DNA of 64,000 bases. Origin: Candidatus Tepidiaquacellales bacterium OLB4/UTCHB1 (GTDB lineage Bacteria > Bacteroidota > Ignavibacteria > Tepidaquicellales > Tepidaquicellaceae). Positions 1 to 64,000 of the stretch are shown here, one piece after another. The number at the start of each line of letters is the position of its first letter. Position 1 is the stretch's first letter. Position numbers and translations under genes: made by a program. The notes below the pieces were generated by a model. The model had not been told where the DNA came from. It saw only the letters and a list, made by a program, of their open reading frames with translations, and did no database searches. The stretch is from positions 124,001 through 188,000 of the forward strand of contig MWSW01000019.1 in NCBI GenBank assembly GCA_002050165.1. Reading direction: 5' to 3'.

Positions 1-1
1 A

Positions 2-181
2 TTCAAATCGTTCAGGGCGAGTGATAATTCTCTATACGACGATGAATTTGAATACGGTCACGATGAAGATAATTACAGTGTGGAGATTGAAGCGCATAAC
101 CGGAAGATTGACAAGGAGGTGGAAGACCTTAATTTTGAGTTGAAAGAAGTTCGGAAAAAAATTGAAGCTTTGAAAAAATAA
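2..181 (+). CDS. C-terminal end of an unidentified protein (5' truncated)
   Basis: An open frame enters from the left edge and ends at TAA 179-181, giving 59 residues. The visible part is very acidic in the first half (runs of D and E with Y) and then becomes a charged, heptad-like stretch rich in K, E and L, which looks like a C-terminal coiled coil. A clear intrinsic terminator follows directly, which supports this being the true end of a transcribed gene. No family can be recognised from this tail; the rest lies outside the window. Confidence 0.6.
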   Translation, partial: FKSFRASDNSLYDDEFEYGHDEDNYSVEIEAHNRKIDKEVEDLNFELKEVRKKIEALKK

Positions 182-207
182 AAAGGCGGATTTAACCCGC
201 CTTTTTT
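181..207 (+). terminator. Intrinsic terminator after the first gene
   Basis: GGCGG (185-189) pairs with CCGCC (197-201) across a 7-base loop, extended by flanking A and T bases and followed by a run of T. It begins at the stop codon of the partial gene. Confidence 0.75.
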
Positions 208-365
208 ATTTGCTGTTGTATTGAATTTTATATGTTATTTTCAGTTAACATCCGGTAAAAAATTTTTAAAAGTGACGGAAGGGCAGAAATAATTTGTCCG
301 GTCATTTTTATATCATTACAAACCTATACCTTAAAAATTTAATCATCATTTAAACGGTTTACTTA

Positions 366-1388
366 TTACTCCATATTTTTTATTACGATTTTTCCGAACT
401 GTTCACCGTTATTCATTCTGAACATTGCCTGGTGAATCATTTGGAGATCGTAAACTTCATCAATGACAGGTTTAATTTTATTAAGTTCAAAGAACAAAAC
501 CATATTCATAAAATCAGAAGGTGAGCCCAGTGTTGCGCCGGATATCGTAATTTGTTTCCAAAAAATTTTATTTAAAGCAAATTTATCCGGATTGCCGAGC
601 GTTGCTCCGTAAGAGGCAATTCTACCCCCGTAATTAATAATGTCAACAAGTTTATTGAAAATCTTACCTCCGGTTCCATCAACAATTACCTGGATGTCGT
701 TGTTAGCCAACTTCAGAATTTCTTTATCCCAGTCGGGATTATTGTAATTAGCGCCACCGACAGCGCCCAATTGTTTTGCCAGTTCGATTTTCTCGTCGTT
801 ACCAGAAGTAACATAAACTGCCGCGCCGTGTGCAATTGCGAATATCATTGCCAAACTAGCGACCCCGCCTCCGATTCCGGTAATAAGTACATTTTCACCG
901 TTTTTCAGATCAGCACGATTGAAGAGTGCACGGTATGCAGTCAGCCCGCAAAGCGGTATAGCAGCAGCTTCCAACGAAGTTAGAGATGAAGGTTTCATGA
1001 ATACATTTGCCTTATTGATTTTTACATATTCTGCAAATGTTCCGTTTACCGGCATACCGAGGATTGACATTTTTTTGCTCTGATGTGTCTGACGGAAACC
1101 CCAATCCAGACAAGGATTTATGATAACACTGTCACCGAGGTTAAACTCAGTTACAGATGATCCTTTTTCGACAATCGTTCCACATCCGTCAGATCCCGGA
1201 ATTACAGGTAAATCAATTTTCGGGTAAAGACCTTTTGTGATCCAAATGTCTCTGTGGTTTAAGGCGGAATAGTTCAGACTCACAATAACATCTGAACTTG
1301 AAATTTCGGGTTCGGGAACTTCCTTTACCGAAAGATTTTGCATCAACTCCGATATCTCCCCAGTCTTTTTAAGTACCGCAGCTTTCAA
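366..1388 (-). CDS. Zinc-independent alcohol dehydrogenase / quinone oxidoreductase (MDR family)
   Basis: This is a 340-residue medium-chain dehydrogenase/reductase. The N-terminal GroES-like domain carries the segment ALNHRDIW followed by PVIPGSDGCG, where zinc alcohol dehydrogenases have GHE; the catalytic zinc ligands therefore appear absent, as in NADPH:quinone oxidoreductases. The Rossmann domain has a glycine-rich turn (ITGIGGGVAS, near residue 170) for NAD(P)H. The probable role is cytosolic NAD(P)H-dependent reduction of a quinone or enal; the substrate cannot be told. The start is TTG at 1386-1388, supported by a strong AAGGAGG five bases upstream that overlaps the stop codon of the exonuclease III gene, so the two are probably co-transcribed and translationally coupled. 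Confidence 0.85.
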   Translation of the reverse strand: MKAAVLKKTGEISELMQNLSVKEVPEPEISSSDVIVSLNYSALNHRDIWITKGLYPKIDLPVIPGSDGCGTIVEKGSSVTEFNLGDSVIINPCLDWGFRQTHQSKKMSILGMPVNGTFAEYVKINKANVFMKPSSLTSLEAAAIPLCGLTAYRALFNRADLKNGENVLITGIGGGVASLAMIFAIAHGAAVYVTSGNDEKIELAKQLGAVGGANYNNPDWDKEILKLANNDIQVIVDGTGGKIFNKLVDIINYGGRIASYGATLGNPDKFALNKIFWKQITISGATLGSPSDFMNMVLFFELNKIKPVIDEVYDLQMIHQAMFRMNNGEQFGKIVIKNME

Positions 1389-1393
1389 AAAAA

Positions 1394-1400
1394 CCTCCTT
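1394..1400 (-). promoter_or_regulatory. Strong Shine-Dalgarno for the oxidoreductase gene
   Basis: The minus strand reads AAGGAGG here, five bases before the TTG start. It fixes that non-ATG start. It stands out because most genes in the window have no recognisable Shine-Dalgarno. Confidence 0.7.
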
Positions 1401-2166
1401 AGTTTATTTCTATATTAATACTAACCGGACAGTGGTCGCTTCCGGTTATTGTGTCGTGAATTTCGGCAAAAGTAACTTTACCGGCGATATCTTCGGACAC
1501 CATGAAATAATCAATTCTCCATCCTTCGTTTCTTTGCCGAGCTCTTGATATCTGATCCCAGTACGTGAATTTCTGTACATTAGGATTTAAAACCCTGAAA
1601 ACATCAACATATCCCAGATTAATGATTCGCTCAATCCATGCCCGCTCTTCGTTTAGAAAACCTGAAACTTTACTCCATTGCTGTGGCTTGGCAAGGTCAA
1701 TTTCGTTGTGAGCCGTGTTGAAATCACCTGTAATTATAATACCTTTTCGTGATTTGTAATTCTTATTGATGTAGAAAAACAGCTCGTCGTAAAAATCCAG
1801 TTTATACTTTAAACGCTCCGGACCTCTACCGCCATTAGGGAAATATACATTCGCCAGTACAAATTCATTGAACTCGGTAAAAATTACTCTCCCTTCGGAA
1901 TCGAACTCCTTTTTCCCGAACCCATTAAGAACTTCAACGGGTTTAAACTTTGTGAAAGTTGCAACACTTGAATAACCTTTCCGTTCAGCAGAGAACCAAT
2001 AAGATTTATATCCATTAATATTTGTAACAGAATCGTCAAGTTGATTGAACTGTGCCTTTGTTTCCTGCAAGCAAAGTATATCTGGATTTGTCTCTTTAAA
2101 CCATTCAAGGAAACCTTTCTTTACCGCAGCCCTGATTCCGTTAATGTTCCAGGTAAAAATTCTCAT
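1399..2166 (-). CDS. xth: Exodeoxyribonuclease III (AP endonuclease)
   Basis: A 255-residue member of the exonuclease III/APE1 family, acting in base excision repair at abasic sites and blocked 3' ends. Family signatures are all present: the N-terminal WNINGIRA, the metal-binding glutamate in LQETKAQ (E35), the GDFNTAH motif near residue 148 and the C-terminal GSDHCPV with the catalytic aspartate-histidine pair. Length is normal for the family. The ATG start opens directly on the conserved strand (MRIFTWN). The upstream EcsC-family gene ends 9 bases away and the downstream oxidoreductase overlaps its stop region, suggesting one minus-strand transcript. Confidence 0.95.
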   Translation of the reverse strand: MRIFTWNINGIRAAVKKGFLEWFKETNPDILCLQETKAQFNQLDDSVTNINGYKSYWFSAERKGYSSVATFTKFKPVEVLNGFGKKEFDSEGRVIFTEFNEFVLANVYFPNGGRGPERLKYKLDFYDELFFYINKNYKSRKGIIITGDFNTAHNEIDLAKPQQWSKVSGFLNEERAWIERIINLGYVDVFRVLNPNVQKFTYWDQISRARQRNEGWRIDYFMVSEDIAGKVTFAEIHDTITGSDHCPVSINIEIN

Positions 2167-2175
2167 GGAATAGAA

Positions 2176-2946
2176 TTAAATTGAATTATATTCACTTCTG
2201 ACAATATCTTCGCCATATTTCTTTTCGAGCCGTTTTACAATGAAATGCCCTTCGGCAATTTTCTGAAAGTGGTCAATGAAAATTAAATTGACCGTAGCTC
2301 CACTTAGCCCTCCAATTACCGGCACGGCAGTTGCCACCGCCTTTTGTGAGACCACAATACCGAATCGTGATGAAATATTAAGCAGAAACCTCATAATCGC
2401 AGGAGAGCTTTTTTCTGCAAGCCCTTTCTCGGTGATATATCTTGCTGCATCAGCAATTGATTTTGCCAATGCGGCTCGTGTCATGTAGTAACCAGTTTCT
2501 GAAGCATCGTCCGACTTAGAATTACTACCATAAGCAAATACCTCCAGACATGATAATCTTGTATTTATATCGTTCATATCTTCACCATTAGACAGCGCAA
2601 TTTTTGCAATTGAACGCAACATAATACCGGTTGAAATCGGTAACTCAACTAAAAGCGAAGTTAAACCGAATGCTCCTCCAATTCCACCACTGAGAAAAAC
2701 GGCAAATTTATGTCCGGCTTTATTAACAGTCTTGTCTTCGAAATTTATCGTTTTTATCGAAAGTTCAAGCGCTCTATTTAAGGAGTTTGATACTGCCTTA
2801 TCTATAATATTACTCAATCGTGATGGTAATATTTCAAGCCCCTTTTCCACCGGCTTTCCGATTAAGTCACTTATCTTTGCCGCAAAACCCGGATTCTCGA
2901 GAAGTTGTTTGGCATACTTGAGATCTATTAAATCTTTGTTTGTCAT
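2176..2946 (-). CDS. EcsC family protein
   Basis: A 256-residue protein resembling the EcsC family (named after a product of the Bacillus ecs operon; function not established). Recognisable segments are the N-terminal LLENPGFAAKISDLIGKPVEKG and the central hydrophobic, glycine-rich stretch with FLSGGIGGAFGLTSLLVELP, typical of this family and possibly membrane-associated. There is a second glycine-rich hydrophobic stretch near residues 205-225 (PVIGGLSGATVN). It lies between aconitase and exonuclease III with short gaps on the same strand, which gives no clear functional link. Confidence 0.8.
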   Translation of the reverse strand: MTNKDLIDLKYAKQLLENPGFAAKISDLIGKPVEKGLEILPSRLSNIIDKAVSNSLNRALELSIKTINFEDKTVNKAGHKFAVFLSGGIGGAFGLTSLLVELPISTGIMLRSIAKIALSNGEDMNDINTRLSCLEVFAYGSNSKSDDASETGYYMTRAALAKSIADAARYITEKGLAEKSSPAIMRFLLNISSRFGIVVSQKAVATAVPVIGGLSGATVNLIFIDHFQKIAEGHFIVKRLEKKYGEDIVRSEYNSI

Positions 2947-2990
2947 AGTAACATTTTAGTTGTTCTGCTTTTAGTTTTTAAAATCCGATG

Positions 2991-5234
2991 TTACTTTGAA
3001 GCAATTAAGTTTAATGCGCTTCCTGCTTTAAACCAATCTATCTGGTGTTCGTTCATTGTATGATTCAACTTAATTTCTTCAGATGAACCATCAGAATGCT
3101 TCAATGTCAACTTAACCTGTGCACCCGGTTTGATGTCAGCTACGTCGAGTGTAATCCTGTCGGTTTCCAAAATTTTGTCATAATCTTCAGGGTTGGCAAA
3201 TGTCAGTGGAAGGACACCTTGTTTTTTGAGGTTCGTCTCATGAATCCTGGCGAAAGATTTCACTATAATTGCTTTACACCCAAGAAACCTTGGTTCCATA
3301 GCTGCGTGTTCCCTTGAAGATCCTTCGCCGTAGTTTTCTTCACCAACAACTACCCAACCGTGGTTACGGGATTTATAATCTCTTGCGACTTTCGGAACTT
3401 CATCATATTCACCGTTAATCTGATTCAATACGTTGTTCATTTTTTCGTTAAAATAATTAATAGCACCGATGAACATATTGTTTGAAATGTTATCGAGGTG
3501 TCCTCTGTATTTAAGCCATGGACCCGCCATTGAGATATGGTCGGTTGTACATTTCCCTTTTGCTTTCAACAACAAATGTAAATCACTGAAATCATTTTGG
3601 AGATCAGGTTTCTGAAATGGATCTAGCTTTTGCAATCTGTTACTCTGCGGTGAAATGATAACTTCGATTGATTCACCGTTTGCAGCGGGAGGTTGATAAC
3701 CGTGTTCATCCCTGATGAATCCTCTATCCGGCAGTTCTTCGCCCGATGGCGGGTCAAGTAATACTTCTTCGCCTTTATCGTTTATTAATTTATCGGTAAG
3801 CGGATTGAAAGTAAGTTTTCCTGCCATGGCGAAAGCGGTAACAATCTCAGGTGAAGCAATGAACGCGTGTGTTGCGGAATTGCCGTCGTTTCGCTTTGAG
3901 AAGTTCCTGTTGTAAGAAGTAAGTATGGAATTTTTTTCGCCGTCTTCAACATCGTGTCTTTTCCATTGTCCAATGCAGGGACCACATGCATTTGCCAGGA
4001 CAAGACCGCCAGCTTTTTCAAAGATTTCAAGTTGACCATCGCGCTCTATCGTAGCTCTGATTTGTTCTGAACCCGGGGTGATTGTGAAATCGGAAATTGC
4101 TTTGAGGCCTTTCATACCCGCATGTTTTGCAACCGATGCTGCGCGTTCCATGTCTTCATAAGATGAATTTGTACAGCTCCCGATTAATGCAACTTTAAGC
4201 ACTTCGGGATAACCATTTTCAATTACGGCATCTTTGAATTTTGAAATTGGCCATGCAAGATCAGGAGTGTAAGGTCCGTTAATGTGTGGTTCAAGCTCGG
4301 AAAGATTTATTTCTATTATTCGATCGTAAAATTTCTCGCTCCCTTCGTCAGCCTTTAGTTCATTGGATAGCTGGTCAGCCATTTCTGCAACTTCACTGCG
4401 TTCTGTAGCTTTAAGGTAAGTTGACATTCTTTGGTCGTAGGGAAAGACGGAAGTTGTTGCGCCGATTTCTGCTCCCATGTTTCCGATTGTACCTTTACCG
4501 GTGCAGGAAATAGTTTCTGTCCCTTCACCGAAGTATTCAATGATTGCGCCGGTTCCACCTTTAACAGTAAGAATTCCCGAGAGCTTGAGGATAACGTCTT
4601 TAGGTGAAGTCCAGCCTGACATTTTACCTGTAAGTTTTACGCCGATTAATTTTGGGAATTTCAATTCCCACGGAAGCCCTGCCATTACATCCACTGCATC
4701 GGCGCCACCAACACCAATGGCAATCATGCCTAATCCACCTGCATTTGGTGTGTGGGAATCAGTCCCGATCATCATCCCGCCGGGGAAAGCATAGTTTTCA
4801 AGCACAACCTGATGAATTATACCTGCACCCGGTTTCCAGAATCCAATCCCGTATTTGTTCGATACGCTCGCAAGGAAATCGTAAACTTCTTTATTTGTAT
4901 CGAATGCACGGTGAAGATCTTCAACCGATCCGGTTTCAGCCTGTATCAAATGGTCGCAATGTACAGTGCTAGGAACGGCTACTTTTGAAATTCCTGCGGA
5001 CATGAACTGTAACAATGCCATTTGTGCAGTTGCATCCTGCATCGCAACTCTATCCGGTGAAAAGTTTACGAAGTCTTTACCTCTGGTGAATTCATGTGTT
5101 AATGGTTCAAAGAGATGTGAGTACAAAATCTTTTCAGTGTAGGTTAATGGTCTCCCTAAAATATCGCGTGCTTTATTCACTTTGTCTTTGTAGTTCTTAT
5201 AAACGCTTTTTATGAGTTCAAGGTCAAATACCAT
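2991..5234 (-). CDS. acn: Aconitate hydratase
   Basis: A 747-residue aconitase catalysing citrate/isocitrate isomerisation through cis-aconitate in the TCA cycle. The three [4Fe-4S] cysteines are visible in GSCTNS (near residue 351) and ACGPC (near 416-419). Other family motifs are [22 protein letters not shown] and the C-terminal swivel-domain [10 protein letters not shown] (near 640). Size and motif spacing match the mitochondrial-type aconitases rather than the longer IRP/AcnA type. An AGGAGA sequence about ten bases upstream of the ATG supports the start. It sits 20 bases downstream of the YyaL-like gene and is probably co-transcribed with it. Confidence 0.95.
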
Positions 5235-5254
5235 TTTTAAATGTCTCCTATATT

Positions 5255-7360
5255 TTATTTTATTATTTCTTTAAGTTCTTCGAGATTCAAAGCCGGTTTT
5301 TCACATTTGAAATCGTGGCAAACGAAAACTCCGTGTCCGTTCGGTTCGTCGTTAAGAATTTCTTTTATGAGCTCATTTTTACCTGCAAGAAATTCCGAAG
5401 GTTTGATAATCTGCGCGAACGGCAGATATTTTGAGTAAACATAACCAATCAGTTCGTTTCCCGCCTTTTTTCCTACTACAATTTCCTCCGCACCTTTAAG
5501 GTAATTGAGCAGTGAGATCAATAGTAACGGACTTGAGAAAGGCGATTTCCTGATATCGTCGTAAAAATAAATCAGTGACCTTTCTGCCATATCGAAATAT
5601 GCGCTTTCATCAAGAATTACCGACAATCTGAACAGATTCAGAATCTGTATAGAATTCCCCGAAGGTTCCGAGCCGTCATAAGGATCTTTGGTCGGGAAAA
5701 TTATATCGTCAGATTTTTCCGAATCGAAAAAACCTGCATTTTGCCGGTCGTAGAAATTTTTTATGCAGAGTATATTCAGGGAAGAGGCTAACTCAATATA
5801 CTCGTCATCGAACGTAACCTCATACAAGTCGATAAGGGCTTTTATCAGTAACGCGTAATCTTCTAGTGTGGCGCTGAATCTTCGTTCACCATTAATGAAT
5901 CTTCGGTATAAGCGCGGTTCTTCCGTGTCAATCAGGCTTCGTTTTAAGAAATTAATACAGTTGACCGCAGCGTTAAGGAACCGTTTGTTGCCGGTTTTTT
6001 TAAAAGCTTTTGATAGAGCGGAACTCATCATGGCATTCCAGGATGTTATAATTTTTTTATCAAGGAACGGTCGTGGTCTTTCCGATTGTGAAGCTACAAG
6101 TTTTTTCCTGCATGATTCCAGTATTGAAAAAATTTCTTCTTCTGATTTCCCGAAAACTTTTGCTGTATCGTGAATATCGTGTGCTACATACAGAACATTT
6201 TTTTCTTTCAATACATTGTGAGGATCATTTAGAGTGTTGCCGGCAGGAAGGATACCGTAATAGTATTCAAATATTCCGGCGTGATCAGCCGGCAGGATTT
6301 TATCAATCTCGTTTTTGTCCCACAGGTAAAAAGCGCCTTCGGATTTAGAATTCTTGTCTCCCTCTTTAATCATACTCTCGGCATCTTCAGCAGAATAAAA
6401 TCCTCCCTGTTCGTCTTGCATGTAGTTAAGAACATAGTTTATTGTGCTTGCCGCAATGTGAAGGTAAATTTGCTTTCCGGAAATTGAATGCACATCAAGC
6501 AAAGTATTGATGATCTGAGCCTGGTCATATAACATTTTTTCAAAATGGGGAACTCTCCAAACGTGATCGACCGAATACCTGTGAAATCCGCCGTTCAGGT
6601 GATCGTGAATTCCGCCGGTGTACATTTTCATCAGCGTAAAGGTTACCATATCGAAAGCTTCGATATTACCAAATGTTTTGAAGTACACATTAAGGAAATC
6701 TAGCGCCGCAGGTCTCGGAAATTTATTGCCTTGACCGAAACCTCCAAAACTGTAATCGTAAACTGATTTGAACTGCTCGAACGCTTTGTGTAATACATCT
6801 TCGGTTATTGTTATATCTTCATCCTGAACGTTAGATTTGAGAACTTTATTGCTGAGCAGATTGACAACCTGATTACCGCTGTTTAAAACTTCATCGTGTT
6901 TTTCCTGCCAGACTGTATTAATCTTTTCAATTACATCCTCGAAACCTGATTGATTGTATTTCGACTTCGGCGGTATGTAGGTCGCTCCGTAGAAAGGTTT
7001 CAGGTCAGGAGTAAGGAACATGCTCATTGGCCAGCCTCCCATTCCTGTCATTGCTTGAAGCGCAGTCATATAAATCCGGTCAATATCAGACCTCTCTTCG
7101 CGGTCAACTTTAATGTTAATGAAATACTTGTTCATCAATTCAGCAATTTCCGGATTCTCAAAGACTTCACGCTCCATGACATGACACCAGTAACAAGTTG
7201 AATATCCGATTGAAAGAAATATTGGTTTATTCTCTTGTTTTGCCAATGCAATAGAGCTATCGTTCCATGCGTACCAGTTTACCGGATTATTTGCATGTTG
7301 TCTAAGGTATGGACTATTTTCGTGGATCAGACTGTTTGGAGAGTTGGAAATCGTTGGCAT
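5255..7360 (-). CDS. yyaL: Thioredoxin-domain protein of the YyaL/SPATA20 family
   Basis: A 701-residue protein with the DUF255 thioredoxin-like N-terminal domain (start [18 protein letters not shown], redox-type motif CYWCH at 56-60, [17 protein letters not shown]) followed by an alpha/alpha-toroid region like that of N-acylglucosamine epimerases ([25 protein letters not shown]). Full length for the family. The biochemical role is not settled; proteins of this family are found from bacteria to mammals. No signal peptide is visible, so it is likely cytosolic. The ATG at 7358-7360 is followed immediately by the conserved N-terminus. The upstream region is shared with a divergent gene. Confidence 0.9.
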
Positions 7361-7711
7361 ATTGTAAAATATGAAATTTATAGTTCGTGTTTAAGTGTTA
7401 AATTTATCGCTTTATGTGTATTCTTTAATTGTTAAACCGAATTTAGGTCACTTTTAATTTTGTTATCGAAATTAAGAGAAACTTCCGGTTAAATACAATC
7501 TGTTTAAGGTTATTAATAAATTTAAAAATTCATGTACTGTTACAGGAAATCTTCGGATTACCTTTCACCGATTATTCGCAGGAAATAATCGTGTTATAAT
7601 ATTCAAACTAAAGTTTTATGTAATTAATTCGATTTTCAATCAGGATTAACTTTATTTTACGTTAAGTCATAATTATATTGCACCATAAAAATACAATAGC
7701 AGGTAAATTAT
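7361..7711. promoter_or_regulatory. Divergent intergenic region between the yyaL-like gene and the monooxygenase-fold gene
   Basis: This 351-base AT-rich stretch separates two divergently transcribed genes and should hold promoters for both. I see no gene in it. Its only distinct structure is a perfect inverted repeat at 7569-7591 followed by TATAAT at 7595-7600. Confidence 0.5.
7569..7591. repeat. Perfect inverted repeat, possible operator
   Basis: CGATTATT (7569-7576) and AATAATCG (7584-7591) are exact reverse complements around a 7-base spacer. A TATAAT box begins four bases downstream on the plus strand, so a protein bound here would cover the expected -35 region of a promoter for the 7712 gene. 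No T-run follows, so it is not an intrinsic terminator. Confidence 0.4.
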
Positions 7712-8011
7712 ATGAGAAAATTTCTATTCGAAATAACATACTCGATCAACCCGAAAATGCGGGATGAATATCTTGGAGTTATAAATCAAATGAAGGAGAT
7801 AATAAACGCACGGGAAGGGATACAATACTCCGTATTCGAGAGCGATAAGTCTAAGAACAATTTTACAGAAATATTTTTGTGTGATTCGGAAGAAGTTTAC
7901 GATAAACTTGAAGAAGAGGAACATGAGAGATTGAATCCGTTAAACGAGCGGATTGTTATGGAATTTGCAATTCAGAAGAAAACTTTTTATACGACCAAAC
8001 ACGAAGTATAA
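7712..8011 (+). CDS. Small ABM-like (dimeric alpha/beta barrel) protein
   Basis: A 99-residue soluble protein. The pattern is that of antibiotic-biosynthesis-monooxygenase-like ferredoxin folds: a first strand (RKFLFEITYSI), a helix, a strand with YSVFESD, then NFTEIFLCDSEEVYDKLEEEEHE, in which a strand is followed by a helix ending in a histidine. No catalytic assignment is possible. It is bounded by its own upstream region and a downstream hairpin terminator, so it is probably a single-gene transcript. Confidence 0.6.
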   Translation: MRKFLFEITYSINPKMRDEYLGVINQMKEIINAREGIQYSVFESDKSKNNFTEIFLCDSEEVYDKLEEEEHERLNPLNERIVMEFAIQKKTFYTTKHEV

Positions 8012-8038
8012 CTAACAAACTAACCTGAATTTCAATTT

Positions 8039-8074
8039 AAGTAGTCCATTTGTTTAGGCACTACTTTTTTTTTT
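8039..8074 (+). terminator. Intrinsic terminator after the ABM-like gene
   Basis: AAGTAGT (8039-8045) pairs with ACTACTT (8060-8066), followed by a run of T. It ends only about 20 bases before the start of the PgpH-like gene. Confidence 0.7.
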
Positions 8075-8094
8075 ATTTTGTTTAATTTATTCAG

Positions 8095-10365
8095 ATGTCA
8101 AATTTGCTGTCTGACATATCGAAACGTCTTAAACTCAAATCAAATCCAAATTTAAAAGGGAGTTCAATATTTAAAGCCGGTGTCGGGATTTTAACAGTTT
8201 TTATAATAATTCTCTTACTTCCCGGGCATCACAATATTGACGTAAAGTTTGAGGTAGGGACGATTTGGGTTGATGAAGATTTAATCGCACCGTTTTCATT
8301 TCCCATTTACCGCGATGAGAGTGAATACCTTGCCGATCGTGAAAAAGTTAAACAGGAATTAGCTCCGGTATTCGATAAAGTTGCAGAGACTACATCTTTA
8401 TCGGATCAATTACAGGCTAAATTAAACGAAGTATTTTTGCAGGCAGAGAAATCCGGTGGGATAAATTCTGAAAGTCTCAAACGCAAGAGGGAGGAAACGG
8501 GGTTAATTTTATCGCATGATGAATGGTTGAGACTTTATGGTTTATTTACAGGAGATGAACCCGATTCGGTGATAAAATCTTTTAACCAATTTTTTCAACT
8601 GATAGACCGGAATATTGAAACAATCCAATCGAAAAAGATTATTGACATTCCAAAGAAAGATATTGTTTCAGGAAAAATTTCAATCGTTCAGAAGAAAAAC
8701 GAAAACGTTCAGGATATTACACCGGCCAGCGAGGTTATGGACTTAAATGAGGCGTCGGCTATGCTACGAAATGAAATCTCATCTGTAACAAACGATAACG
8801 AACTTATTCTTTCCGCAGAAGAAATCGGTCGGCGATTGATACAGCCCAACCTGAAGTTCAATACAGATCTGACTCAGGTGGTACTTGAAAATAGGTTAAG
8901 GCAGGTTCAGAAAACTTCGGGGATAGTGAGACAGAACGAACGAATCATAAGCAAACACGATCCAATAACACCGGAGGTAAAACTTAAACTCGACTCGTAC
9001 AAAAAAATCCGGCTCGAAAGACTTGGCGTTCAGGATTTCGTACTTCAGTTTGTCGGGAAAAGTTTAACCGTTCTGACTCTATTGTCTATTCTCGCATTGT
9101 TCCTTTATTACATCAGACGGGATATATTTAACGATAACAATATGCTCATTCTGATCTCATCGTTATTGATTCTCGAATCCTTCTTCGCTTATCTGTCCTT
9201 AAATATAACTGTTAATCGTCCGGTTGAGTTGTTGATTTTTGCGTCTGTAGCATCAATTCTGCTAACTATAATATTCGATTCACGCCTTGCATTCTTCTCT
9301 GCAGTTATTATTTGTTTCCTAATTGCAGCGGTGCGAGGGGGAGATTATACGATTGCATTCATCTCGTTCTGCGGTTCAGTACTTGCGATTTTCAGTGTGA
9401 GAAATGCCCGGAACAGAAATCAGATTTTCCGGTCGTTTTTCTTTATACTTATAGGGAACACTGTCGCAATACTCGCAATCGGATTCGACAGGATGGAGGA
9501 GTTCGGGGAGATATTCAACCGGTTTATTTACGGCGGTATTAACGCGGTAATGTCGCCGGTTATTGCGTTCGGTTTGTTGATATTTTATGAACGTGTATTT
9601 AAAATCACAACCGATATTACATTACTTGAACTTTCTGACAGAAACCATCCGTTGCTGAAAGAATTATTCATGAAAGCACCAGGCACTTACAACCACAGTA
9701 TGATGATGGGTAATCTAGCAGAAAAGGCAGCTGAATCAATCGGTGCTAACAGTATCCTTGCGCGTGTAGGGTGTTACTTTCACGATATAGGGAAAATGAT
9801 GAAACCGGAATACTTCATCGAAAATCAGTTCGATCGATTTAATCGACACGAGTTGCTTAAACCAAGTGTCAGTGCAAAAATAATAATTGCTCACGTTAAA
9901 GAAGGTGTTGAGCTTGCTAAAAAATATAAGTTGCCTCAAAGTATAATTAATTTTATTCCGCAACATCACGGTACAACGCTGGTTTCATTTTTTTACGACA
10001 AGGCGCTGAACCAAACCGACCTTTTCAAAGAAAGCGTTGAGGATGAGACATACCGTTATCCCGGACCGAAACCACAAACGAAGGAGGCAGGAATTATTAT
10101 GCTTGCTGATACGGTCGAAGCTGTTACCAGAACATTAGACGATAGTTCACCGAACAAAATTGAGAAGACGATTGATGAAGTTATTAAAGCAAGGTTTATG
10201 GACGGGCAGCTTGACGAATGCGAGCTCACGTTGAAAGACCTGACGAAAATAAAGCAGAGTTTCTTACAGGTGCTTATGGGTTCATACCACAGCAGGATTA
10301 AATATCCCGATCAAAAGAAGGCGGATGAACGTGAGATGAAAGAACAAACGCAACCAGCGAAATGA
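8095..10365 (+). CDS. pgpH: 7TM-HD family phosphodiesterase (PgpH-like)
   Basis: A 756-residue membrane protein with the PgpH architecture. A TM helix near residues 28-45 is followed by a long extracytoplasmic 7TMR-HDED region (to about 310), about seven TM helices (roughly 320-500), and a cytosolic HD domain. The HD domain shows the HS of PGTYNHSMMMGNLAE (near 536), YFHDIGKM (near 562-566), HHG near 625 and the later D of MLADTVEA. Characterised PgpH proteins hydrolyse cyclic di-AMP; applying that here is inference, since no diadenylate cyclase is in the window. It overlaps xerD by four bases (ATGA), so the two are translationally coupled. Confidence 0.9.
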   Translation: MSNLLSDISKRLKLKSNPNLKGSSIFKAGVGILTVFIIILLLPGHHNIDVKFEVGTIWVDEDLIAPFSFPIYRDESEYLADREKVKQELAPVFDKVAETTSLSDQLQAKLNEVFLQAEKSGGINSESLKRKREETGLILSHDEWLRLYGLFTGDEPDSVIKSFNQFFQLIDRNIETIQSKKIIDIPKKDIVSGKISIVQKKNENVQDITPASEVMDLNEASAMLRNEISSVTNDNELILSAEEIGRRLIQPNLKFNTDLTQVVLENRLRQVQKTSGIVRQNERIISKHDPITPEVKLKLDSYKKIRLERLGVQDFVLQFVGKSLTVLTLLSILALFLYYIRRDIFNDNNMLILISSLLILESFFAYLSLNITVNRPVELLIFASVASILLTIIFDSRLAFFSAVIICFLIAAVRGGDYTIAFISFCGSVLAIFSVRNARNRNQIFRSFFFILIGNTVAILAIGFDRMEEFGEIFNRFIYGGINAVMSPVIAFGLLIFYERVFKITTDITLLELSDRNHPLLKELFMKAPGTYNHSMMMGNLAEKAAESIGANSILARVGCYFHDIGKMMKPEYFIENQFDRFNRHELLKPSVSAKIIIAHVKEGVELAKKYKLPQSIINFIPQHHGTTLVSFFYDKALNQTDLFKESVEDETYRYPGPKPQTKEAGIIMLADTVEAVTRTLDDSSPNKIEKTIDEVIKARFMDGQLDECELTLKDLTKIKQSFLQVLMGSYHSRIKYPDQKKADEREMKEQTQPAK

Positions 10366-11273
10366 ATCCGGAAATAGATCGCCGGTTAAAGTTGTTCTTA
10401 AATTTCCTCAGGGTAGAAAAATCTCTTGCTGAACTCTCTGTCCGGTCATACCAATACGATATTAAAAAATTTTTGGATTACCTTTCGGAAGTCAAAATCT
10501 CCGACCTTAATAAGGTTAACGGTGGAACACTGAATAACTATGTCTCTGCGCTATCCCGCAATCGCGGTGGGCGATATTCGGCGAAATCAATCAACCGGAT
10601 GTTGTCCGCTTTGAGGACTTTCTTTAAATTCCTTGAAGCTGAAAAACTTGTTGAAATTAATCCGGTTGACGACATTGAATCGTTGAGAACAAAGCGTGAG
10701 TTACCTGAAGTATTGTCGGTTGATGAAGTTAACAGAATTTTAAATATAAATGAGAAGGATAAAATCGCGATACGAGATAAAGCGATTCTCGAAACGATGT
10801 ACGCCTCCGGCTTAAGGGTAAGCGAAGTAATTAATCTCAAACTGAGCGATGTATTTGCCGAAGATGGTTTTCTCAGGATTATCGGGAAGGGTTCTAAGGA
10901 GAGAATTGTTCCAATTGGCCGTGACGCACTAAAAGCGATTCGCGATTATGTTAAAAGCTCGAGGAACTTCCTGAAAGCCAAGTCAACTGAAACAGACAAC
11001 ACTCTATTCCTGAATTTCCGCGGAAAAAAACTTTCAAGAATGACTATCTGGAATATTGTGGATAAATATGTCAAGATTGCTGGTATTAAAAAAGATGTTC
11101 ATCCGCATACTTTACGACATTCATTTGCAACTCACTTGCTGGAAGGCGGAGCAGATATCAGGGTAATTCAGGAAATGCTCGGTCACTCAGATATTTCCAC
11201 TACACAAATTTATACGCATATAGACAGGGAATATCTTATTAATGTACATAGAACCTATCATCCCCGAAGTTGA
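10362..11273 (+). CDS. xerD: Tyrosine recombinase XerD/XerC
   Basis: A 303-residue site-specific recombinase of the size and layout of XerC/XerD, which resolve chromosome dimers at dif. The N-terminal SAM-like core-binding domain (about 1-90) precedes the catalytic domain. That domain has the first catalytic arginine in ASGLRVSE (near 150), HTLRHSFATHL (near 249), LGHSDISTTQIYTH with the last histidine (near 273) and the nucleophilic tyrosine (near 282). It starts inside the stop codon of the PgpH-like gene. The housekeeping setting argues against a phage or island integrase. XerC and XerD cannot be separated with certainty here. Confidence 0.9.
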   Translation: MNPEIDRRLKLFLNFLRVEKSLAELSVRSYQYDIKKFLDYLSEVKISDLNKVNGGTLNNYVSALSRNRGGRYSAKSINRMLSALRTFFKFLEAEKLVEINPVDDIESLRTKRELPEVLSVDEVNRILNINEKDKIAIRDKAILETMYASGLRVSEVINLKLSDVFAEDGFLRIIGKGSKERIVPIGRDALKAIRDYVKSSRNFLKAKSTETDNTLFLNFRGKKLSRMTIWNIVDKYVKIAGIKKDVHPHTLRHSFATHLLEGGADIRVIQEMLGHSDISTTQIYTHIDREYLINVHRTYHPRS

Positions 11274-11424
11274 TCGTACAATTAATTTTATAAAGTTGTT
11301 TGCAAAAAAAATTGTGAAGAGCCGTGTTCGATATTGAAATTAATGATTGCTTCATGGTATATGTATTACAATAAATTCAAATACAATTTCATAATGTTAA
11401 ACCTGAACCTATCAGGTAGAAGAT

Positions 11425-12909
11425 TTGATCCCTGCGATAGAGTTTAAAAATATTACAAAGCAATTTGGAAATCTTAAGGCAAATGACAATGTGAGTTTTG
11501 CTATCCGGAAAAATTCTGTGCATTGCATTCTCGGTGAAAATGGTGCCGGCAAATCTACACTGATGAAAATTCTATATGGCGCTTATCAACCTGACTCAGG
11601 GAAGTTGTTCGTGGATGGGAAACAGCAAAACTTCCACACGCCTCACGATGCAATAAATGCAGGGGTTGCCATGGTTTGGCAACATTTTATGCTAATTGAC
11701 GATTTCAGCGTATTAGAAAATGTTATACTCGGCAATGAACCGATTTCCGGAATTAAAATAGACTTTAAAACTGCACAAAAAAAGATCAATGATGTAATTA
11801 CAAAATTCAATTTAGGTCTGAACCCGGACGATAAAGTTGAAAAACTTTCGATTGCCGAACAACAAAAAGTGGAGTTGCTGAAGATATTGTACAGGAAACC
11901 TTCCATAATTATTTTCGATGAACCAACAGCGGTCTTATCGCCTGTTGAGGTAGATGAGTTTTTTAATATTATTACTAAGCTCAAAGATTCAGGGAACACA
12001 ATTATTTTAATAACCCACAAACTAAGGGAGGTAATTCAGATTGCTGAGCGTGTAACAGTACTACGACAAGGTAAGAAAGTGTATGAAGCAGAAGCCACTG
12101 AGATCGATGAAGATATTCTTGGCAAAGAAATTGTAGGCGATTCCTCATTTGAAATAGCATCGGAAACAAAACTGGAAACAGATGGAGAAAAAAAAGTTGC
12201 AATTCTGGAAAAGGCAGGGCTCTCGTCCGGCGGTTACAGTAAGTTAAACGATATAAATTTAGTTTTACGGGCAGGAGAGATTAGCGGTATTTGCGGAGTG
12301 GAGGGAAACGGACAAAACGAAATTGTAGATATTTTATTGCAACTTTTAAGTGTTGAAAATGGAACTGCTGAGTTGAATTATAGCAGCGTTTCTGTTGTAC
12401 CAGACGACCGTATAAAAAAAGGTATGATCAGCGAATATACAATTGGCGAGAATGTGATCACAAGAAAAATGGGGTTTGAAATAGCGTTGAAAGCCAAACT
12501 AAAAAAACTATCGGAGATACTTATAAAGAGTTACGATATAAGAACACCCGATTACTTTACACCAATGGGAAATTTATCGGGTGGGAATCAGCAAAAGGCA
12601 ATAGTTGCGAGGGAGATAGAAAATCAATCAGAATTAATTATATTCTCCCATCCGACCAGAGGAGTAGATTTAAAATCCAGTTTGTTTATCCACGACGAGA
12701 TAATACATGTTAGGAATTCAGGTAGAGCTGTTCTGCTCGTTTCTTCAGATCTTGATGAATTATTCAAATTATCCGACCGGCTTATAGTTTTATATAACGG
12801 GCAAACAGTTAAAGAATATGAACCGTTAGAATTAAAAAGCAGGTTAAAGGATGCGGAAAGTTTTACTGTCGAAGTAGGGAAGTTAATGGTCGGAGCGGGG
12901 ATTGAATAA
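11425..12909 (+). CDS. ABC importer ATP-binding protein, double NBD (nucleoside/sugar type)
   Basis: A 494-residue protein with two ABC domains in tandem, as in RbsA or the nucleoside importer subunit NupO/YufO. The first domain has Walker A GENGAGKST (near 38-46), a signature-like LSIAEQQKVELL and Walker B IIIFDEPTAVL. The second has the degenerate P-loop GVEGNGQNE, signature LSGGNQQKAIVARE and a Walker-B-like LIIFSHPTRGVDL, where DEP is replaced. That asymmetry is usual in this family. It probably energises import of a nucleoside or related compound with the two permeases that follow. The start is TTG at 11425, preceded by AGGTAGAAG; no ATG lies before the conserved N-terminal strand. Confidence 0.85.
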   Translation: MIPAIEFKNITKQFGNLKANDNVSFAIRKNSVHCILGENGAGKSTLMKILYGAYQPDSGKLFVDGKQQNFHTPHDAINAGVAMVWQHFMLIDDFSVLENVILGNEPISGIKIDFKTAQKKINDVITKFNLGLNPDDKVEKLSIAEQQKVELLKILYRKPSIIIFDEPTAVLSPVEVDEFFNIITKLKDSGNTIILITHKLREVIQIAERVTVLRQGKKVYEAEATEIDEDILGKEIVGDSSFEIASETKLETDGEKKVAILEKAGLSSGGYSKLNDINLVLRAGEISGICGVEGNGQNEIVDILLQLLSVENGTAELNYSSVSVVPDDRIKKGMISEYTIGENVITRKMGFEIALKAKLKKLSEILIKSYDIRTPDYFTPMGNLSGGNQQKAIVAREIENQSELIIFSHPTRGVDLKSSLFIHDEIIHVRNSGRAVLLVSSDLDELFKLSDRLIVLYNGQTVKEYEPLELKSRLKDAESFTVEVGKLMVGAGIE

Positions 12910-13948
12910 GAAGATTATTTTTCAAACCGGTTCTGCACTTATTTCTATACTGTTGACCGCGCTGATAACTTTTGGATTTTTATTTATACTAGGTAGAGAT
13001 CCTGTTGTAATTTTTGGAAGAATATTCTCTGAAGTTTTCGGAACCGGTTATGGATTTGCTCAAACACTTTTCAAAACGACCCCGTTAATAATTTCAGGTT
13101 GCGCAATTGCAATTTGCTTTCATGCCAAACTTTTTAATATTGGCGGTGAAGGTCAGATTAATGCAGGTGCGTTTGTTATGGCTTTAACAGCTACGTCCTT
13201 TCCCGGACTTCCTTTTTTGATCATCTTACCATTGAGCATTTTGACGGGGTTTATAGTTTCAGCCGTTTTCGGTTTTATACCTGCAGTAATTAAAGTAAAA
13301 AAAGGTGTAAGCGAAGTTATAACTACCATTATGCTGAACTTCATCTCTCTGGCAATGGTTAATTATTTTCTAATTTCTCACTTTGCAGTGGAGTCTACAA
13401 TCCGCACAACAAAAATTCCGGAGAATTTCTTCTTTACCAAATTGTCCGATTTTATTCCGTCGTTCCATGGTTCACCGTTGAATATAACTTTATTTATAGC
13501 ATTGTTGCTTGCGTTGATAATATATTTCACAATATACAAAACCAGTATCGGCTACAAGCTAAGGGCAATCGGCTTCAATCCTGTCGCCTCAGTTTATATG
13601 TCGGTAAATGTAAATAAATATACAATCGTTGCATTTGTACTTGCTGCCGGAATGATGTCATTTGTTGGTTTAAATTACATATTTGGGTACAAAGGGTTTT
13701 ATGAATACGGTTTTTCAGCCAATATCGGATTTACGGCGATCGCTGTATCGTTGCTGGCAAGGAATAACCCGATTGGAATAATCTTTTCCGCGTTTCTGTT
13801 CGGATTTCTCGATTATGGTGGGTTAGCTGTTAATGAATTAGTACCTAAAGAAATCATGCTTATTTTCCAGGGTTTGGTGGTGCTTAGCATTTTAGGCGTT
13901 AACAAATTAACCGATAATTATCTTAAGATAAATTTGGAGCGGAACTAA
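12902..13948 (+). CDS. ABC importer permease (BPD_transp_2 type), first
   Basis: A 348-residue inner-membrane permease of the branched-chain amino acid/sugar/nucleoside family, with about eight to ten TM helices. Recognisable are FHAKLFNIGGEGQINAGAF and VKKGVSEVITTIMLNFI, the second being the usual coupling-loop region. The N-terminal TM helix begins near residue 7. It starts at TTG 12902 inside the end of the ATPase gene (8-base overlap), and its stop overlaps the ATG of the next permease (TAATG). Confidence 0.85.
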   Translation: MNKKIIFQTGSALISILLTALITFGFLFILGRDPVVIFGRIFSEVFGTGYGFAQTLFKTTPLIISGCAIAICFHAKLFNIGGEGQINAGAFVMALTATSFPGLPFLIILPLSILTGFIVSAVFGFIPAVIKVKKGVSEVITTIMLNFISLAMVNYFLISHFAVESTIRTTKIPENFFFTKLSDFIPSFHGSPLNITLFIALLLALIIYFTIYKTSIGYKLRAIGFNPVASVYMSVNVNKYTIVAFVLAAGMMSFVGLNYIFGYKGFYEYGFSANIGFTAIAVSLLARNNPIGIIFSAFLFGFLDYGGLAVNELVPKEIMLIFQGLVVLSILGVNKLTDNYLKINLERN

Positions 13949-14844
13949 TGGAGAATCTCCTTTCAATATTTTCAGTTGTGTTTTTATCTCAGGTTTTTAG
14001 AATGTTCACTCCGTATTTTTTCGGTGCCATAGGTGGTGCATATTCTGAACGTGGCGGAGTAATTAATATTGCGATTGAAGGATTTTTAATATCCTCTGCG
14101 TTTTCGTTCGCAGTAGTTAACATTTTTACCGGTAGCATAATATTATCCTTTATTATTGCCATGTTGGTTAATGCGGTTCTCTCAATTTTGTTCGCAATAT
14201 TTACGGTAAAGCTTAAGACGGATCACATAGTAACAGGTGTTGGATTTAATCTTCTTATTGCAGGACTCGCTGATTTTCTGATAGCATATTTTTTTAAGAC
14301 TTCAAGCAACACACCAAGATTTGAAGAGATCCCTACAATAGAAGTTCTTTCCTTTTTACCGTTTTTATCAGACCCGTTAATTATCGTCGCATTCGCAACC
14401 GTACCTCTGTCTGCATTTGTATTCTTTAAAACTCGATTTGGACTTAGGCTTAGGTCAGTAGGTGAAAATCCGCAGGCAGCAGAATCGCTTGGAGTGAAAG
14501 TCAGATTTTATAAAATTGCGGGAGTGGTTCTTTGTGGAATTATAACTTCGTTCGGTGGTATATGGCTTGCATCATACCAAAATACATATAGTCAGGGTAT
14601 GACAGCGGGCAGAGGATATATTGCGCTTGCAGCAATGATAATTGGGAAATGGAAACCTGTAAATATCTTTTTCGTTTGCCTTATGTTCGCTTTTTTCGAA
14701 GCACTGGAAATCAAGTTGCAGATTATAGGTTCGTTTATACCATCACAGTTTATACAGTCGTTACCATATATAGTAACAATATTGGTATTGATTGGTTTTA
14801 TCGGTAAAACCAGACCACCCGCTGCGGATGGCGTTCCATATTAA
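13948..14844 (+). CDS. ABC importer permease (BPD_transp_2 type), second
   Basis: A 298-residue permease, the partner of the preceding one. Family motifs include GGAYSERGGVINIAIEGFL near the N-terminus and TDHIVTGVGFNLL, matching the nucleoside importer permease NupQ/YufQ type; about eight TM helices are visible. Its ATG shares a base with the preceding stop codon. The operon ends here without the periplasmic binding lipoprotein (BMP family) that such importers need. The gene ends immediately before the convergent NAD kinase stop codon, with no space for a separate terminator. Confidence 0.85.
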   Translation: MENLLSIFSVVFLSQVFRMFTPYFFGAIGGAYSERGGVINIAIEGFLISSAFSFAVVNIFTGSIILSFIIAMLVNAVLSILFAIFTVKLKTDHIVTGVGFNLLIAGLADFLIAYFFKTSSNTPRFEEIPTIEVLSFLPFLSDPLIIVAFATVPLSAFVFFKTRFGLRLRSVGENPQAAESLGVKVRFYKIAGVVLCGIITSFGGIWLASYQNTYSQGMTAGRGYIALAAMIIGKWKPVNIFFVCLMFAFFEALEIKLQIIGSFIPSQFIQSLPYIVTILVLIGFIGKTRPPAADGVPY

Positions 14845-15702
14845 TTAGTTTCGCCAGCGTTCAGCTGTCCAGAAAAGTTTTGTATTTAAAGTTGCAAAGT
14901 AAGTTTGACCTTTTCGCTTGATGGTTTTAATAGTGTGACCGGCTTTAGAAATTTTAATTTCAGCCGGTGATTTTATAACGGCAACCTTTTGTCCGTCGGC
15001 AGTTAATCTCGCGGAAATATTTTGCCTTACACGTAGTTTAATCGTTCCGTCATCGGGGAAAATTATCGGTCGTATATTCAACGAATGCGGACAGATCGGT
15101 GTTAGTAACATCACCTTGCTCATCAGTGTAACTACAGGCCCCCCTGCAGATAGCGAGTATGCAGTTGACCCCGTTGGAGTTGATACAATTGCGCCATCGG
15201 CGAGAAATCTACCTACGTATTCATCATTATAAAAAATTTCAACGTCAATTAATCTTATACTTTTTTCGCGGTCAAGTACAATGTCGTTTAAACCGTGAAG
15301 GATTTTATTATCGGGGAGTGTAATTTTTAGAACAGTCCGTTCGCATGCTTCAAAATCACCCGCCTTAATTTCATCGAGGAACTTTATGGTTTCATCAGGT
15401 AATATTTCAGCCAGGAATCCGAGTCCTCCGAGGTTTACTCCGAGTATCGGTATCCCGGAATTGCCAACTATTCTTGCGGTATTAAGAAATGTACCATCGC
15501 CACCAAGTGATATAATTACATCAGAGTTTTTGGCAATATATTTATTGCTGAAATACCGGCTCCCGCTGATTTCATTACCGCTCAGAAAAATATCCTTAGA
15601 GATGAAATATTCAATTTTATTCTTATTGAAATATTTCGAAAGTTTACGGAGGGTTGCGGTAACAGAACTTTTTGAGGAGTTTCCGAAAATTCCGAACTTC
15701 AT
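14845..15702 (-). CDS. nadK: NAD kinase
   Basis: A 285-residue cytosolic NAD kinase making NADP from NAD and ATP (or polyphosphate). The signature GGDGTFL near residue 63 and the glycine-rich GAIVSTPTGSTAY followed by SLSAGGP are clear, and length is normal. It is transcribed convergently with the ABC permease; the two stop codons touch at 14844/14845. Upstream on the same strand is the DUF1844 gene, 15 bases away, so the two are probably co-transcribed. Confidence 0.95.
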   Translation of the reverse strand: MKFGIFGNSSKSSVTATLRKLSKYFNKNKIEYFISKDIFLSGNEISGSRYFSNKYIAKNSDVIISLGGDGTFLNTARIVGNSGIPILGVNLGGLGFLAEILPDETIKFLDEIKAGDFEACERTVLKITLPDNKILHGLNDIVLDREKSIRLIDVEIFYNDEYVGRFLADGAIVSTPTGSTAYSLSAGGPVVTLMSKVMLLTPICPHSLNIRPIIFPDDGTIKLRVRQNISARLTADGQKVAVIKSPAEIKISKAGHTIKTIKRKGQTYFATLNTKLFWTAERWRN

Positions 15703-15717
15703 TTAACGGGTATTTAA

Positions 15718-16041
15718 TTATGATTCATTGTCATCGCTATCTGAATCTTCATTACCTACATTGCTGTTGCCGTTAGTAGACTGATTGTCTTTTCCTTGCT
15801 CAGCAACGAAATTTAATTTCAGTTCTGAAAGGATTGATTCAATGAATTGAATTTCATCCTGGTCGAGATTCCCTTCGGTTTTCACTTTCAGTGATTCCAG
15901 GATATCTATTGATATCTGAGCTGCATCGAGGTCGCGTTCGATTTTATCGGTCATTGGATTCTTGAGTTTACCCATTTGCATCATTGCCTGCATCTGAAAA
16001 CTCTGAAGTAATGAAAGGAAAAGTTGTTTTGTTCTGTCCAT
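15718..16041 (-). CDS. DUF1844 domain protein
   Basis: About 107 residues, matching the small DUF1844 family: MDRTKQLFLSLLQSFQMQAMMQMGKLKNP as start region, then LDAAQISIDILESLKVKTEGNL. The C-terminal 25 residues are a low-complexity tail rich in N, D, S and G. Function unknown. The frame extends three codons upstream to a TTG at 16050, but the ATG at 16041 opens on the conserved part and I prefer it; no Shine-Dalgarno separates the two choices. It precedes NAD kinase on the same strand. Confidence 0.8.
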   Translation of the reverse strand: MDRTKQLFLSLLQSFQMQAMMQMGKLKNPMTDKIERDLDAAQISIDILESLKVKTEGNLDQDEIQFIESILSELKLNFVAEQGKDNQSTNGNSNVGNEDSDSDDNES

Positions 16042-16094
16042 AAAATTCAATTTTTGTTAAAATGCAAATTAAGGAATTTTTTAGAAAGCCAGAT

Positions 16095-17321
16095 TCAATT
16101 CAGTTTAGTATTAAAAATATTTGATGTTGCAAACGGAAGTGCAAGCAGGAAAAAGAAAACCGACATTGCTTTATGGTCGCCGAAGTTCCATTCAAAAAAA
16201 CCTGAAATTAAAAATGAAATAAGAAGTAATATCCCTGCAAGGGAAGTCAAACCTGTCATCAGATCAGTAGGTGATTTATAGATGGATAGTAGTTTTACGA
16301 ATATTAAAATAAAAAATGCCATAAATCCTATGAATCCGAAAACTCCGGTAGTTGCAAGAATCATGACATAATTGCTATGGAGGTGAGATCCCTCGGCATC
16401 ATATTCAATCTTTTTATATTTCTCGTAAACAGTTTTAATATCATTGTCGCCTACACCTGTAAACGGGTAATCAGCAAACATTTTCAAACCGGTTTCCCAC
16501 ATCACGATACGAGATTTATTGCTAAGGTGTTCAGTGTCCGCAATGCTTTTAAAACGGGCAAGATATTCGGAGGGGATTAAAAGCGCGGATACAATAACAA
16601 CGCCGAGACTTATCAAAAATATTTTCCGATTAAGAATTAAAGTTGCGGTGAAATAACAAATCGAAAATGCAAGGAAAACGTTCCTCGATTGTGTCAGAAT
16701 CATTGAAATAAAAATCGGAATTGCGAAAAACAGGAAATATCTCCGTGTATTGAAAATTACATTATTCACGAGCATCAACGGGAGGAGGCTGATTAACAAG
16801 AACATTTTCATTTGACCAAGCGAAATTGGGTAACCCAGATAATTTATTCTGATTTCAACGAATGGTAAAGTTGTTAATTCGGTGGGAAGATTAATCGCGT
16901 AAACAATCAGTTCGTAAATAGAAACAAGTCCTGCAACACTTAACATGAAAAAGTAAATAATTTTAAGTTGTTTCAATTTTGTTAACTGTAGAATTGTTAC
17001 ATAAAAAATCAGGATTAGCAAAAGCCTTTTCAACCCGATAAAAGCACCTTCGGGAATTACAGCGAATATGCGTGATACAAATTCTGCAACAACGTAAAGC
17101 GCTATTGAGTAATTAATCCAGTTAAAACCGGTTATCCGTTCACGATAGTGTAATATTTTCCGGTTTATAATAATTTGAATAATCCAAATTCCACACCATA
17201 TCCCAAAAGCAATTGAATTTACGGCAACTGAAAAGAATGACGATGCTGCCTGAACCGTCAGTAAACCCAAAATTAGCTTACCGGAAGTCAGATTAAATTT
17301 TTCAATTTTGTGCGAAATCAC
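16095..17321 (-). CDS. O-antigen ligase/polymerase family membrane protein (Wzy_C)
   Basis: A 408-residue polytopic inner-membrane protein with about 10-12 TM helices and one larger periplasmic loop (about residues 255-315). The loop contains the Wzy_C-like pattern RIVMWETGLKMFADYPFTGVGDNDIK and a later SHLHSNYVMILATTGVFG; the H-x-N-Y segment is typical of WaaL-type ligases. It probably transfers O-polysaccharide to lipid A-core or polymerises repeat units; WaaL and Wzy cannot be separated by sequence alone. Start GTG at 17319-17321 overlaps the MsbA-like stop codon by four bases (GTGA). Confidence 0.8.
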   Translation of the reverse strand: MISHKIEKFNLTSGKLILGLLTVQAASSFFSVAVNSIAFGIWCGIWIIQIIINRKILHYRERITGFNWINYSIALYVVAEFVSRIFAVIPEGAFIGLKRLLLILIFYVTILQLTKLKQLKIIYFFMLSVAGLVSIYELIVYAINLPTELTTLPFVEIRINYLGYPISLGQMKMFLLISLLPLMLVNNVIFNTRRYFLFFAIPIFISMILTQSRNVFLAFSICYFTATLILNRKIFLISLGVVIVSALLIPSEYLARFKSIADTEHLSNKSRIVMWETGLKMFADYPFTGVGDNDIKTVYEKYKKIEYDAEGSHLHSNYVMILATTGVFGFIGFMAFFILIFVKLLSIYKSPTDLMTGLTSLAGILLLISFLISGFFEWNFGDHKAMSVFFFLLALPFATSNIFNTKLN

Positions 17322-19126
17322 TTGAATTGCATATTGTATAGTTTACGATAAATATTATCTCCGCTGTTCATTAGCTGATCATGAGTTCCTGAAATCTCAA
17401 TTTTCCCGTTATCAAGCACTATGATTTTATCAGCATCTTTAATGGTTGAAAGCCGGTGAGCGATTACAATTGAAGTCCGGTTTTGCATTAATTTGTTCAG
17501 TGCATCCTGAACGATTTTTTCCGATTCATTGTCGAGCGAAGATGTAGCTTCATCGAGAATCAGGATTTGAGGATTGCGAAGCAACGTGCGCGCAATAGAA
17601 ATTCTCTGGCGTTGTCCGCCGGAAAGTTTCAAACCGCGTTCACCGATAATCGTATCAAATTTGTTTGCCGTTTCCATAATGAAATCGTAAGCATTAGCCG
17701 ATTTGCAAACTTCGTGTAACCTCTCTTCGGTTACGTCTTCCAGCCCGAATATTATATTATTCCTGATTGTGTCATTAAAAAGTATGGTTTCCTGTTGTAC
17801 GATTCCGATTAGCTTTCTGATTGAATCGAGTTTAATTGACCTGATATTGTTACCATCAATTTTGATTTGTCCCGATGTTACATCGTAAAACCTTGCTATG
17901 AGATCTGCAAAGGTTGATTTACCTGAGCCTGATGGTCCGACAAGTGCAATGAGCTCAGATTTCTTTATGGTTAGGTTTAAGTTAACCAAAACAGGTTTAT
18001 TCTTTTCGTACTCAAAATTTACATTTTCAATTTCAATACTTTCGTTAAATGAATTAAGGTTAATGCCAGTTTCGGGATCTCTAATTTCAATCGGGTGATC
18101 GAGCACATCAAATAAACGTTCCGCAGATGCAGATGCTTCCTGTATTCTGTTATTAACTGAACCGAGGTTTTTGATCGGTACGACAAGTTGAAAAATGATA
18201 AACAGAAATCCGAGAAACTCTTCCGGTTGCATTGTATTGCTGATAAGAATTTCGCGACCACCAAACCAAATAATCATTACACCTGCAACTATAGTAAGGA
18301 ATTCTGTAATTGGTTGTGCAAGTTCGCTGGCTTTAACATTTTGCAGTGTAAGAAAATATAGTTCATCAGATTCTTTCCGGAATAATTTGTGTAAAAATTT
18401 TTGAGCGTTAAATGCCCGTATGACCTTTGCTCCATATATACTTTCGGTTATTATTGAAATAATATCACCGGTTTTAATTTGCATTTTCATACTGCGCCTG
18501 CGAAGAGATGAACCTATTTTAACGATAACAAGGACAGTAAACGGGAAAACAATAAGTGCAATCAGTGTCATTTTCCAACTTAACGAAATTGCCAGTACGA
18601 GGTAGATCATGATTAACAAAGGCTCACGCAATAAATTGAGGAAGGTTGCGGAAATGCCCGCCTGTATTGCATTCACATCGTTTGTCATTCTGGAAATCAA
18701 ATTGCCAGACCTTTCTGATGTAAAGTATCTCAATGAAAGCATATTGACTTTTTCATACATTGCGAGCCTTACATCCCTTACAACTCCTTTCTCAACTTTT
18801 TGCATGAATAAAGCCTGATAAAAGCCTGTAATATTTTTCAACATGTAAGCGACAATTATCAAAACACAGATTATCATCAAAGCTTTTCCCTTGCCACCGG
18901 AGAAGATGAATGTTTCAAAGTATTGCATGGAATGACGAATAAAATTATCGTCTGTTACCGGTACTGAACCTGATCCGTTGTTGAGGAATAATGTTTTCAA
19001 TAAAGGTATTGTAAGGTATATTGATATACCGCTTAAAACTGAAAATACGATCGAGAGAAGTATCGAGACCAGCAAATACTTTTTGTAGGATACAACATAC
19101 CTTAATATACGTGAATAAATTTTCAC
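17318..19126 (-). CDS. msbA: ABC exporter, lipid A/lipid flippase type (MsbA-like)
   Basis: A 602-residue half-size ABC exporter: six TM helices (about 15-315), then an ATPase domain with Walker A GPSGSGKST (near 390), the Q-loop at VQQETILF, signature LSGGQRQRI, Walker B ILILDEATSSLD and the switch histidine in IVIAHRLST. Size and order match MsbA, which flips lipid A-core across the inner membrane. The neighbours (two glycosyltransferases and an O-antigen ligase-like protein) support an LPS role. GTG start at 19124-19126 overlaps the upstream stop (GTGA), and its own stop overlaps the next start, so translation is tightly coupled along this operon. Confidence 0.85.
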   Translation of the reverse strand: MKIYSRILRYVVSYKKYLLVSILLSIVFSVLSGISIYLTIPLLKTLFLNNGSGSVPVTDDNFIRHSMQYFETFIFSGGKGKALMIICVLIIVAYMLKNITGFYQALFMQKVEKGVVRDVRLAMYEKVNMLSLRYFTSERSGNLISRMTNDVNAIQAGISATFLNLLREPLLIMIYLVLAISLSWKMTLIALIVFPFTVLVIVKIGSSLRRRSMKMQIKTGDIISIITESIYGAKVIRAFNAQKFLHKLFRKESDELYFLTLQNVKASELAQPITEFLTIVAGVMIIWFGGREILISNTMQPEEFLGFLFIIFQLVVPIKNLGSVNNRIQEASASAERLFDVLDHPIEIRDPETGINLNSFNESIEIENVNFEYEKNKPVLVNLNLTIKKSELIALVGPSGSGKSTFADLIARFYDVTSGQIKIDGNNIRSIKLDSIRKLIGIVQQETILFNDTIRNNIIFGLEDVTEERLHEVCKSANAYDFIMETANKFDTIIGERGLKLSGGQRQRISIARTLLRNPQILILDEATSSLDNESEKIVQDALNKLMQNRTSIVIAHRLSTIKDADKIIVLDNGKIEISGTHDQLMNSGDNIYRKLYNMQFK

Positions 19127-19881
19127 TGCTTGTCCTGAAGTTCTTTAATCTTCATGTAAGTAAGCGCTTTGGTTATTGCGTCGAAGTACGCAACCATGAT
19201 CCCGTAAATGCCGTCGCGGAATCCGAGTTTAATAATGTATTCTTTTAAAAACCCAAGTGGTGGTCTAAGTAAAATATCAATTGCCCCGACTTTTTTTCTG
19301 CCATACTTTTCTATTGCCTCAAGGGTTGAATAGTTATTAATTTTATCTGAAAAATCTGATAGGGATTGAACTGTGTAATGTAGAATATCAGAGGTGAAAA
19401 AGCCTGTATTACCGTTTACAACATAGCCTTCGTGAACCAGACGGTTATTAACGAAAGCACTATTTTTCCGGAAAAATCTTAATTGATAATTCGGATACCA
19501 ACCTGAATGCTTAATCCATTTATTAAGGAAAAAACTTTTACGGGGAATTTTGTAACCATCGCAGGGCTTTGAAGACTTTACAGCATTTTGAATTTCCAGA
19601 GTCAATTCTTTTGAACACCTTTCATCTGCATCGAGTACAAGAACCCATTCCGTCTCAACCAAACCAAGTGCAAATGTCCTTTGTTTTGCGAATCCCTGCC
19701 ACTGATTGAAATAAACACGCTCAGTGAATGCACGCGCTAATTCAACAGTATTATCTTTACTACCGCTATCAACGACTATTATGGAATCAACCCATTTAAC
19801 ACTGTTGAGGCAATCTGCGATATTGTCTTCTTCGTCCCGGCAAATTATAACCGCAGAAATTTTGTCGGATGTATTGTTCAA
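19123..19881 (-). CDS. Family 2 glycosyltransferase, LPS core type (WaaE/KdtX-like)
   Basis: A 252-residue GT-A glycosyltransferase. The start SAVIICRDEEDNIADCL, then IIVVDSGSKDNTVELA, WQGFAKQRTFAL and VLVLDADER with the DxD metal site, then the KIPRKSFFLNKWIKHSGWYPNYQLRFF region, are characteristic of the WaaE/KdtX group that adds glucose or similar sugars to LPS inner core. The start is taken as TTG 19881. The gene overlaps the MsbA-like gene by four bases, consistent with core assembly and export being made together. The sugar specificity is not known. Confidence 0.85.
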   Translation of the reverse strand: MNNTSDKISAVIICRDEEDNIADCLNSVKWVDSIIVVDSGSKDNTVELARAFTERVYFNQWQGFAKQRTFALGLVETEWVLVLDADERCSKELTLEIQNAVKSSKPCDGYKIPRKSFFLNKWIKHSGWYPNYQLRFFRKNSAFVNNRLVHEGYVVNGNTGFFTSDILHYTVQSLSDFSDKINNYSTLEAIEKYGRKKVGAIDILLRPPLGFLKEYIIKLGFRDGIYGIMVAYFDAITKALTYMKIKELQDKQ

Positions 19882-19913
19882 TGTGTATAATTTACTAATT
19901 CAGTTTTGCAATA

Positions 19914-20732
19914 TTAATTCAATTTAACCAAACCATTTTTACATTTATACTCACTGCGTTGCATGATAGACTGGAAATACGACAGGTTTTCAGGGTTTTC
20001 TTTTGTCTTGGTGTGCCAGAGGTGATAGACTATTGCTTTGTTTCTGACTGATTCAAAATTTGCTCCGGCGAGGCGAAGTCTGAATTCGAGGTCAGTATCT
20101 TCACCGATTCCGGGTGAAGTATAGTTTTCGTCAAAGCCGTTTACTTTTATCAGCAGTTCCCGACTTAATGAAAAATTGCAACCAAGTAAACGAATTGAAC
20201 CCCGTTTCCTGTACTTTAAGATTTTACTTTCAATAAACAAACCTTCTTCGACGTGTTTGGAAGAGTCCGGGTTTGAACTGAGTGAATCAATGAATTGTCT
20301 CAATCCTGTCCTCTCATATTCTTTATTTATTATAGATTCAATCGTGATGTTTAACGATTCCCTTTTCCCCAGAGCTACCCGCCGTCCGCAAAGTACTGTG
20401 TCAGGTTGAAACATTGAACGATGTGCCTCAATGAACCTCGAGTGTGGAACACAATCGCCGTCGATAAATATAATCTGGCCTGATGACACATTGCCAATTG
20501 CTTTATTAAGTATGGAATTTTTTCTGAATCCTTGATCAGTTTGAGTTACGTGAGAAATTTCTATAGGGAACTTTTTGATCATAGAACAGAATGCTTTCAT
20601 ATTTTCACTGTTGCCGTCTTCTGCAATTATTACGCTGAAGTTTTTATCAGTCTGATACAAAAGGGCATGTATTACTAATTCAAGTTCGGGAATCTTATCG
20701 TACACTGAAACAATCACGGTTGTCTTTGTCAT
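19914..20732 (-). CDS. Family 2 glycosyltransferase with galactosyltransferase-like C-terminus
   Basis: A 272-residue GT-A enzyme: N-terminal TTVIVSVYDKIPELELVIHAL, IIAEDGNSENM, FIDGDCVPH (DxD at D-G-D), then GCNFSLSRELLIKVNGFDENYTSPGIGEDTDLEFRL, the Glyco_transf_7C-type motif in which the ED-D pair contacts the acceptor or donor. It is soluble or peripheral, with no TM helix. It heads the minus-strand LPS operon, 33 bases before the WaaE-like gene, and is divergent from the clpB fragment with only 69 bases between, which must hold both promoters. Confidence 0.85.
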   Translation of the reverse strand: MTKTTVIVSVYDKIPELELVIHALLYQTDKNFSVIIAEDGNSENMKAFCSMIKKFPIEISHVTQTDQGFRKNSILNKAIGNVSSGQIIFIDGDCVPHSRFIEAHRSMFQPDTVLCGRRVALGKRESLNITIESIINKEYERTGLRQFIDSLSSNPDSSKHVEEGLFIESKILKYRKRGSIRLLGCNFSLSRELLIKVNGFDENYTSPGIGEDTDLEFRLRLAGANFESVRNKAIVYHLWHTKTKENPENLSYFQSIMQRSEYKCKNGLVKLN

Positions 20733-20801
20733 ACTTCAAATTAACATTTGACTTTTTAACTTATAACTGAAAAAGTATTTTAGAGTAATAATATTAATAC
20801 A

Positions 20802-22112
20802 ATGGCTATTAATTTCAATAAACTAACACTAAAGTCACAGGAATCTTTACAGCGGGCGCAAGAGATTGCAGCTGATAATTCAAACCAACAGATCGAACCC
20901 GCCCATTTACTGCAAGCACTCATTGAAGACCCGTCAGGTCTTGTATCTTCTATCATAATGAAGCTTGGTGCCAGCAAGGATTTAATAAAAGTCAGGTTGG
21001 AAGAAATAATTAATTCTTATCCGAAAATTTCCGGTGCATCAACACAAGTTATGATTTCACGTGACCTGGGCGATGACCTTGATGTAGCATTTAAGGAAGC
21101 TGCTGCAATGAGGGATGATTATGTTTCGGTTGAACATTTACTAATCGGATTAGCGGAGAACAGGAAAAGTAGAATAGCTCAATTATTGAATGAACAAGGC
21201 GTTACAAAGAACAGCATTCTAAAAGTGCTAAAGGACGTAAGGGGGTCAGGCAGAATTACCGGTCAAGATCCGGAAGATACGTTTCAATCGCTTCAGAAAT
21301 ACGGTAGAAACTTAAATGAACTTGCCTCGCGCGGGAAACTTGATCCGGTAATCGGCAGGGATGAAGAAATCCGCAGAGTGTTGCAGGTGCTTTCAAGGCG
21401 AACGAAAAATAATCCCGTTTTGATCGGCGAACCAGGAGTGGGCAAGACGGCAATCGCGGAAGGGCTTGCACACAGGATTATCAGCGGTGATATCCCCGAA
21501 ACATTGAAAGATAAGCAAATAATAGCCCTAGATATGGGATCTCTCGTTGCAGGCGCTCAATATCGTGGTCAATTTGAGGAAAGGTTGAAATCTGTCCTGA
21601 AGGAAGTAAAGGAATCTGATGGTAAAATTATTTTATTCATAGACGAATTGCATACCGTTGTTGGTGCGGGAGCTACACAAGGGTCAATGGATGCATCAAA
21701 TATGTTAAAACCTGAACTTGCCAGAGGAGACCTCCGATGTATAGGTGCAACTACACTGGACGAGTACAGAAAATATATTGAAAAAGATCCTGCACTGGAG
21801 AGAAGATTTCAACCGGTATTTGTAGGGCAACCCAGCGTTGAAGATACAATATCAATTCTCCGTGGACTTAAAGAAAAGTATGAAGTACACCACGGCGTTA
21901 GAATAACTGATGCTGCGCTTGTTTCCGCTGCAACGCTTTCTGACAGATATATTTCTGACCGGTTTTTGCCTGATAAAGCTATTGACCTTGTTGATGAAGC
22001 TGCTTCAAAGCTCCGGATAGAAATTGATTCCATGCCTGAAGAGCTCGATAATATCGAAAGGAAAATAAAACAACTTGAAATTGAACGTGAAGCATTGAAA
22101 CGGGAGCTTTGA
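20802..22112 (+). CDS. clpB: ClpB disaggregase, N-terminal half only (truncated)
   Basis: 436 residues against about 860 for normal ClpB/Hsp104. Present: the Clp_N double repeat (about 1-145), the linker, and the complete first AAA+ domain with Walker [10 protein letters not shown] (near 206), pore-loop YRGQFEERL, Walker [15 protein letters not shown] and the arginine finger region ALERRFQPV, then the first turns of the coiled-coil M domain. The frame ends in TGA after EREALKREL, inside the first M-domain helix. The rest of the M domain and the entire second AAA+ domain are missing; the sequence that follows is an unrelated exporter. This is either a deletion derivative, a short ClpB-like product, or an assembly join. 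The start is ATG at 20802. Confidence 0.85.
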
Positions 22113-22113
22113 A

Positions 22114-22437
22114 TTGGCATGGCTTCTACTCATAGCGGCGGGAATATTTGAAATTTGCTGGGCAGTCGGACTTAAATTGTCTAATGGTTTTACAATTTTC
22201 AAGTGGTCAGCGTTTACGGTTGTAACTTATATTATCAGCGTTGTCCTTCTTGGATTTGCACTTAAGTCAATCCCTCTCGGAACGGGTTACGCAATCTGGA
22301 CCGGAATCGGAATGGCAGGTACTGTAATAATAGGTATGATTTATTTTAATGAATCTAAAGACCTCCTGAAAGTTATCTTTATATCTATGATACTGATCGG
22401 TATCGTTGGACTAAAGTTTATTACTCCCGAAAATTAA
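22114..22437 (+). CDS. sugE: SMR-family exporter SugE/Gdx (guanidinium type)
   Basis: A 107-residue four-helix small multidrug resistance protein. The sequence start AWLLLIAAGIFEICWAVGLK has the essential glutamate in helix 1 and the W-A-V-G-L-K pattern of SugE/Gdx rather than EmrE. GYAIWTGIGMAGT and GLKFITPEN complete the match. Characterised Gdx proteins export guanidinium in exchange for protons. The start has to be TTG at 22114, one base after the clpB-fragment stop, with GGGAG seven bases upstream lying inside the last clpB codons. No guanidine riboswitch can precede it, so its expression depends on the clpB fragment transcript. Confidence 0.9.
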   Translation: MAWLLLIAAGIFEICWAVGLKLSNGFTIFKWSAFTVVTYIISVVLLGFALKSIPLGTGYAIWTGIGMAGTVIIGMIYFNESKDLLKVIFISMILIGIVGLKFITPEN

Positions 22438-22444
22438 GTTCACA

Positions 22445-23380
22445 TTGCTAAGGTTATTTCTGTTCACACTTTTTTTAATAGAATTTGCTTATTACAATAA
22501 TGCAGGTTCGCAAACGTTTGATTTTGTCAGCGAAATTATAAACAAGCAGCAGGAGATTGTCATAAAGGAAATTAAACCGCTGAGTATTACTATCGAAATG
22601 TATGAGTTCGATTTGGTAAGTAATGAATTTGATTCTTCGGGAATGATTACAACTTTGGTGTTCTTTAACGATCAAGGCAATTTGGTTCGCGAAGAATATA
22701 TTGATTATGACGGCTCTAACTTGTCTATTAATGAATATAAATATTATCCCTCGCAGCTTATAAAGTCACGAACGATAAGCGATTTCCAATCTCAAACAAT
22801 AACTTATTACTCCTATGAATATAATCTACATGATGAACAGATTAAATATTTTTATTTTCAGTTCGCGCCGGATGATAATTTTTACTACATAGCTAACAAA
22901 GTTTATAATTCTACCGGACAGTTGTCGAAGGAAACATTTGTAAGGGATTCAAATATTATCGCTGAAAGAAGGCTGTTTTACGATGTTACCGGCAGGTTGA
23001 TTCAGGAATACGTGATAAATTCAGAAAGTACGATCTTAAGGAAAACTGTGTACGATTACTCCGATGATTCCTCTTTGGTTAGAGAGAAATTTTATTCAGA
23101 TGATATTATTAGCCACATCAATGAGAAATATTATACCGGATCACAACTTTATAAATTAATCCAGTCGGATTCTGAAAATAAAACGGTTGCAGTTTATGAA
23201 TTTACTTTCGATAGTGACCGATTAACCAGTGTAAAAGAATTAAGATATAAAGGTAATGAGGACGTTGTGAAAGATTATATTTACGAATACACCTCATCCG
23301 GACTTATAGAAAAAGAAAAATTTTATATCAATGGCGATCCGGTTTACTATCAAGTGTATCGGTACAGATTTATGAATTAA
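22445..23380 (+). CDS. Secreted protein with YD/RHS-like repeats
   Basis: 311 residues. The N-terminus (MLRLFLFTLFLIEFAYYNNAGSQ) looks like a Sec signal peptide. The rest is made of degenerate repeats of about 20-25 residues with aromatic-hydroxyl motifs and a turn, for example YNSTGQLSKETF, YDVTGRLIQEYV and YTSSGLIEKEKF, similar to YD/RHS-type beta-strand repeats. The start is TTG at 22445, seven bases after the sugE stop. No enzyme domain is visible. Function unknown; a surface or periplasmic structural protein is possible. Its end overlaps that of the convergent membrane-protein gene by 11 bases. Confidence 0.65.
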   Translation: MLRLFLFTLFLIEFAYYNNAGSQTFDFVSEIINKQQEIVIKEIKPLSITIEMYEFDLVSNEFDSSGMITTLVFFNDQGNLVREEYIDYDGSNLSINEYKYYPSQLIKSRTISDFQSQTITYYSYEYNLHDEQIKYFYFQFAPDDNFYYIANKVYNSTGQLSKETFVRDSNIIAERRLFYDVTGRLIQEYVINSESTILRKTVYDYSDDSSLVREKFYSDDIISHINEKYYTGSQLYKLIQSDSENKTVAVYEFTFDSDRLTSVKELRYKGNEDVVKDYIYEYTSSGLIEKEKFYINGDPVYYQVYRYRFMN

Positions 23381-23864
23381 CAAACTGGTTATCATCAGCA
23401 AATTTTGATTTCAACCAATAAAGAACCAATCCTGCAACCGGAAAAATAAAGTCAGTAAATAAAATCGTTCCTGCGTTGTTCTCGGCGTAATTCTGGTGGA
23501 CAGCTATTTGATAAACATGTCCGATCCCGGCGCCGGTTAAAAATACACCCCAGCATATAATCACTCCAAGCGAAAAGTTTAGTTTTTGCCGGAGTGCAAT
23601 TAATCCACCTATTCCAAAACCAAGATTTGCAACTGCAACCTCGAACTGAAATGGGCTTCCCGACTGCCAGCCTATGCTTTCAGCAATTTTGTCTGCCAAG
23701 AAGGTATGCCCCATGAAATTAATTATTGACAATACCCCGACAATCCAGAAAAGGAAATATTTAAAATACAGGTCAATAAATATCTCCTTCTTCTTAGGGT
23801 GCTTTCCCGCGTAAATGTGAATGAGCGGTGAAAAAACGGCAAGCGCTATAAATGCATATAACAT
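23370..23864 (-). CDS. Four-helix membrane protein, possibly DUF6790 family
   Basis: 164 residues with about four TM helices (about 1-20, 33-52, 78-115 as two, 132-152). The central IGWQSGSPFQFEVAVANLGFGIGGL resembles a group of small uncharacterised membrane proteins that I associate with DUF6790, with moderate certainty. No catalytic motif is seen. The C-terminal codons overlap the convergent secreted-protein gene by 11 bases. Function unknown. Confidence 0.6.
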   Translation of the reverse strand: MLYAFIALAVFSPLIHIYAGKHPKKKEIFIDLYFKYFLFWIVGVLSIINFMGHTFLADKIAESIGWQSGSPFQFEVAVANLGFGIGGLIALRQKLNFSLGVIICWGVFLTGAGIGHVYQIAVHQNYAENNAGTILFTDFIFPVAGLVLYWLKSKFADDNQFVNS

Positions 23865-24239
23865 AATGCAAGATTTTATTTAACGAAAACTCTTATTACA
23901 TGGAATTTTAACTACAAAACTACATAAACTAAATGCTAAATCTTTTAAAATTCCAAAAAACCAAATTAAAATTCCGGGCAATTTTCTGATTGCTGTTGAA
24001 ATATTGTTATACAGGAACAAGTTTACTTTTCAGTTTTTCTATCAGTATTCGTAACGGATATAACTTACACCTTGATTTTCATCAAGAGATAGTCGTTGTT
24101 TGAAATTGAAAGAATCTTGTACGCAGGTTGATTCACGATGTGTGAGCAAATCATCTCAATATCAAACCCAGTGTCAATTTGTAATTCATGATTTGTTACA
24201 TGTACACGTCAACTTCTCCAGAGAATCACCACAATGTAA
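23865..24239. other. Intergenic region without a recognisable gene
   Basis: 375 AT-rich bases lie between the upstream end of the membrane-protein gene and the 3' end of the serine hydrolase gene. An open frame without a start codon is present on the minus strand (about 24065-24202) but is not convincing. I see no terminator, RNA gene or repeat. Confidence 0.5.
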
Positions 24240-25622
24240 TTATTCTTTCGGGTTTAGCTGAGCGTCTGATTTTGTCCAGTGTGATATCGGTAGAAATCTG
24301 TGAATCTCATCGCAGCCCGAGATATTACCATGGGAGTTCCGCTTGAATTTTATTCTTGTAAATGTATCGCTAAAGATAAATTCATCTATACCATAGTTCA
24401 TGAATTTCAGTCTGACACCACTTTCCTTTTGCACAAATAGCGAACCATCAATGTATAATATTCTCATTTTCGCACCATCTTCATCCGTATATAACCCGGT
24501 ATATTCAATCGCCCCATTTTCATTAAACTTTGTCTCCGTGAACTCAAAATTCTTATTAGTAATTATTGCAGCTATTTTCTGCGAGAGTTCTTTAGCTTTA
24601 TTGGAATATGAATTAGTTAGAACAACTATGAAATAATTGTAGTCGGGGATATAAATTTCGTTGGAGACAAAACCATTTATACCACCACTGTGTTCTATTG
24701 TCTTCAAACCTAAAAGGTCTCCGATAAACCAGCCGTAACCGTAAGTAGTAAGTTCTCCGTTAAAAAGAGGATGAGGCTTGAAGGCAAGTTCGAGCGATTT
24801 TTCTGAAATTACATTTCCGGATTTAACTGCAAAGAACCATTTATTCAGGTCTTCAACTGTTGAAACCAACATCCCTGCAGCGTAAGCCCAGGACATATTT
24901 ATTGAATCGGCAGGCGAAAAACCTTCAGGGGTATTTTTGTAACCTTTTACCAACTGTGGTACATCACCGCAGAATGTATTATTTAATTCCAATGGTTGAA
25001 GGATATCCGAGATGATGTAATCACAATACGATTTGCCTGAAACGATCTCTATAATATAACCCAATAAAGAGTAACCGGAATCGTCATATTTCCACTTTTC
25101 CCCCGGCTTAAAATCCATCGGTTCGTTTTTAAAGAAATCAACGAGGTTCTCGGGAGCAACTTCAGTAATCTGCAGTGTGTCAAATGCGGGCATATCGGTG
25201 TAGCTTTTGATTCCTGAGGTGTGAGTCAGTAGATTGTGAATTGTAATTGTGTTCCCGAAAGTCGGATAATCCGGAATGAATTTGGTAATTTCATCATTCA
25301 GGGATAGTTTACCCTCCTCCATAAGTTTTAAAATTGCAACAGCGGTGAACTGTTTTGATATTGAGGCAATTCTGAAAATGTCATTTGATTTTAACGGTGT
25401 GTTGTTCTTAATATCCGCAAGTCCGAAAGCTGACTCAAACAATATTTTTCCACCTTTTGATACCAGTATTGATGCGCCGGGTAGGGAATCGGGAAAATAC
25501 GTTTCCGAGAGTGAAAAAATTTTTTCGGTTTGTTCGGGGGTAAGTTGCTGAGCGAAAACATTAACTGAAAATAATAAAAGAACAGGAAATAGGAGGTATA
25601 GCCTAAAAAATTTCATTTTCAT
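24240..25622 (-). CDS. Secreted serine hydrolase of the beta-lactamase/class C PBP family
   Basis: 460 residues. A signal peptide (MKMKFFRLYLLFPVLLLFSVNVFAQQ) points to periplasmic or outer location. The beta-lactamase-like domain has the SxxK nucleophile motif in FRIASISKQFTAVA (near 88), the Tyr motif region YDDSGYSLLGYI, and HSGGING in place of KTG, as in esterase EstB/D-aminopeptidase-like members. A C-terminal lipocalin-like beta domain (about 360-450) follows. The substrate is unknown; peptidase, esterase or lactamase activity are all possible. ATG at 25622; a second ATG two codons in is equally possible. Confidence 0.8.
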   Translation of the reverse strand: MKMKFFRLYLLFPVLLLFSVNVFAQQLTPEQTEKIFSLSETYFPDSLPGASILVSKGGKILFESAFGLADIKNNTPLKSNDIFRIASISKQFTAVAILKLMEEGKLSLNDEITKFIPDYPTFGNTITIHNLLTHTSGIKSYTDMPAFDTLQITEVAPENLVDFFKNEPMDFKPGEKWKYDDSGYSLLGYIIEIVSGKSYCDYIISDILQPLELNNTFCGDVPQLVKGYKNTPEGFSPADSINMSWAYAAGMLVSTVEDLNKWFFAVKSGNVISEKSLELAFKPHPLFNGELTTYGYGWFIGDLLGLKTIEHSGGINGFVSNEIYIPDYNYFIVVLTNSYSNKAKELSQKIAAIITNKNFEFTETKFNENGAIEYTGLYTDEDGAKMRILYIDGSLFVQKESGVRLKFMNYGIDEFIFSDTFTRIKFKRNSHGNISGCDEIHRFLPISHWTKSDAQLNPKE

Positions 25623-25702
25623 TGTGGAGCTTTAATTTAAAAAATAGACTTCAGTCAGTTTCCTTCGGAAATCACCATCGAAATCCGATTTATTTAACTT
25701 AA

Positions 25703-26203
25703 TTAAGAGAACGGTTCGTCAGCTGATGGCCCATAAGTAGCGGGGACAGGAACGTTCAGTAATCTAAGATACACTGAAAGCTGACCGCGGTGGTGGTATA
25801 TGTGGTTGAAACAAATTCCGCGTAGAACTTCCGACTTTGGTAAATTAAGTATTACGTAATCACCTTTCCGGAGTATCCAGTTAGATGAAAATATTTCATT
25901 ATCAGATTTCAAAAGTGATTCCATTGCCTGTTCATGTAACTTATCAAAATGATTGAGTAGATCATCAGTTGATTTAAATTCAATTTCTTTTATCTCCGTA
26001 ACTTCAAAATCTAATTCAGTTGTTTCGATTACGCTGCTAATCCATCCGAATAAATTTGCAATATGCCAGGTCAGATAGCCGAGAGTGGTTGATTTTTCGT
26101 GAGGTTTCCAACTTCTTTTATCGGGCGGTACGCGTTCGAGCATTCTTCTTGTTGCTTTACCTTCATTTTGTAATTCGGCAATAAATGAATCTTTGATTTC
26201 CAT
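25703..26203 (-). CDS. DinB family protein
   Basis: A 166-residue four-helix-bundle protein of the DinB/YfiT superfamily. The three expected metal-binding histidines are in TWHIANLFGW (near 48) and FNHIYHHRGQLSVYLRLL (near 135-139), and the ending VPVPATYGPSADE is typical. Related proteins include metal-dependent thiol transferases and stress-induced proteins; the activity here is not known. It starts 19 bases upstream of nothing else on the strand and lies just downstream of the carboxylase gene, possibly in one transcript. Confidence 0.85.
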   Translation of the reverse strand: MEIKDSFIAELQNEGKATRRMLERVPPDKRSWKPHEKSTTLGYLTWHIANLFGWISSVIETTELDFEVTEIKEIEFKSTDDLLNHFDKLHEQAMESLLKSDNEIFSSNWILRKGDYVILNLPKSEVLRGICFNHIYHHRGQLSVYLRLLNVPVPATYGPSADEPFS

Positions 26204-26221
26204 ATTGGTAATTTTTAAGGT

Positions 26222-27877
26222 TTAAGTTTGAATAACACCTGTATTAAATTTTGGTATATCGGGATTTTCATTGCAGAGTTCAATACAATAAGAGACAATT
26301 TCCCTTGTTTCCGCCGGATCAATTATTTCATCAACCCAGAGTCTGGAAGCAGCATAAAGGACATTGGTTTGCTCATCGTAACGGTTTTTAATCTGATTTA
26401 GAAATTTCGTCTTGTCTTCTTCACGAATTTCTTTGCCAGCTTTTTTCATCTGACCGATTTTTATATCCAAGAGGACATTACTCGCTTGTGAACCTCCCAT
26501 AACGGCGATTTGCGCATTCGGGTAAGCGAAGATAAAGCGCGGATCGTAGGCTTTTCCACACATGGCATAATTGCCAGCACCGTAGCTATTACCGGTGATT
26601 ATAGTAATTTTGGGGACAGTTGAGTTTGCAACAGCATTAACCATTTTCGCTCCGTCTTTAATAATTCCACCATGTTCAGATCGCGAGCCTACCATAAAAC
26701 CCGTTACATCCTGAAGGAACAAAAGCGGAACTTTCCGTTGATTGCAATTAAGAATAAACCTTGCGGCTTTATCTGCACTATCGGAATAAATTACACCGCC
26801 GAACTGCATTTCGCCTTTCGCATTTTTAACGAGGCTACGTTGATTTGCTACAATACCGACCGCCCAGCCATTAATTCTTGCATAACCACAAATTAGGGTT
26901 TTACCGTAGCCGGGTTTATATTCATCGAAATTGCTGTCATCAATAATTCGTGTAATCAGCTCATATACATTGTATGGCTTTGATGTATCCTCTGTTAGAA
27001 TTCCATAAATTTCATCGGGGTTGAATTTTGGTTCAATACTTTGGGTACGGTCAAATCCCGCAGTAGAAGACTTTCCGAATTTGGAAACAAGACTTCGGAT
27101 TTTTTCGATACAGGATTTATCATCAGGCATTTTTTCGTCAGTGATGCCGGATATTTCAGTAGTAACGGTAGCCCCGCCGAGGGATTCATTATCAATATTT
27201 TCACCGATGGCAGCTTTAACCAGGTGTGATCCGGCAAGGAAGATACTGCCGGTCTTATCAACTATCAGAGCTTCATCGCTCATAATTGGCAAATAAGCTC
27301 CACCTGCAACGCACGGTCCCATTATTGCCGCTATTTGCGGTATCCCCATGGAACTGATGACGGCATTGTTTCTGAATATCCTACCAAAGTGTTCCTTATC
27401 CGGAAAGATTTCATCCTGCATTGGCAGAAAAACTCCGGCAGAATCAACCAGGTAAATAATCGGGAGTTTGTTCTCCATTGCAATCTCCTGAGCGCGAAGA
27501 TTTTTTTTCCCGGTAACGGGGAACCAGGCTCCCGCTTTTACAGTCGCATCGTTAGCAACAATTACACAATTTCTACCATGAATTTTCCCTATACCGAAAA
27601 CCGTACCCGCGGCTGGTGCGCCACCATACTCTTTGTACATCCCGTGCGCGGCAAATAATCCAAGTTCCATAAACTTTGAACCTTCATCTATCAACAAATC
27701 GATTCTTTCACGCGCATGCAATTTCCCTTTAGCATGGAGTTTTGAAATTGACTTTTCTCCACCGCCCTTTTTAATATTTGCACCTTGAGCCTTTAGCTTT
27801 TTTAACAGGTTTCTATTGTATTCATCCCTTAGTTTAAAATGCTCATCAATTTTGAGCGAAGATTTTATGGTTGTCAT
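26222..27877 (-). CDS. Acyl-CoA carboxylase carboxyltransferase (beta) subunit, MCC-like
   Basis: A 551-residue carboxyltransferase with two crotonase-like halves. Motifs: LHARERIDLLIDEGSKFMELG, GAPAAGTVFGIG, LVDSAGVFLPMQDEIFPDKEHFGRIF, MGPCVAGGAYLP, then in the C half DVTGFMVG and GNSYGAGNYAMCG. The features around LPMQDE..FPDKEHFG are those of methylcrotonoyl-CoA carboxylase beta subunits rather than propionyl-CoA carboxylase. The biotin-carrying alpha subunit is not nearby. Leucine breakdown or another acyl-CoA carboxylation is the likely role. A terminator separates it from clpX, so it has its own promoter. Confidence 0.85.
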   Translation of the reverse strand: MTTIKSSLKIDEHFKLRDEYNRNLLKKLKAQGANIKKGGGEKSISKLHAKGKLHARERIDLLIDEGSKFMELGLFAAHGMYKEYGGAPAAGTVFGIGKIHGRNCVIVANDATVKAGAWFPVTGKKNLRAQEIAMENKLPIIYLVDSAGVFLPMQDEIFPDKEHFGRIFRNNAVISSMGIPQIAAIMGPCVAGGAYLPIMSDEALIVDKTGSIFLAGSHLVKAAIGENIDNESLGGATVTTEISGITDEKMPDDKSCIEKIRSLVSKFGKSSTAGFDRTQSIEPKFNPDEIYGILTEDTSKPYNVYELITRIIDDSNFDEYKPGYGKTLICGYARINGWAVGIVANQRSLVKNAKGEMQFGGVIYSDSADKAARFILNCNQRKVPLLFLQDVTGFMVGSRSEHGGIIKDGAKMVNAVANSTVPKITIITGNSYGAGNYAMCGKAYDPRFIFAYPNAQIAVMGGSQASNVLLDIKIGQMKKAGKEIREEDKTKFLNQIKNRYDEQTNVLYAASRLWVDEIIDPAETREIVSYCIELCNENPDIPKFNTGVIQT

Positions 27878-27894
27878 TGGAAGAGTTTACGGTT

Positions 27895-27932
27895 AAACAA
27901 AAACGCAACGGTAACTTGAATTAACCGTTGCG
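27895..27932 (-). terminator. Intrinsic terminator after clpX
   Basis: On the minus strand CGCAACGGT pairs with ACCGTTGCG (27904-27912 and 27924-27932), followed by TTTTTGTTT. It separates clpX from the acyl-CoA carboxylase gene. Confidence 0.8.
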
Positions 27933-27959
27933 CAAAATATATCGGAGATTTGCTGTTGA

Positions 27960-29237
27960 TCAGGCAAAAACTTTTTTATTAGAGTTAATGTAAACTGGTT
28001 CTTTCCCCTCAACTACTGTTTCCCGGGTTACAATACAGTTAGTAATGTTATCTTTTGATGGGACTTTGTACATTATATCTAACATGACGTTTTCCATTAT
28101 TGACCTTAACGCTCTTGCTCCGGTACCCCTTTTTATTGCAATTTCGGCAATTGCGTCTAGAGCTTCTTCCTGAAATTCCAGGTGGACACCTTCAATTCTG
28201 AGAAGTTTTTGATATTGCTTTACGATTGCATTTTTAGGTTCGACGAGAATTTTTCTCAATGCATTTTTATCCAAATTTTCAAGAGTTGTAGTCACAGGCA
28301 ATCTGCCAACAAGTTCGGGTATTAGTCCGAAACGCACGAGATCTTCTGGTTCTACTTTGGCGAAGAGTTCATCTTTCTTATAACTGTCTTTCGATACAAC
28401 CTCAGCGCCAAATCCGATTGATCCGGTGGCTATACGGTTTTCAATAATCTTTTCAAGACCATCGAAAGCACCGCCACAAATAAAAAGTATATTTTTCGTA
28501 TTAAGGTTAATTAACGGTTGCTCGGGATGCTTCCTGCCACCGCGTGGTGGTACACCGGCGATTGTCCCTTCTAGCAATTTTAACATTGCCTGTTGGACAC
28601 CTTCACCTGAAACATCGCGGGTAATCGAAACTGAATCACTTTTACGGGCTATTTTGTCAATTTCATCAATATATATAATTCCACGCTCAGCTTTATGAAG
28701 ATCATAATTTGCATTTTGAAGTAAGTGAACGAGGATAGATTCCACATCATCGCCTACGTAACCTGCTTCGGTAAGTGTTGTTGCATCTGCAACGGCAAAA
28801 GGAACGTTAAGCATACGGGCAAGGTTGGATGCAAGAAAAGTTTTCCCCGTTCCGGTAGAACCAATCAGTAGTATGTTGCTTTTCTCAATCTCAACATCAT
28901 CAATGTAGTTGTACTCAAGTGAATCAATTCTCTTATAGTGGTTATAAACTGCAACTGCGAGCGATTTTTTTGCGTTATTCTGCCCAATAACATATTCATC
29001 AAGAAACTTTTTTATACCATGTGGAGTGAGATTAGACTTAACTTTACTAACGGTTTTATTTTGGGAATATGAATTTTGTTTAATGATTTGCATCGCGTCC
29101 CCAACACAAATTTCGCAGATAAAGACATCATTGCCGTTATAATCAGCGGGTCCCTTTATCATGTTAGTAACTTTATCAGCGCTCCTGCCACAGAATGAAC
29201 ATCTGACATTTTTGTTTGAACCTGAGGTTTTTGCCAT
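27960..29237 (-). CDS. clpX: ATP-dependent Clp protease ATP-binding subunit ClpX
   Basis: A 425-residue AAA+ unfoldase that feeds substrates to ClpP. The N-terminal zinc-binding domain has four cysteines in CSFCGRS and ICEICV. The AAA+ module has Walker A GSTGTGKT (near 128), Walker [13 protein letters not shown], pore loop [17 protein letters not shown] and the sensor-2 region GTGARALRS. Normal length. clpP is not adjacent within the window. tRNA-Leu lies 25 bases upstream of its start on the same strand; the intrinsic terminator downstream closes the transcript. Confidence 0.95.
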
Positions 29238-29262
29238 AGGATAAATTTAGGTTAAATAATTG

Positions 29263-29344
29263 TGCGTGATGAGGGAGTCGAACCCCCATGGGTTGCCCCG
29301 CTAGATCCTAAGTCTAGTGCGTCTGCCAGTTCCGCCAATCACGC
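29263..29344 (-). tRNA. tRNA-Leu (anticodon TAG)
   Basis: Acceptor stem GCGTGAT pairs with ATCACGC. The anticodon stem CTAGA/TCTAG encloses loop CTTAGGA, giving TAG. T8, G9 and a long class II variable arm are present, and GTTCGACTC forms the T-loop. Discriminator is A; CCA is not encoded. Confidence 0.95.
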
Positions 29345-29506
29345 ATTCATTTTTAGTAAAACCGGCTGTAAATTTATGGGTTCAGATTTGAAGTTACAAT
29401 GTAATTGACTTGCTGTATTGGTAACTATAACATTCCTACATTTTGGAAAATTTCTCTTTTGGGCATTAAACTATTTAGCCTAATTTTAATCAAAAATAAA
29501 AAACTA

Positions 29507-29902
29507 ATGAGAATTGTTATAACTTTAATCATAATTATTATGGCAACCCTAACCAACAACGAAGTATCCGCTCAAACTATCCTGCACAAAAAATCAGCCT
29601 CAGTAGAAGTTGTTGAAATTTATCAGGCTGACGGGCCCTTCGACAACTCGGTTATGCTTGAATGGAAGACGGTTTCCGAGAATAAGAATGAGGGTTTTGT
29701 AATTGAGCGAAAGAAGTCAGAAATAGAAGACTTCGAATTTGCGGGATTCATTGACGGCAATGGTACAACAAAGTATCTGAACAAATACACATTCATCGAA
29801 AGGAGACCCACCAAAAATGTTACTTACAGGATTAAACAAATCTCATATAACGGAGAAATAAGTTATTTTTATCCTGCTGAGGTCGTTGCAAGTTTTGATT
29901 GA
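29507..29902 (+). CDS. Small secreted protein with a fibronectin III-like domain
   Basis: 131 residues from the ATG at 29507. The open frame extends further upstream, but MRIVITLIIIIMATLTNNEVSAQ is a clean signal peptide, so this start is preferred. The mature part resembles the Fn3-like module of type IX-secreted proteins: VMLEWKTVSENKNEGFVIERK, FIDGNGTT, YTFIERRP and VTYRIKQISYNGE. It has no C-terminal sorting domain of its own. A strong terminator follows, so it forms a separate transcript from the next secreted protein. Likely periplasmic or exported; function unknown. Confidence 0.7.
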   Translation: MRIVITLIIIIMATLTNNEVSAQTILHKKSASVEVVEIYQADGPFDNSVMLEWKTVSENKNEGFVIERKKSEIEDFEFAGFIDGNGTTKYLNKYTFIERRPTKNVTYRIKQISYNGEISYFYPAEVVASFD

Positions 29903-29926
29903 TTGAGTGATAACTGTACCAGAAGG

Positions 29927-29964
29927 GGCATCTGGCTGGGAATACCGCCGGATGCCTTTTTTTT
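29927..29964 (+). terminator. Intrinsic terminator after the Fn3-like gene
   Basis: GGCATCTGG (29927-29935) pairs with CCGGATGCC (29948-29956) with one wobble pair, followed by eight T. Confidence 0.85.
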
Positions 29965-30023
29965 CACTTAATAATTTCGATAAATATTATTAGATTTACC
30001 AATTAAAATTAAATTAAAAGAAA

Positions 30024-31058
30024 ATGAAACAAATAGGCCTTTTTACCATTTTCATGTTATTTACTGCTAATTTTATTTACTCACAGATTTTATTTGAGGA
30101 GAATTTCGATTACGCAGCAGGCGATAGCATACAAATGCATGGTTGGACAGTCCATAGTGGATCCACCGGACCTTGGACGGTAATATCTCCGGGATTGTCT
30201 TTCGCGAATTATCCACTATCAGGTATCGGAAATGCGGCAAAGACCGACTCAGCAGGATTTCAGGATGCAAATAAAAATTTCACAGAACAAACCAGTGGTT
30301 CAGTTTACACTGCAATGATGGTCAATGTTATAAGCGCAACGACGACCGGTGATTATTTTGCTCATATAGGAAACACATCGTTAGGTTCGACATTCCGGGG
30401 TAAAATGTTCGTAAAAGATAACGGTGCAGGTGGGTTTGTATTCGGTATTTCAATGTCTGCAAATACTGCCGATGCCACGTATGAAACTACAGCTAGGAGC
30501 TACAACACAACCTATTTAATCGTGATGAAGTATAAATTTGATGATGTTGCAGACGATTCTGCTTCAATGTATGTATTTGATAGTAATGTTCCCTCAACTG
30601 AACCTGCAGCTCCTACAATTGGTCCGGACGGAAGCGGTTCAGGACTTGATAACGCCGGAACCATAGCACTAAGGCAGGGCTCAGCTAGCTTCAGACCACA
30701 ATTAATTGTTGACGGAATGAGAATTGCAACTTCCTGGCAAGATATGATAACCAGCATTGAGCCGATATCTTATGTTGCGGACAAATTTGAACTTTCACAA
30801 AATTATCCGAATCCGTTCAACCCTTCAACAAAAATCCGGTTTTCAACTCCGACAAGCGGATTTGTAACGATGAAAGTTTTCAATGTACTCGGTCAGCAGA
30901 TTGCAACGCTCGTAAACAACCGTGTTGATATCGGTGTTCATGAAGTAGAGTTCGTCGCCAATAATATTCCGTCAGGAGTTTATCTATACACGGTAGAATT
31001 TACAGGAACGGATCACAGCTCATTCAAAGATGCGAAAAAGTTTATACTTTCGAAATAA
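30024..31058 (+). CDS. Secreted protein with type IX secretion C-terminal sorting domain
   Basis: 344 residues. Signal peptide MKQIGLFTIFMLFTANFIYSQ is followed by a beta-rich, jelly-roll-like region starting LFEENFDYAAGD (about 22-245) that resembles carbohydrate-binding or lectin-like modules. The last 85 residues are a T9SS sorting domain: FELSQNYPNPFNPSTKI, FNVLGQQIATLVN and IPSGVYLYTVE, ending in KKFILSK. The protein should therefore cross the outer membrane by the type IX system and be attached or released at the surface. No catalytic residues are evident. It ends 25 bases before a strong terminator. Confidence 0.85.
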   Translation: MKQIGLFTIFMLFTANFIYSQILFEENFDYAAGDSIQMHGWTVHSGSTGPWTVISPGLSFANYPLSGIGNAAKTDSAGFQDANKNFTEQTSGSVYTAMMVNVISATTTGDYFAHIGNTSLGSTFRGKMFVKDNGAGGFVFGISMSANTADATYETTARSYNTTYLIVMKYKFDDVADDSASMYVFDSNVPSTEPAAPTIGPDGSGSGLDNAGTIALRQGSASFRPQLIVDGMRIATSWQDMITSIEPISYVADKFELSQNYPNPFNPSTKIRFSTPTSGFVTMKVFNVLGQQIATLVNNRVDIGVHEVEFVANNIPSGVYLYTVEFTGTDHSSFKDAKKFILSK

Positions 31059-31082
31059 ATTTTAAGTAAAAAAATTATTATT

Positions 31083-31113
31083 AATGGGCGTTGTACTGAC
31101 GCCCATTTTTTTT
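31083..31113 (+). terminator. Intrinsic terminator abutting the methyltransferase start
   Basis: ATGGGCGT (31084-31091) pairs with ACGCCCAT (31099-31106), with an extra A-T pair outside, then a T-run to 31113. The ATG of the next gene begins at 31114. Confidence 0.85.
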
Positions 31114-31692
31114 ATGGATAAAAATTTCTGGGATTCAAAATATATAAACGGAACAACGGGGTGGGATATCGGTTACGTTTCAACTCCTTTGAAGGAATAC
31201 TTTGACCAATTAGATAATAAAGGATACAAAATTTTAATCCCTGGGGCTGGAAACGGTTACGAAGCTTCGTATTTGTTACGGTGTGGATTTAAGAATATCC
31301 ATATCCTCGATATCTCTGAAATTGCAACAAAAAATTTCATTAAACGAAATCCGGATTTTCCTGTCAAAAACATACACACTTTGAATTTCTTCGATTTTAA
31401 GGGTGAATATGATTTGATAATTGAGCAGACATTTTTCTGTGCTTTAAATCCGGATTTGAGGTGGAAGTATGTTGAAAAAATGTTTCAACTTCTAAAACCG
31501 GGAGGGAAACTTGTAGGGTTGCTCTTCGATGATGAATTAAACTCAGATCACCCCCCGTTCGGTGGAAGCAAAAATGAATATGAAGAATTGTTCAAGAATA
31601 AATTTTCATTTAAAGTATTTTCTGAATGTTTTAATTCAATCCCGCCAAGGCAAGGCAGGGAGTTATTCATTAATCTGGTTAAGGTGAAATAA
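31114..31692 (+). CDS. SAM-dependent methyltransferase, TPMT family
   Basis: 192 residues from ATG 31114. An in-frame ATG at 31084 exists but lies in the stem of the terminator, so MDKNFWDSKY is the better start. The protein matches thiopurine S-methyltransferase-like enzymes: WDSKYINGTTGWDIGYVSTPLK, the SAM-binding glycine-rich ILIPGAGNGYEASYL (motif I, near 47-55), IHILDISE (motif II), and the acidic YDLIIEQTFFCALNP. The likely substrate is a thiol, halide or selenium compound; it cannot be told which. Cytosolic. Confidence 0.85.
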   Translation: MDKNFWDSKYINGTTGWDIGYVSTPLKEYFDQLDNKGYKILIPGAGNGYEASYLLRCGFKNIHILDISEIATKNFIKRNPDFPVKNIHTLNFFDFKGEYDLIIEQTFFCALNPDLRWKYVEKMFQLLKPGGKLVGLLFDDELNSDHPPFGGSKNEYEELFKNKFSFKVFSECFNSIPPRQGRELFINLVKVK

Positions 31693-31732
31693 TTATATTT
31701 GTAGAATCTCGTTAGAGAAAAGATTTTAAATA

Positions 31733-32437
31733 ATGAAGACTGTAAAATTTCTTAAGACAGCTGTAATAATATTAATTTTGTCGCTTTCGTCATGCTCACA
31801 TATTGATAATTTTGATGATTACAATATTGCTTACAAAAAGGTAACGTTCATAACAAAAGTTGCGGATTCGAAGTCGGACGCAAAAGTGAAATTTGGGGAT
31901 GGCTCGTTTGGAGTTGACAAGAATATTACGGAACGGATAATTTCTGCCATTGGCTCGGAACTACTCGAAGCTGAGGTTGAGGAAAAACTGGGAAAAATAA
32001 TTAATCCTGACGAAGTTGCCGGAACAATCTCCTGGGATATCAAAAGCAACCTGCAAACTTTCACTAACATCATAGTTGTGGATTCACTCTTAAACAATCC
32101 TGATATTGTAGCTGAAACTAATCTCCTCGGGTTCCGGCTTGTAAGCAGCGCTAACGGAATAATGTCGTATATTACGGTTGAGTTTACTTTAACTGATATG
32201 GAAAGTGGAAAATATATTTGGAAAAATAAAGAAACTATCAAACGTTATCTAAAAGAATCCATAACTGAACATATCCCCGAAAGGACGATCCGAAAAGCAG
32301 GAAGTATCATCAATGCGATTCGACTTATTGAAATGTCAGAAGATGAAATTAAACAAGCGATAAAGTTATCCGCTGAAGAAGTAAGTTCGGAAATTTTAAA
32401 AATCCTAAGAACTGATATTTCAGAATCTGCAAAATGA
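31733..32437 (+). CDS. Lipoprotein of unknown function
   Basis: 234 residues. The start MKTVKFLKTAVIILILSLSSCSHI has a lipobox (LSSC, cysteine near residue 21), so it is probably a membrane-anchored lipoprotein. The rest is mixed alpha/beta with a conserved-looking middle (YITVEFTLTDMESGKYIWKNKETIKR) that recalls penicillin-binding-protein activator LpoB-like or assembly lipoproteins, but I cannot assign it. It follows the methyltransferase by 40 bases and runs convergent to the DUF488 gene. Confidence 0.65.
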   Translation: MKTVKFLKTAVIILILSLSSCSHIDNFDDYNIAYKKVTFITKVADSKSDAKVKFGDGSFGVDKNITERIISAIGSELLEAEVEEKLGKIINPDEVAGTISWDIKSNLQTFTNIIVVDSLLNNPDIVAETNLLGFRLVSSANGIMSYITVEFTLTDMESGKYIWKNKETIKRYLKESITEHIPERTIRKAGSIINAIRLIEMSEDEIKQAIKLSAEEVSSEILKILRTDISESAK

Positions 32438-32470
32438 GTGTGTGTTTAAAAGACAGTTGCAGATTATATT

Positions 32471-32824
32471 TCACTTTTTTTCAATCAAATTCTTAATGAC
32501 CAGTGCGTTGTTGTGTTTGTCATCTTTTGCCGCATAAAGTAGTGTTACAATTTTTCTTTTGCCCGCGATTTCCAATAATTGCTTTAAGGGGAGTTCATTT
32601 TTTTCAATTTCAGATTTATACCTGCTCTGAAATTCTGTCCATTTAGCCGGGTCATGTCCGAACCATTTCCTTAATTCATTTGACGGAGCAATTTCTTTTA
32701 ACCACAAATCCAGTTTAGCATTGTCTTTTGATATGCCTCTCGGCCACAATTTATCAACCAAAATCCTAAACCCATCACTTCTTTCGGGTTTATCGTAAAT
32801 CCTTTTCAATTTAATAGTTCCCAT
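32471..32824 (-). CDS. DUF488 family protein
   Basis: 117 residues matching the short DUF488 family (YeaO-like): start [29 protein letters not shown], then [23 protein letters not shown] and the end [19 protein letters not shown]. Soluble, no signal peptide. Function unknown for the family. It stands alone on the minus strand, convergent with the lipoprotein gene and 33 bases from its end. Confidence 0.85.
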
Positions 32825-33150
32825 TTCCCATCATATTTAATTTTAATACTTAAAATTCAGATTTAAAATACAAATCTTAAACTAAGTTTATTTCTGTTAA
32901 AGTTCTCACTATACGAAATCCTTAATCATGTTCAATCATATTAAGTTCCTGCGATTTTAAGCTGAAAACATTTTATATTAATAAAGTGTGCAGAGAAGTA
33001 AAATTAAAAGAATGCCACTGGTATATCTGAATATAATAAAGCTCGTATGAACCTTTTTAAATAAACCCGTTGTGATTGATTCCGATTAAGTTTTGTACGG
33101 ATGAGAGAAAAGATAGAAGAATCGAGAAGTAGAACCAAATTTACATATTG
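32825..33150. other. Intergenic region without a recognisable gene
   Basis: 326 AT-rich bases lie between the DUF488 start and tRNA-Ser. I see no open frame worth calling, no hairpin terminator and no repeat; it should contain the DUF488 promoter. Confidence 0.5.
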
Positions 33151-33239
33151 CGGAAGGACCGGGATTCGAACCCGGGATACCCTTTACAGAGTATGACGGT
33201 TTAGCAAACCGTTGGTTTCAGCCACTCACCCATCCTTCC
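33151..33239 (-). tRNA. tRNA-Ser (anticodon GCT)
   Basis: Acceptor GGAAGGA pairs with TCCTTCC. The anticodon stem ACGGT/ACCGT encloses TTGCTAA, giving GCT. A long class II variable arm (CATACTCTGTAAAGGGTAT region), T8-G9 and GTTCGAATC T-loop are present. Discriminator G as expected for tRNA-Ser; CCA is not encoded. Confidence 0.95.
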
Positions 33240-33363
33240 GGTAAACTGAAATAATAATTTTACGTTTTTGATTATTAGGTAACTTTTCCGAATGTTACCC
33301 TGTCTAATAAACACTGAAGTAGCAAACTATATAACGTTCAGGGAAATTTCAACGTAATTATAT

Positions 33364-34731
33364 TTATAAGGAAATAATGTCGTTATAAATAACAAACAGC
33401 ATCAAAATTATTAATAATGCAAAACCTACATTTTGCAGCACAATCTGAACTTTATGCGGGACAGGTTTTCTTGTAACAGCTTCATAGCAAAGCAAAATAA
33501 AGTGACCTCCGTCCAATGCCGGAACGGGGAGAATATTTATAATTGCAAGCGACATTGAAAGTAAAGCGATGAAACTGAGAAATGAGAGCAGTCCGCCTTC
33601 CGCCGATTGAGCTGAGACTTGTGCTATTTTCACTGGCCCGCCAATAGCTTTATTAAAAGGAATATCCCCTTTAAATATTTTCGCCATTGAACCAAAAAAT
33701 ACTTCTATGCCATAATAATATGTGTCTGAAAATGCCTTTGGGATTGCAGAGAATACGTTATAGCTGACCTCCTTAACAGGTCCCTTGTAAGTAGCGCTTA
33801 TCCCGACACCAATTGTGGAATCACTGTCAACTGTAATTTCAGCGGACATCTCTTTGTTATCCCTTAGCCAGTATATCCTTGTAGTTTGGTTTGCATAGGA
33901 CTTTATAACAGATACTAATTGCTCGTTATTTCTAATCTCTTCATCACCAAATTTTGTTATAATATCCTCAGCTTTTAATCCTGTTGTTGCAGCGGGTTTA
34001 CCTTCTACTACCATGGTTACTATTGGCACTAAATGCTCCGGGAAAATCCCGAAATTTCTTTCAGTCAACAAACCAACCTGATCTTTTGGAATATTTATAA
34101 CTGTATCTCTATTGCTTCTTTGGATTTCAAAAGTTAACCCCTGTCCAAGATTGTCAATGTAAAGGCTCTTAGTTACATCTTCCCAGTTGTGTACATTTAC
34201 AGAGTTTATCCTGATTATTTTGTCCGATGGCTTTAAGCCTGAACTCTGGGCAGTTGACCCTGGTGCAACATAACCAATGGTTGTGGTTTCGGTAAGAGTT
34301 TTTCCTTTAATGAGGCTTACACCATAGAAGATTGCAATCGCTAGTATTACATTCATAATAACACCTGCGGTTATAACAACCATGCGCTTCCATACAGGTT
34401 TTGACCTATATTCCCAGGGCTTTGGCTCAGTATTTAGGAATTCCTTATCCATACTTTCGTCAATCATTCCTGCAACTTTCACGTATCCGCCGATAGGGAA
34501 AGCGCATAGTCTGTAATCGGTGATTTCACCGAGTTCTATATCATCTTTGAGTTTTCCGAATGTGAATCCGTTTACTCTGTTAAATCCAAGTAATCTCGGC
34601 CCGATACCAAGAGCAAAAATTTCCGCTCTCATACCCATTAACCGGGCAGCGATAAAGTGACCGAGTTCGTGAATGAATACTAGAATCCCGATTACAATTA
34701 AGAAATAAAATATCGTTTCTAAAAATGCCAT
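33364..34731 (-). CDS. rseP: Site-2 intramembrane metalloprotease RseP
   Basis: A 455-residue inner-membrane protease. The zinc site HELGHF lies in the first TM helix (near 22-27), with the third ligand motif NILPVPALDGGHF near residue 405. Two PDZ domains lie between the TM helices (about 140-220 and 235-310): GYVAPGSTAQSSGLKPSDKI and VVEGKPAATTGLKAEDII. The last TM is near the C-terminus. The family cleaves transmembrane anti-sigma factors such as RseA and signal-peptide remnants. It follows dxr by 15 bases, a common arrangement, and lies downstream on the same strand of an ECF sigma/anti-sigma pair. Confidence 0.95.
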   Translation of the reverse strand: MAFLETIFYFLIVIGILVFIHELGHFIAARLMGMRAEIFALGIGPRLLGFNRVNGFTFGKLKDDIELGEITDYRLCAFPIGGYVKVAGMIDESMDKEFLNTEPKPWEYRSKPVWKRMVVITAGVIMNVILAIAIFYGVSLIKGKTLTETTTIGYVAPGSTAQSSGLKPSDKIIRINSVNVHNWEDVTKSLYIDNLGQGLTFEIQRSNRDTVINIPKDQVGLLTERNFGIFPEHLVPIVTMVVEGKPAATTGLKAEDIITKFGDEEIRNNEQLVSVIKSYANQTTRIYWLRDNKEMSAEITVDSDSTIGVGISATYKGPVKEVSYNVFSAIPKAFSDTYYYGIEVFFGSMAKIFKGDIPFNKAIGGPVKIAQVSAQSAEGGLLSFLSFIALLSMSLAIINILPVPALDGGHFILLCYEAVTRKPVPHKVQIVLQNVGFALLIILMLFVIYNDIISL

Positions 34732-34746
34732 TTTATTTTACAGAAT

Positions 34747-35901
34747 TTATTTTATGTGGTTACGAAGAATTTTGTTTCTAATCTCTTTATCAATCTCAAA
34801 TATATTATCGAGTGAATAATCACCATTACATACGTGATCTTCGAGGGATTGTTCTATTACGTCTGCAATTTCTCCAAAACTAATTTTAGAATCGAGGAAA
34901 AGAGAAATCGCAATTTCATTTGCCGCGTTTAGCACGACGGGGTAAGTTCCTCCGAGTTTCAAGACGTCGTAACAAATATTCAAGCACCTGAACTTTTCTG
35001 TATCAGGCTTTTCAAAACTCAGCGTACTGAACTTCTCAAAATCCATCCGAGGGAAATCAGAAGTAACCCTTTCAGGAAATGTCAATGCGTATTGAATCGG
35101 AATCTTCATATCAGGGATACCCATTTGTGCTTTAATTGAGCCGTCATTGAATTCAACCATTGAATGTATGATTGATTGCGGGTGAATTACAACATTTATT
35201 TTTTCGGGAGGTATATTGAATAGCCAGTGAGCTTCGATCACCTCGAGCCCTTTATTCATCAGAGTTGCGGAATCAATTGTAATTTTATTCCCCATATTCC
35301 AATTGGGGTGATTCAATGCATCTTCGATCGAAGCATTCACAATATCTTCTAGCTTCCTGTTTCTAAATGGTCCCCCCGAAGCAGTAAGAATTAAATTATC
35401 CACGCAATGTTGTGATTCACCGGTCAGGCATTGAAAGATTGCGGAGTGTTCGCTGTCAACCGGAATTAATTCAGAATTAAATTTTTTTGCGAGCTCAGTG
35501 ATAGTTCCACCGGCAACAACTAAAGTTTCTTTGTTTGCAAGTGCAATTCTTTTCCCGCGACGTATAGCTTCAATAGTAGGAGCAAGTCCTGCAAAGCCGA
35601 CTAATGAACTTAAAAGAACGTCGTAATCAGCTTCGGCTGTCACCCGAAGTAAACCTTCTTCACCGTAATATATCTTCGCCCCGGGAATTTGTATTTTAGA
35701 TACATTACTGTTTGCAATTACAACTGCGGAAGGATTGAATTCTTTTGCCTGAAGTTTTAACAACTCAACGTTATTATTCGTTGTTAAAAATTCAATCTTA
35801 CAATTCACACCATTCGTTATAAGATTGCGAATTACTTCAATTGAATTCTTCCCGATTGAACCGGTAGAACCAAGTATTCCTATTCGTAAGGGTTTTGACA
35901 T
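34747..35901 (-). CDS. dxr: 1-deoxy-D-xylulose 5-phosphate reductoisomerase
   Basis: 384 residues; second step of the MEP isoprenoid pathway, NADPH-dependent conversion of DXP to MEP. The NADPH site GSTGSIGKNSIEVI is at the N-terminus. Then come ALANKETLVVAGG, PVDSEHSAIFQCL (catalytic metal-binding D and E), LTASGGPFR, HPNWNMGNKITIDSATLMNKGLE and HPQSIIHSMVEF. Full length. The ATG at 35901 lies just three bases from the T-run of the terminator of the preceding gene, so its own promoter position is unclear. rseP follows in the same transcript. Confidence 0.95.
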   Translation of the reverse strand: MSKPLRIGILGSTGSIGKNSIEVIRNLITNGVNCKIEFLTTNNNVELLKLQAKEFNPSAVVIANSNVSKIQIPGAKIYYGEEGLLRVTAEADYDVLLSSLVGFAGLAPTIEAIRRGKRIALANKETLVVAGGTITELAKKFNSELIPVDSEHSAIFQCLTGESQHCVDNLILTASGGPFRNRKLEDIVNASIEDALNHPNWNMGNKITIDSATLMNKGLEVIEAHWLFNIPPEKINVVIHPQSIIHSMVEFNDGSIKAQMGIPDMKIPIQYALTFPERVTSDFPRMDFEKFSTLSFEKPDTEKFRCLNICYDVLKLGGTYPVVLNAANEIAISLFLDSKISFGEIADVIEQSLEDHVCNGDYSLDNIFEIDKEIRNKILRNHIK

Positions 35902-35903
35902 TG

Positions 35904-35945
35904 TAAAAAAATAAGACTCAAAGTTTTTAGCCTTTGAGCCTTATT
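35904..35945 (-). terminator. Intrinsic terminator between the TlpA-like gene and dxr
   Basis: On the minus strand ATAAGGCTCAAAG pairs with CTTTGAGTCTTAT (with one G-T-type imperfection) around a loop GCTAAAAA, then TTTTTT. The T-run ends three bases before the dxr start codon. Confidence 0.85.
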
Positions 35946-35968
35946 CAAATTCAATTTGATCTATAGGA

Positions 35969-36598
35969 TTAGAGATATTTATTAATCATTTTAAGAAACT
36001 CAGCTTTTGACCTTGAACCAACAATCGTCTCTACAATTTTTCCGTCCTTAACAATATATGATGTTGGTACAGCATCAATTTCAGTTCCTGTAGATTTTGA
36101 AAGCGCTTGAACGATTTCTTCGTTTCCGTCAACCACCAGATATGATACGGGAAGTTCTTTAAGAAATGTTTCAACATCTTTTGTGCCGGGTTGATGAAAG
36201 ACATTCAGACCGATCATCATAAACTTCTTATCGCTTAATTCAGTAGAAATTGCCGAGAGGTCAGGCATTTCCTTAATGCAAGGCCCACACCAAGTAGCCC
36301 AGAGATTCAGGAATACAACATTATCTTTTACTTCCTCAAAAGAACCGGTCCCTCCCGCTGCTGAAACCCAGGTAAAATTCGGGACAACATTTTTTTCTGA
36401 TACGGTTTCTACTTTTTCAATCTTTGCAAGTTTAAAATCGGAATTTGACGATTCCTTTTCCTTGGTTTCATTTTCAGAAACCTGTTTGGTGGTGTTAGTT
36501 TCACCTTTATTTTCATCCTTTGATAGTTCTTTGGTTTCGGAACCGCAACTAATGAGGAAAATACTGATGAATAAAACAAAAAGAGATTTTAAATACAT
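35969..36598 (-). CDS. TlpA-like thioredoxin lipoprotein
   Basis: 209 residues. The start MYLKSLFVLFISIFLISCGSE shows a lipobox with the cysteine near 18. A low-complexity acidic and lysine-rich linker (about 22-65) follows, then a thioredoxin fold with the redox motif WATWCGPC (near 108) and the cis-proline context AVPTSYIV. It is therefore a periplasm-facing, membrane-anchored thiol-disulfide oxidoreductase, of the kind that reduces cytochrome c or periplasmic thiols. It sits 15 bases after the anti-sigma candidate and shares its transcript, ending in a strong terminator. Confidence 0.85.
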   Translation of the reverse strand: MYLKSLFVLFISIFLISCGSETKELSKDENKGETNTTKQVSENETKEKESSNSDFKLAKIEKVETVSEKNVVPNFTWVSAAGGTGSFEEVKDNVVFLNLWATWCGPCIKEMPDLSAISTELSDKKFMMIGLNVFHQPGTKDVETFLKELPVSYLVVDGNEEIVQALSKSTGTEIDAVPTSYIVKDGKIVETIVGSRSKAEFLKMINKYL

Positions 36599-36613
36599 TT
36601 TTTATAGTTTAAT

Positions 36614-37567
36614 TTATCTGAAATCAGTTAAAGTAGCATGAATTTGCTCAAAGTTCATTTTTGATATTGATGAACAAAGGACATCATCTTTGAACCATAT
36701 TGCTGCGTTGCCTTTGCTATGTTTTTGCTGACACGGGAACCAGTTTTCACCTTTATTTAACCTTTCCCGCACCTCGGAAATAAGATATAGCTTGTCCTTT
36801 TCGTTAGGTTTGTCTGTGATCTCATTTCTTTTAGTTTGGAAAGTATAAATAATTGAGTTACCCTTCCGGTGAATAAAGTGAGCGACCGGTACGCCATTAA
36901 TTTCATTAAACACACCGCCTAAAAGCGTTGCATCTTTCACGTCTGGTACATAAACGTTGAAATTACATTTCTTCTCCAACTGGTTCTCAAGTATCTGGGG
37001 ATCATGGGTCTCTATTTGCAGCTTCATTTCACCTTTTTCTATTTTATCAAATATTTCATGTGAAATTGATACAAGGTCTTCATCGTGAGAATTCCCGGAT
37101 TGATTATAAAAGTTAATCAAAAGAAAAATGAAAAGTAAAAATGCAAAGGTACCTGCGAAAGCGTAAAAATATTTTTTTTGTTGTAAACTTGTGCGATAAA
37201 TTTCCGGTTTAATTTCATTGATAAGATTATTAGTCCGTTCGAATACTTTTTGTGACTGGGTCAATTTAAAGTTTCCGGATAGTTGTTTCGAATAAACCCT
37301 GATTCCTTCGTTAATCTTTGCTGCCAACTCCGGTGGTACTGTGACAGAAATTATCCTACGATGAAGTTCATTTTTAATTGCAAGTTCTACCTGATACCGG
37401 TTATATAAATCAATATCGTTATTGATGTCTTTTGAGATTTCATCCTCATTTACGGTATCATCAAATTCTCTATCCACAAAGGATGAGATCTTTTCGTACC
37501 TTGAGTATAACTCATTTCCGTTCCCCTGATCATCCTTGTTGAAAGAACTTGAATTGATTTCAGACAT
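36614..37567 (-). CDS. Transmembrane anti-sigma factor candidate
   Basis: 317 residues with one TM helix (about 133-154). The cytosolic part (1-130) resembles the anti-sigma domain in the segment YEKISSFVDREFDD and in later helices, but it has no HxxxCxxC zinc motif. The exported part (155-317) carries CNFNVYVPDV, GGVFNEINGVPVAHFIHRKGNSIIYTF and two later cysteines (PCQQKH, VLCSS), as in DUF-type anti-sigma C-terminal domains. The call rests mainly on its place directly after the ECF sigma gene (30 bases) and its topology; direct family recognition is weak. Confidence 0.65.
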   Translation of the reverse strand: MSEINSSSFNKDDQGNGNELYSRYEKISSFVDREFDDTVNEDEISKDINNDIDLYNRYQVELAIKNELHRRIISVTVPPELAAKINEGIRVYSKQLSGNFKLTQSQKVFERTNNLINEIKPEIYRTSLQQKKYFYAFAGTFAFLLFIFLLINFYNQSGNSHDEDLVSISHEIFDKIEKGEMKLQIETHDPQILENQLEKKCNFNVYVPDVKDATLLGGVFNEINGVPVAHFIHRKGNSIIYTFQTKRNEITDKPNEKDKLYLISEVRERLNKGENWFPCQQKHSKGNAAIWFKDDVLCSSISKMNFEQIHATLTDFR

Positions 37568-37597
37568 TTTTGTACTGCTTTTGGTTTATGTAAAAAA

Positions 37598-38293
37598 TTA
37601 ATCTAGCGCCTTGGAAATATCATAACCCCTGCTTTTCGCATATTGCAAGAGTTTTTGTTGAAGCAGCTTTCTTCCCCTGTGAAGCCGGCTTCTGACGGTG
37701 CCAATCGGAACTTGAACAAATTCTGCAATTTCTTCGTAACTCAATCCTTCAAGATCACAGAGAATAACCACGGTTTTAAAATCGTCCTGCAATGAATTCA
37801 GCGCAGTGAGAACATCATCGTCGAGTAAATTCGAAAAAAGCTTTTCCTGCAAATCCGTAGAATCAATTCTATCCGACTTAATTGAATCAAAGAAATTCTC
37901 TATATCATCATAATCAACCTTGCCTGGTTCTTTTTGGTTCTTGCGGTATTTGTTTATGAACAAATTTTTCATGATTCGGAACAACCAAGCTTTACAGTTA
38001 GTTCCTTGCTCGAACTTGTCAAAGAACCGGAATGCACGCAAAAAAGTTTCCTGCAAGAGATCGTCCGCATCAAGTTGATTGCCGGTCATCTTGTAAGCAT
38101 AATTATATAGCAGATTCATGTGTGGCAGAGCTTCTCGTTCGAAGTCGATTTTTCGTTGTGTTAACTCTTCATCGGTTAATATCCGGTCATTTTCCTCGAT
38201 CTCATCCTGATCTTCTTCAAGATCATTCCTTTCCCCCGATTCAGCATCGTATTCGACTTTAAGTTCTTCTTTAAGTTCTTCCTTCTTGTTCAT
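37598..38293 (-). CDS. ECF-type RNA polymerase sigma factor
   Basis: 231 residues. After an acidic N-terminal extension of about 45 residues come region 2 (LLYNYAYKMTGNQLDADDLLQETFLRAFRFF, KAWLFRIMKNLFINKYRK) and region 4 (LNSLQDDFKTVVILCDLEGLSYEEIAEFVQVPIGTVRSRLHRGRK), with no region 3, which defines the ECF group. The acidic extension is unusual. It heads an operon with a TM anti-sigma candidate and a TlpA-like lipoprotein, so it may answer an envelope or periplasmic redox signal. tRNA-His lies 90 bases upstream. Confidence 0.9.
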   Translation of the reverse strand: MNKKEELKEELKVEYDAESGERNDLEEDQDEIEENDRILTDEELTQRKIDFEREALPHMNLLYNYAYKMTGNQLDADDLLQETFLRAFRFFDKFEQGTNCKAWLFRIMKNLFINKYRKNQKEPGKVDYDDIENFFDSIKSDRIDSTDLQEKLFSNLLDDDVLTALNSLQDDFKTVVILCDLEGLSYEEIAEFVQVPIGTVRSRLHRGRKLLQQKLLQYAKSRGYDISKALD

Positions 38294-38381
38294 TAAGAGA
38301 ATTTGAAATGAAAACGAAAACCGACGTTAGGGATGCCGGTACAATAAAGTTTAAAGCAGCAGATAGGTAATAATTTAATTG

Positions 38382-38455
38382 GGCGAGTAACGGGGCTCGA
38401 ACCCGTGACTTTCAGAGCCACAATCTGACGCTCTGCCAACTGAGCTATACCCGCC
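38382..38455 (-). tRNA. tRNA-His (anticodon GTG)
   Basis: The anticodon stem TCAGA/TCTGA encloses TTGTGGC, giving GTG. An acceptor stem of seven pairs is extended by the extra G at position -1 opposite C73, the identity mark of tRNA-His. Standard D arm (GCTCAGTTGG) and T arm (GGTTCGAGC). CCA is not encoded. Confidence 0.95.
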
Positions 38456-38462
38456 GTATTGA

Positions 38463-38470
38463 CAAAAATA
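38463..38470 (-). promoter_or_regulatory. Possible Bacteroidota-type -7 element for tRNA-His
   Basis: On the minus strand TATTTTTG fits the Bacteroidota -7 consensus TAnnTTTG, seven bases before the tRNA, with a partial TTG core about 20 bases further upstream. In AT-rich DNA such matches arise by chance, so this is tentative. Confidence 0.25.
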
Positions 38471-38701
38471 TTTCAATTAAATTCTAAATTCAATGAAGAT
38501 AAACCCAATCAAGATTTTGGTATTAGTTTGAAAATTTGGACTTTCCCCGTCCAGTAAAAAATTTTTATTTGTTTAATAATCAAACGTAATTACTATTCCG
38601 ATAGGTATTAGGTTCAGCATTATACATTTCTATTTCTCTAATATTCATAAAATATAAATTGTATCTTAAAGATTTTTAACAATTCTTATTCATAAAGATT
38701 A

Positions 38702-40753
38702 ATGATTGACTTAAAAATTCTGCTAAGAGCGTATGAACTTATGTGTACCTCAGCGCGCATGGCAGAGCTTTACGATGAGAATAGACAAGTTTGTAAATAT
38801 GTACATTCAACTTCTCGTGGTCATGAAGCAATTCAACTTGCAACTGCATTTCATTTAACGGAAAATGATTTTTTAAGTCCGTATTACAGGGATGAATCAA
38901 TATTATTAGGATTAGGCTTAACACCTTACGAATTAATGTTGCAACTTCTCGCGAAGAGAGATGATCCTTTTTCCGGTGGCAGGTGCTATTATAATCACCC
39001 TTCATTGAAACGGAGTGGGTTCCCGGTTATCCCGCATCAATCGAGCGCAACGGGGATGCAGGCAATTCCTGCAACCGGAATGGCGCACGGTATTTCCTTT
39101 CTTGAGAAAAGTGGTTTACTCAATAATGGGACGAAATCCGTTGTCTTGTGCTCGCTTGGCGATGGTTCAATAACCGAAGGTGAAGTATCGGAATCCTTCC
39201 AAATTGCAGCCCTAAAACAACTACCCATAATTTATTTGGTACAGGATAACGACTGGGGAATTTCTGCAAGTGGAGGTGAGATGCGTGCAATGGATGCATT
39301 TGAATTTGCATCCGGATTTAAGGGGATCAAAAGAATCAGAATTAATGGGTCAAGTTTTGTTGAATCTTATCAAAAAATGGAAGAGGTATTTTATTTTGTC
39401 AGAAATAAACGAAAACCTGTTTTAGTACATGCGAAAGTTCCTTTACTAGGTCACCATACTTCCGGTGTAAGAAAGGAATGGTACCGTGATGATGAAGACC
39501 TCAATCGTCATTACAAAGATGACCCCTTTCCGAAACTGCAAAAAGTGCTTTTCGATATCGGTGTATCAGCTGATGAACTTGAGGAAATTAAAAACAGCGC
39601 CCACCGGTTTGCAGAGCAGGAATTCGAGAGGGCAGTTAACGCTGATGAACCTGAACCGGATTCGCTTTACCTTTATGAATTCGCTGAGACACCGGTTACT
39701 GAAGAACGTGGAGAAAGAGAGCCTGAGGGTGCTGTACAGGTAATTATGGTAGATGCCGCACTGCACGCAGTTGATGAAATAATGCAGGAGTTCCCGCAAT
39801 CAATATTGTACGGACAAGATGTAGGCGGCAGGCTTGGTGGTGTTTTCAGAGAAGCCGCAACGCTCGCCCAAAAGTATGGTGATGAACGGGTTTTCAATAC
39901 TCCGATTCAGGAAGCGTACATTGTCGGTTCCACTGCGGGTATGAGCGCGGTTGGTGTGAAGCCTATTGTTGAAATTCAATTTGCTGATTACGCTTGGGCG
40001 GGGATAAATCAACTTATCGTTGAACTTTCAAAATCGAACTATATTACTATGGGAAAGTTTCCGGTTGGGTGTGTTATACGGATACCAGCAGGTGCTTATG
40101 GTGGAGGTGGTCCATATCATTCAGATTGTATAGAGTCAAGCCTGCTCCCGGTTCGCGGAATTAAAATTGCTTTCCCCAGCAATGCGGCGGATATGAAAGG
40201 ATTGATGAAATCTGCATTTCTTGATCCAAATCCTGTTATCATGTTTGAGCATAAAGGTCTTTACTGGAGCAAAGTCCCGGGAACTGAACTTGCCAAAACA
40301 ATTGAACCTGATTCAAATTACGTTATACCGTTTGGTAAAGCACGGATATTTCTCAATGCTACTGAAGAGTGTATTGAAAATGGAGAATCTGTCGTAGTCG
40401 TAACTTACGGTATGGGAGTTCATTGGGCGGTTAACGCTGCGAAAAGTTTTCACGGCAGTGTTGAAGTGCTTGATTTGCGTACATTGAACCCTGTTGATGA
40501 AAATCTGATTTATGAAAGAGTAAGGTTACACGGAAAATGTTTAGTTTTAACTGAAGAACAGATTTTAAATTCATTCGCCGAATCGCTGGCAGGTAGAATT
40601 TCGAAAAATTGTTTTAATTATCTTGACGCTCCGGTTGATTTCCTTGGTTCGGTCAATGTACCTGCCATACCGTTGAATATGACATTGGAAAAAGAGATGC
40701 TACCCGGAGTTGAAAGGACACGAAATGCAATTGAAGCTTTACTTGGAAATTGA
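38702..40753 (+). CDS. 2-oxoacid dehydrogenase E1, alpha and beta subunits fused
   Basis: 683 residues in one chain. The alpha half has HSTSRGHEAIQLA, YRDESILLGLG and the TPP-binding GDGSITEGEVSESFQIAAL...NDWGIS (near 155-190), with HHTSGVRKEW. The beta half (from about 340) has YGQDVGGRLGGVFREAATLAQKYG, NTPIQEAYIVGSTAGMSAVG, GGGGPYHSD and the C-terminal transketolase domain ENGESVVVVTYG. It is of the branched-chain/general 2-oxoacid type and makes an acyl-CoA with E2 and E3, neither of which is adjacent. The fusion is known in some bacteria. ATG start at 38702; no near neighbours on the strand. Confidence 0.9.
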   Translation: MIDLKILLRAYELMCTSARMAELYDENRQVCKYVHSTSRGHEAIQLATAFHLTENDFLSPYYRDESILLGLGLTPYELMLQLLAKRDDPFSGGRCYYNHPSLKRSGFPVIPHQSSATGMQAIPATGMAHGISFLEKSGLLNNGTKSVVLCSLGDGSITEGEVSESFQIAALKQLPIIYLVQDNDWGISASGGEMRAMDAFEFASGFKGIKRIRINGSSFVESYQKMEEVFYFVRNKRKPVLVHAKVPLLGHHTSGVRKEWYRDDEDLNRHYKDDPFPKLQKVLFDIGVSADELEEIKNSAHRFAEQEFERAVNADEPEPDSLYLYEFAETPVTEERGEREPEGAVQVIMVDAALHAVDEIMQEFPQSILYGQDVGGRLGGVFREAATLAQKYGDERVFNTPIQEAYIVGSTAGMSAVGVKPIVEIQFADYAWAGINQLIVELSKSNYITMGKFPVGCVIRIPAGAYGGGGPYHSDCIESSLLPVRGIKIAFPSNAADMKGLMKSAFLDPNPVIMFEHKGLYWSKVPGTELAKTIEPDSNYVIPFGKARIFLNATEECIENGESVVVVTYGMGVHWAVNAAKSFHGSVEVLDLRTLNPVDENLIYERVRLHGKCLVLTEEQILNSFAESLAGRISKNCFNYLDAPVDFLGSVNVPAIPLNMTLEKEMLPGVERTRNAIEALLGN

Positions 40754-40912
40754 AATCAAAATAATTATCCGCAACGATTGATTAATATTAATACGTTCGT
40801 TAAAACCTGAGCTATGCTTTTTAATTTCACCTCGTAGTTTACGTTTACCTAACAAAATTATCAGGTTCTAACTATAATTTAAAATTATTGCAAGTTAAGT
40901 TTGTAAAATCAT

Positions 40913-42475
40913 TTGAGCTCGACGAAACAAATATTGATAATTGATGATGACCCTGTAACCCGCAAGGTTATAAAGCGCGGACTTGAGAAAAATAATTTTA
41001 GGATTTTTGAATCTTCAGGTGCTGATGAGGGTTACACTTTGCTCAGTAAAGAAGACATTGACCTCGTATTGTGTGATGTTGTTATGAACGATATTGATGG
41101 TTACGAATTTTGTACTCTTGTGAGAAAAGAGGATCGGTATAAAGCCTTACCATTTATATTTATCACCTCTAAAAATTCCATTGAAGATAAGACACGCGCT
41201 CTTTACATCGGTGCTGATGATTTTGTCTCAAAGCCTGTTAATTTTGATGAACTCAGCCTTAAAATAAACTCGCTCCTCAAACGCGTCGGGATATACAAAT
41301 TATACAGTGTAAAAGACAACATTGAATCCACGTTTGAAGACGAAGGTGGAAGGGTACTTATTGTTGACGATGATCCGATGATTTCTGCTGTTATTTCTAC
41401 TGCACTTAAGGATCTTAAAATTGACTGTATAAGCGAGACTAATGCTAAAGATTCTTTGAAAATGTTGACGAACACCTTCCCGAAACCGGATTTAATTCTT
41501 TCCGATCTTATGATGCCGGTAATGGATGGTTTCGATTTTAGGAAGAGGTTGCTCGAGGATCCGCTTCTCAAAGATATACCGTTTGTATTTCTTACATCAA
41601 ACGACACTGAAGAAATCATGCTTCAGGGGTTTAACCTTGAAATCAAAGATTTCATAATTAAGACCGAGAAGCCGAAAGTAATTGCAGTGAAGGTTTCAAA
41701 CCTGATTAAAAATATTAAACGTGATAAAAAAAGGGTAATTGAACAGCTGAAGTCAGCGGCTGATTCAATTACTATGGAAGTTGTTCCAAAATCAGCTCCT
41801 CAATTCGATGGATTTAATATTCAACATTGGTATGTCCCGTATAAAGGAACTCCCGGGGGAGACTTTATAGATTACTTTTCAATCAGCGATGATAAGCTGG
41901 CTATCATTCTTGGCGATATAATGGGTAAACAATGGGGTGCATGGTTTTTTGCGTTCGCTTTCATTGGTTATATTCGCAGCTCAATCAGAGTTGTACTTGA
42001 AAACGATTCAGAATTGACTACAGGCGATTTGCTGGCAAAAGTTAACGATAATATTTATAAAGATGCAAAAATTTCCGAAGTTTTCAGCACAGTTTCATGT
42101 ATTATACTGGATAACAAAGAGATGAAGTTTGAATATTCCGGTGCGGGTGATCTCGCTGCTTTTCATTTTATTGCAAATGAAGGGCGTGTTCAGCAATATA
42201 CTTCAAGCGGATTATTGCTTGGTATCTCACCTGAAAATACCTACGATAAAATAGTAACCAGTGTATCCCCGGGTGATATTATTGTGATTTACAGCGATGG
42301 CATTATAGACTCACGCAACAAAAACGGCGAAGCATTCGGCTCGCAAAGAGTTATTGACGTTCTCAAATCCAAAAGTGATTCAGACAAACTTTCACAGTTT
42401 AAAAACGAATTCATAAATTTCACGGGTGGTAATTACGATGACGATATCAGTATCATCGTAATTAAAGTAATATAA
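40913..42475 (+). CDS. Response regulator with two receivers and a PP2C/SpoIIE phosphatase (RsbU-like)
   Basis: 520 residues. Receiver 1 (about 5-125) has the acidic pair in IIDDDPV, phospho-acceptor D in LVLCDVVMND and K in FVSKPVNF. Receiver 2 (about 145-265) has IVDDDPM, LILSDLMMPVMDG and a variant KTEKP in place of the usual KP. A coiled segment leads to a PP2C domain (about 300-520) with PGGDFIDYFSI, ILGDIMGKQW, YSGAGDLAAF, VIYSDGIIDS and NYDDDIS metal aspartates. This architecture dephosphorylates STAS antagonists. The STAS and ATPase partners lie 1.4 kb downstream in the same operon. TTG start at 40913, with no ATG before the receiver strand. Confidence 0.9.
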   Translation: MSSTKQILIIDDDPVTRKVIKRGLEKNNFRIFESSGADEGYTLLSKEDIDLVLCDVVMNDIDGYEFCTLVRKEDRYKALPFIFITSKNSIEDKTRALYIGADDFVSKPVNFDELSLKINSLLKRVGIYKLYSVKDNIESTFEDEGGRVLIVDDDPMISAVISTALKDLKIDCISETNAKDSLKMLTNTFPKPDLILSDLMMPVMDGFDFRKRLLEDPLLKDIPFVFLTSNDTEEIMLQGFNLEIKDFIIKTEKPKVIAVKVSNLIKNIKRDKKRVIEQLKSAADSITMEVVPKSAPQFDGFNIQHWYVPYKGTPGGDFIDYFSISDDKLAIILGDIMGKQWGAWFFAFAFIGYIRSSIRVVLENDSELTTGDLLAKVNDNIYKDAKISEVFSTVSCIILDNKEMKFEYSGAGDLAAFHFIANEGRVQQYTSSGLLLGISPENTYDKIVTSVSPGDIIVIYSDGIIDSRNKNGEAFGSQRVIDVLKSKSDSDKLSQFKNEFINFTGGNYDDDISIIVIKVI

Positions 42476-42481
42476 ATTTAG

Positions 42482-43906
42482 ATGATCACAGTTCTTGAAA
42501 TATCCTTTTGGGTTTTCATCGTTATTATATTTTATTCATACCTCGGATACGGGATATTAATGTCCATAATCACTCGGTCTCAAACGATTATGGATGCCAT
42601 TCCAAAACCGTTTAATTGTAAACCACAGATTTTCGAAACGCAAAATCCGGAAGATTATTTACCTTCGGTAAGCCTTATTATTTCAGCTTCTGGTGAATCA
42701 GAGAGAACCCTAAAAGAAAAAATAGAAAACACATTTCAGCTCAATTACCCAAAGGACAGGATGGAAGTAATTTTTGCGATTGCATACGATACGGCTTCGA
42801 AAGAGGATTCGACACTGCGGGTATTTTATGAAACGTTTCTTAAGGAGCCGACTGAATCCGGTTTCTCCGGTAAAGAAGAAGAACTGTATATTAAATTCCG
42901 GAAGTTTGAAAATATTTCGAAAGATGAGAACAGCCTTGCCGAACTTCAGGTTCAACTTGAGAACAGCGTGTTTACATCCGAGGGGATTACTGAAAATGCA
43001 AAGCAAATGCTGGATGATTTTTTTGGTGGCGAAGAAAATGAGTTTAAGATTAAAATAACGAAAGATATCGAACGAAAAGGGAAAATATCGCAGGTTAACC
43101 GCACAGTTAAAAATGCCGTTGGCGAAATTCTTGTATTCTCAGACGCAAATTCTATGTTTAACCGCGATGCAATAAAAAATCTTGTAAAGCACTTCAGAAA
43201 TTCGGCAGTCGGTTGTGTCGCCGGTGAGAAACGGGTGTTAACGGCTGAAGGGTCAACCAGCGGAGAAGGTGAAGGATTGTACTGGAAATATGAATCGTTT
43301 CTCAAGCGGCTTGATTCAAAGTTATGGACAACTGTGGGTGCTGCAGGTGAAATCTTTGCAGTGAGAAAATTTCTCTGGGGTGATGGAGTTTTGGAAAGTG
43401 CAATAATCGAAGATTTCCTTCTTTCGATGACAATTGCCCAAAATGGTTATCGTGTAATATATGAGCCAAACGCTTATGCCGAAGAAGAGCCGACAAAAGA
43501 AATGTCTGATGAATTCGTCCGGAGGAGACGGATTGCCGCAGGCGGATTTCAGTCGATTGTTTACCTGAAGCCATTGATGAATATATTTAAATACCGGGTT
43601 CTCACATTTCAATATGTGTCTCACCGGGTACTGAGGTGGGCAGTTGTGCCATTTCTACTACCTATTGTATTTGTAATTAATATCATTTTAATTTCAAATA
43701 TCTTTTTTATATTAATGTTCGCATTTCAATTTTGTTTTTATATTTTTGCAATTATAGGGTATGTGTTGGAAAGACGCGGGAAGAAAATTAAAATATTTTA
43801 TTTCCCTTATGTCTTAACTTTGATGAATATAGCCGCATACGCAGGTTTGAAGCGGTACCTTAAAAATGAGCAAAAAGTAACCTGGGAAAGAGTCAAACGA
43901 AACTAA
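42482..43906 (+). CDS. Membrane family 2 glycosyltransferase with an acidic insertion
   Basis: 474 residues. An N-terminal TM (about 5-25) precedes a GT-A domain: LPSVSLIISASGESERTLKEKI, MEVIFAIAYDTASKED, the DxN/DxD-type LVFSDANSMFNRDAI (near 220), VGCVAGEKR, the acceptor acidic motif IIEDFLLSMTI and VRRRRIAAGGFQSI, then three or four C-terminal TM helices (about 375-465). This is the layout of processive or lipid-linked polysaccharide synthases. Between the nucleotide-binding strand and the DxD, about 75 extra acidic, helical residues (roughly 108-185) are present. It lies between the phosphatase and the STAS gene with gaps of 6 and 11 bases. Confidence 0.85.
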   Translation: MITVLEISFWVFIVIIFYSYLGYGILMSIITRSQTIMDAIPKPFNCKPQIFETQNPEDYLPSVSLIISASGESERTLKEKIENTFQLNYPKDRMEVIFAIAYDTASKEDSTLRVFYETFLKEPTESGFSGKEEELYIKFRKFENISKDENSLAELQVQLENSVFTSEGITENAKQMLDDFFGGEENEFKIKITKDIERKGKISQVNRTVKNAVGEILVFSDANSMFNRDAIKNLVKHFRNSAVGCVAGEKRVLTAEGSTSGEGEGLYWKYESFLKRLDSKLWTTVGAAGEIFAVRKFLWGDGVLESAIIEDFLLSMTIAQNGYRVIYEPNAYAEEEPTKEMSDEFVRRRRIAAGGFQSIVYLKPLMNIFKYRVLTFQYVSHRVLRWAVVPFLLPIVFVINIILISNIFFILMFAFQFCFYIFAIIGYVLERRGKKIKIFYFPYVLTLMNIAAYAGLKRYLKNEQKVTWERVKRN

Positions 43907-43917
43907 ATAAAAATATT

Positions 43918-44256
43918 ATGAACTTTTCAATTTCAGATGAAAACGGGATTCATATCCTGAAAGTAAATTTAAAAAGAGCAACGATAGATTATGTAAAAGA
44001 ATTCAGGGAGTTGCTTCTTGATTTGATTGAAACCAAAAATATCAAAAAGATCGTAATAGATCTCTCTGAGGTGGAATTTGTTGACAGTTCATTCCTTGGT
44101 GCTGTAGTCTCAGGTTTGAAGAAGATAGCGGCAAATAAGGGCGATATAAAAATTTCCGGGTTACAATCACCGGTGCGATCTATGTTTGAGATAACGAGAT
44201 TGTATAAAGTCTTTGAGATATTTGATGAAATAGAAGATGCATTAAACAGTTTCTGA
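43918..44256 (+). CDS. STAS-domain anti-sigma factor antagonist
   Basis: 112 residues, a single STAS domain like SpoIIAA/RsbV. NFSISDENGIHILKVNLKRATID, then KKIVIDLSEVEFVDSSFLGAVVSGLKK, where the phosphorylatable serine is in VDSSFLG (near residue 60), and IKISGLQSPVRSMFEITRLYKVFEIFD. In a partner switch the ATPase phosphorylates it and the PP2C protein removes the phosphate; both are encoded next to it. Its stop codon shares a base with the ATG of the ATPase gene, so the two are made in step. Confidence 0.9.
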   Translation: MNFSISDENGIHILKVNLKRATIDYVKEFRELLLDLIETKNIKKIVIDLSEVEFVDSSFLGAVVSGLKKIAANKGDIKISGLQSPVRSMFEITRLYKVFEIFDEIEDALNSF

Positions 44257-44819
44257 TGAAAGTAATTGAATGGGATATAAAGCTCGACTCATTCAATGCA
44301 GATGAGATTGTTAATGATTCCGTGAATTTTTTTCAAAACGGACTTTCATATCTTCCGGATGAATACAGGGAAGGATTTCTAATCGAACTTAAGATAATCA
44401 TCTTTGAAATGCTTACGAACGTTAAAAGCCATGGCGGTGGAAGTTCACTGAAGTTGAAGTATTGTATAGCTGATGACCATGTATCGCTTGAATTTATATC
44501 AGATGGTAACGGGTTCAGACTTCAAAGTCAGCATGATGATATTTTAAAAGATGAAGTAATAACCCCGCCTTTCCCGGATAAATATGTCGGTAAACAAATT
44601 ACAATTTACAAAGGAATTGAAGAAGAATTGAAATGTAATGTTGCCGGGCAAAACAAACTTGAATTTATGATTACCCCCAAAAGTGTATTGCAGACCGCGA
44701 GCGAACTGCACGAGCATTTCGGTCTTCAAATCATTGCGACTGTTTCGGAAAAATTTGAGTATTTTAAAACTACTGACAGCGAAGACATTTTCCTGATTTA
44801 CAAAAAAATCAAAGTCTGA
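44256..44819 (+). CDS. RsbW-like anti-sigma/switch kinase (HATPase fold)
   Basis: 187 residues with the histidine-kinase-type ATPase fold of SpoIIAB/RsbW: N-box in LKIIIFEMLTNVKSHGGG (near 45-60), and the ATP-binding D-x-G-x-G in EFISDGNGF (near 80). The G2 box is altered and about 60 extra C-terminal residues follow, so it is a divergent member. It would phosphorylate the upstream STAS protein and bind a target. No sigma factor is encoded nearby, so the target may be a polysaccharide enzyme instead. ATG at 44256 overlaps the STAS stop. Confidence 0.8.
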   Translation: MKVIEWDIKLDSFNADEIVNDSVNFFQNGLSYLPDEYREGFLIELKIIIFEMLTNVKSHGGGSSLKLKYCIADDHVSLEFISDGNGFRLQSQHDDILKDEVITPPFPDKYVGKQITIYKGIEEELKCNVAGQNKLEFMITPKSVLQTASELHEHFGLQIIATVSEKFEYFKTTDSEDIFLIYKKIKV

Positions 44820-44824
44820 AAGTT

Positions 44825-46552
44825 TTGAAAGCGATTATACTTTCGCCCGGATTAGATGAATCCTTGCTTCCATTTACGTACGACTTCCCGAAGGCGATGA
44901 TGCCTGTTGTAAACAAACCGATATTGTTAATCACTCTTCTTGAATTAAAATCCGCCGGAATCCGGGATGTAAAAATTTGCCTGCACCACCTGCCTGAATT
45001 TGTTGACAATTATTTTAAAGACGGAAGTAATATTGGACTAAATATTTCCTACTCAATTGAAAAAGAATTCAGAGGTAGCGGTAATTCACTTTTCAGAATT
45101 AAAAGTTTCATTACTGACTCGATTATTTATATCAGCGGTGAATGTATCTCAAATATAGATTTTCAAAACCTTGCTGATTATCACCGTTCGCATAATGCAA
45201 TCGCGACACTTGTAACCTCAAATGATACCTTGCGTGAGCTCAATGTTAAAGAAGGTTTACTTGACTTGAATGCTTACGATAAAATAATGAATGAAAATTT
45301 ATTTTATGACATTTTAATCATCGAGCGTGCCGGTGTTGACCAAGTCAGGAAGGAAGACGGATATAAATTAAAAAATCATCTGATCCCGGATATGCTACAA
45401 ACTGGGTTACCGGTCTATGTTAAAGGTTATGATTCATATTACAGTGAACTCAAATCAATTGATGAGTATCATGATTTGAACATGAAGACGGTAAAGGGAG
45501 AAATTATATTTCCTGCAATTAAACTCAATCCGGAAAAGAATTCTTCAGGTGCATTGATCCTTAAAGGGAAAAATTCAAAGGTTAGTAGTTCGGTAAAATA
45601 TGATGGTTGTGTTATTATTGGCGAAGAAGTATATATTGATGAAGGTGCCGAGCTCTCAAATTGCGTTATATTAAACAATACATACATTGGTAAAAGAGTT
45701 GAAATTAAAAACTCCGTTAATTATCACCAGTACCATTACAATGCGGAAATTAAATACACTACACTGATAGAAGATCCTGCTTTGTTCAGGACCTATCATG
45801 TAGTACCATTTAAGGTAAGATTAGATTCGTGGTTGATTAACTCTACTGACCGGATAGTGTCTTTCTTTGCATTGTTGATGCTTATGCCGGTATTCATAAT
45901 TGTTGCGTTGCTAATTAAGATAGATTCGAAAGGTCCGGTGTTTTATATTTCAAAACGATTACGTTCTCCGGAAATTTCCAAAAAGGGAAGTGAGTGGTAT
46001 ATATACATGAAGGAGAAGCCGATTAAATATTATGTGTTCAGGACAATGTACATTGACTCAGATAATCGGATACAAGAGCTCACTAATAAATATGAAACCG
46101 GTCCGTTCAGGAAAATTGAAAATGATCCACGTGTAACAAAAATTGGCAGGATACTCAGGAAAACTTCGATTGACGAGCTTCCGTTATTATGGAATGTCCT
46201 CAAAGGTCAGATGAGCCTTGTCGGGATTTGGGCGCTTCCAACTTATGAAGCGGAGGACCTTCTTCACAAGGGGCTGAAACTGGATGAAGGCGATCTTGAT
46301 CTTTCCGAAGTTGCAAAAGTCAGATTTCGGGGTAAACTTGGATTGGCGGGGCTATGGCAGGCGAGGGGGCGGTCAGATCTTACAGCCGAAGAACGTGCGC
46401 TTCACGATACTATGCAATCTGTTATGCAAAATATCAATCTCCGGGATGAAAAATACCTTGGAGAATATAGTGAGTTTAAAACTTATAAAGGGTATCTTAA
46501 AATGCTCTTCGAAACCTTTAAATCGGTAGTACTGAGAAAAGGTGCAATCTGA
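44825..46552 (+). CDS. Nucleotidyltransferase-like / left-handed helix / phosphoglycosyl transferase fusion
   Basis: 575 residues. Residues 1-240 follow the sugar nucleotidyltransferase fold (FPKAMMPVVNKPILLITL), but the P-loop-like GxGTR is replaced (SPGLDESLLPF) and the usual GD metal motif reads SGECIS. Residues about 255-315 have hexapeptide-like repeats (YDGCVIIGEEVYIDEGAELSNCVI). Residues 335-560 are a WcaJ/WbaP-type polyprenyl-phosphate sugar transferase: membrane helix, SKGPVFYISKRL, VFRTM, DPRVTKIGRILRKTSIDELPLLWNVLKGQMSLVG, with the catalytic D-E pair. It likely starts the repeat unit on the lipid carrier. TTG start at 44825, five bases after the ATPase gene. Confidence 0.85.
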   Translation: MKAIILSPGLDESLLPFTYDFPKAMMPVVNKPILLITLLELKSAGIRDVKICLHHLPEFVDNYFKDGSNIGLNISYSIEKEFRGSGNSLFRIKSFITDSIIYISGECISNIDFQNLADYHRSHNAIATLVTSNDTLRELNVKEGLLDLNAYDKIMNENLFYDILIIERAGVDQVRKEDGYKLKNHLIPDMLQTGLPVYVKGYDSYYSELKSIDEYHDLNMKTVKGEIIFPAIKLNPEKNSSGALILKGKNSKVSSSVKYDGCVIIGEEVYIDEGAELSNCVILNNTYIGKRVEIKNSVNYHQYHYNAEIKYTTLIEDPALFRTYHVVPFKVRLDSWLINSTDRIVSFFALLMLMPVFIIVALLIKIDSKGPVFYISKRLRSPEISKKGSEWYIYMKEKPIKYYVFRTMYIDSDNRIQELTNKYETGPFRKIENDPRVTKIGRILRKTSIDELPLLWNVLKGQMSLVGIWALPTYEAEDLLHKGLKLDEGDLDLSEVAKVRFRGKLGLAGLWQARGRSDLTAEERALHDTMQSVMQNINLRDEKYLGEYSEFKTYKGYLKMLFETFKSVVLRKGAI

Positions 46553-46564
46553 AAAATACCATCT

Positions 46565-47428
46565 ATGAAAGGAATAATACTGGCTGGCGGTTCCGGAACC
46601 AGAATGTATCCGGTATCTAAAATATACAGCAAACAACTTACACTCATATACGATAAACCACTCATTTATTTCCCCCTCTCAATATTAATGCTCGGTGGAA
46701 TCAGGGAGATTCTGATTATCTCTAATGCACAAACTATTCCACTTTATAAAATCCTTTTCGGTGACGGATCTCACCTTGGTTTAAACATTCAGTATAAAGA
46801 ACAACCTGCTCCCAACGGCATTGCTGAGTCGTTTATTCTGGGTGAAGAATTTATTGGTAGTGATGATGTAACATTGATACTTGGTGATAACATTTTCTAC
46901 GGGGATCTTAATTTCTTTTACAACGCTTTAAAGAAAAATTCCGGTGCAACGATTTTCGGGTATAAGGTTAATGACCCGCAGCGGTATGGTATAGTTGAGT
47001 TCGATGACGATGGTAAAGCAATTTCGATTGAAGAAAAACCATCGAAACCTAAATCGGATTTTGCTGTGCCGGGATTATACGTTTATAATAACGAAGTAGT
47101 AAATATCTCAAAGAATTTAAAGCCATCACCGCGGGGGGAACTCGAGATTACAGATGTAAACAAAGTGTACATGAGCCGTGACAAACTTAAAGTTGAAAGA
47201 ATCGGGCGTGGAGTTGCGTGGCTGGATACCGGAACACCAGATGCCCTGTTGCAGGCCTCAAACTTCTTTGGGGTTATTGAAGCGAGGCAAGGTTTGAAAG
47301 TCGCATGCATTGAAGAAATTGCCTATCTGAGAAATTTTATTGATAAGCAACAGTTACAAAATGTTATTGACGGTTTACCACGATCGCTTTACAGGGAATA
47401 TCTTGAAAAGTTTATAAAAGATATTTGA
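46565..47428 (+). CDS. rmlA: Glucose-1-phosphate thymidylyltransferase
   Basis: 287 residues, the normal length for RmlA/RfbA. It makes dTDP-glucose from glucose-1-phosphate and dTTP, the first step of dTDP-rhamnose and related sugars. The active-site GGSGTRMYP (8-16), KQLTLIYDKPLIYFPLS, LGDNIFYGD (metal aspartate near 110), EEKPSKPKSDFAVPGLYVY and WLDTGTPDALLQAS are intact, in contrast to the degenerate paralogous domain in the preceding fusion. It is followed after three bases by rmlC; rmlB and rmlD are not in the window. Confidence 0.95.
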   Translation: MKGIILAGGSGTRMYPVSKIYSKQLTLIYDKPLIYFPLSILMLGGIREILIISNAQTIPLYKILFGDGSHLGLNIQYKEQPAPNGIAESFILGEEFIGSDDVTLILGDNIFYGDLNFFYNALKKNSGATIFGYKVNDPQRYGIVEFDDDGKAISIEEKPSKPKSDFAVPGLYVYNNEVVNISKNLKPSPRGELEITDVNKVYMSRDKLKVERIGRGVAWLDTGTPDALLQASNFFGVIEARQGLKVACIEEIAYLRNFIDKQQLQNVIDGLPRSLYREYLEKFIKDI

Positions 47429-47431
47429 GTA

Positions 47432-47980
47432 ATGAAAGTTTCTACAACTCCTATTAGTGGATTATTAGTTATTGAACCTGATGTGTTCCATGATGATCGC
47501 GGATATTTCTTTGAGTCGTTTAATTCCAAAAAATACCACGAAGCAGGATTGGATTTTAACTTTGTTCAGGATAATATTTCACGTTCGGTTAAAAATTCCA
47601 TTCGCGGATTACACTATCAGGTCGGGAATTTCGCTCAGGGTAAACTATGTCAGGTCATTTCCGGAGTAGTCCTTGATGTTGCGGTTGATATCCGTTTTGG
47701 TTCACCTACGTTCGGTAAATATCATTCTCAAGTATTGTCAGAGGAAAATAAAAAACAGTTCTGGCTTCCTCCTGGATTCGCACATGGGTTTTCTGTTCTT
47801 TCTGATATCGCAATTTTCTCATATAAATGTACATCTTTTTACAGTAAGAAAGATGAACGTTGTATTTATTTCAATGACGAACAACTTGGGATTGATTGGG
47901 GTATTAAAAACCCGGTGATATCCGAGAAAGATAAATACGGTATCGCTTTTAAAGATATTGAAAGTGATTTTAAATTCTGA
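47432..47980 (+). CDS. rmlC: dTDP-4-dehydrorhamnose 3,5-epimerase
   Basis: 182 residues with the RmlC cupin. GLLVIEPDVFHDDRGYFFESF, FVQDNISRSVKNSIRGLHYQ with the catalytic histidine (near 62), GKLCQVISGVVLDVAVDIR with the aspartate, and FWLPPGFAHGFSVLSD are all present. It epimerises dTDP-4-keto-6-deoxyglucose at C3 and C5. Its partners RmlB and RmlD must be encoded elsewhere. Three bases separate it from rmlA and nine from glgP. Confidence 0.95.
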   Translation: MKVSTTPISGLLVIEPDVFHDDRGYFFESFNSKKYHEAGLDFNFVQDNISRSVKNSIRGLHYQVGNFAQGKLCQVISGVVLDVAVDIRFGSPTFGKYHSQVLSEENKKQFWLPPGFAHGFSVLSDIAIFSYKCTSFYSKKDERCIYFNDEQLGIDWGIKNPVISEKDKYGIAFKDIESDFKF

Positions 47981-47989
47981 CTATTTGGT

Positions 47990-50476
47990 ATGTCAATCAA
48001 ACAAAATGAAAATATCGGGACGTCAATTTTTTTCACAGATGAACCCGGTGTGGATAAGTACAATCTCCCTGAGAGGTTTGCTGAATATCTTGAGTATAAT
48101 CTTGTAAAGGATAAAACCAGCATAAGAGAACAGGATGCCTATAAAGCGCTTTCGCTTTCAATCCGAGACAGATTAATCAGGAACTGGTTACGCACACAAT
48201 ATAATTACACTCAAAACGCTGTAAAGAAAGTTTATTATTTGTCGCTCGAATTCCTCATGGGAAGGCTACTAGGAAACGCGCTTGTCAATCTCGATTTTTA
48301 CAATGAATGTTATTCTATAATGAAGAAGCTAGGTTATGTACTTGAGGATGTCAGGGAATTTGAAAACGATATGGGTCTTGGCAATGGCGGACTGGGAAGA
48401 CTGGCTGCATGTTTCATTGACTCACTTTCAACACTTGAGTTTCCTGCATACGGATATGGTATCAGGTATGAATACGGTATTTTTAAGCAGGAGATTGACA
48501 ATGGGTATCAACACGAACTGCCGGATAACTGGATTCAATACGGTAATCCGTGGGAAATTATCAGACCGGAAGTATGCTATAAAGTCAGGTTTAAAGGGAA
48601 AGTCATCTCGAAACGGAAACCCAACGGGAGTTGGAAATTCAAATGGGTTGATACCGAAGAAATACTTGCTGTTGCTTTTGATGTACCGGTTCCGGGTTAC
48701 AAAAATAATACCGTAAATAACCTTCGGCTATGGAAGGCAAGTGCTACCAATGATTTTAACTTTGCGTCCTTCAATCAGGGGGATTATCTTTCAGCAGTTG
48801 AGCAAAAGAATAATTCGGAGATAATTTCGAAGGTTCTTTATCCAAATGATTCATTTTACGCCGGGAAAGTGTTACGCCTCAAGCAACAGTATTTCTTTGT
48901 TTCCGCTACAATCCAGGATATTATAAGAAACTACAAAACGCTTCACAAAAATTTTAAAGAATTTTCAGAGAAAACTTCGATACAACTGAACGAAACTCAC
49001 CCTGCAATCGGAATCCCGGAACTTATGAGAATACTTATTGATGAGGAAGGAATCGGATGGGATGAGGCGTGGGAAATTACCAGGAACACATTTTCATACA
49101 CAAATCACACTATCGTTCCTGAAGCACTTGAAGAATGGCCGGTTGAAATGTTTGAAGAATTGTTTCCAAGACATTTGCAGATTATTTACGAAATCAATCA
49201 TCGATTCTTGCAGTCTGTCATTGAGCATCCGGGTTCTGATGAAAATATTGAAGCTTTATCCATTATCCGTGAGACCGATGTCAGGAGCATCAGAATGTCA
49301 AACCTTGCAATTATCGGAAGTCACAAGGTTAACGGAGTAGCAAAGTTACACTCTGACATTTTGAAGCATTCAATCTTTAAACACTTTTACGATATCTTCC
49401 CTGAAAAATTTATCAACATTACAAATGGTATAACTCAGCGCCGGTGGCTGTTGAGCGCAAATCCACTGCTCGCCGGAATTATCTCTGATAAGATCGGTAC
49501 CGGTTGGATAACTAATCTTGCCGAACTGAAGGAAATTGAAAAATATATTGAAGATGAATCATTCCGCGATAATTGGAAAAATGTGAAGTGGATAAATAAG
49601 AAAAATCTGATAGCGTATATAGAATCATTGCATAATATAAAAATCAATCCGAACTCACTATTTGATGTTCAAATAAAAAGATTCCACGAATACAAACGAC
49701 AGTTGCTGAACATTTTGAATGTCATTTCAATGTACATCGGCATTAAAGATAATCCTGACAGAAAATTCACTCCGAGGACTGTTATTTTCGGTGGGAAAGC
49801 TGCGCCATCTTATACAATGGCAAAACTTATTATAAAACTGATTAACTCGGTTTCAGAGGTTATAAACAGCGATCCTGTAATCGGAAATAAACTTAAAGTA
49901 ATTTTTATAAAAAACTATTCCGTTTCTCTGGCTGAAAAAATTATTCCTGCGAGCGAACTTTCGGTACAAATCTCGACCGCAGGTTATGAAGCATCCGGTA
50001 CGGGGAATATGAAGTTTGCTCTTAACGGTGCATTGACGGTTGGAACGCTTGACGGAGCAAATATTGAAATGGCAGAAGAGATTGGACGTGAACACATGTT
50101 TATTTTCGGTAAGACGGCTGATGAAGTTGCTTCAATGAAATCCGGTGGATATACTCCGTATGAATATTACCTCAACGATGAGCTCATCAAACGAGTAATT
50201 GATTTGATTAAGTTTGATTATTTCAACCGAAATGAACCCGGGATATTTAAACCAATTGCAGATGAACTGTTATATAATGATAAATATCTTGTGCTTGCAG
50301 ATTTCAGAGCGTTCAATGAGATTCAACGTGAGATAAGTGAAGCTTATAATGATCAGGAAATGTGGACTGTGAAGTCTATTTTGAATGTGTCAAGAATCGG
50401 AAAATTTTCAAGCGACAGAGCAATTAAAGAATACGCTGCAAAAGTCTGGAATATAAAACCAATTTCTAAATCTTAA
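47990..50476 (+). CDS. glgP: Glycogen/maltodextrin phosphorylase
   Basis: 828 residues, the standard GlgP length. It releases glucose-1-phosphate from alpha-1,4-glucan with PLP. Motifs: KKVYYLSLEFLMGRLLGNAL, GLGNGGLGRLAACF, RYEYGIFKQ, NETHPAIGIPELMRIL, NITNGITQRRWL, KRFHEYKRQLLN and EASGTGNMKFALNGALTVGTLDGANIEM with the PLP lysine (near 674). Its position inside the exopolysaccharide operon, nine bases after rmlC and nine before ugd, is notable because its product is the substrate of RmlA and, through UDP-glucose, of Ugd. Confidence 0.95.
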   Translation: MSIKQNENIGTSIFFTDEPGVDKYNLPERFAEYLEYNLVKDKTSIREQDAYKALSLSIRDRLIRNWLRTQYNYTQNAVKKVYYLSLEFLMGRLLGNALVNLDFYNECYSIMKKLGYVLEDVREFENDMGLGNGGLGRLAACFIDSLSTLEFPAYGYGIRYEYGIFKQEIDNGYQHELPDNWIQYGNPWEIIRPEVCYKVRFKGKVISKRKPNGSWKFKWVDTEEILAVAFDVPVPGYKNNTVNNLRLWKASATNDFNFASFNQGDYLSAVEQKNNSEIISKVLYPNDSFYAGKVLRLKQQYFFVSATIQDIIRNYKTLHKNFKEFSEKTSIQLNETHPAIGIPELMRILIDEEGIGWDEAWEITRNTFSYTNHTIVPEALEEWPVEMFEELFPRHLQIIYEINHRFLQSVIEHPGSDENIEALSIIRETDVRSIRMSNLAIIGSHKVNGVAKLHSDILKHSIFKHFYDIFPEKFINITNGITQRRWLLSANPLLAGIISDKIGTGWITNLAELKEIEKYIEDESFRDNWKNVKWINKKNLIAYIESLHNIKINPNSLFDVQIKRFHEYKRQLLNILNVISMYIGIKDNPDRKFTPRTVIFGGKAAPSYTMAKLIIKLINSVSEVINSDPVIGNKLKVIFIKNYSVSLAEKIIPASELSVQISTAGYEASGTGNMKFALNGALTVGTLDGANIEMAEEIGREHMFIFGKTADEVASMKSGGYTPYEYYLNDELIKRVIDLIKFDYFNRNEPGIFKPIADELLYNDKYLVLADFRAFNEIQREISEAYNDQEMWTVKSILNVSRIGKFSSDRAIKEYAAKVWNIKPISKS

Positions 50477-50485
50477 ATTAATATA

Positions 50486-51814
50486 ATGAACATTTCAATA
50501 ATCGGAACCGGTTATGTCGGATTAGTCTCCGGGACTTGTTTTGCTGAAATGGGTAACAATGTTATCTGCGTTGATAATAACCCAGATAAACTGTCCAAAC
50601 TCAGAAACGCACAGGTAACAATTTATGAACCGGGACTTGAGCTAATTTTCCAAAGGAGCATTGAAAAAAGTAGGTTATCATTCACCGATGACCTTAAATC
50701 CGCTGTAGAGAAAAGTGACGTCATCTTTCTTTGCTTACCCACCCCGCAAGGTGAAGACGGATCTGCAGACCTTAAATATGTTTTGGGTGTGGCGGATAAT
50801 ATAGGTGCAATTCTCAAAGCGAACAGTGATAAGGAATTTAAAATTATTGTAAATAAAAGTACCGTACCGGTTGGGACAGCACAGAAAGTTAGCAATGAAA
50901 TTTCAAAGCACGGAGTAAATAATTTTGATGTTGTTTCAAATCCAGAATTCTTGCGTGAGGGATTCGCTGTTGAAGATTTTATGAAACCGGATAGAATTGT
51001 AATTGGTGCATCGAATGAAAATTCATTCAAAACAATGAGGAGGATTTACGAACCATTCGTGAGACAAGGTAATCCTATACTTGAGATGGATACAGCGAGC
51101 GCAGAGGTTACAAAGTATGCTGCAAATTCTTACCTTGCAATGAGGATAACTTATATGAATCAGCTTGCAAATTATTGTGAGAAAGCAGGTGCGAATATTG
51201 ACCTTGTCAGGCGAGGAATGGGGACAGATAACCGGATTGGAAGGAGGTTTCTGTTCGCAGGAATAGGATATGGTGGGTCTTGTTTCCCGAAGGATGTGAA
51301 TGCCCTTATCAAGACTTCAATTGAGTCTGAATCTGAAATGACACTTTTGTCTGAAGTTAATCGCGTGAACAAACTTCAGAAATTAGTTCTTGTAACGAAA
51401 GTTCTAGACTATTATAAAGGTGATATTGATGGAAAAACCTTCGGCGTGTGGGGGCTTGCATTCAAACCCAATACGGATGATATGCGCGAAGCCCCATCAG
51501 TTGTGATTATTAATGAAATATTAAAATACGGTGCGAAGGTTAAAGCATACGATCCCGCAGCAATGGAAGCAGCAAGGTTCGATCTTAAGGATACAATTGA
51601 GTATTGCCCGGATGAATTTGCAGCTCTCGAAGGTTCCGATGCTTTACTGATTTTCACAGAATGGAATGAATTCAGAAATCCACCGCTTGCAGAAATCAAA
51701 AGTAAAATTAAAGATAACGTAATCTTTGATGGCAGGAACCTCTTTACTCCGGAGCAGATGAAACAACACGGTATAAATTATTTTAGCATTGGAAGGAAAC
51801 CCGTACTAATTTGA
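50486..51814 (+). CDS. ugd: UDP-glucose 6-dehydrogenase
   Basis: 442 residues; oxidises UDP-glucose to UDP-glucuronate with two NAD. N-terminal GTGYVGLVSGTCFAEMG, FLCLPTPQGEDGSADL, NKSTVPVGTA, SNPEFLREGFAVEDFMKPDRIVIG, and the catalytic cysteine in GIGYGGSCFPKD (near 265) are clear. The product is the substrate of the UDP-glucuronate decarboxylase encoded at 62033-62968. The last four bases overlap the start of the TolC-like gene (TTGA). Confidence 0.95.
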   Translation: MNISIIGTGYVGLVSGTCFAEMGNNVICVDNNPDKLSKLRNAQVTIYEPGLELIFQRSIEKSRLSFTDDLKSAVEKSDVIFLCLPTPQGEDGSADLKYVLGVADNIGAILKANSDKEFKIIVNKSTVPVGTAQKVSNEISKHGVNNFDVVSNPEFLREGFAVEDFMKPDRIVIGASNENSFKTMRRIYEPFVRQGNPILEMDTASAEVTKYAANSYLAMRITYMNQLANYCEKAGANIDLVRRGMGTDNRIGRRFLFAGIGYGGSCFPKDVNALIKTSIESESEMTLLSEVNRVNKLQKLVLVTKVLDYYKGDIDGKTFGVWGLAFKPNTDDMREAPSVVIINEILKYGAKVKAYDPAAMEAARFDLKDTIEYCPDEFAALEGSDALLIFTEWNEFRNPPLAEIKSKIKDNVIFDGRNLFTPEQMKQHGINYFSIGRKPVLI

Positions 51815-52527
51815 AAATGTCAATCGGACAAATATCAATTATTTTTTTAATACTGTTGACCGGATTTTGTTCTGCACAGGACTATCAATACGAAGACGAT
51901 CCCTTAGCTGAATTGCTCTACGATTCTAATCTTGTTAATAAGTTGTTCGATATAGCCTGGAGAAATTATCCTGAAGGGAGAATCTGGGAAAGCCGGCTTG
52001 AAATAGCAGAATTGCAAAAGGGTAATGAAACATGGTCATGGCTCAATGCATTGAGCTTCAATTATATTTACTATCCTGATTTTCTGAATGCGCAGACTGA
52101 GCCGGGTACACAATCGAATTTCAGCAGGTTCGGTATAGGTTTGTCTGTTAATCTCGGCACTGTCTTGTCAGTTCCTAACAGGGTTGCGCAGGCAACAGAA
52201 AATATTAAAATTGCAGAGAGGAATATTGAGCTTCAGAAACTCAATATTAAATTTGAGGTGAGCCGGAGGTATTATTATTATATACAACAGAAGAGGCTAC
52301 TGATCTCAAGATTAAAAAGTTTGGAAGACGATCGCAACGGATTGTCCTTGGCGAAATATAAGTACGATCGCGGAGAACTTTCACTTGATTTTTACAATCA
52401 GGCATTGACCCAATATAATGTAAGCAAAGAGCGCGTTTATGAAACCGAATCGAACCTTGCAGTTGCGAAAGCAAGTATTGAGGAATTACTTGGTGTTAAA
52501 CTCGAAACAATCGAAGGTGCATTTTAA
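51811..52527 (+). CDS. Short TolC-like periplasmic/outer-membrane protein
   Basis: 238 residues. A signal peptide (MSIGQISIIFLILLTGFCSAQ) is followed by a TolC-family-like helical part: NIKIAERNIELQKLNIKFEVSRRYYYYIQQKRLLISRLKSLEDDRNGLSLAKYKYDRGELSLDFYNQAL and LAVAKASIEELLGV. Normal TolC proteins are about 400-450 residues with two such repeats; here there is only one. It may act as an accessory to the Wzz/kinase gene that starts immediately after its stop. The frame starts at TTG 51811 overlapping the ugd stop; ATG 51817, two codons later, is an alternative. Confidence 0.7.
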   Translation: MKMSIGQISIIFLILLTGFCSAQDYQYEDDPLAELLYDSNLVNKLFDIAWRNYPEGRIWESRLEIAELQKGNETWSWLNALSFNYIYYPDFLNAQTEPGTQSNFSRFGIGLSVNLGTVLSVPNRVAQATENIKIAERNIELQKLNIKFEVSRRYYYYIQQKRLLISRLKSLEDDRNGLSLAKYKYDRGELSLDFYNQALTQYNVSKERVYETESNLAVAKASIEELLGVKLETIEGAF

Positions 52528-54777
52528 ATGGATTTAGTTTCTCTAATACGGATATTACTGAAACGCAAATATTTACTGATCGGGATACCGCTGATTGTAG
52601 GAATACTAACTTTTTTTCTCGTCAGAAATCTTCCAGATGTTTTTAAAGCAGAGGCGGAAATTTCAACCGGAATTACAGAAAGCTCGAAGATTACGCTCGG
52701 TTCTGAAACATCAAGTTCTCAATTTTCTGAAATCCAGCAAAAGTTCAGCAACATTATTGAGCTGATGAAATCAAAAAAACTTATGGATAAGCTGTCTTAT
52801 CAGATAATGTTGCACGATATACAGAATTCCGTACCGTTCCGCAAGCCAACACCTGAATTCCAGAAATTAAAAAATGAATCGAAAGGGCAATTAGAGGCGC
52901 TCCTCAAAAACAAGTCTGATTCGCTTATGTATCTTGACCTTAGCGATCCGTTCCAGAAAGAATTATTTGATGCAATTGAAAGTATGAAATATGATGATCA
53001 CAATGTTCAGAAAAATCTGAAAGTAAACAGGATTGAGGATAGTGATTTTATCCGTGTAACTTTTGAATCTGAGAATCCATACCTGTCTGCTTTTGTGGTG
53101 AATGCAATATGCAGGAATTTTATAGACTATTACGAAGATATGACTCAAATGCGAACCGGCGAAACTGAGAAATTTTTTGCGCGTCTGGCATCTGAAAAAA
53201 AACGGGAGTTGGATGAAAAGGTTGAAAAGCTGAAACAGTACAAAATTCAGAATAAGGTTATTAACCTCGGACAACAAACCGAAAATCTTGAAATCCTTAA
53301 AAAAGATGTAGCGCTGATGAGGGAAGGTGTAAACCAAAAAATCCCGTCATTGCGTTCAGCGATCAACGAAATTGATAAGATGCTTTCGCCCGAAGAACGA
53401 AAATATATTGAATCAAACCTCGAACCGATAAATAACAGAATCTCTGATTTGAAAGAGAGACTAAAAAATCTTAATGAACTCCTGATCATGTCCGGCGATC
53501 GTAACGAGTCAATCAAGGATTCCATCCGGTTGTTGAAATCTGAGATTGATCGTGAAATAAAAATTTCATCGGATGAATATTTATACAACCCGAACGTTAT
53601 CAAGCAGGATCTCGTCCAGAAAAGGATTAGTTACGAACTAGAGCTTGAGATTGCCGAACAGAGCGTCCGCTCAATTGATAGAGAAATCGCCAGGATCAAT
53701 CAAATATTTGAGTCTTACACCCCTTTAGACGCGACGATACAGGCATACGAGCGTGACATCGAGGTTGCTGCAAATGCATATTTGGTAATTTTATCAAAAT
53801 TGAATGAAGCAACGTTTTTTTCATCGCTCGGTGTGAATATCGAGCAAATACAATTCGGGCAACCGGGATTACCTGAACCTTCGAAAAAAATTATTTACCT
53901 GCTGCTGGCTATTGCCGTTAGTTTTACAATGACTGTTGTAGCAATTTTTGTAATTGAGTATCTCGATCAGACAGTAAAAACACCATCGAAGTTTGTAAAG
54001 CTAACAGGATTACCTTTAATGGGTTGTTTGAATAAACTTGAGATAAGATCTCTTGACTTGCGGAAACTATTTTCAGGCACATTACCCGGACTTGAAGCAG
54101 AAATTTTCAGAGAGCTTTTAAGGACAATCAGATTTGAAATTGAAACTAAAACTCGTGGAAGTAAATGTTTGCTTATTACAAGCACGGATTCGGGGACCGG
54201 TAAAACTATTTTTACAATTAGTCTCGCATATTCGTTGGGTCTGTCAGCAAAGAAAATTTTACTCATTGATTCAAACTTTCAGGATAATGCGTTGACACGA
54301 AGTTTCAATGCATCTACAACCCTGGAAGAATATGTCAGAGGCGAAATATTATTTGAGGATGCAGTATCATCAACCTCGTTGGAGAAAGTTGATGTAATCG
54401 GATGTATGGGTGGGAACAATACCCCGGATGAAGTTGCCGGTCCGGATGCGATAGTGGAGAAAATTCGAGAATCAGCGTCGGATTACGATATAGTGTTGAT
54501 AGAAGGTGCAGCACTAAATAAATATTCTACCTCGAAGGAATTGATTAAAGCTGTTGAGAAGATAGTTTGTATTTTCGACGCGGGTAAAGTTATTGATCTT
54601 CCTGATAAGAACTCAATTCAGTTTTTGCTTGAACAAGAGGACAAATTCATCGGGAGCATATTGAACAAAGTTGATATTGATAACCTTGAAGAGGTTTACG
54701 GCGAAGTAGTCAAGAGCAGAACTGCCGCACGGAAGTTTTCAAAGAGGATTCTCCGTGGCAATTTTTCAAAGAATTAA
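52528..54777 (+). CDS. Wzz-type chain-length regulator fused to a BY-kinase-like ATPase
   Basis: 749 residues. The N-terminal Wzz domain has a TM at about 14-32, a long periplasmic coiled-coil region (about 35-445) and a second TM near 452-475. The cytosolic C-terminal domain is CpsD/CapB-like: Walker A STDSGTGKT (near 551), Walker A' ILLIDSN and Walker B-like DIVLIEGA. The usual C-terminal tyrosine cluster is missing; the tail is basic (RKFSKRILRGNFSKN). It would set chain length of the polymer made by the Wzy protein; kinase activity is doubtful. ATG directly follows the preceding stop codon. Confidence 0.85.
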   Translation: MDLVSLIRILLKRKYLLIGIPLIVGILTFFLVRNLPDVFKAEAEISTGITESSKITLGSETSSSQFSEIQQKFSNIIELMKSKKLMDKLSYQIMLHDIQNSVPFRKPTPEFQKLKNESKGQLEALLKNKSDSLMYLDLSDPFQKELFDAIESMKYDDHNVQKNLKVNRIEDSDFIRVTFESENPYLSAFVVNAICRNFIDYYEDMTQMRTGETEKFFARLASEKKRELDEKVEKLKQYKIQNKVINLGQQTENLEILKKDVALMREGVNQKIPSLRSAINEIDKMLSPEERKYIESNLEPINNRISDLKERLKNLNELLIMSGDRNESIKDSIRLLKSEIDREIKISSDEYLYNPNVIKQDLVQKRISYELELEIAEQSVRSIDREIARINQIFESYTPLDATIQAYERDIEVAANAYLVILSKLNEATFFSSLGVNIEQIQFGQPGLPEPSKKIIYLLLAIAVSFTMTVVAIFVIEYLDQTVKTPSKFVKLTGLPLMGCLNKLEIRSLDLRKLFSGTLPGLEAEIFRELLRTIRFEIETKTRGSKCLLITSTDSGTGKTIFTISLAYSLGLSAKKILLIDSNFQDNALTRSFNASTTLEEYVRGEILFEDAVSSTSLEKVDVIGCMGGNNTPDEVAGPDAIVEKIRESASDYDIVLIEGAALNKYSTSKELIKAVEKIVCIFDAGKVIDLPDKNSIQFLLEQEDKFIGSILNKVDIDNLEEVYGEVVKSRTAARKFSKRILRGNFSKN

Positions 54778-54792
54778 TAAAAACTGTACCTG

Positions 54793-56013
54793 TTGCCGGA
54801 TTTAGTTATTCAAATATTGTTTGTTGTTTTTATTGCAGTGCAGTTAACTTTTTTTTTCTTTCTGATTCTGCCTTTTCTTAATACTCTATTCTCATCACTG
54901 ACCAAAGATAAAATCAAACGCAATGATTCACTACCCGAAAAGGATTTTGCATTAATCATTACAGCATATAAAAATCTAAAGATATCAATTCCGCTTGTTG
55001 AATCTTTACTTGCGAGTAATTACTCGAATTATCACATTTATTTGATTGCGGATAATTGTCCCGCAGAAAGTATTCCGATTCGTTCGGAAAAGTTATCTGT
55101 GTTATTCCCTGATAACCCGCTGAACTCAAAAGTTAACTCAATTAAATATGGGATTTCAAATTTCGTAAGAAATCACGATCACATTGCAATTTTTGATCCT
55201 GATAATCTCTCTCCACCGGATTTTCTCAAAGTAGTGAACTCGTACGTTTCTAAAGGTTTCGATGCTGTGCAGGGACGTCGGGTCGCAAAAAACCTTAATT
55301 CAGTTTATGCTTGTCTTGACGCGATTGGGGAAATGTATTATAACTATATCGTTCGGGAAGCAACATACAGGTTGGGTTCATCAGCGGTAATAGCCGGGTC
55401 AGCGATGTCTGTTGAATCCGGACTTTTCAGAGAAATCTTTGCAGATGAATCATTTAACGCAGATAAGAGACTCATTATTGCAGAGGATAAATTACTCCAG
55501 TACGAAATAGTAAAACGAAATAAACGAATTGCATTCGCCCGGGATGCTGTTGTTTATGATGAGAAAGTTGATACAGGTAAAGAAGTACAGAAACAAAAAA
55601 CCAGATGGCTGAACTCATACTTCAAACACTTGAACCTTGGAACAGATTTAATAAAAAGAGGAATCGCAAAATTAAATTTTAACCAATTTTACTTCGGACT
55701 CAATATCGCAATTCCGCCATTAATTGTAATCAACGGTGTTTCGTTTATTTTTATGATTGTAAACTTATTTGTTGACAAAGTCTATTCATTGGTTTGGCTG
55801 ACCGGATTTTTTCTCTTTGCAGTTAACCTTTTCATAGTCTTGCTGATAAACAAAGCAGATCGTAAAATATGGATGGCATTTTTAGGTCTCCCAATTTTTC
55901 TTTACAAACAATTTCTGGCAATTCTAAACCTTAAACAATCAGATAAAGATTTCCTTGTTACAGAGAAGAAAAAGATTGTTTCAATAAATGAAGTAATGAA
56001 AAATAAAAATTGA
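54793..56013 (+). CDS. Membrane-bound family 2 glycosyltransferase
   Basis: 406 residues. An N-terminal TM (about 5-28) precedes a GT-A domain: FALIITAYKNLKISIPLVESL, YHIYLIADNCPAE, IAIFDPDNLSPPDFL (metal DxD near 135-140), VQGRRVAKN, IAEDKLLQYEIVKRNKRIAFA and the QKTRWLNSYFKH Q/RxxRW motif. Two or three TM helices follow (about 300-375). The layout resembles polysaccharide synthases or dolichol-type transferases. The start is TTG 54793; the end overlaps the next gene by four bases (TTGA). Confidence 0.85.
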   Translation: MPDLVIQILFVVFIAVQLTFFFFLILPFLNTLFSSLTKDKIKRNDSLPEKDFALIITAYKNLKISIPLVESLLASNYSNYHIYLIADNCPAESIPIRSEKLSVLFPDNPLNSKVNSIKYGISNFVRNHDHIAIFDPDNLSPPDFLKVVNSYVSKGFDAVQGRRVAKNLNSVYACLDAIGEMYYNYIVREATYRLGSSAVIAGSAMSVESGLFREIFADESFNADKRLIIAEDKLLQYEIVKRNKRIAFARDAVVYDEKVDTGKEVQKQKTRWLNSYFKHLNLGTDLIKRGIAKLNFNQFYFGLNIAIPPLIVINGVSFIFMIVNLFVDKVYSLVWLTGFFLFAVNLFIVLLINKADRKIWMAFLGLPIFLYKQFLAILNLKQSDKDFLVTEKKKIVSINEVMKNKN

Positions 56014-57239
56014 AGTTTGAAGATTTCGATATAATCCTTTTTGCACTTCCTCGATGGGACGCAATTTATTCTTCCGGGACGTTTTGCACTGCAAAGGAGC
56101 TCGCTAAGAGCAACAGGGTATTTTATATTGACCATCCATTTACATGGAAGGATTATTTTAATAATAAAAGTAGCGATGAAATAAGGAACAGGACAGATGC
56201 TTTATTACACGGTAAAAATATTTACAGGAAAGTTAAGGGACTTCCGGAAAAGTTTACTGCTGTAACGACGAAGCTGACTTTACCTATAAATTTCCTCCCG
56301 GAAGGGAAGTTGTATAATTTGCTCTCAAAAAGAAATGACAAGATTGTTTATAAAACCGTTGAACGCATAATAAAAGAAAACAAGATTGAGAAATTTATTT
56401 ACTTCAATTCTTTTGACCCGTTCTATGGCTTGACGTTCCCTTCTTCGTTCAAACCTTATGTATTCGTTTACAAAACGTCTGATGATATAAGTCAGGAAGA
56501 GTATACTGCAAAACATGGTGTGAGAATGGAAGAAGAAATGGTTAAGCGTGCGGATATCGTACTTGCTACATCAGTAGAACTTACCCGAATCAAATCAGAG
56601 ATATCTTATAATGTACACTATCTGCCAAATGCTGCAAGTATTGAAATTTTTGAGCGGGCTTATAGAGAGCAACTCGCAAAACCAAAGGAACTTGAGAACA
56701 TAAATACAAAGATAATCGGATACATGGGGGCATTAAGTACGAGAATAAACTATGAACTTTTTAAAAAGACCGCAGAATATCACAGCGATAAAACACTTGT
56801 ATTGGTAGGGTCGAAGGATAATCCACATTACAAGCATGTAGGGCTTGAAGATTTAGATAATGTAATTTTTACCGGTCCCAAAAAAATTGAACAACTGCCA
56901 AATTACCTTCAATATTTTGATTGCACAATTATCCCGTTCGAGATTTCAAAACTTACAAAAAGTATTTATCCATTGAAACTAAATGAATATCTCGCAGGTG
57001 GTAAACCGGTAGTTCTGACAGATTTTGCAAACCTTGATGAATTTAAAGATGTCGTTTATATTGCTGATAACGAAGACCAGTTTGTTAATTTAATAAATCG
57101 CGCAATCGAGGAAGACAGCGATGAACTTAAACTCAGACGCTATAAAGTTGCCTCCGGAAATTCGTGGTCAGCCAGAGCTGAACAATTTAAACAAATTGTA
57201 ATGAACTTTATAAATAAGAAAGAGAAAAGTGTCAGTTAG
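56010..57239 (+). CDS. GT-B fold glycosyltransferase (GT4-like)
   Basis: 409 residues, without TM helices. The N-terminal half has FDIILFALPRWDAIYSSG and VFYIDHPFTWKDYF. The C-terminal half has YLPNAASIEIF, KIIGYMGALSTRINYELF, TLVLVGSKDNPHY, NVIFTGPKKIEQLPNYLQYFDCTIIPFEIS and IYPLKLNEYLAGGKPVVLTDF, the nucleotide-sugar binding E-x7-E-like region of the GT1/GT4 group. The donor is unknown; the cluster offers dTDP- and UDP-sugars. TTG start at 56010 overlaps the preceding stop; no in-frame ATG is close enough to serve. Confidence 0.85.
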   Translation: MKFEDFDIILFALPRWDAIYSSGTFCTAKELAKSNRVFYIDHPFTWKDYFNNKSSDEIRNRTDALLHGKNIYRKVKGLPEKFTAVTTKLTLPINFLPEGKLYNLLSKRNDKIVYKTVERIIKENKIEKFIYFNSFDPFYGLTFPSSFKPYVFVYKTSDDISQEEYTAKHGVRMEEEMVKRADIVLATSVELTRIKSEISYNVHYLPNAASIEIFERAYREQLAKPKELENINTKIIGYMGALSTRINYELFKKTAEYHSDKTLVLVGSKDNPHYKHVGLEDLDNVIFTGPKKIEQLPNYLQYFDCTIIPFEISKLTKSIYPLKLNEYLAGGKPVVLTDFANLDEFKDVVYIADNEDQFVNLINRAIEEDSDELKLRRYKVASGNSWSARAEQFKQIVMNFINKKEKSVS

Positions 57240-57360
57240 AAATCCGAAAATAATATTTGAACAACAGGAGAAGTTGAAAACCAGACTTTCTGATATTTTA
57301 ATACTTGGATTAGTTCTGGCAACACTTTTAGGATTCTTTTTAAAAATTTTATTTTTTTGA
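57229..57360 (+). CDS. 43-residue single-TM peptide
   Basis: A short frame from GTG 57229 to TGA 57358-57360. It has a charged N-terminal part (SVRNPKIIFEQQEKLKTRLS) and one hydrophobic helix (DILILGLVLATLLGFF...LKILFF) at the C-terminus. It starts inside the last codons of the GT-B gene and its TGA shares its A with the ATG of the next glycosyltransferase, so it fills the gap between the two genes exactly. No homologue is recognised. It may anchor or couple a glycosyltransferase. The tight overlaps support it, but a chance frame in AT-rich DNA is possible. Confidence 0.55.
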   Translation: MSVRNPKIIFEQQEKLKTRLSDILILGLVLATLLGFFLKILFF

Positions 57361-58319
57361 TGGACCTCTCAATAATAATTGTTAGCTGGAATACAAAGGA
57401 TTTGCTCCGCGATTGTCTGAAATCAGTTTATCGCGAAACCGTAAAGTATTCTTTCGAGGTGATAGTTGTTGACAATAATTCCCCCGACAAATCTGCTGAA
57501 ATGGTTCGGGCAGAATTTAAAGAAACCATCCTGATTGCAAACAATGACAATAAAGGTTTCGCACGGGCTAACAATCAGGGATTGAAAGTCGCCAAAGGGA
57601 AAAATATTTTGCTCCTTAATCCCGATACAGTTGTGTTAAATGGTGCAATTGATAAGATGATGGATTTCTTATTAGACAATAATACTGAAGTACCAGGAAT
57701 TATTACCTGCAAACTTCTGAATGGTGACGGTAGTTTACAGAAATCTGTCAATTCTTTTTTTACACTTTCACGCTCTTTGTTTGAGAACAGATTATTTGAA
57801 AAAATTCTCGAAAAAGTTTCCAGAAGCGATACAAAGGTAATGTCACTTTGGGACCATTCGGATTTAAGGGAAATTGAATGGGCGTTTGGAGCTATAATGC
57901 TTATATCTGAACAGGCATTTAAAAAAGTTGGATTGCTCGATGAACAGTTTTACATCTATGCTGAGGAAATGGATTATTATATGCGCGTAAAACAAGCTGG
58001 TTTTAAATCATACTTCCTGCCGGATGCTGAGATTATCCACTTCGGGAAATCAAGTTCGAGACAGAGAAGGGCAGCGATGTTTATTCAGAACTATAAAAGT
58101 TTTTATGTTTTTCTAAAGAAGCACTACAAACCACATGTTTATTATGTTTACAGGCTAAGGACTTATATCTATATGCTTATTTGGATTATTGTTTACGGAC
58201 TAAAAGTTCTCATAAAAACAATTTTGAGGAAACAAAATTCGGAGGAACGAGAACAGTTCAAAGTTTACGTTCTTACTTTTGTCTGGCATTTTAAACCGGA
58301 TAGCTTTATCAGAATTTGA
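57360..58319 (+). CDS. Family 2 glycosyltransferase (rhamnosyltransferase-like)
   Basis: 319 residues from ATG 57360 (TTG one codon earlier is also open). DLSIIIVSWNTKDLLRDCL, VIVVDNNSPDKSAEMV, NDNKGFARANNQGL, NILLLNPDTVVL (DxD equivalent), WAFGAIMLISEQAFKKVGLLDEQFYIYAEEMDYYMRVKQAG are typical of dTDP-rhamnosyltransferase-like GT2 enzymes. A possible membrane-associated helix lies near 255-285 (YMLIWIIVYGLKVLI). It is coupled to the small TM frame upstream (TGATG) and overlaps the polymerase start by four bases (TTGA). With rmlA and rmlC nearby, a deoxyhexose donor is plausible. Confidence 0.85.
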   Translation: MDLSIIIVSWNTKDLLRDCLKSVYRETVKYSFEVIVVDNNSPDKSAEMVRAEFKETILIANNDNKGFARANNQGLKVAKGKNILLLNPDTVVLNGAIDKMMDFLLDNNTEVPGIITCKLLNGDGSLQKSVNSFFTLSRSLFENRLFEKILEKVSRSDTKVMSLWDHSDLREIEWAFGAIMLISEQAFKKVGLLDEQFYIYAEEMDYYMRVKQAGFKSYFLPDAEIIHFGKSSSRQRRAAMFIQNYKSFYVFLKKHYKPHVYYVYRLRTYIYMLIWIIVYGLKVLIKTILRKQNSEEREQFKVYVLTFVWHFKPDSFIRI

Positions 58320-59830
58320 AAGATTTTATTTTAAATACTACCGGCAATCGGCTTACCGAAAAGACTTTTTCAATATCCAATCTTGAGAGGAATAATTTAC
58401 TCATTTTTGTATTGCTGCTGTTTTTTTCAGCAGCTTGTGTTGGTCTGATGTTATATTCAGGTTACCAGACAGGTGTGATACTCCTGGTAATGTTGATAGG
58501 TGTTCCAATTATGATAGGCTTGATTATTAACCTTAAGTTCGGTGTTTATTCAATCCTACTATTTGCCTTTCTAATTAATCCTGCAAAAAGGTTCATCGGA
58601 CAGGTTTTTAAAATTGATGCACCTCTCGGTGTTGTAATGGATTTGATGATAGTGGTAATATTATTCGGGCTTTTTGTCAAACAGGTGAAAGAGCGCGATT
58701 GGAGTTTTGTAAAAAATCCGTTAACATATTTTGTAATTGCGTGGTTGTTATATAATCTTTTCCAGGTTGCAAATCCGTACGCTGCCTCAAGAGCTGCGTG
58801 GTTATACACAGTCAGAGGTTTTGCGGGAATTATGGTAATGTATTTTGTATTTCTGTACGTAGTGAACGAAATGGAGACCCTCGAAAAGATTATATTTATT
58901 TGGATAGTGCTTGCTCTTATTGGCGCTTTGTGGGGGTTCTATCAGGAGAAATTCGGTTACTTCGATTGGGAAATGCAATCGATAATAGATGAAGAGAAAG
59001 CCGGTTTATATTTCATTAACGGGCACTGGCGGAAATTTTCATATTTTTCCGACCCGATGATCTTCGGTATATTAATGTCTTATTCAGCTGTGCTGTGTTT
59101 TACGCTAATTCCATCAACAGTTTCATGGTTGAAAAAGGTTTTACTTTTATCGGTTGGGCTGTTTATGCTCAATGTCATGCTTTATTCCGGAACGCGGGCA
59201 GCGTACGTTTTACCGTTCGCCGCTTTGATATTTTACCTGTGTCTCAACATCAATAAAAAAATAATTGCGCTTGGAATTGTAATAGGTTTTGTAGGTTTAA
59301 TTTTAATTAATATGCCAACTAGTGATCCGACTTTAAGGCGCTTTCAGAGCGCATTTAAACCCGGGAAAGATGCATCTTATCAGGTGAGGGAACAAAATCA
59401 GGAAATGATTCAACCATTCATACTGGCGCATCCAATCGGTGGTGGGCTCGGCAGTACGGGTATCTGGGGGCAAAGGTTCTCGCCTAATTCTATGCTTGCA
59501 AAATTTCCCCCCGATAGCGGTTATGTAAGAATCGCAGTCGAGGCGGGGTGGATTGGTTTACTGATCTATATTGGAATGTTCTTTATAGCTTTTTATGTTG
59601 GTGTGAAAAATTATCGGCGGGTTAAAAATAAAAAGGTTAAAGTTTATCTCGGGGCATTGATGACAGTGCTGTACGTGTTGGCGGTTGCGAATTTCCCGCA
59701 AGAGGCTATCGGACAGTATCCAACGAATCTGTTTTTGTTTCTGTTGTTAGCCGCGATTTGTAATTCTGATAAAATTGATGCTAAACTAAATAATAACGAT
59801 GGGGCACATTCTGCTACCCGATTGGGTTAA
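58316..59830 (+). CDS. Wzy-type polysaccharide polymerase / O-antigen ligase family protein
   Basis: 504 residues with about 11-12 TM helices from residue 28 on. A Wzy_C-like core includes LYSGTRAAYVLPFAALIFYL and a periplasmic loop (about 335-400) with RRFQSAFKPGKDASYQVREQNQEMIQPFILAHPIGGGLGSTG, typical of polymerases of this family. It would join lipid-linked repeat units in the periplasm, with length set by the Wzz-like protein. TTG start at 58316 overlaps the preceding stop; its end overlaps the next glycosyltransferase start by 32 bases. A second member of the family is at 16095-17321. Confidence 0.85.
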   Translation: MKDFILNTTGNRLTEKTFSISNLERNNLLIFVLLLFFSAACVGLMLYSGYQTGVILLVMLIGVPIMIGLIINLKFGVYSILLFAFLINPAKRFIGQVFKIDAPLGVVMDLMIVVILFGLFVKQVKERDWSFVKNPLTYFVIAWLLYNLFQVANPYAASRAAWLYTVRGFAGIMVMYFVFLYVVNEMETLEKIIFIWIVLALIGALWGFYQEKFGYFDWEMQSIIDEEKAGLYFINGHWRKFSYFSDPMIFGILMSYSAVLCFTLIPSTVSWLKKVLLLSVGLFMLNVMLYSGTRAAYVLPFAALIFYLCLNINKKIIALGIVIGFVGLILINMPTSDPTLRRFQSAFKPGKDASYQVREQNQEMIQPFILAHPIGGGLGSTGIWGQRFSPNSMLAKFPPDSGYVRIAVEAGWIGLLIYIGMFFIAFYVGVKNYRRVKNKKVKVYLGALMTVLYVLAVANFPQEAIGQYPTNLFLFLLLAAICNSDKIDAKLNNNDGAHSATRLG

Positions 59831-60611
59831 AGGACATCTCTGGTATTATGGGAATTCAAACATCCCGACAAAAACTGATTTCGAAAGAATTCGCTCGAAA
59901 TTAACAAAATTGATTTCACCGGATCCCGATATTACAATTGCAATTCCTGCTTTCAATGAGCAAAATAATATTGTTAGGACACTATCTTCAATTTCCGAGT
60001 CGGGTACTTCAATGGCAACCGAGATACTTGTAATTGACAACAATTCTACTGATAAAACCGGAGAAATTGCTGAGTCATTAGGCGCAAAAGTCATTAACGA
60101 ACCGGCGCAAGGTGTTTCATTCGCGAGACAAAAAGGTCTGTTGAACGCGAAAGGGAAGTATTATATCAGTGCGGATGCAGACACTATTTACCCTCCGGGA
60201 TGGATTGATGAAATTACTAAACCGCTATCCGATAGCAATGTTGCATGTGCTTATGGAATTTATTCGTTTATACCACCTTCTGATACGACCAGAATAAAAT
60301 TTAGTTTGTATGAATTTGCGCGTTCAATATTGTTCTGGTTTAAACGAAGACAAAAGGAATATCTACTGGTCAGAGGTGCAAATTTCTCATTCAGAGTTTT
60401 GGATGGATTGAAAGTCGGAGGATTTGATACGAGTGACAAAGTACTCGAAGATGGGAGGATGGGGCTTGCCTTGTCAAATCTTGGCGCATTAAGTTTTGTT
60501 GGTTCGGAAAAAGCGAGAGCATGGACTGCCGCCAGGCGGCTAACTTCAGAGGGTAACCTCAGCACTGCATTTTTAAACAGGTTTAAAAAGGAAATTAAGT
60601 CGGAGAACTGA
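59799..60611 (+). CDS. Family 2 glycosyltransferase, first of a tandem pair
   Basis: 270 residues. After a short N-terminal tag (LLPDWVKGHLWYYG) comes a GT-A fold: ITIAIPAFNEQNNIVRTL, ILVIDNNSTDKTGEIAESLGA, EPAQGVSFARQKGLLNAKGKY, ISADADTIYPPGW with DxD, and VRGANFSFRVLDGLKVGGFDTSDKVLEDGRM. The next gene shares the tag and most motifs, so the two arose by duplication. The ATG at 59799 lies inside the end of the polymerase gene; the shared N-terminal tag confirms that start. Soluble. Confidence 0.85.
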   Translation: MGHILLPDWVKGHLWYYGNSNIPTKTDFERIRSKLTKLISPDPDITIAIPAFNEQNNIVRTLSSISESGTSMATEILVIDNNSTDKTGEIAESLGAKVINEPAQGVSFARQKGLLNAKGKYYISADADTIYPPGWIDEITKPLSDSNVACAYGIYSFIPPSDTTRIKFSLYEFARSILFWFKRRQKEYLLVRGANFSFRVLDGLKVGGFDTSDKVLEDGRMGLALSNLGALSFVGSEKARAWTAARRLTSEGNLSTAFLNRFKKEIKSEN

Positions 60612-60614
60612 CAA

Positions 60615-61451
60615 ATGAATTTTACCCTACCTGACTGGGTTCAGAAACATTGGTTCGATTACGACGGGGTTGACGGAGTATCGGATGAATTTTATGTAGC
60701 GCTAAAATCCAAACTCGAAAAATTTCAATGCGATGATCCGCTTGTTTCTATCGTAGTACCTGCCTGGAATGAAGAGTTAAATATTTTGAGAACTATTTCA
60801 TCATTTGCTGATATTGAAACATCGCATAAAACCGAGTTACTTTTCATAAACAACAATTCAACTGACAGAACACAGGAGATACTTGACCGGTGTGGAATCC
60901 GTTCAATCTTTGAACCAAAGCAGGGGGTGAACAATGCACGACAGACAGGGCTTTACAGTGCGAAAGGTAAATTTCACCTTTGTGCGGATTCAGATTCTAT
61001 TTATCCCGCGGGCTGGGTTGATGCTTACGTAAATGTTCTGAGTGATGAATCGGTAAGTTGCGCTTACGGGCGTCACGCTTTCATCCCTCCTGATATCAGT
61101 TCGAGATTTTCGCTTGCAATGTATGAATTATTTACCTCGCCAATTTTATATATGCGATCAAAAAATAGGGTTCATCTTAATGTGCTGGGTATGAATTTTG
61201 GATTCAGAACTGCTGACGGTATAAAGGTTGGAGGATTCGATTACGATAAAAAAGTCTGGGAAGATGGTTGGATGGCACTAAAGTTAAAATCTCTCGGCAG
61301 GGTTGTTAAAGTTCCGGGTGATGACGGTGTAAACTGGACTACTGCCAGAAGATTGCTGGATGATGGAACTGTTTGGGGCGCTTTCAAACGAAGGATTAAA
61401 AATGAAATCAGGCGATTTCCGGGTTACTTTAAGAAAAACAGGAAAGATTAA
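60615..61451 (+). CDS. Family 2 glycosyltransferase, second of a tandem pair
   Basis: 278 residues, paralogous to the preceding gene. It has the same tag (TLPDWVQKHWFDYD), VSIVVPAWNEELNILRTI, FINNNSTDRTQEILDRCG, EPKQGVNNARQTGLYSAKGKF, CADSDSIYPAGW, LGMNFGFRTADGIKVGGFDYDKKVWEDGW and TTARRLLDDG. The changed residues around the acceptor loops suggest a different acceptor or linkage. It ends the plus-strand operon, three bases after its twin, facing the convergent membrane-protein gene. Confidence 0.85.
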   Translation: MNFTLPDWVQKHWFDYDGVDGVSDEFYVALKSKLEKFQCDDPLVSIVVPAWNEELNILRTISSFADIETSHKTELLFINNNSTDRTQEILDRCGIRSIFEPKQGVNNARQTGLYSAKGKFHLCADSDSIYPAGWVDAYVNVLSDESVSCAYGRHAFIPPDISSRFSLAMYELFTSPILYMRSKNRVHLNVLGMNFGFRTADGIKVGGFDYDKKVWEDGWMALKLKSLGRVVKVPGDDGVNWTTARRLLDDGTVWGAFKRRIKNEIRRFPGYFKKNRKD

Positions 61452-61494
61452 ATTGTGCATAAAATCAAAATCACCGTTTGCGAGATTTAGATTT

Positions 61495-62031
61495 TTAGTA
61501 TTCGTGTTTACGTGAGTTCAGAATCAAATATATGCTTCCGAAAATTAGAACCAATCCGAAAACATCAATTAACGTAATACCGTCGTTTGGATTGAAATAG
61601 TAAATAGTGAATACTTTAAACTCATCCGATAACGGAAGCAATATCACACTTATTCCGATAACCATCACCATCAACGCAATAAGAAATTTCGAGATACTCA
61701 ACAGCTTGTTCCTCTTTTTGTATGCATGAACTTCATCGCTGGTAAGCTTCTGAATGTTTAGCTCCATTTCAAAATCGTTTAGGTATTTTTCACGATCGCT
61801 GAATTCAATTTCATCAAATTTTTTAAACCTGTTGATTTTCTTTTCAATTTGATTTCCCTGAATTTCATCTATATACTTCTTATACCTTGCAATCTCGTCG
61901 CTGTTGAAATTACTCTTTTCTAAAAGTATTCCCAACTGATCCAACACTTCATCCTTTGAAATACCTGGTTTATCGAGCAGTCTGTCGAATTCCCTTAGGG
62001 CAGATTGCAATTCTTCAAACTCATTTTGCAC
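61495..62031 (-). CDS. Coiled-coil protein with two TM helices, unknown
   Basis: 178 residues. The first 110 are highly charged and helical (coiled-coil-like), followed by TM helices at about 114-134 and 152-172 joined by a short loop (NPNDGIT). It is probably an inner-membrane protein with its helical domain in the cytosol. GTG start at 62029-62031, one base after the uxs stop, so it belongs to the uxs/GT4 operon. No family is recognised. Confidence 0.6.
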   Translation of the reverse strand: MQNEFEELQSALREFDRLLDKPGISKDEVLDQLGILLEKSNFNSDEIARYKKYIDEIQGNQIEKKINRFKKFDEIEFSDREKYLNDFEMELNIQKLTSDEVHAYKKRNKLLSISKFLIALMVMVIGISVILLPLSDEFKVFTIYYFNPNDGITLIDVFGLVLIFGSIYLILNSRKHEY

Positions 62032-62032
62032 T

Positions 62033-62968
62033 TTAAATCACCTTCTTAAAATATTCGAGAGTAATTTTTAATCCTTCTGCGCGGTTTACCTTTGGTTCCC
62101 ATCCAAGTATTTTCTTCGCCTTTGTAATATCAGGTTCCCGTTGTTTCGGGTCGTCCACAGGCAATGGTTTATAAATAATTTTTGAACTCGTTCCGGTAAG
62201 AGCAATTATTTCCGCAGCAAATTCTCTAATTGTGATTTCTCCCGGATTGCCGATATTGACAGGATAGTTATAATCGCTCATCAGCAATCTGAAAATTCCC
62301 TCGATCTGGTCGTCGACATAACAAAATGACCTTGTTTGAGTACCATCTCCGAAGACAGTGATATCTTCACCCCTCAAAGCCTGTCCGATAAACGCGGGTA
62401 ATGCCCTACCGTCGTCGAGCCTCATCCTTGGTCCGTATGTATTGAAAATCCTGACAATGCGTGTATCGAGACCATGATAAGTGTGGTAAGCCATAGTTAT
62501 AGCTTCCATGAACCTTTTCGCCTCATCGTAAACTCCTCTCGGGCCGATGGGATTTACGTTCCCCCAGTACTCTTCGCTTTGCGGGTGAACCAATGGATCA
62601 CCATATATTTCTGATGTTGAGGCGATGAGAAATCTCGCGTTTTTTTCTTTTGCAAGTCCGAGGAGATTGTGAGTTCCAAGCGATCCAACCTTTAAAGTTT
62701 GTATCGGCATTTTCAAATAATCAATCGGACTGGCAGGTGAAGCAAAGTGTAGAATATAATCAAGCTTTCCAGGAACGTGGACAAACTTCGTTACGTCGTG
62801 ATGATAGAATTTAAAATTCTCTAACGGGAAAAGGTGTTCAATATTGGTAAGTGAACCTGTCAAAAGATTATCCATTCCAATAACTTTGTAACCTTCACTG
62901 ATGAATTTGTCGCACAAATGAGATCCGAGGAAACCTGCGGCTCCTGTAATCAGTATGGTTTTATCCAT
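62033..62968 (-). CDS. uxs: UDP-glucuronate decarboxylase (UDP-xylose synthase)
   Basis: 311 residues; an extended SDR enzyme. NAD site [16 protein letters not shown] (7-14), [15 protein letters not shown], the [12 protein letters not shown] segment, the catalytic [29 protein letters not shown] with Tyr-Lys (near 146-150) and [22 protein letters not shown] are typical of UXS. It makes UDP-xylose from UDP-glucuronate, the product of the Ugd encoded at 50486-51814. It overlaps the upstream glycosyltransferase by eight bases. Confidence 0.9.
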
Positions 62969-64000
62969 TTTTAATATATTTTTTTATGATGTTCATAAAG
63001 TGGTTTTGAAATCTGGTTTCAGAAAATTTATCTCTAACAACCTGAACCTGATCAGCGGTCGGACTATTAAACTTTTCACCGTCGTTTATACGTTTTAGCA
63101 AAGATATTAAATCCGTTTCATTATTGTAAATCAAAGAGAACTCCGGTGCAATTTCCTTCGCGCCCCCCTTGAAGTTAATTATCGGAATGCAACCACGCAT
63201 TGCTGCCTCCCCGACAGCAATCCCGAAATGCTCACCGATCATTGTATGTAAAAAGAATGTTGCACGGTTCAATTTATTATCAATAATTTCTTCACTGGCA
63301 GTATAAAACACTTCTACGTTCTTCAGCTTTTTTACCTTTTTATCGAATTCATGAAAATATTTTGATTCATGTGTTATACCTATTATTTCAAAGGATAAAT
63401 CCGGGAAGAGCGCTGCAAGCTTTAATTGTAATTCATGATTTTTTTCCGGGTGAATTCTACCTAGTGAGACAAATGGCATTCTTTGTTTTAGGTTAGATCC
63501 GTTTTGTCTTCTGAAAGGAACAGGTGGATAAATTACAACCTGCTTATTCTTTGACCTCATGTGATAAGCGCGCTGTAGCGAGTATTCACTGTTGAATATT
63601 AATTCATCCGGTTTTTGCATTGCCTCAAGAAATAGAATAATTAAAACTTCAAGTGCATTTGAAATTTTCTTAAAGAAAGGTTTCCACCTGATATCATCGT
63701 AATACCGGAATGCATTACTATGGTGGACATAAACGATTTTGTGATTTTTTGACGGAAGATATAACGAAGTCCCCTGTAAGCATACGATTACGTCGTTTCG
63801 TTTAATGATTTTTCTGATTAAAATATTCTGATAGAAATTTTGCAGAAAAGGCGGAACAAATTTTATATTACCAAGGTCAGTTTTACCTTCTGCATTTTCA
63901 CAATAAACTCTGCCATGTTGAATATAGCATAGTGATATTTCCTTACCCGTTTTTTTTAGTGCATTTAATACAGAACGTGCAACGACAAAAGTCCCTCCGC
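62961..64000 (-). CDS. Family 4 glycosyltransferase (5' end beyond the window)
   Basis: An open frame runs without a stop from the right edge to 62961, giving 346 visible residues. The N-terminal visible part begins [18 protein letters not shown], the loop that opens GT4 enzymes, so only a short start is missing. The C-terminal half has [89 protein letters not shown], the E-x7-E donor site of GT4. An internal ATG at 63620 is not the start, because the conserved sequence continues upstream of it. It heads the minus-strand set with uxs. Confidence 0.85.

Follow-up and report, generated by a model that had tools for sequence, protein, structure and literature searches.

A putative partner switch, possibly acting without a sigma factor, encoded in an exopolysaccharide locus

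We found that a STAS protein and its PP2C phosphatase are encoded inside a polysaccharide locus, the arrangement known for SypA and SypE, and that the STAS gene keeps its place beside the same polysaccharide enzymes in relatives. We judge the chances about even that these genes form a sigma factor-independent partner switch that adjusts how active the polysaccharide machinery is, with the STAS protein binding or switching on a flanking enzyme. The target is probably a local polysaccharide enzyme, as the sequence-only reading of this DNA had proposed; the conserved order of STAS with its two neighbours points that way. Switches of this general kind have been described in other biofilm-forming bacteria, and the module is a variant of them.

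The module occupies positions 40913-44819 of the window (the whole 64-kb stretch of DNA analysed). It consists of four open reading frames on the same strand, encoding a REC-REC-PP2C phosphatase, a membrane glycosyltransferase (GT), a STAS protein and an RsbW-like protein (HATP). The spacers between them measure 6, 11 and -1 bases, and the gene for a fusion protein, NTP-PGT, follows after another 5 (Table 1). Genes for RmlA, RmlC, a phosphorylase, UDP-sugar dehydrogenase, an OEP protein, Wzz, glycosyltransferases and Wzy lie 3' of the module. Positions and domains confirmed the single run described from sequence alone, and the Rml, Wzz, Wzy and glycosyltransferase genes bear out its setting in polysaccharide synthesis. 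A promoter scan gave a 10/12 match at 40849-40878, directly 5' of the module; promoter-like matches of this kind were hardly above those in shuffled sequences, and we attach no importance to it.

Table 1. Features of the module and of the polysaccharide genes that follow it (positions in the window)
Feature	Position	Strand	Basis
REC-REC-PP2C phosphatase (SpoIIE/RsbU type), opens the module; 520 aa	40913..42475	+	Pfam Response_reg x2 and SpoIIE
Membrane GT2-type glycosyltransferase (GT); 474 aa	42482..43906	+	Pfam GT2 families
STAS protein (SpoIIAA/RsbV type), probable effector; 112 aa	43918..44256	+	Pfam STAS, TIGR00377
Divergent RsbW/SpoIIAB-fold protein (HATP), possible pseudokinase; 187 aa	44256..44819	+	Fold matches, alignment
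NTP-PGT fusion (nucleotidyltransferase, left-handed beta-helix, polyprenyl sugar-phosphate transferase); priming enzyme, candidate target	44825..46552	+	Pfam NTP_transferase, Bac_transf
RmlA-like sugar nucleotidyltransferase	46565..47428	+	Pfam NTP_transferase, 220.6 bits; order same in relatives
RmlC-like dTDP-sugar epimerase	47432..47980	+	Pfam dTDP_sugar_isom
UDP-sugar dehydrogenase	50486..51814	+	Pfam UDPG_MGDP_dh domains
Outer-membrane OEP-family protein	51811-52527	+	Pfam OEP; conserved 3' of module in relatives
Wzz/tyrosine-kinase-like chain-length protein	52528-54777	+	Pfam Wzz, CbiA/AAA_31; conserved 3' of module in relatives

The phosphatase and the STAS protein retain the residues expected of their families. 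The SpoIIE (PP2C) domain scored 106.6 bits against Pfam, and its metal-binding aspartates (D317, D335, D462, D510 and D511) were invariant among seven homologues. The phospho-acceptors of both receivers (D55 and D198), together with K107 and K250, were likewise invariant in these seven homologues, consistent with the two-receiver input suggested earlier. The STAS protein matched Pfam STAS (59.4 bits) and TIGR00377 (60.9 bits; cut-off 53.45). Its DS(S/T)F phosphosite motif reads DSS or DST in all aligned family members, so by family match and motif it is a STAS antagonist with a phosphorylatable Ser/Thr.

HATP is more divergent. It scored 13.8 bits against Pfam HATPase_c_2, below the cut-off of 27.4, and an NCBIfam search gave no match. 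However, its AlphaFold model (pLDDT 87) had SpoIIAB and RsbW as best Foldseek/VIA matches (VIA against SpoIIAB 1thn, Z 13.6, 3.7 Å, 129 residues; against RsbW 6m36, Z 13.3, 1.9 Å, 104 residues). A SiaB structure was also among the better fold matches (Z 10.7, 3.2 Å, 130 residues). HATP is thus predicted to have a divergent RsbW/SpoIIAB fold, with an enlarged, structured lid; the existence of relatives and the confident SpoIIAB-like model rule out a chance open reading frame. Among 14 relatives aligned, the N-box Glu and Asn were retained in all (14/14), whereas the G1-box Asp was gone from all (14/14), and the first G2 Gly position, judged by eye in the alignment, is His. HATP therefore does not have the full set of motifs of an active serine kinase. 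Loss of the G1-box Asp in all 14 relatives makes kinase activity doubtful, and HATP is possibly a pseudokinase. It is also the fastest-evolving of the five proteins. A natural STAS-HATP fusion in one genome (G198, L090:8184-9113) argues that the STAS and HATP families act together.

We found that the gene order around STAS was kept among relatives, a check that the earlier proposal had called for. Of the 294 class genomes surveyed, 15 had the NTP-PGT fusion (called at E<=1e-50), and it was found only directly downstream of STAS or STAS-HATP (15/15, with HATP intervening in 8). GT was directly upstream of STAS in 14/14 assessable NTP-PGT loci. What stays constant is thus GT-STAS-(NTP-PGT) with PP2C, and HATP is optional. 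Median identities of the module proteins among relatives were 30-65%; recurrence of the order at such divergence indicates that it is not due to chance. In three separate regions of the GT tree, STAS still sat between GT and NTP-PGT. In the Ignavibacteria locus L102 the order was HK-REC-NtrC-GT-STAS-(NTP-PGT)-PP2C, and its PP2C grouped with PP2Cs from NtrC-STAS-PP2C operons that have no GT (98/100), consistent with placement of GT and NTP-PGT on either side of STAS. In a Bacteroidetes locus (L105), GT-STAS-(NTP-PGT)-PP2C was joined by a REC-HATPase whose D-N-G and GGRGI motifs are intact.

Some loci count against gating of an enzyme. One genome (G015) retained PP2C-STAS-HATP with no GT between, and a search of that genome gave no match to GT or NTP-PGT. 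In L101, PP2C and a GT of the long type described below had no STAS beside them, and two genomes (G172 and G224) had STAS-HATP without nearby polysaccharide genes.

SpoIIAB/RsbW-type proteins bind sigmaF/sigmaB-type factors. We saw no factor of this type at the locus or among the nine Sigma70_r2 proteins of the genome (99% complete); of these nine, as judged by length and sequence, one (284 aa) is RpoD-type and the other eight are ECF-sized. The statement that no sigma factor is encoded here held for the module and not for its surroundings: an ECF sigma gene lies at 37598-38293 on the opposite strand. It is not a conserved partner, as no sigma gene was present at any of the Ignavibacteria module loci compared. 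The genome contains no GGDEF proteins, which rules out a diguanylate cyclase as the target.

The glycosyltransferase of the window carries a helical insert of ~75 aa (residues ~109-188) that is absent from other homologues, as seen in alignment with short homologues. An AF2 model of GT had a pLDDT of 82, with blocks of the insert at 48-79. Insert-bearing (long) GTs form one clade (support 100/99). Among 12 long-GT loci, STAS was next in 11 and HATP followed STAS in 10, and PP2C was just upstream in 11/11 assessable. We did not accept the insert as proof that HATP docks there, because the long GTs are a single clade. The fuller reading, in which STAS directly switches NTP-PGT or GT2 without a sigma factor or c-di-GMP and an RsbW-fold pseudokinase docks on the clade-specific insert, is tentative and unlikely as a whole.

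A mechanism can be proposed by analogy with known families. Histidine kinases encoded elsewhere would act on the receivers of the phosphatase, phosphorylating one or both, and the phosphatase would remove phosphate from the Ser/Thr of the STAS motif. Unphosphorylated STAS may then bind, and switch on or license, an adjacent enzyme, either NTP-PGT or the membrane GT or both. In the opposite state the RsbW-fold protein would bind and withhold STAS, acting as a weak kinase or, given the lost G1 Asp, perhaps as a pseudokinase that only sequesters.

We considered whether the module might instead act on transcription, by way of RpoD, an ECF sigma factor or a sigma-54 activator whose gene lies elsewhere, its position in the operon serving only for co-expression. 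In many members of the class, homologous STAS-PP2C pairs follow a histidine kinase and an NtrC-type sigma-54 activator and have no polysaccharide genes in their neighbourhood, so the STAS family can serve another target. These type II HK-NtrC-STAS-PP2C operons have a related PP2C and a STAS about 41-52% identical to that of the window; unlike the window module, they are without GT, NTP-PGT and HATP and are associated with a sigma-54 activator. Besides its ECF-size sigmas, the window genome encodes four strong sigma-54 activator domains. However, Ignavibacteria loci of the window type have neither an NtrC nor a sigma gene with the module, STAS keeps GT and NTP-PGT even where the surrounding operon is reshuffled, and the usual partners of SpoIIAB/RsbW-type proteins were not seen. 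We regard transcriptional control as unlikely.

Control at an enzyme could also work the other way round, on the pattern of the classic sigma switch: the ATPase itself would clamp GT or NTP-PGT, and STAS would only draw the ATPase away. The sequence-only reading had cast the ATPase as the part that holds the target. Long GTs do occur almost only in HATP-bearing genomes (11/12 loci; in 10 of them HATP is adjacent, and in G198 it lies elsewhere), and in family f12 short GTs lie beside STAS without an adjacent HATP. But the long GTs, as one clade, reflect one event and are weak evidence; HATP, at a median identity of 30%, does not evolve like a protein held to two partners; and STAS-GT-NTP-PGT survives without HATP in 7/15 loci. 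This absence and the lost G1 Asp, set against the persistence of STAS, GT and NTP-PGT together, make STAS rather than the ATPase the more likely effector, by analogy with SypA and SiaC, and a clamping ATPase quite improbable. The least probable of these alternatives is a general stress or signalling switch with no local target, carried into the polysaccharide operon and retained by co-inheritance. Adjacency by itself is no proof of interaction, and window-type modules were probably inherited together within the class; still, the exact order outlasted the divergence of the proteins, and STAS stayed between the same enzymes in separate parts of the GT tree.

A STAS protein that acts on an enzyme has precedents, and the arrangement is less unusual than first described. 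Partner switches with known or proposed non-sigma targets include SypA/SypE, SiaABCD, HsbA/HsbD, BgrUVW/BgrR and HmpUVW, and several of these govern biofilm or polysaccharide. In Vibrio fischeri, SypE acts through SypA below syp transcription (PMC3610818). Like the window module, this system has a STAS protein and a PP2C/HATPase/REC regulator within a polysaccharide locus and no sigma factor. SypE is a single protein with kinase, REC and PP2C parts; in the window these are encoded separately, the phosphatase bears two receivers, the kinase may be weak or dead, and STAS lies between GT and NTP-PGT. In Pseudomonas aeruginosa, SiaC directly activates SiaD, and the unphosphorylated STAS-like form is active (PMC8457831). 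SiaABCD shares a PP2C, a GHKL kinase (SiaB, whose fold resembles HATP) and a STAS-like protein with the module; SiaC is, however, DUF1987 rather than Pfam STAS, and SiaD is a diguanylate cyclase. PMC8457831 cites BgrUVW-BgrR (Sinorhizobium meliloti mixed-linkage glucan) and HsbA-HsbD (P. aeruginosa) as cases in which STAS regulates an enzyme and not a sigma factor; both work through diguanylate cyclases and c-di-GMP, in which they differ from the module. The Bacillus systems RsbU/RsbV/RsbW and SpoIIE/SpoIIAA/SpoIIAB have the same PP2C, STAS and RsbW folds and phosphosite motif, but they hold sigmaB or sigmaF, of which none was seen here, and the RsbW-fold protein of the window has lost the G1 Asp.

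We found no report of this arrangement in the open-access literature searched. Among STAS proteins of polysaccharide loci SypA has been studied best, and papers still call its target unknown (PMC10120452). Here STAS lies between the same two enzymes in every genome found with the NTP-PGT fusion, wherever the contig extends far enough to show it, and this constant position, together with the absence of GGDEF proteins and of a visible sigmaB/F partner in the window genome, brings the candidate targets down to two or three proteins. If the proposal is true, a phospho-switch would control polymer output at the level of the enzyme, perhaps with an RsbW-fold protein that works without the normal ATP site.

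We found that the genes of the module lie close together within a polysaccharide operon. The four open reading frames described in the sequence-only reading (PP2C through HATP) were borne out, each with exact coordinates. Gaps are 6, 11 and -1 bases (PP2C/GT, GT/STAS and STAS/HATP), and 5 bases separate HATP from NTP-PGT. Genes for RmlA, RmlC, a phosphorylase, a UDP-sugar dehydrogenase, OEP, Wzz, glycosyltransferases and Wzy are 3' of NTP-PGT. The phosphorylase gene (glycogen/carbohydrate phosphorylase; window 47990-50476) occupies the same place in genome G006 and is absent there from G003, G005, G013 and G017.

Genes of the module and the adjoining fusion (window coordinates)
Gene	Coordinates
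REC-REC-PP2C (PP2C)	40913-42475
Membrane glycosyltransferase, GT2-type (GT)	42482-43906
STAS protein	43918-44256
HATP, 187 aa	44256-44819
NTP_transferase / beta-helix / Bac_transf fusion (NTP-PGT)	44825-46552

The strongest single result was a survey of NTP-PGT in 294 genomes of the class. The fusion was present in 15 (E <= 1e-50), the same genomes as those with the module. STAS, or STAS plus HATP, was directly upstream in 15/15, and GT was upstream of STAS in all 14 visible cases; the remaining genome (G071) stops at a contig edge. Gene order is thus conserved, with HATP intervening in some genomes. HATP was found in only 8 of the 15, and PP2C adjoined the unit wherever flanks were read. Therefore, GT-STAS-(NTP-PGT) with an adjoining PP2C is the constant unit and the ATPase is an optional part.

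HATP relatives in seven same-family genomes were all located in the module. The order GT-STAS-HATP-(NTP-PGT) was found in six, five with PP2C upstream and the sixth beginning at a contig start; in the seventh (G015) GT is missing and the order is PP2C-STAS-HATP. The nearest loci bearing organism names were from Ignavibacteria MAGs.

In the window's GT and its long relatives, an insertion of ~75 residues separates the first nucleotide-binding strands from the RKGK motif; short homologues carry the usual TDGSTD at this position. AlphaFold modelled the insert as helices with low-to-middling confidence (10-residue means 48-79). Further long forms turned up in G238 and G198 (class-wide search) and at loci L098, L101 and L126 (genome scan). 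STAS was next in 11 of the 12 long-GT loci and HATP followed STAS in 10. The long form is one clade (support 100/99), so its association with HATP reflects one evolutionary event and is only a hint. G198 has PP2C-GT-STAS-(NTP-PGT) without HATP at the locus; its HATP is elsewhere, fused to a different STAS (fusion protein of 309 aa, L090:8184-9113, minus strand, away from polysaccharide genes). Short GTs with STAS-(NTP-PGT) and no HATP were found in family f12, locus L102 and Bacteroidetes locus L105/L177.

HATP was almost undetectable by sequence profiles (13.8 bits). Its AlphaFold model (pLDDT 87, pTM 0.85) best matched SpoIIAB and RsbW (Foldseek target TM 0.63-0.74), with VIA Z 13.6 for SpoIIAB 1thn (3.7 A over 129 residues) and 13.3 for RsbW 6m36 (1.9 A over 104 residues). 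HATP departs from both in its lid region, which is enlarged and structured and is predicted to contain three strands. The N-box Glu and Asn are retained in 14/14 relatives. The G1-box Asp is substituted in all 14, mostly by Ser or Thr; judged by eye, a His stands where the first G2 glycine would be. ATP binding and kinase activity appear doubtful, because almost all members of the superfamily use that Asp to contact adenine. HATP is also the most divergent of the five proteins (median pairwise identity 30% versus 47-65% for the other four).

Both PP2C receivers retain the phospho-acceptor Asp and the Lys, the PP2C metal-binding Asp residues are invariant (seven homologues), and the STAS motif DS(S/T)F is present in all family members aligned. 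In the NTP-PGT nucleotidyltransferase domain (window 44825-45230) the GxGxR signature is lost (SPGLDESLLPFT), and relatives retain it (e.g., AAGIGSRLVPLT); the loss in L102 is a different one, the Lys of PKP. Judged by these residues, this domain could in some lineages lack catalytic activity or act as a sensor.

In STAS searches of the phylum and class, related STAS-PP2C pairs proved common among class members, 3' of a REC-sigma54-activator gene, with no polysaccharide genes nearby; the loci read out also have an upstream PAS histidine kinase. Such HK-NtrC-STAS-REC-(REC)-PP2C (type II) operons are widespread (L223-L229, L179-L204, L218-L222), with no adjoining RsbW-type kinase. L102, ordered HK-REC-NtrC-GT-STAS-(NTP-PGT)-PP2C, is an intermediate arrangement, and its PP2C clusters with the type II pairs (98/100). 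GT and NTP-PGT seem to have been inserted on the two sides of the STAS gene. L105 has GT-STAS-(NTP-PGT)-PP2C plus a REC-HATPase with an intact ATP site, which suggests that this STAS can be served by a normal kinase.

Sigma-free partner switches are already known. SypA/SypE acts on Syp polysaccharide at a level below transcription (PMC3610818), its target being unknown (PMC10120452). SiaC directly activates SiaD (PMC8457831), and the same article gives HsbA and BgrV as regulators of diguanylate cyclases. Binding to an unknown target has been suggested for HmpV of Nostoc. The window's module probably works in a similar way; by the tests made it is a member of none of these systems. We found no published report of its arrangement in the incomplete open literature.

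What might the switch control? The window's genome is 99% complete. Among its nine Sigma70 region-2 proteins (one RpoD-type of 284 aa, eight of ECF size) we saw no sigmaB/F-type factor. None of the Ignavibacteria module loci compared contains the window's own ECF sigma (37598-38293). This gene and the one after it occupy 36614-38293 (minus strand); the second encodes a single-TM-like protein of 317 aa that has no Pfam match and is perhaps the corresponding anti-sigma factor. A diguanylate cyclase target, as for SiaC, HsbA and BgrV, is excluded, since the genome has no GGDEF protein. A transcriptional target is possible because the genome has four strong sigma-54 activator domains. Elsewhere in this genome (G000) are a second, ordinary-looking STAS-HATPase-PP2C cluster with no adjoining sigma factor (C8:62879-66839; L002, L238, L245) and a PP2C gene directly 5' of a sigma-54 activator response regulator, with no intervening STAS gene (C8:100802-102383; L231, L241).

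The sequence-only reading suggested that the ATPase may have a polysaccharide enzyme as its target. This is supported in part: the NTP-PGT fusion and GT are the likeliest targets; with HATP optional, the STAS protein is a likelier effector than the ATPase.
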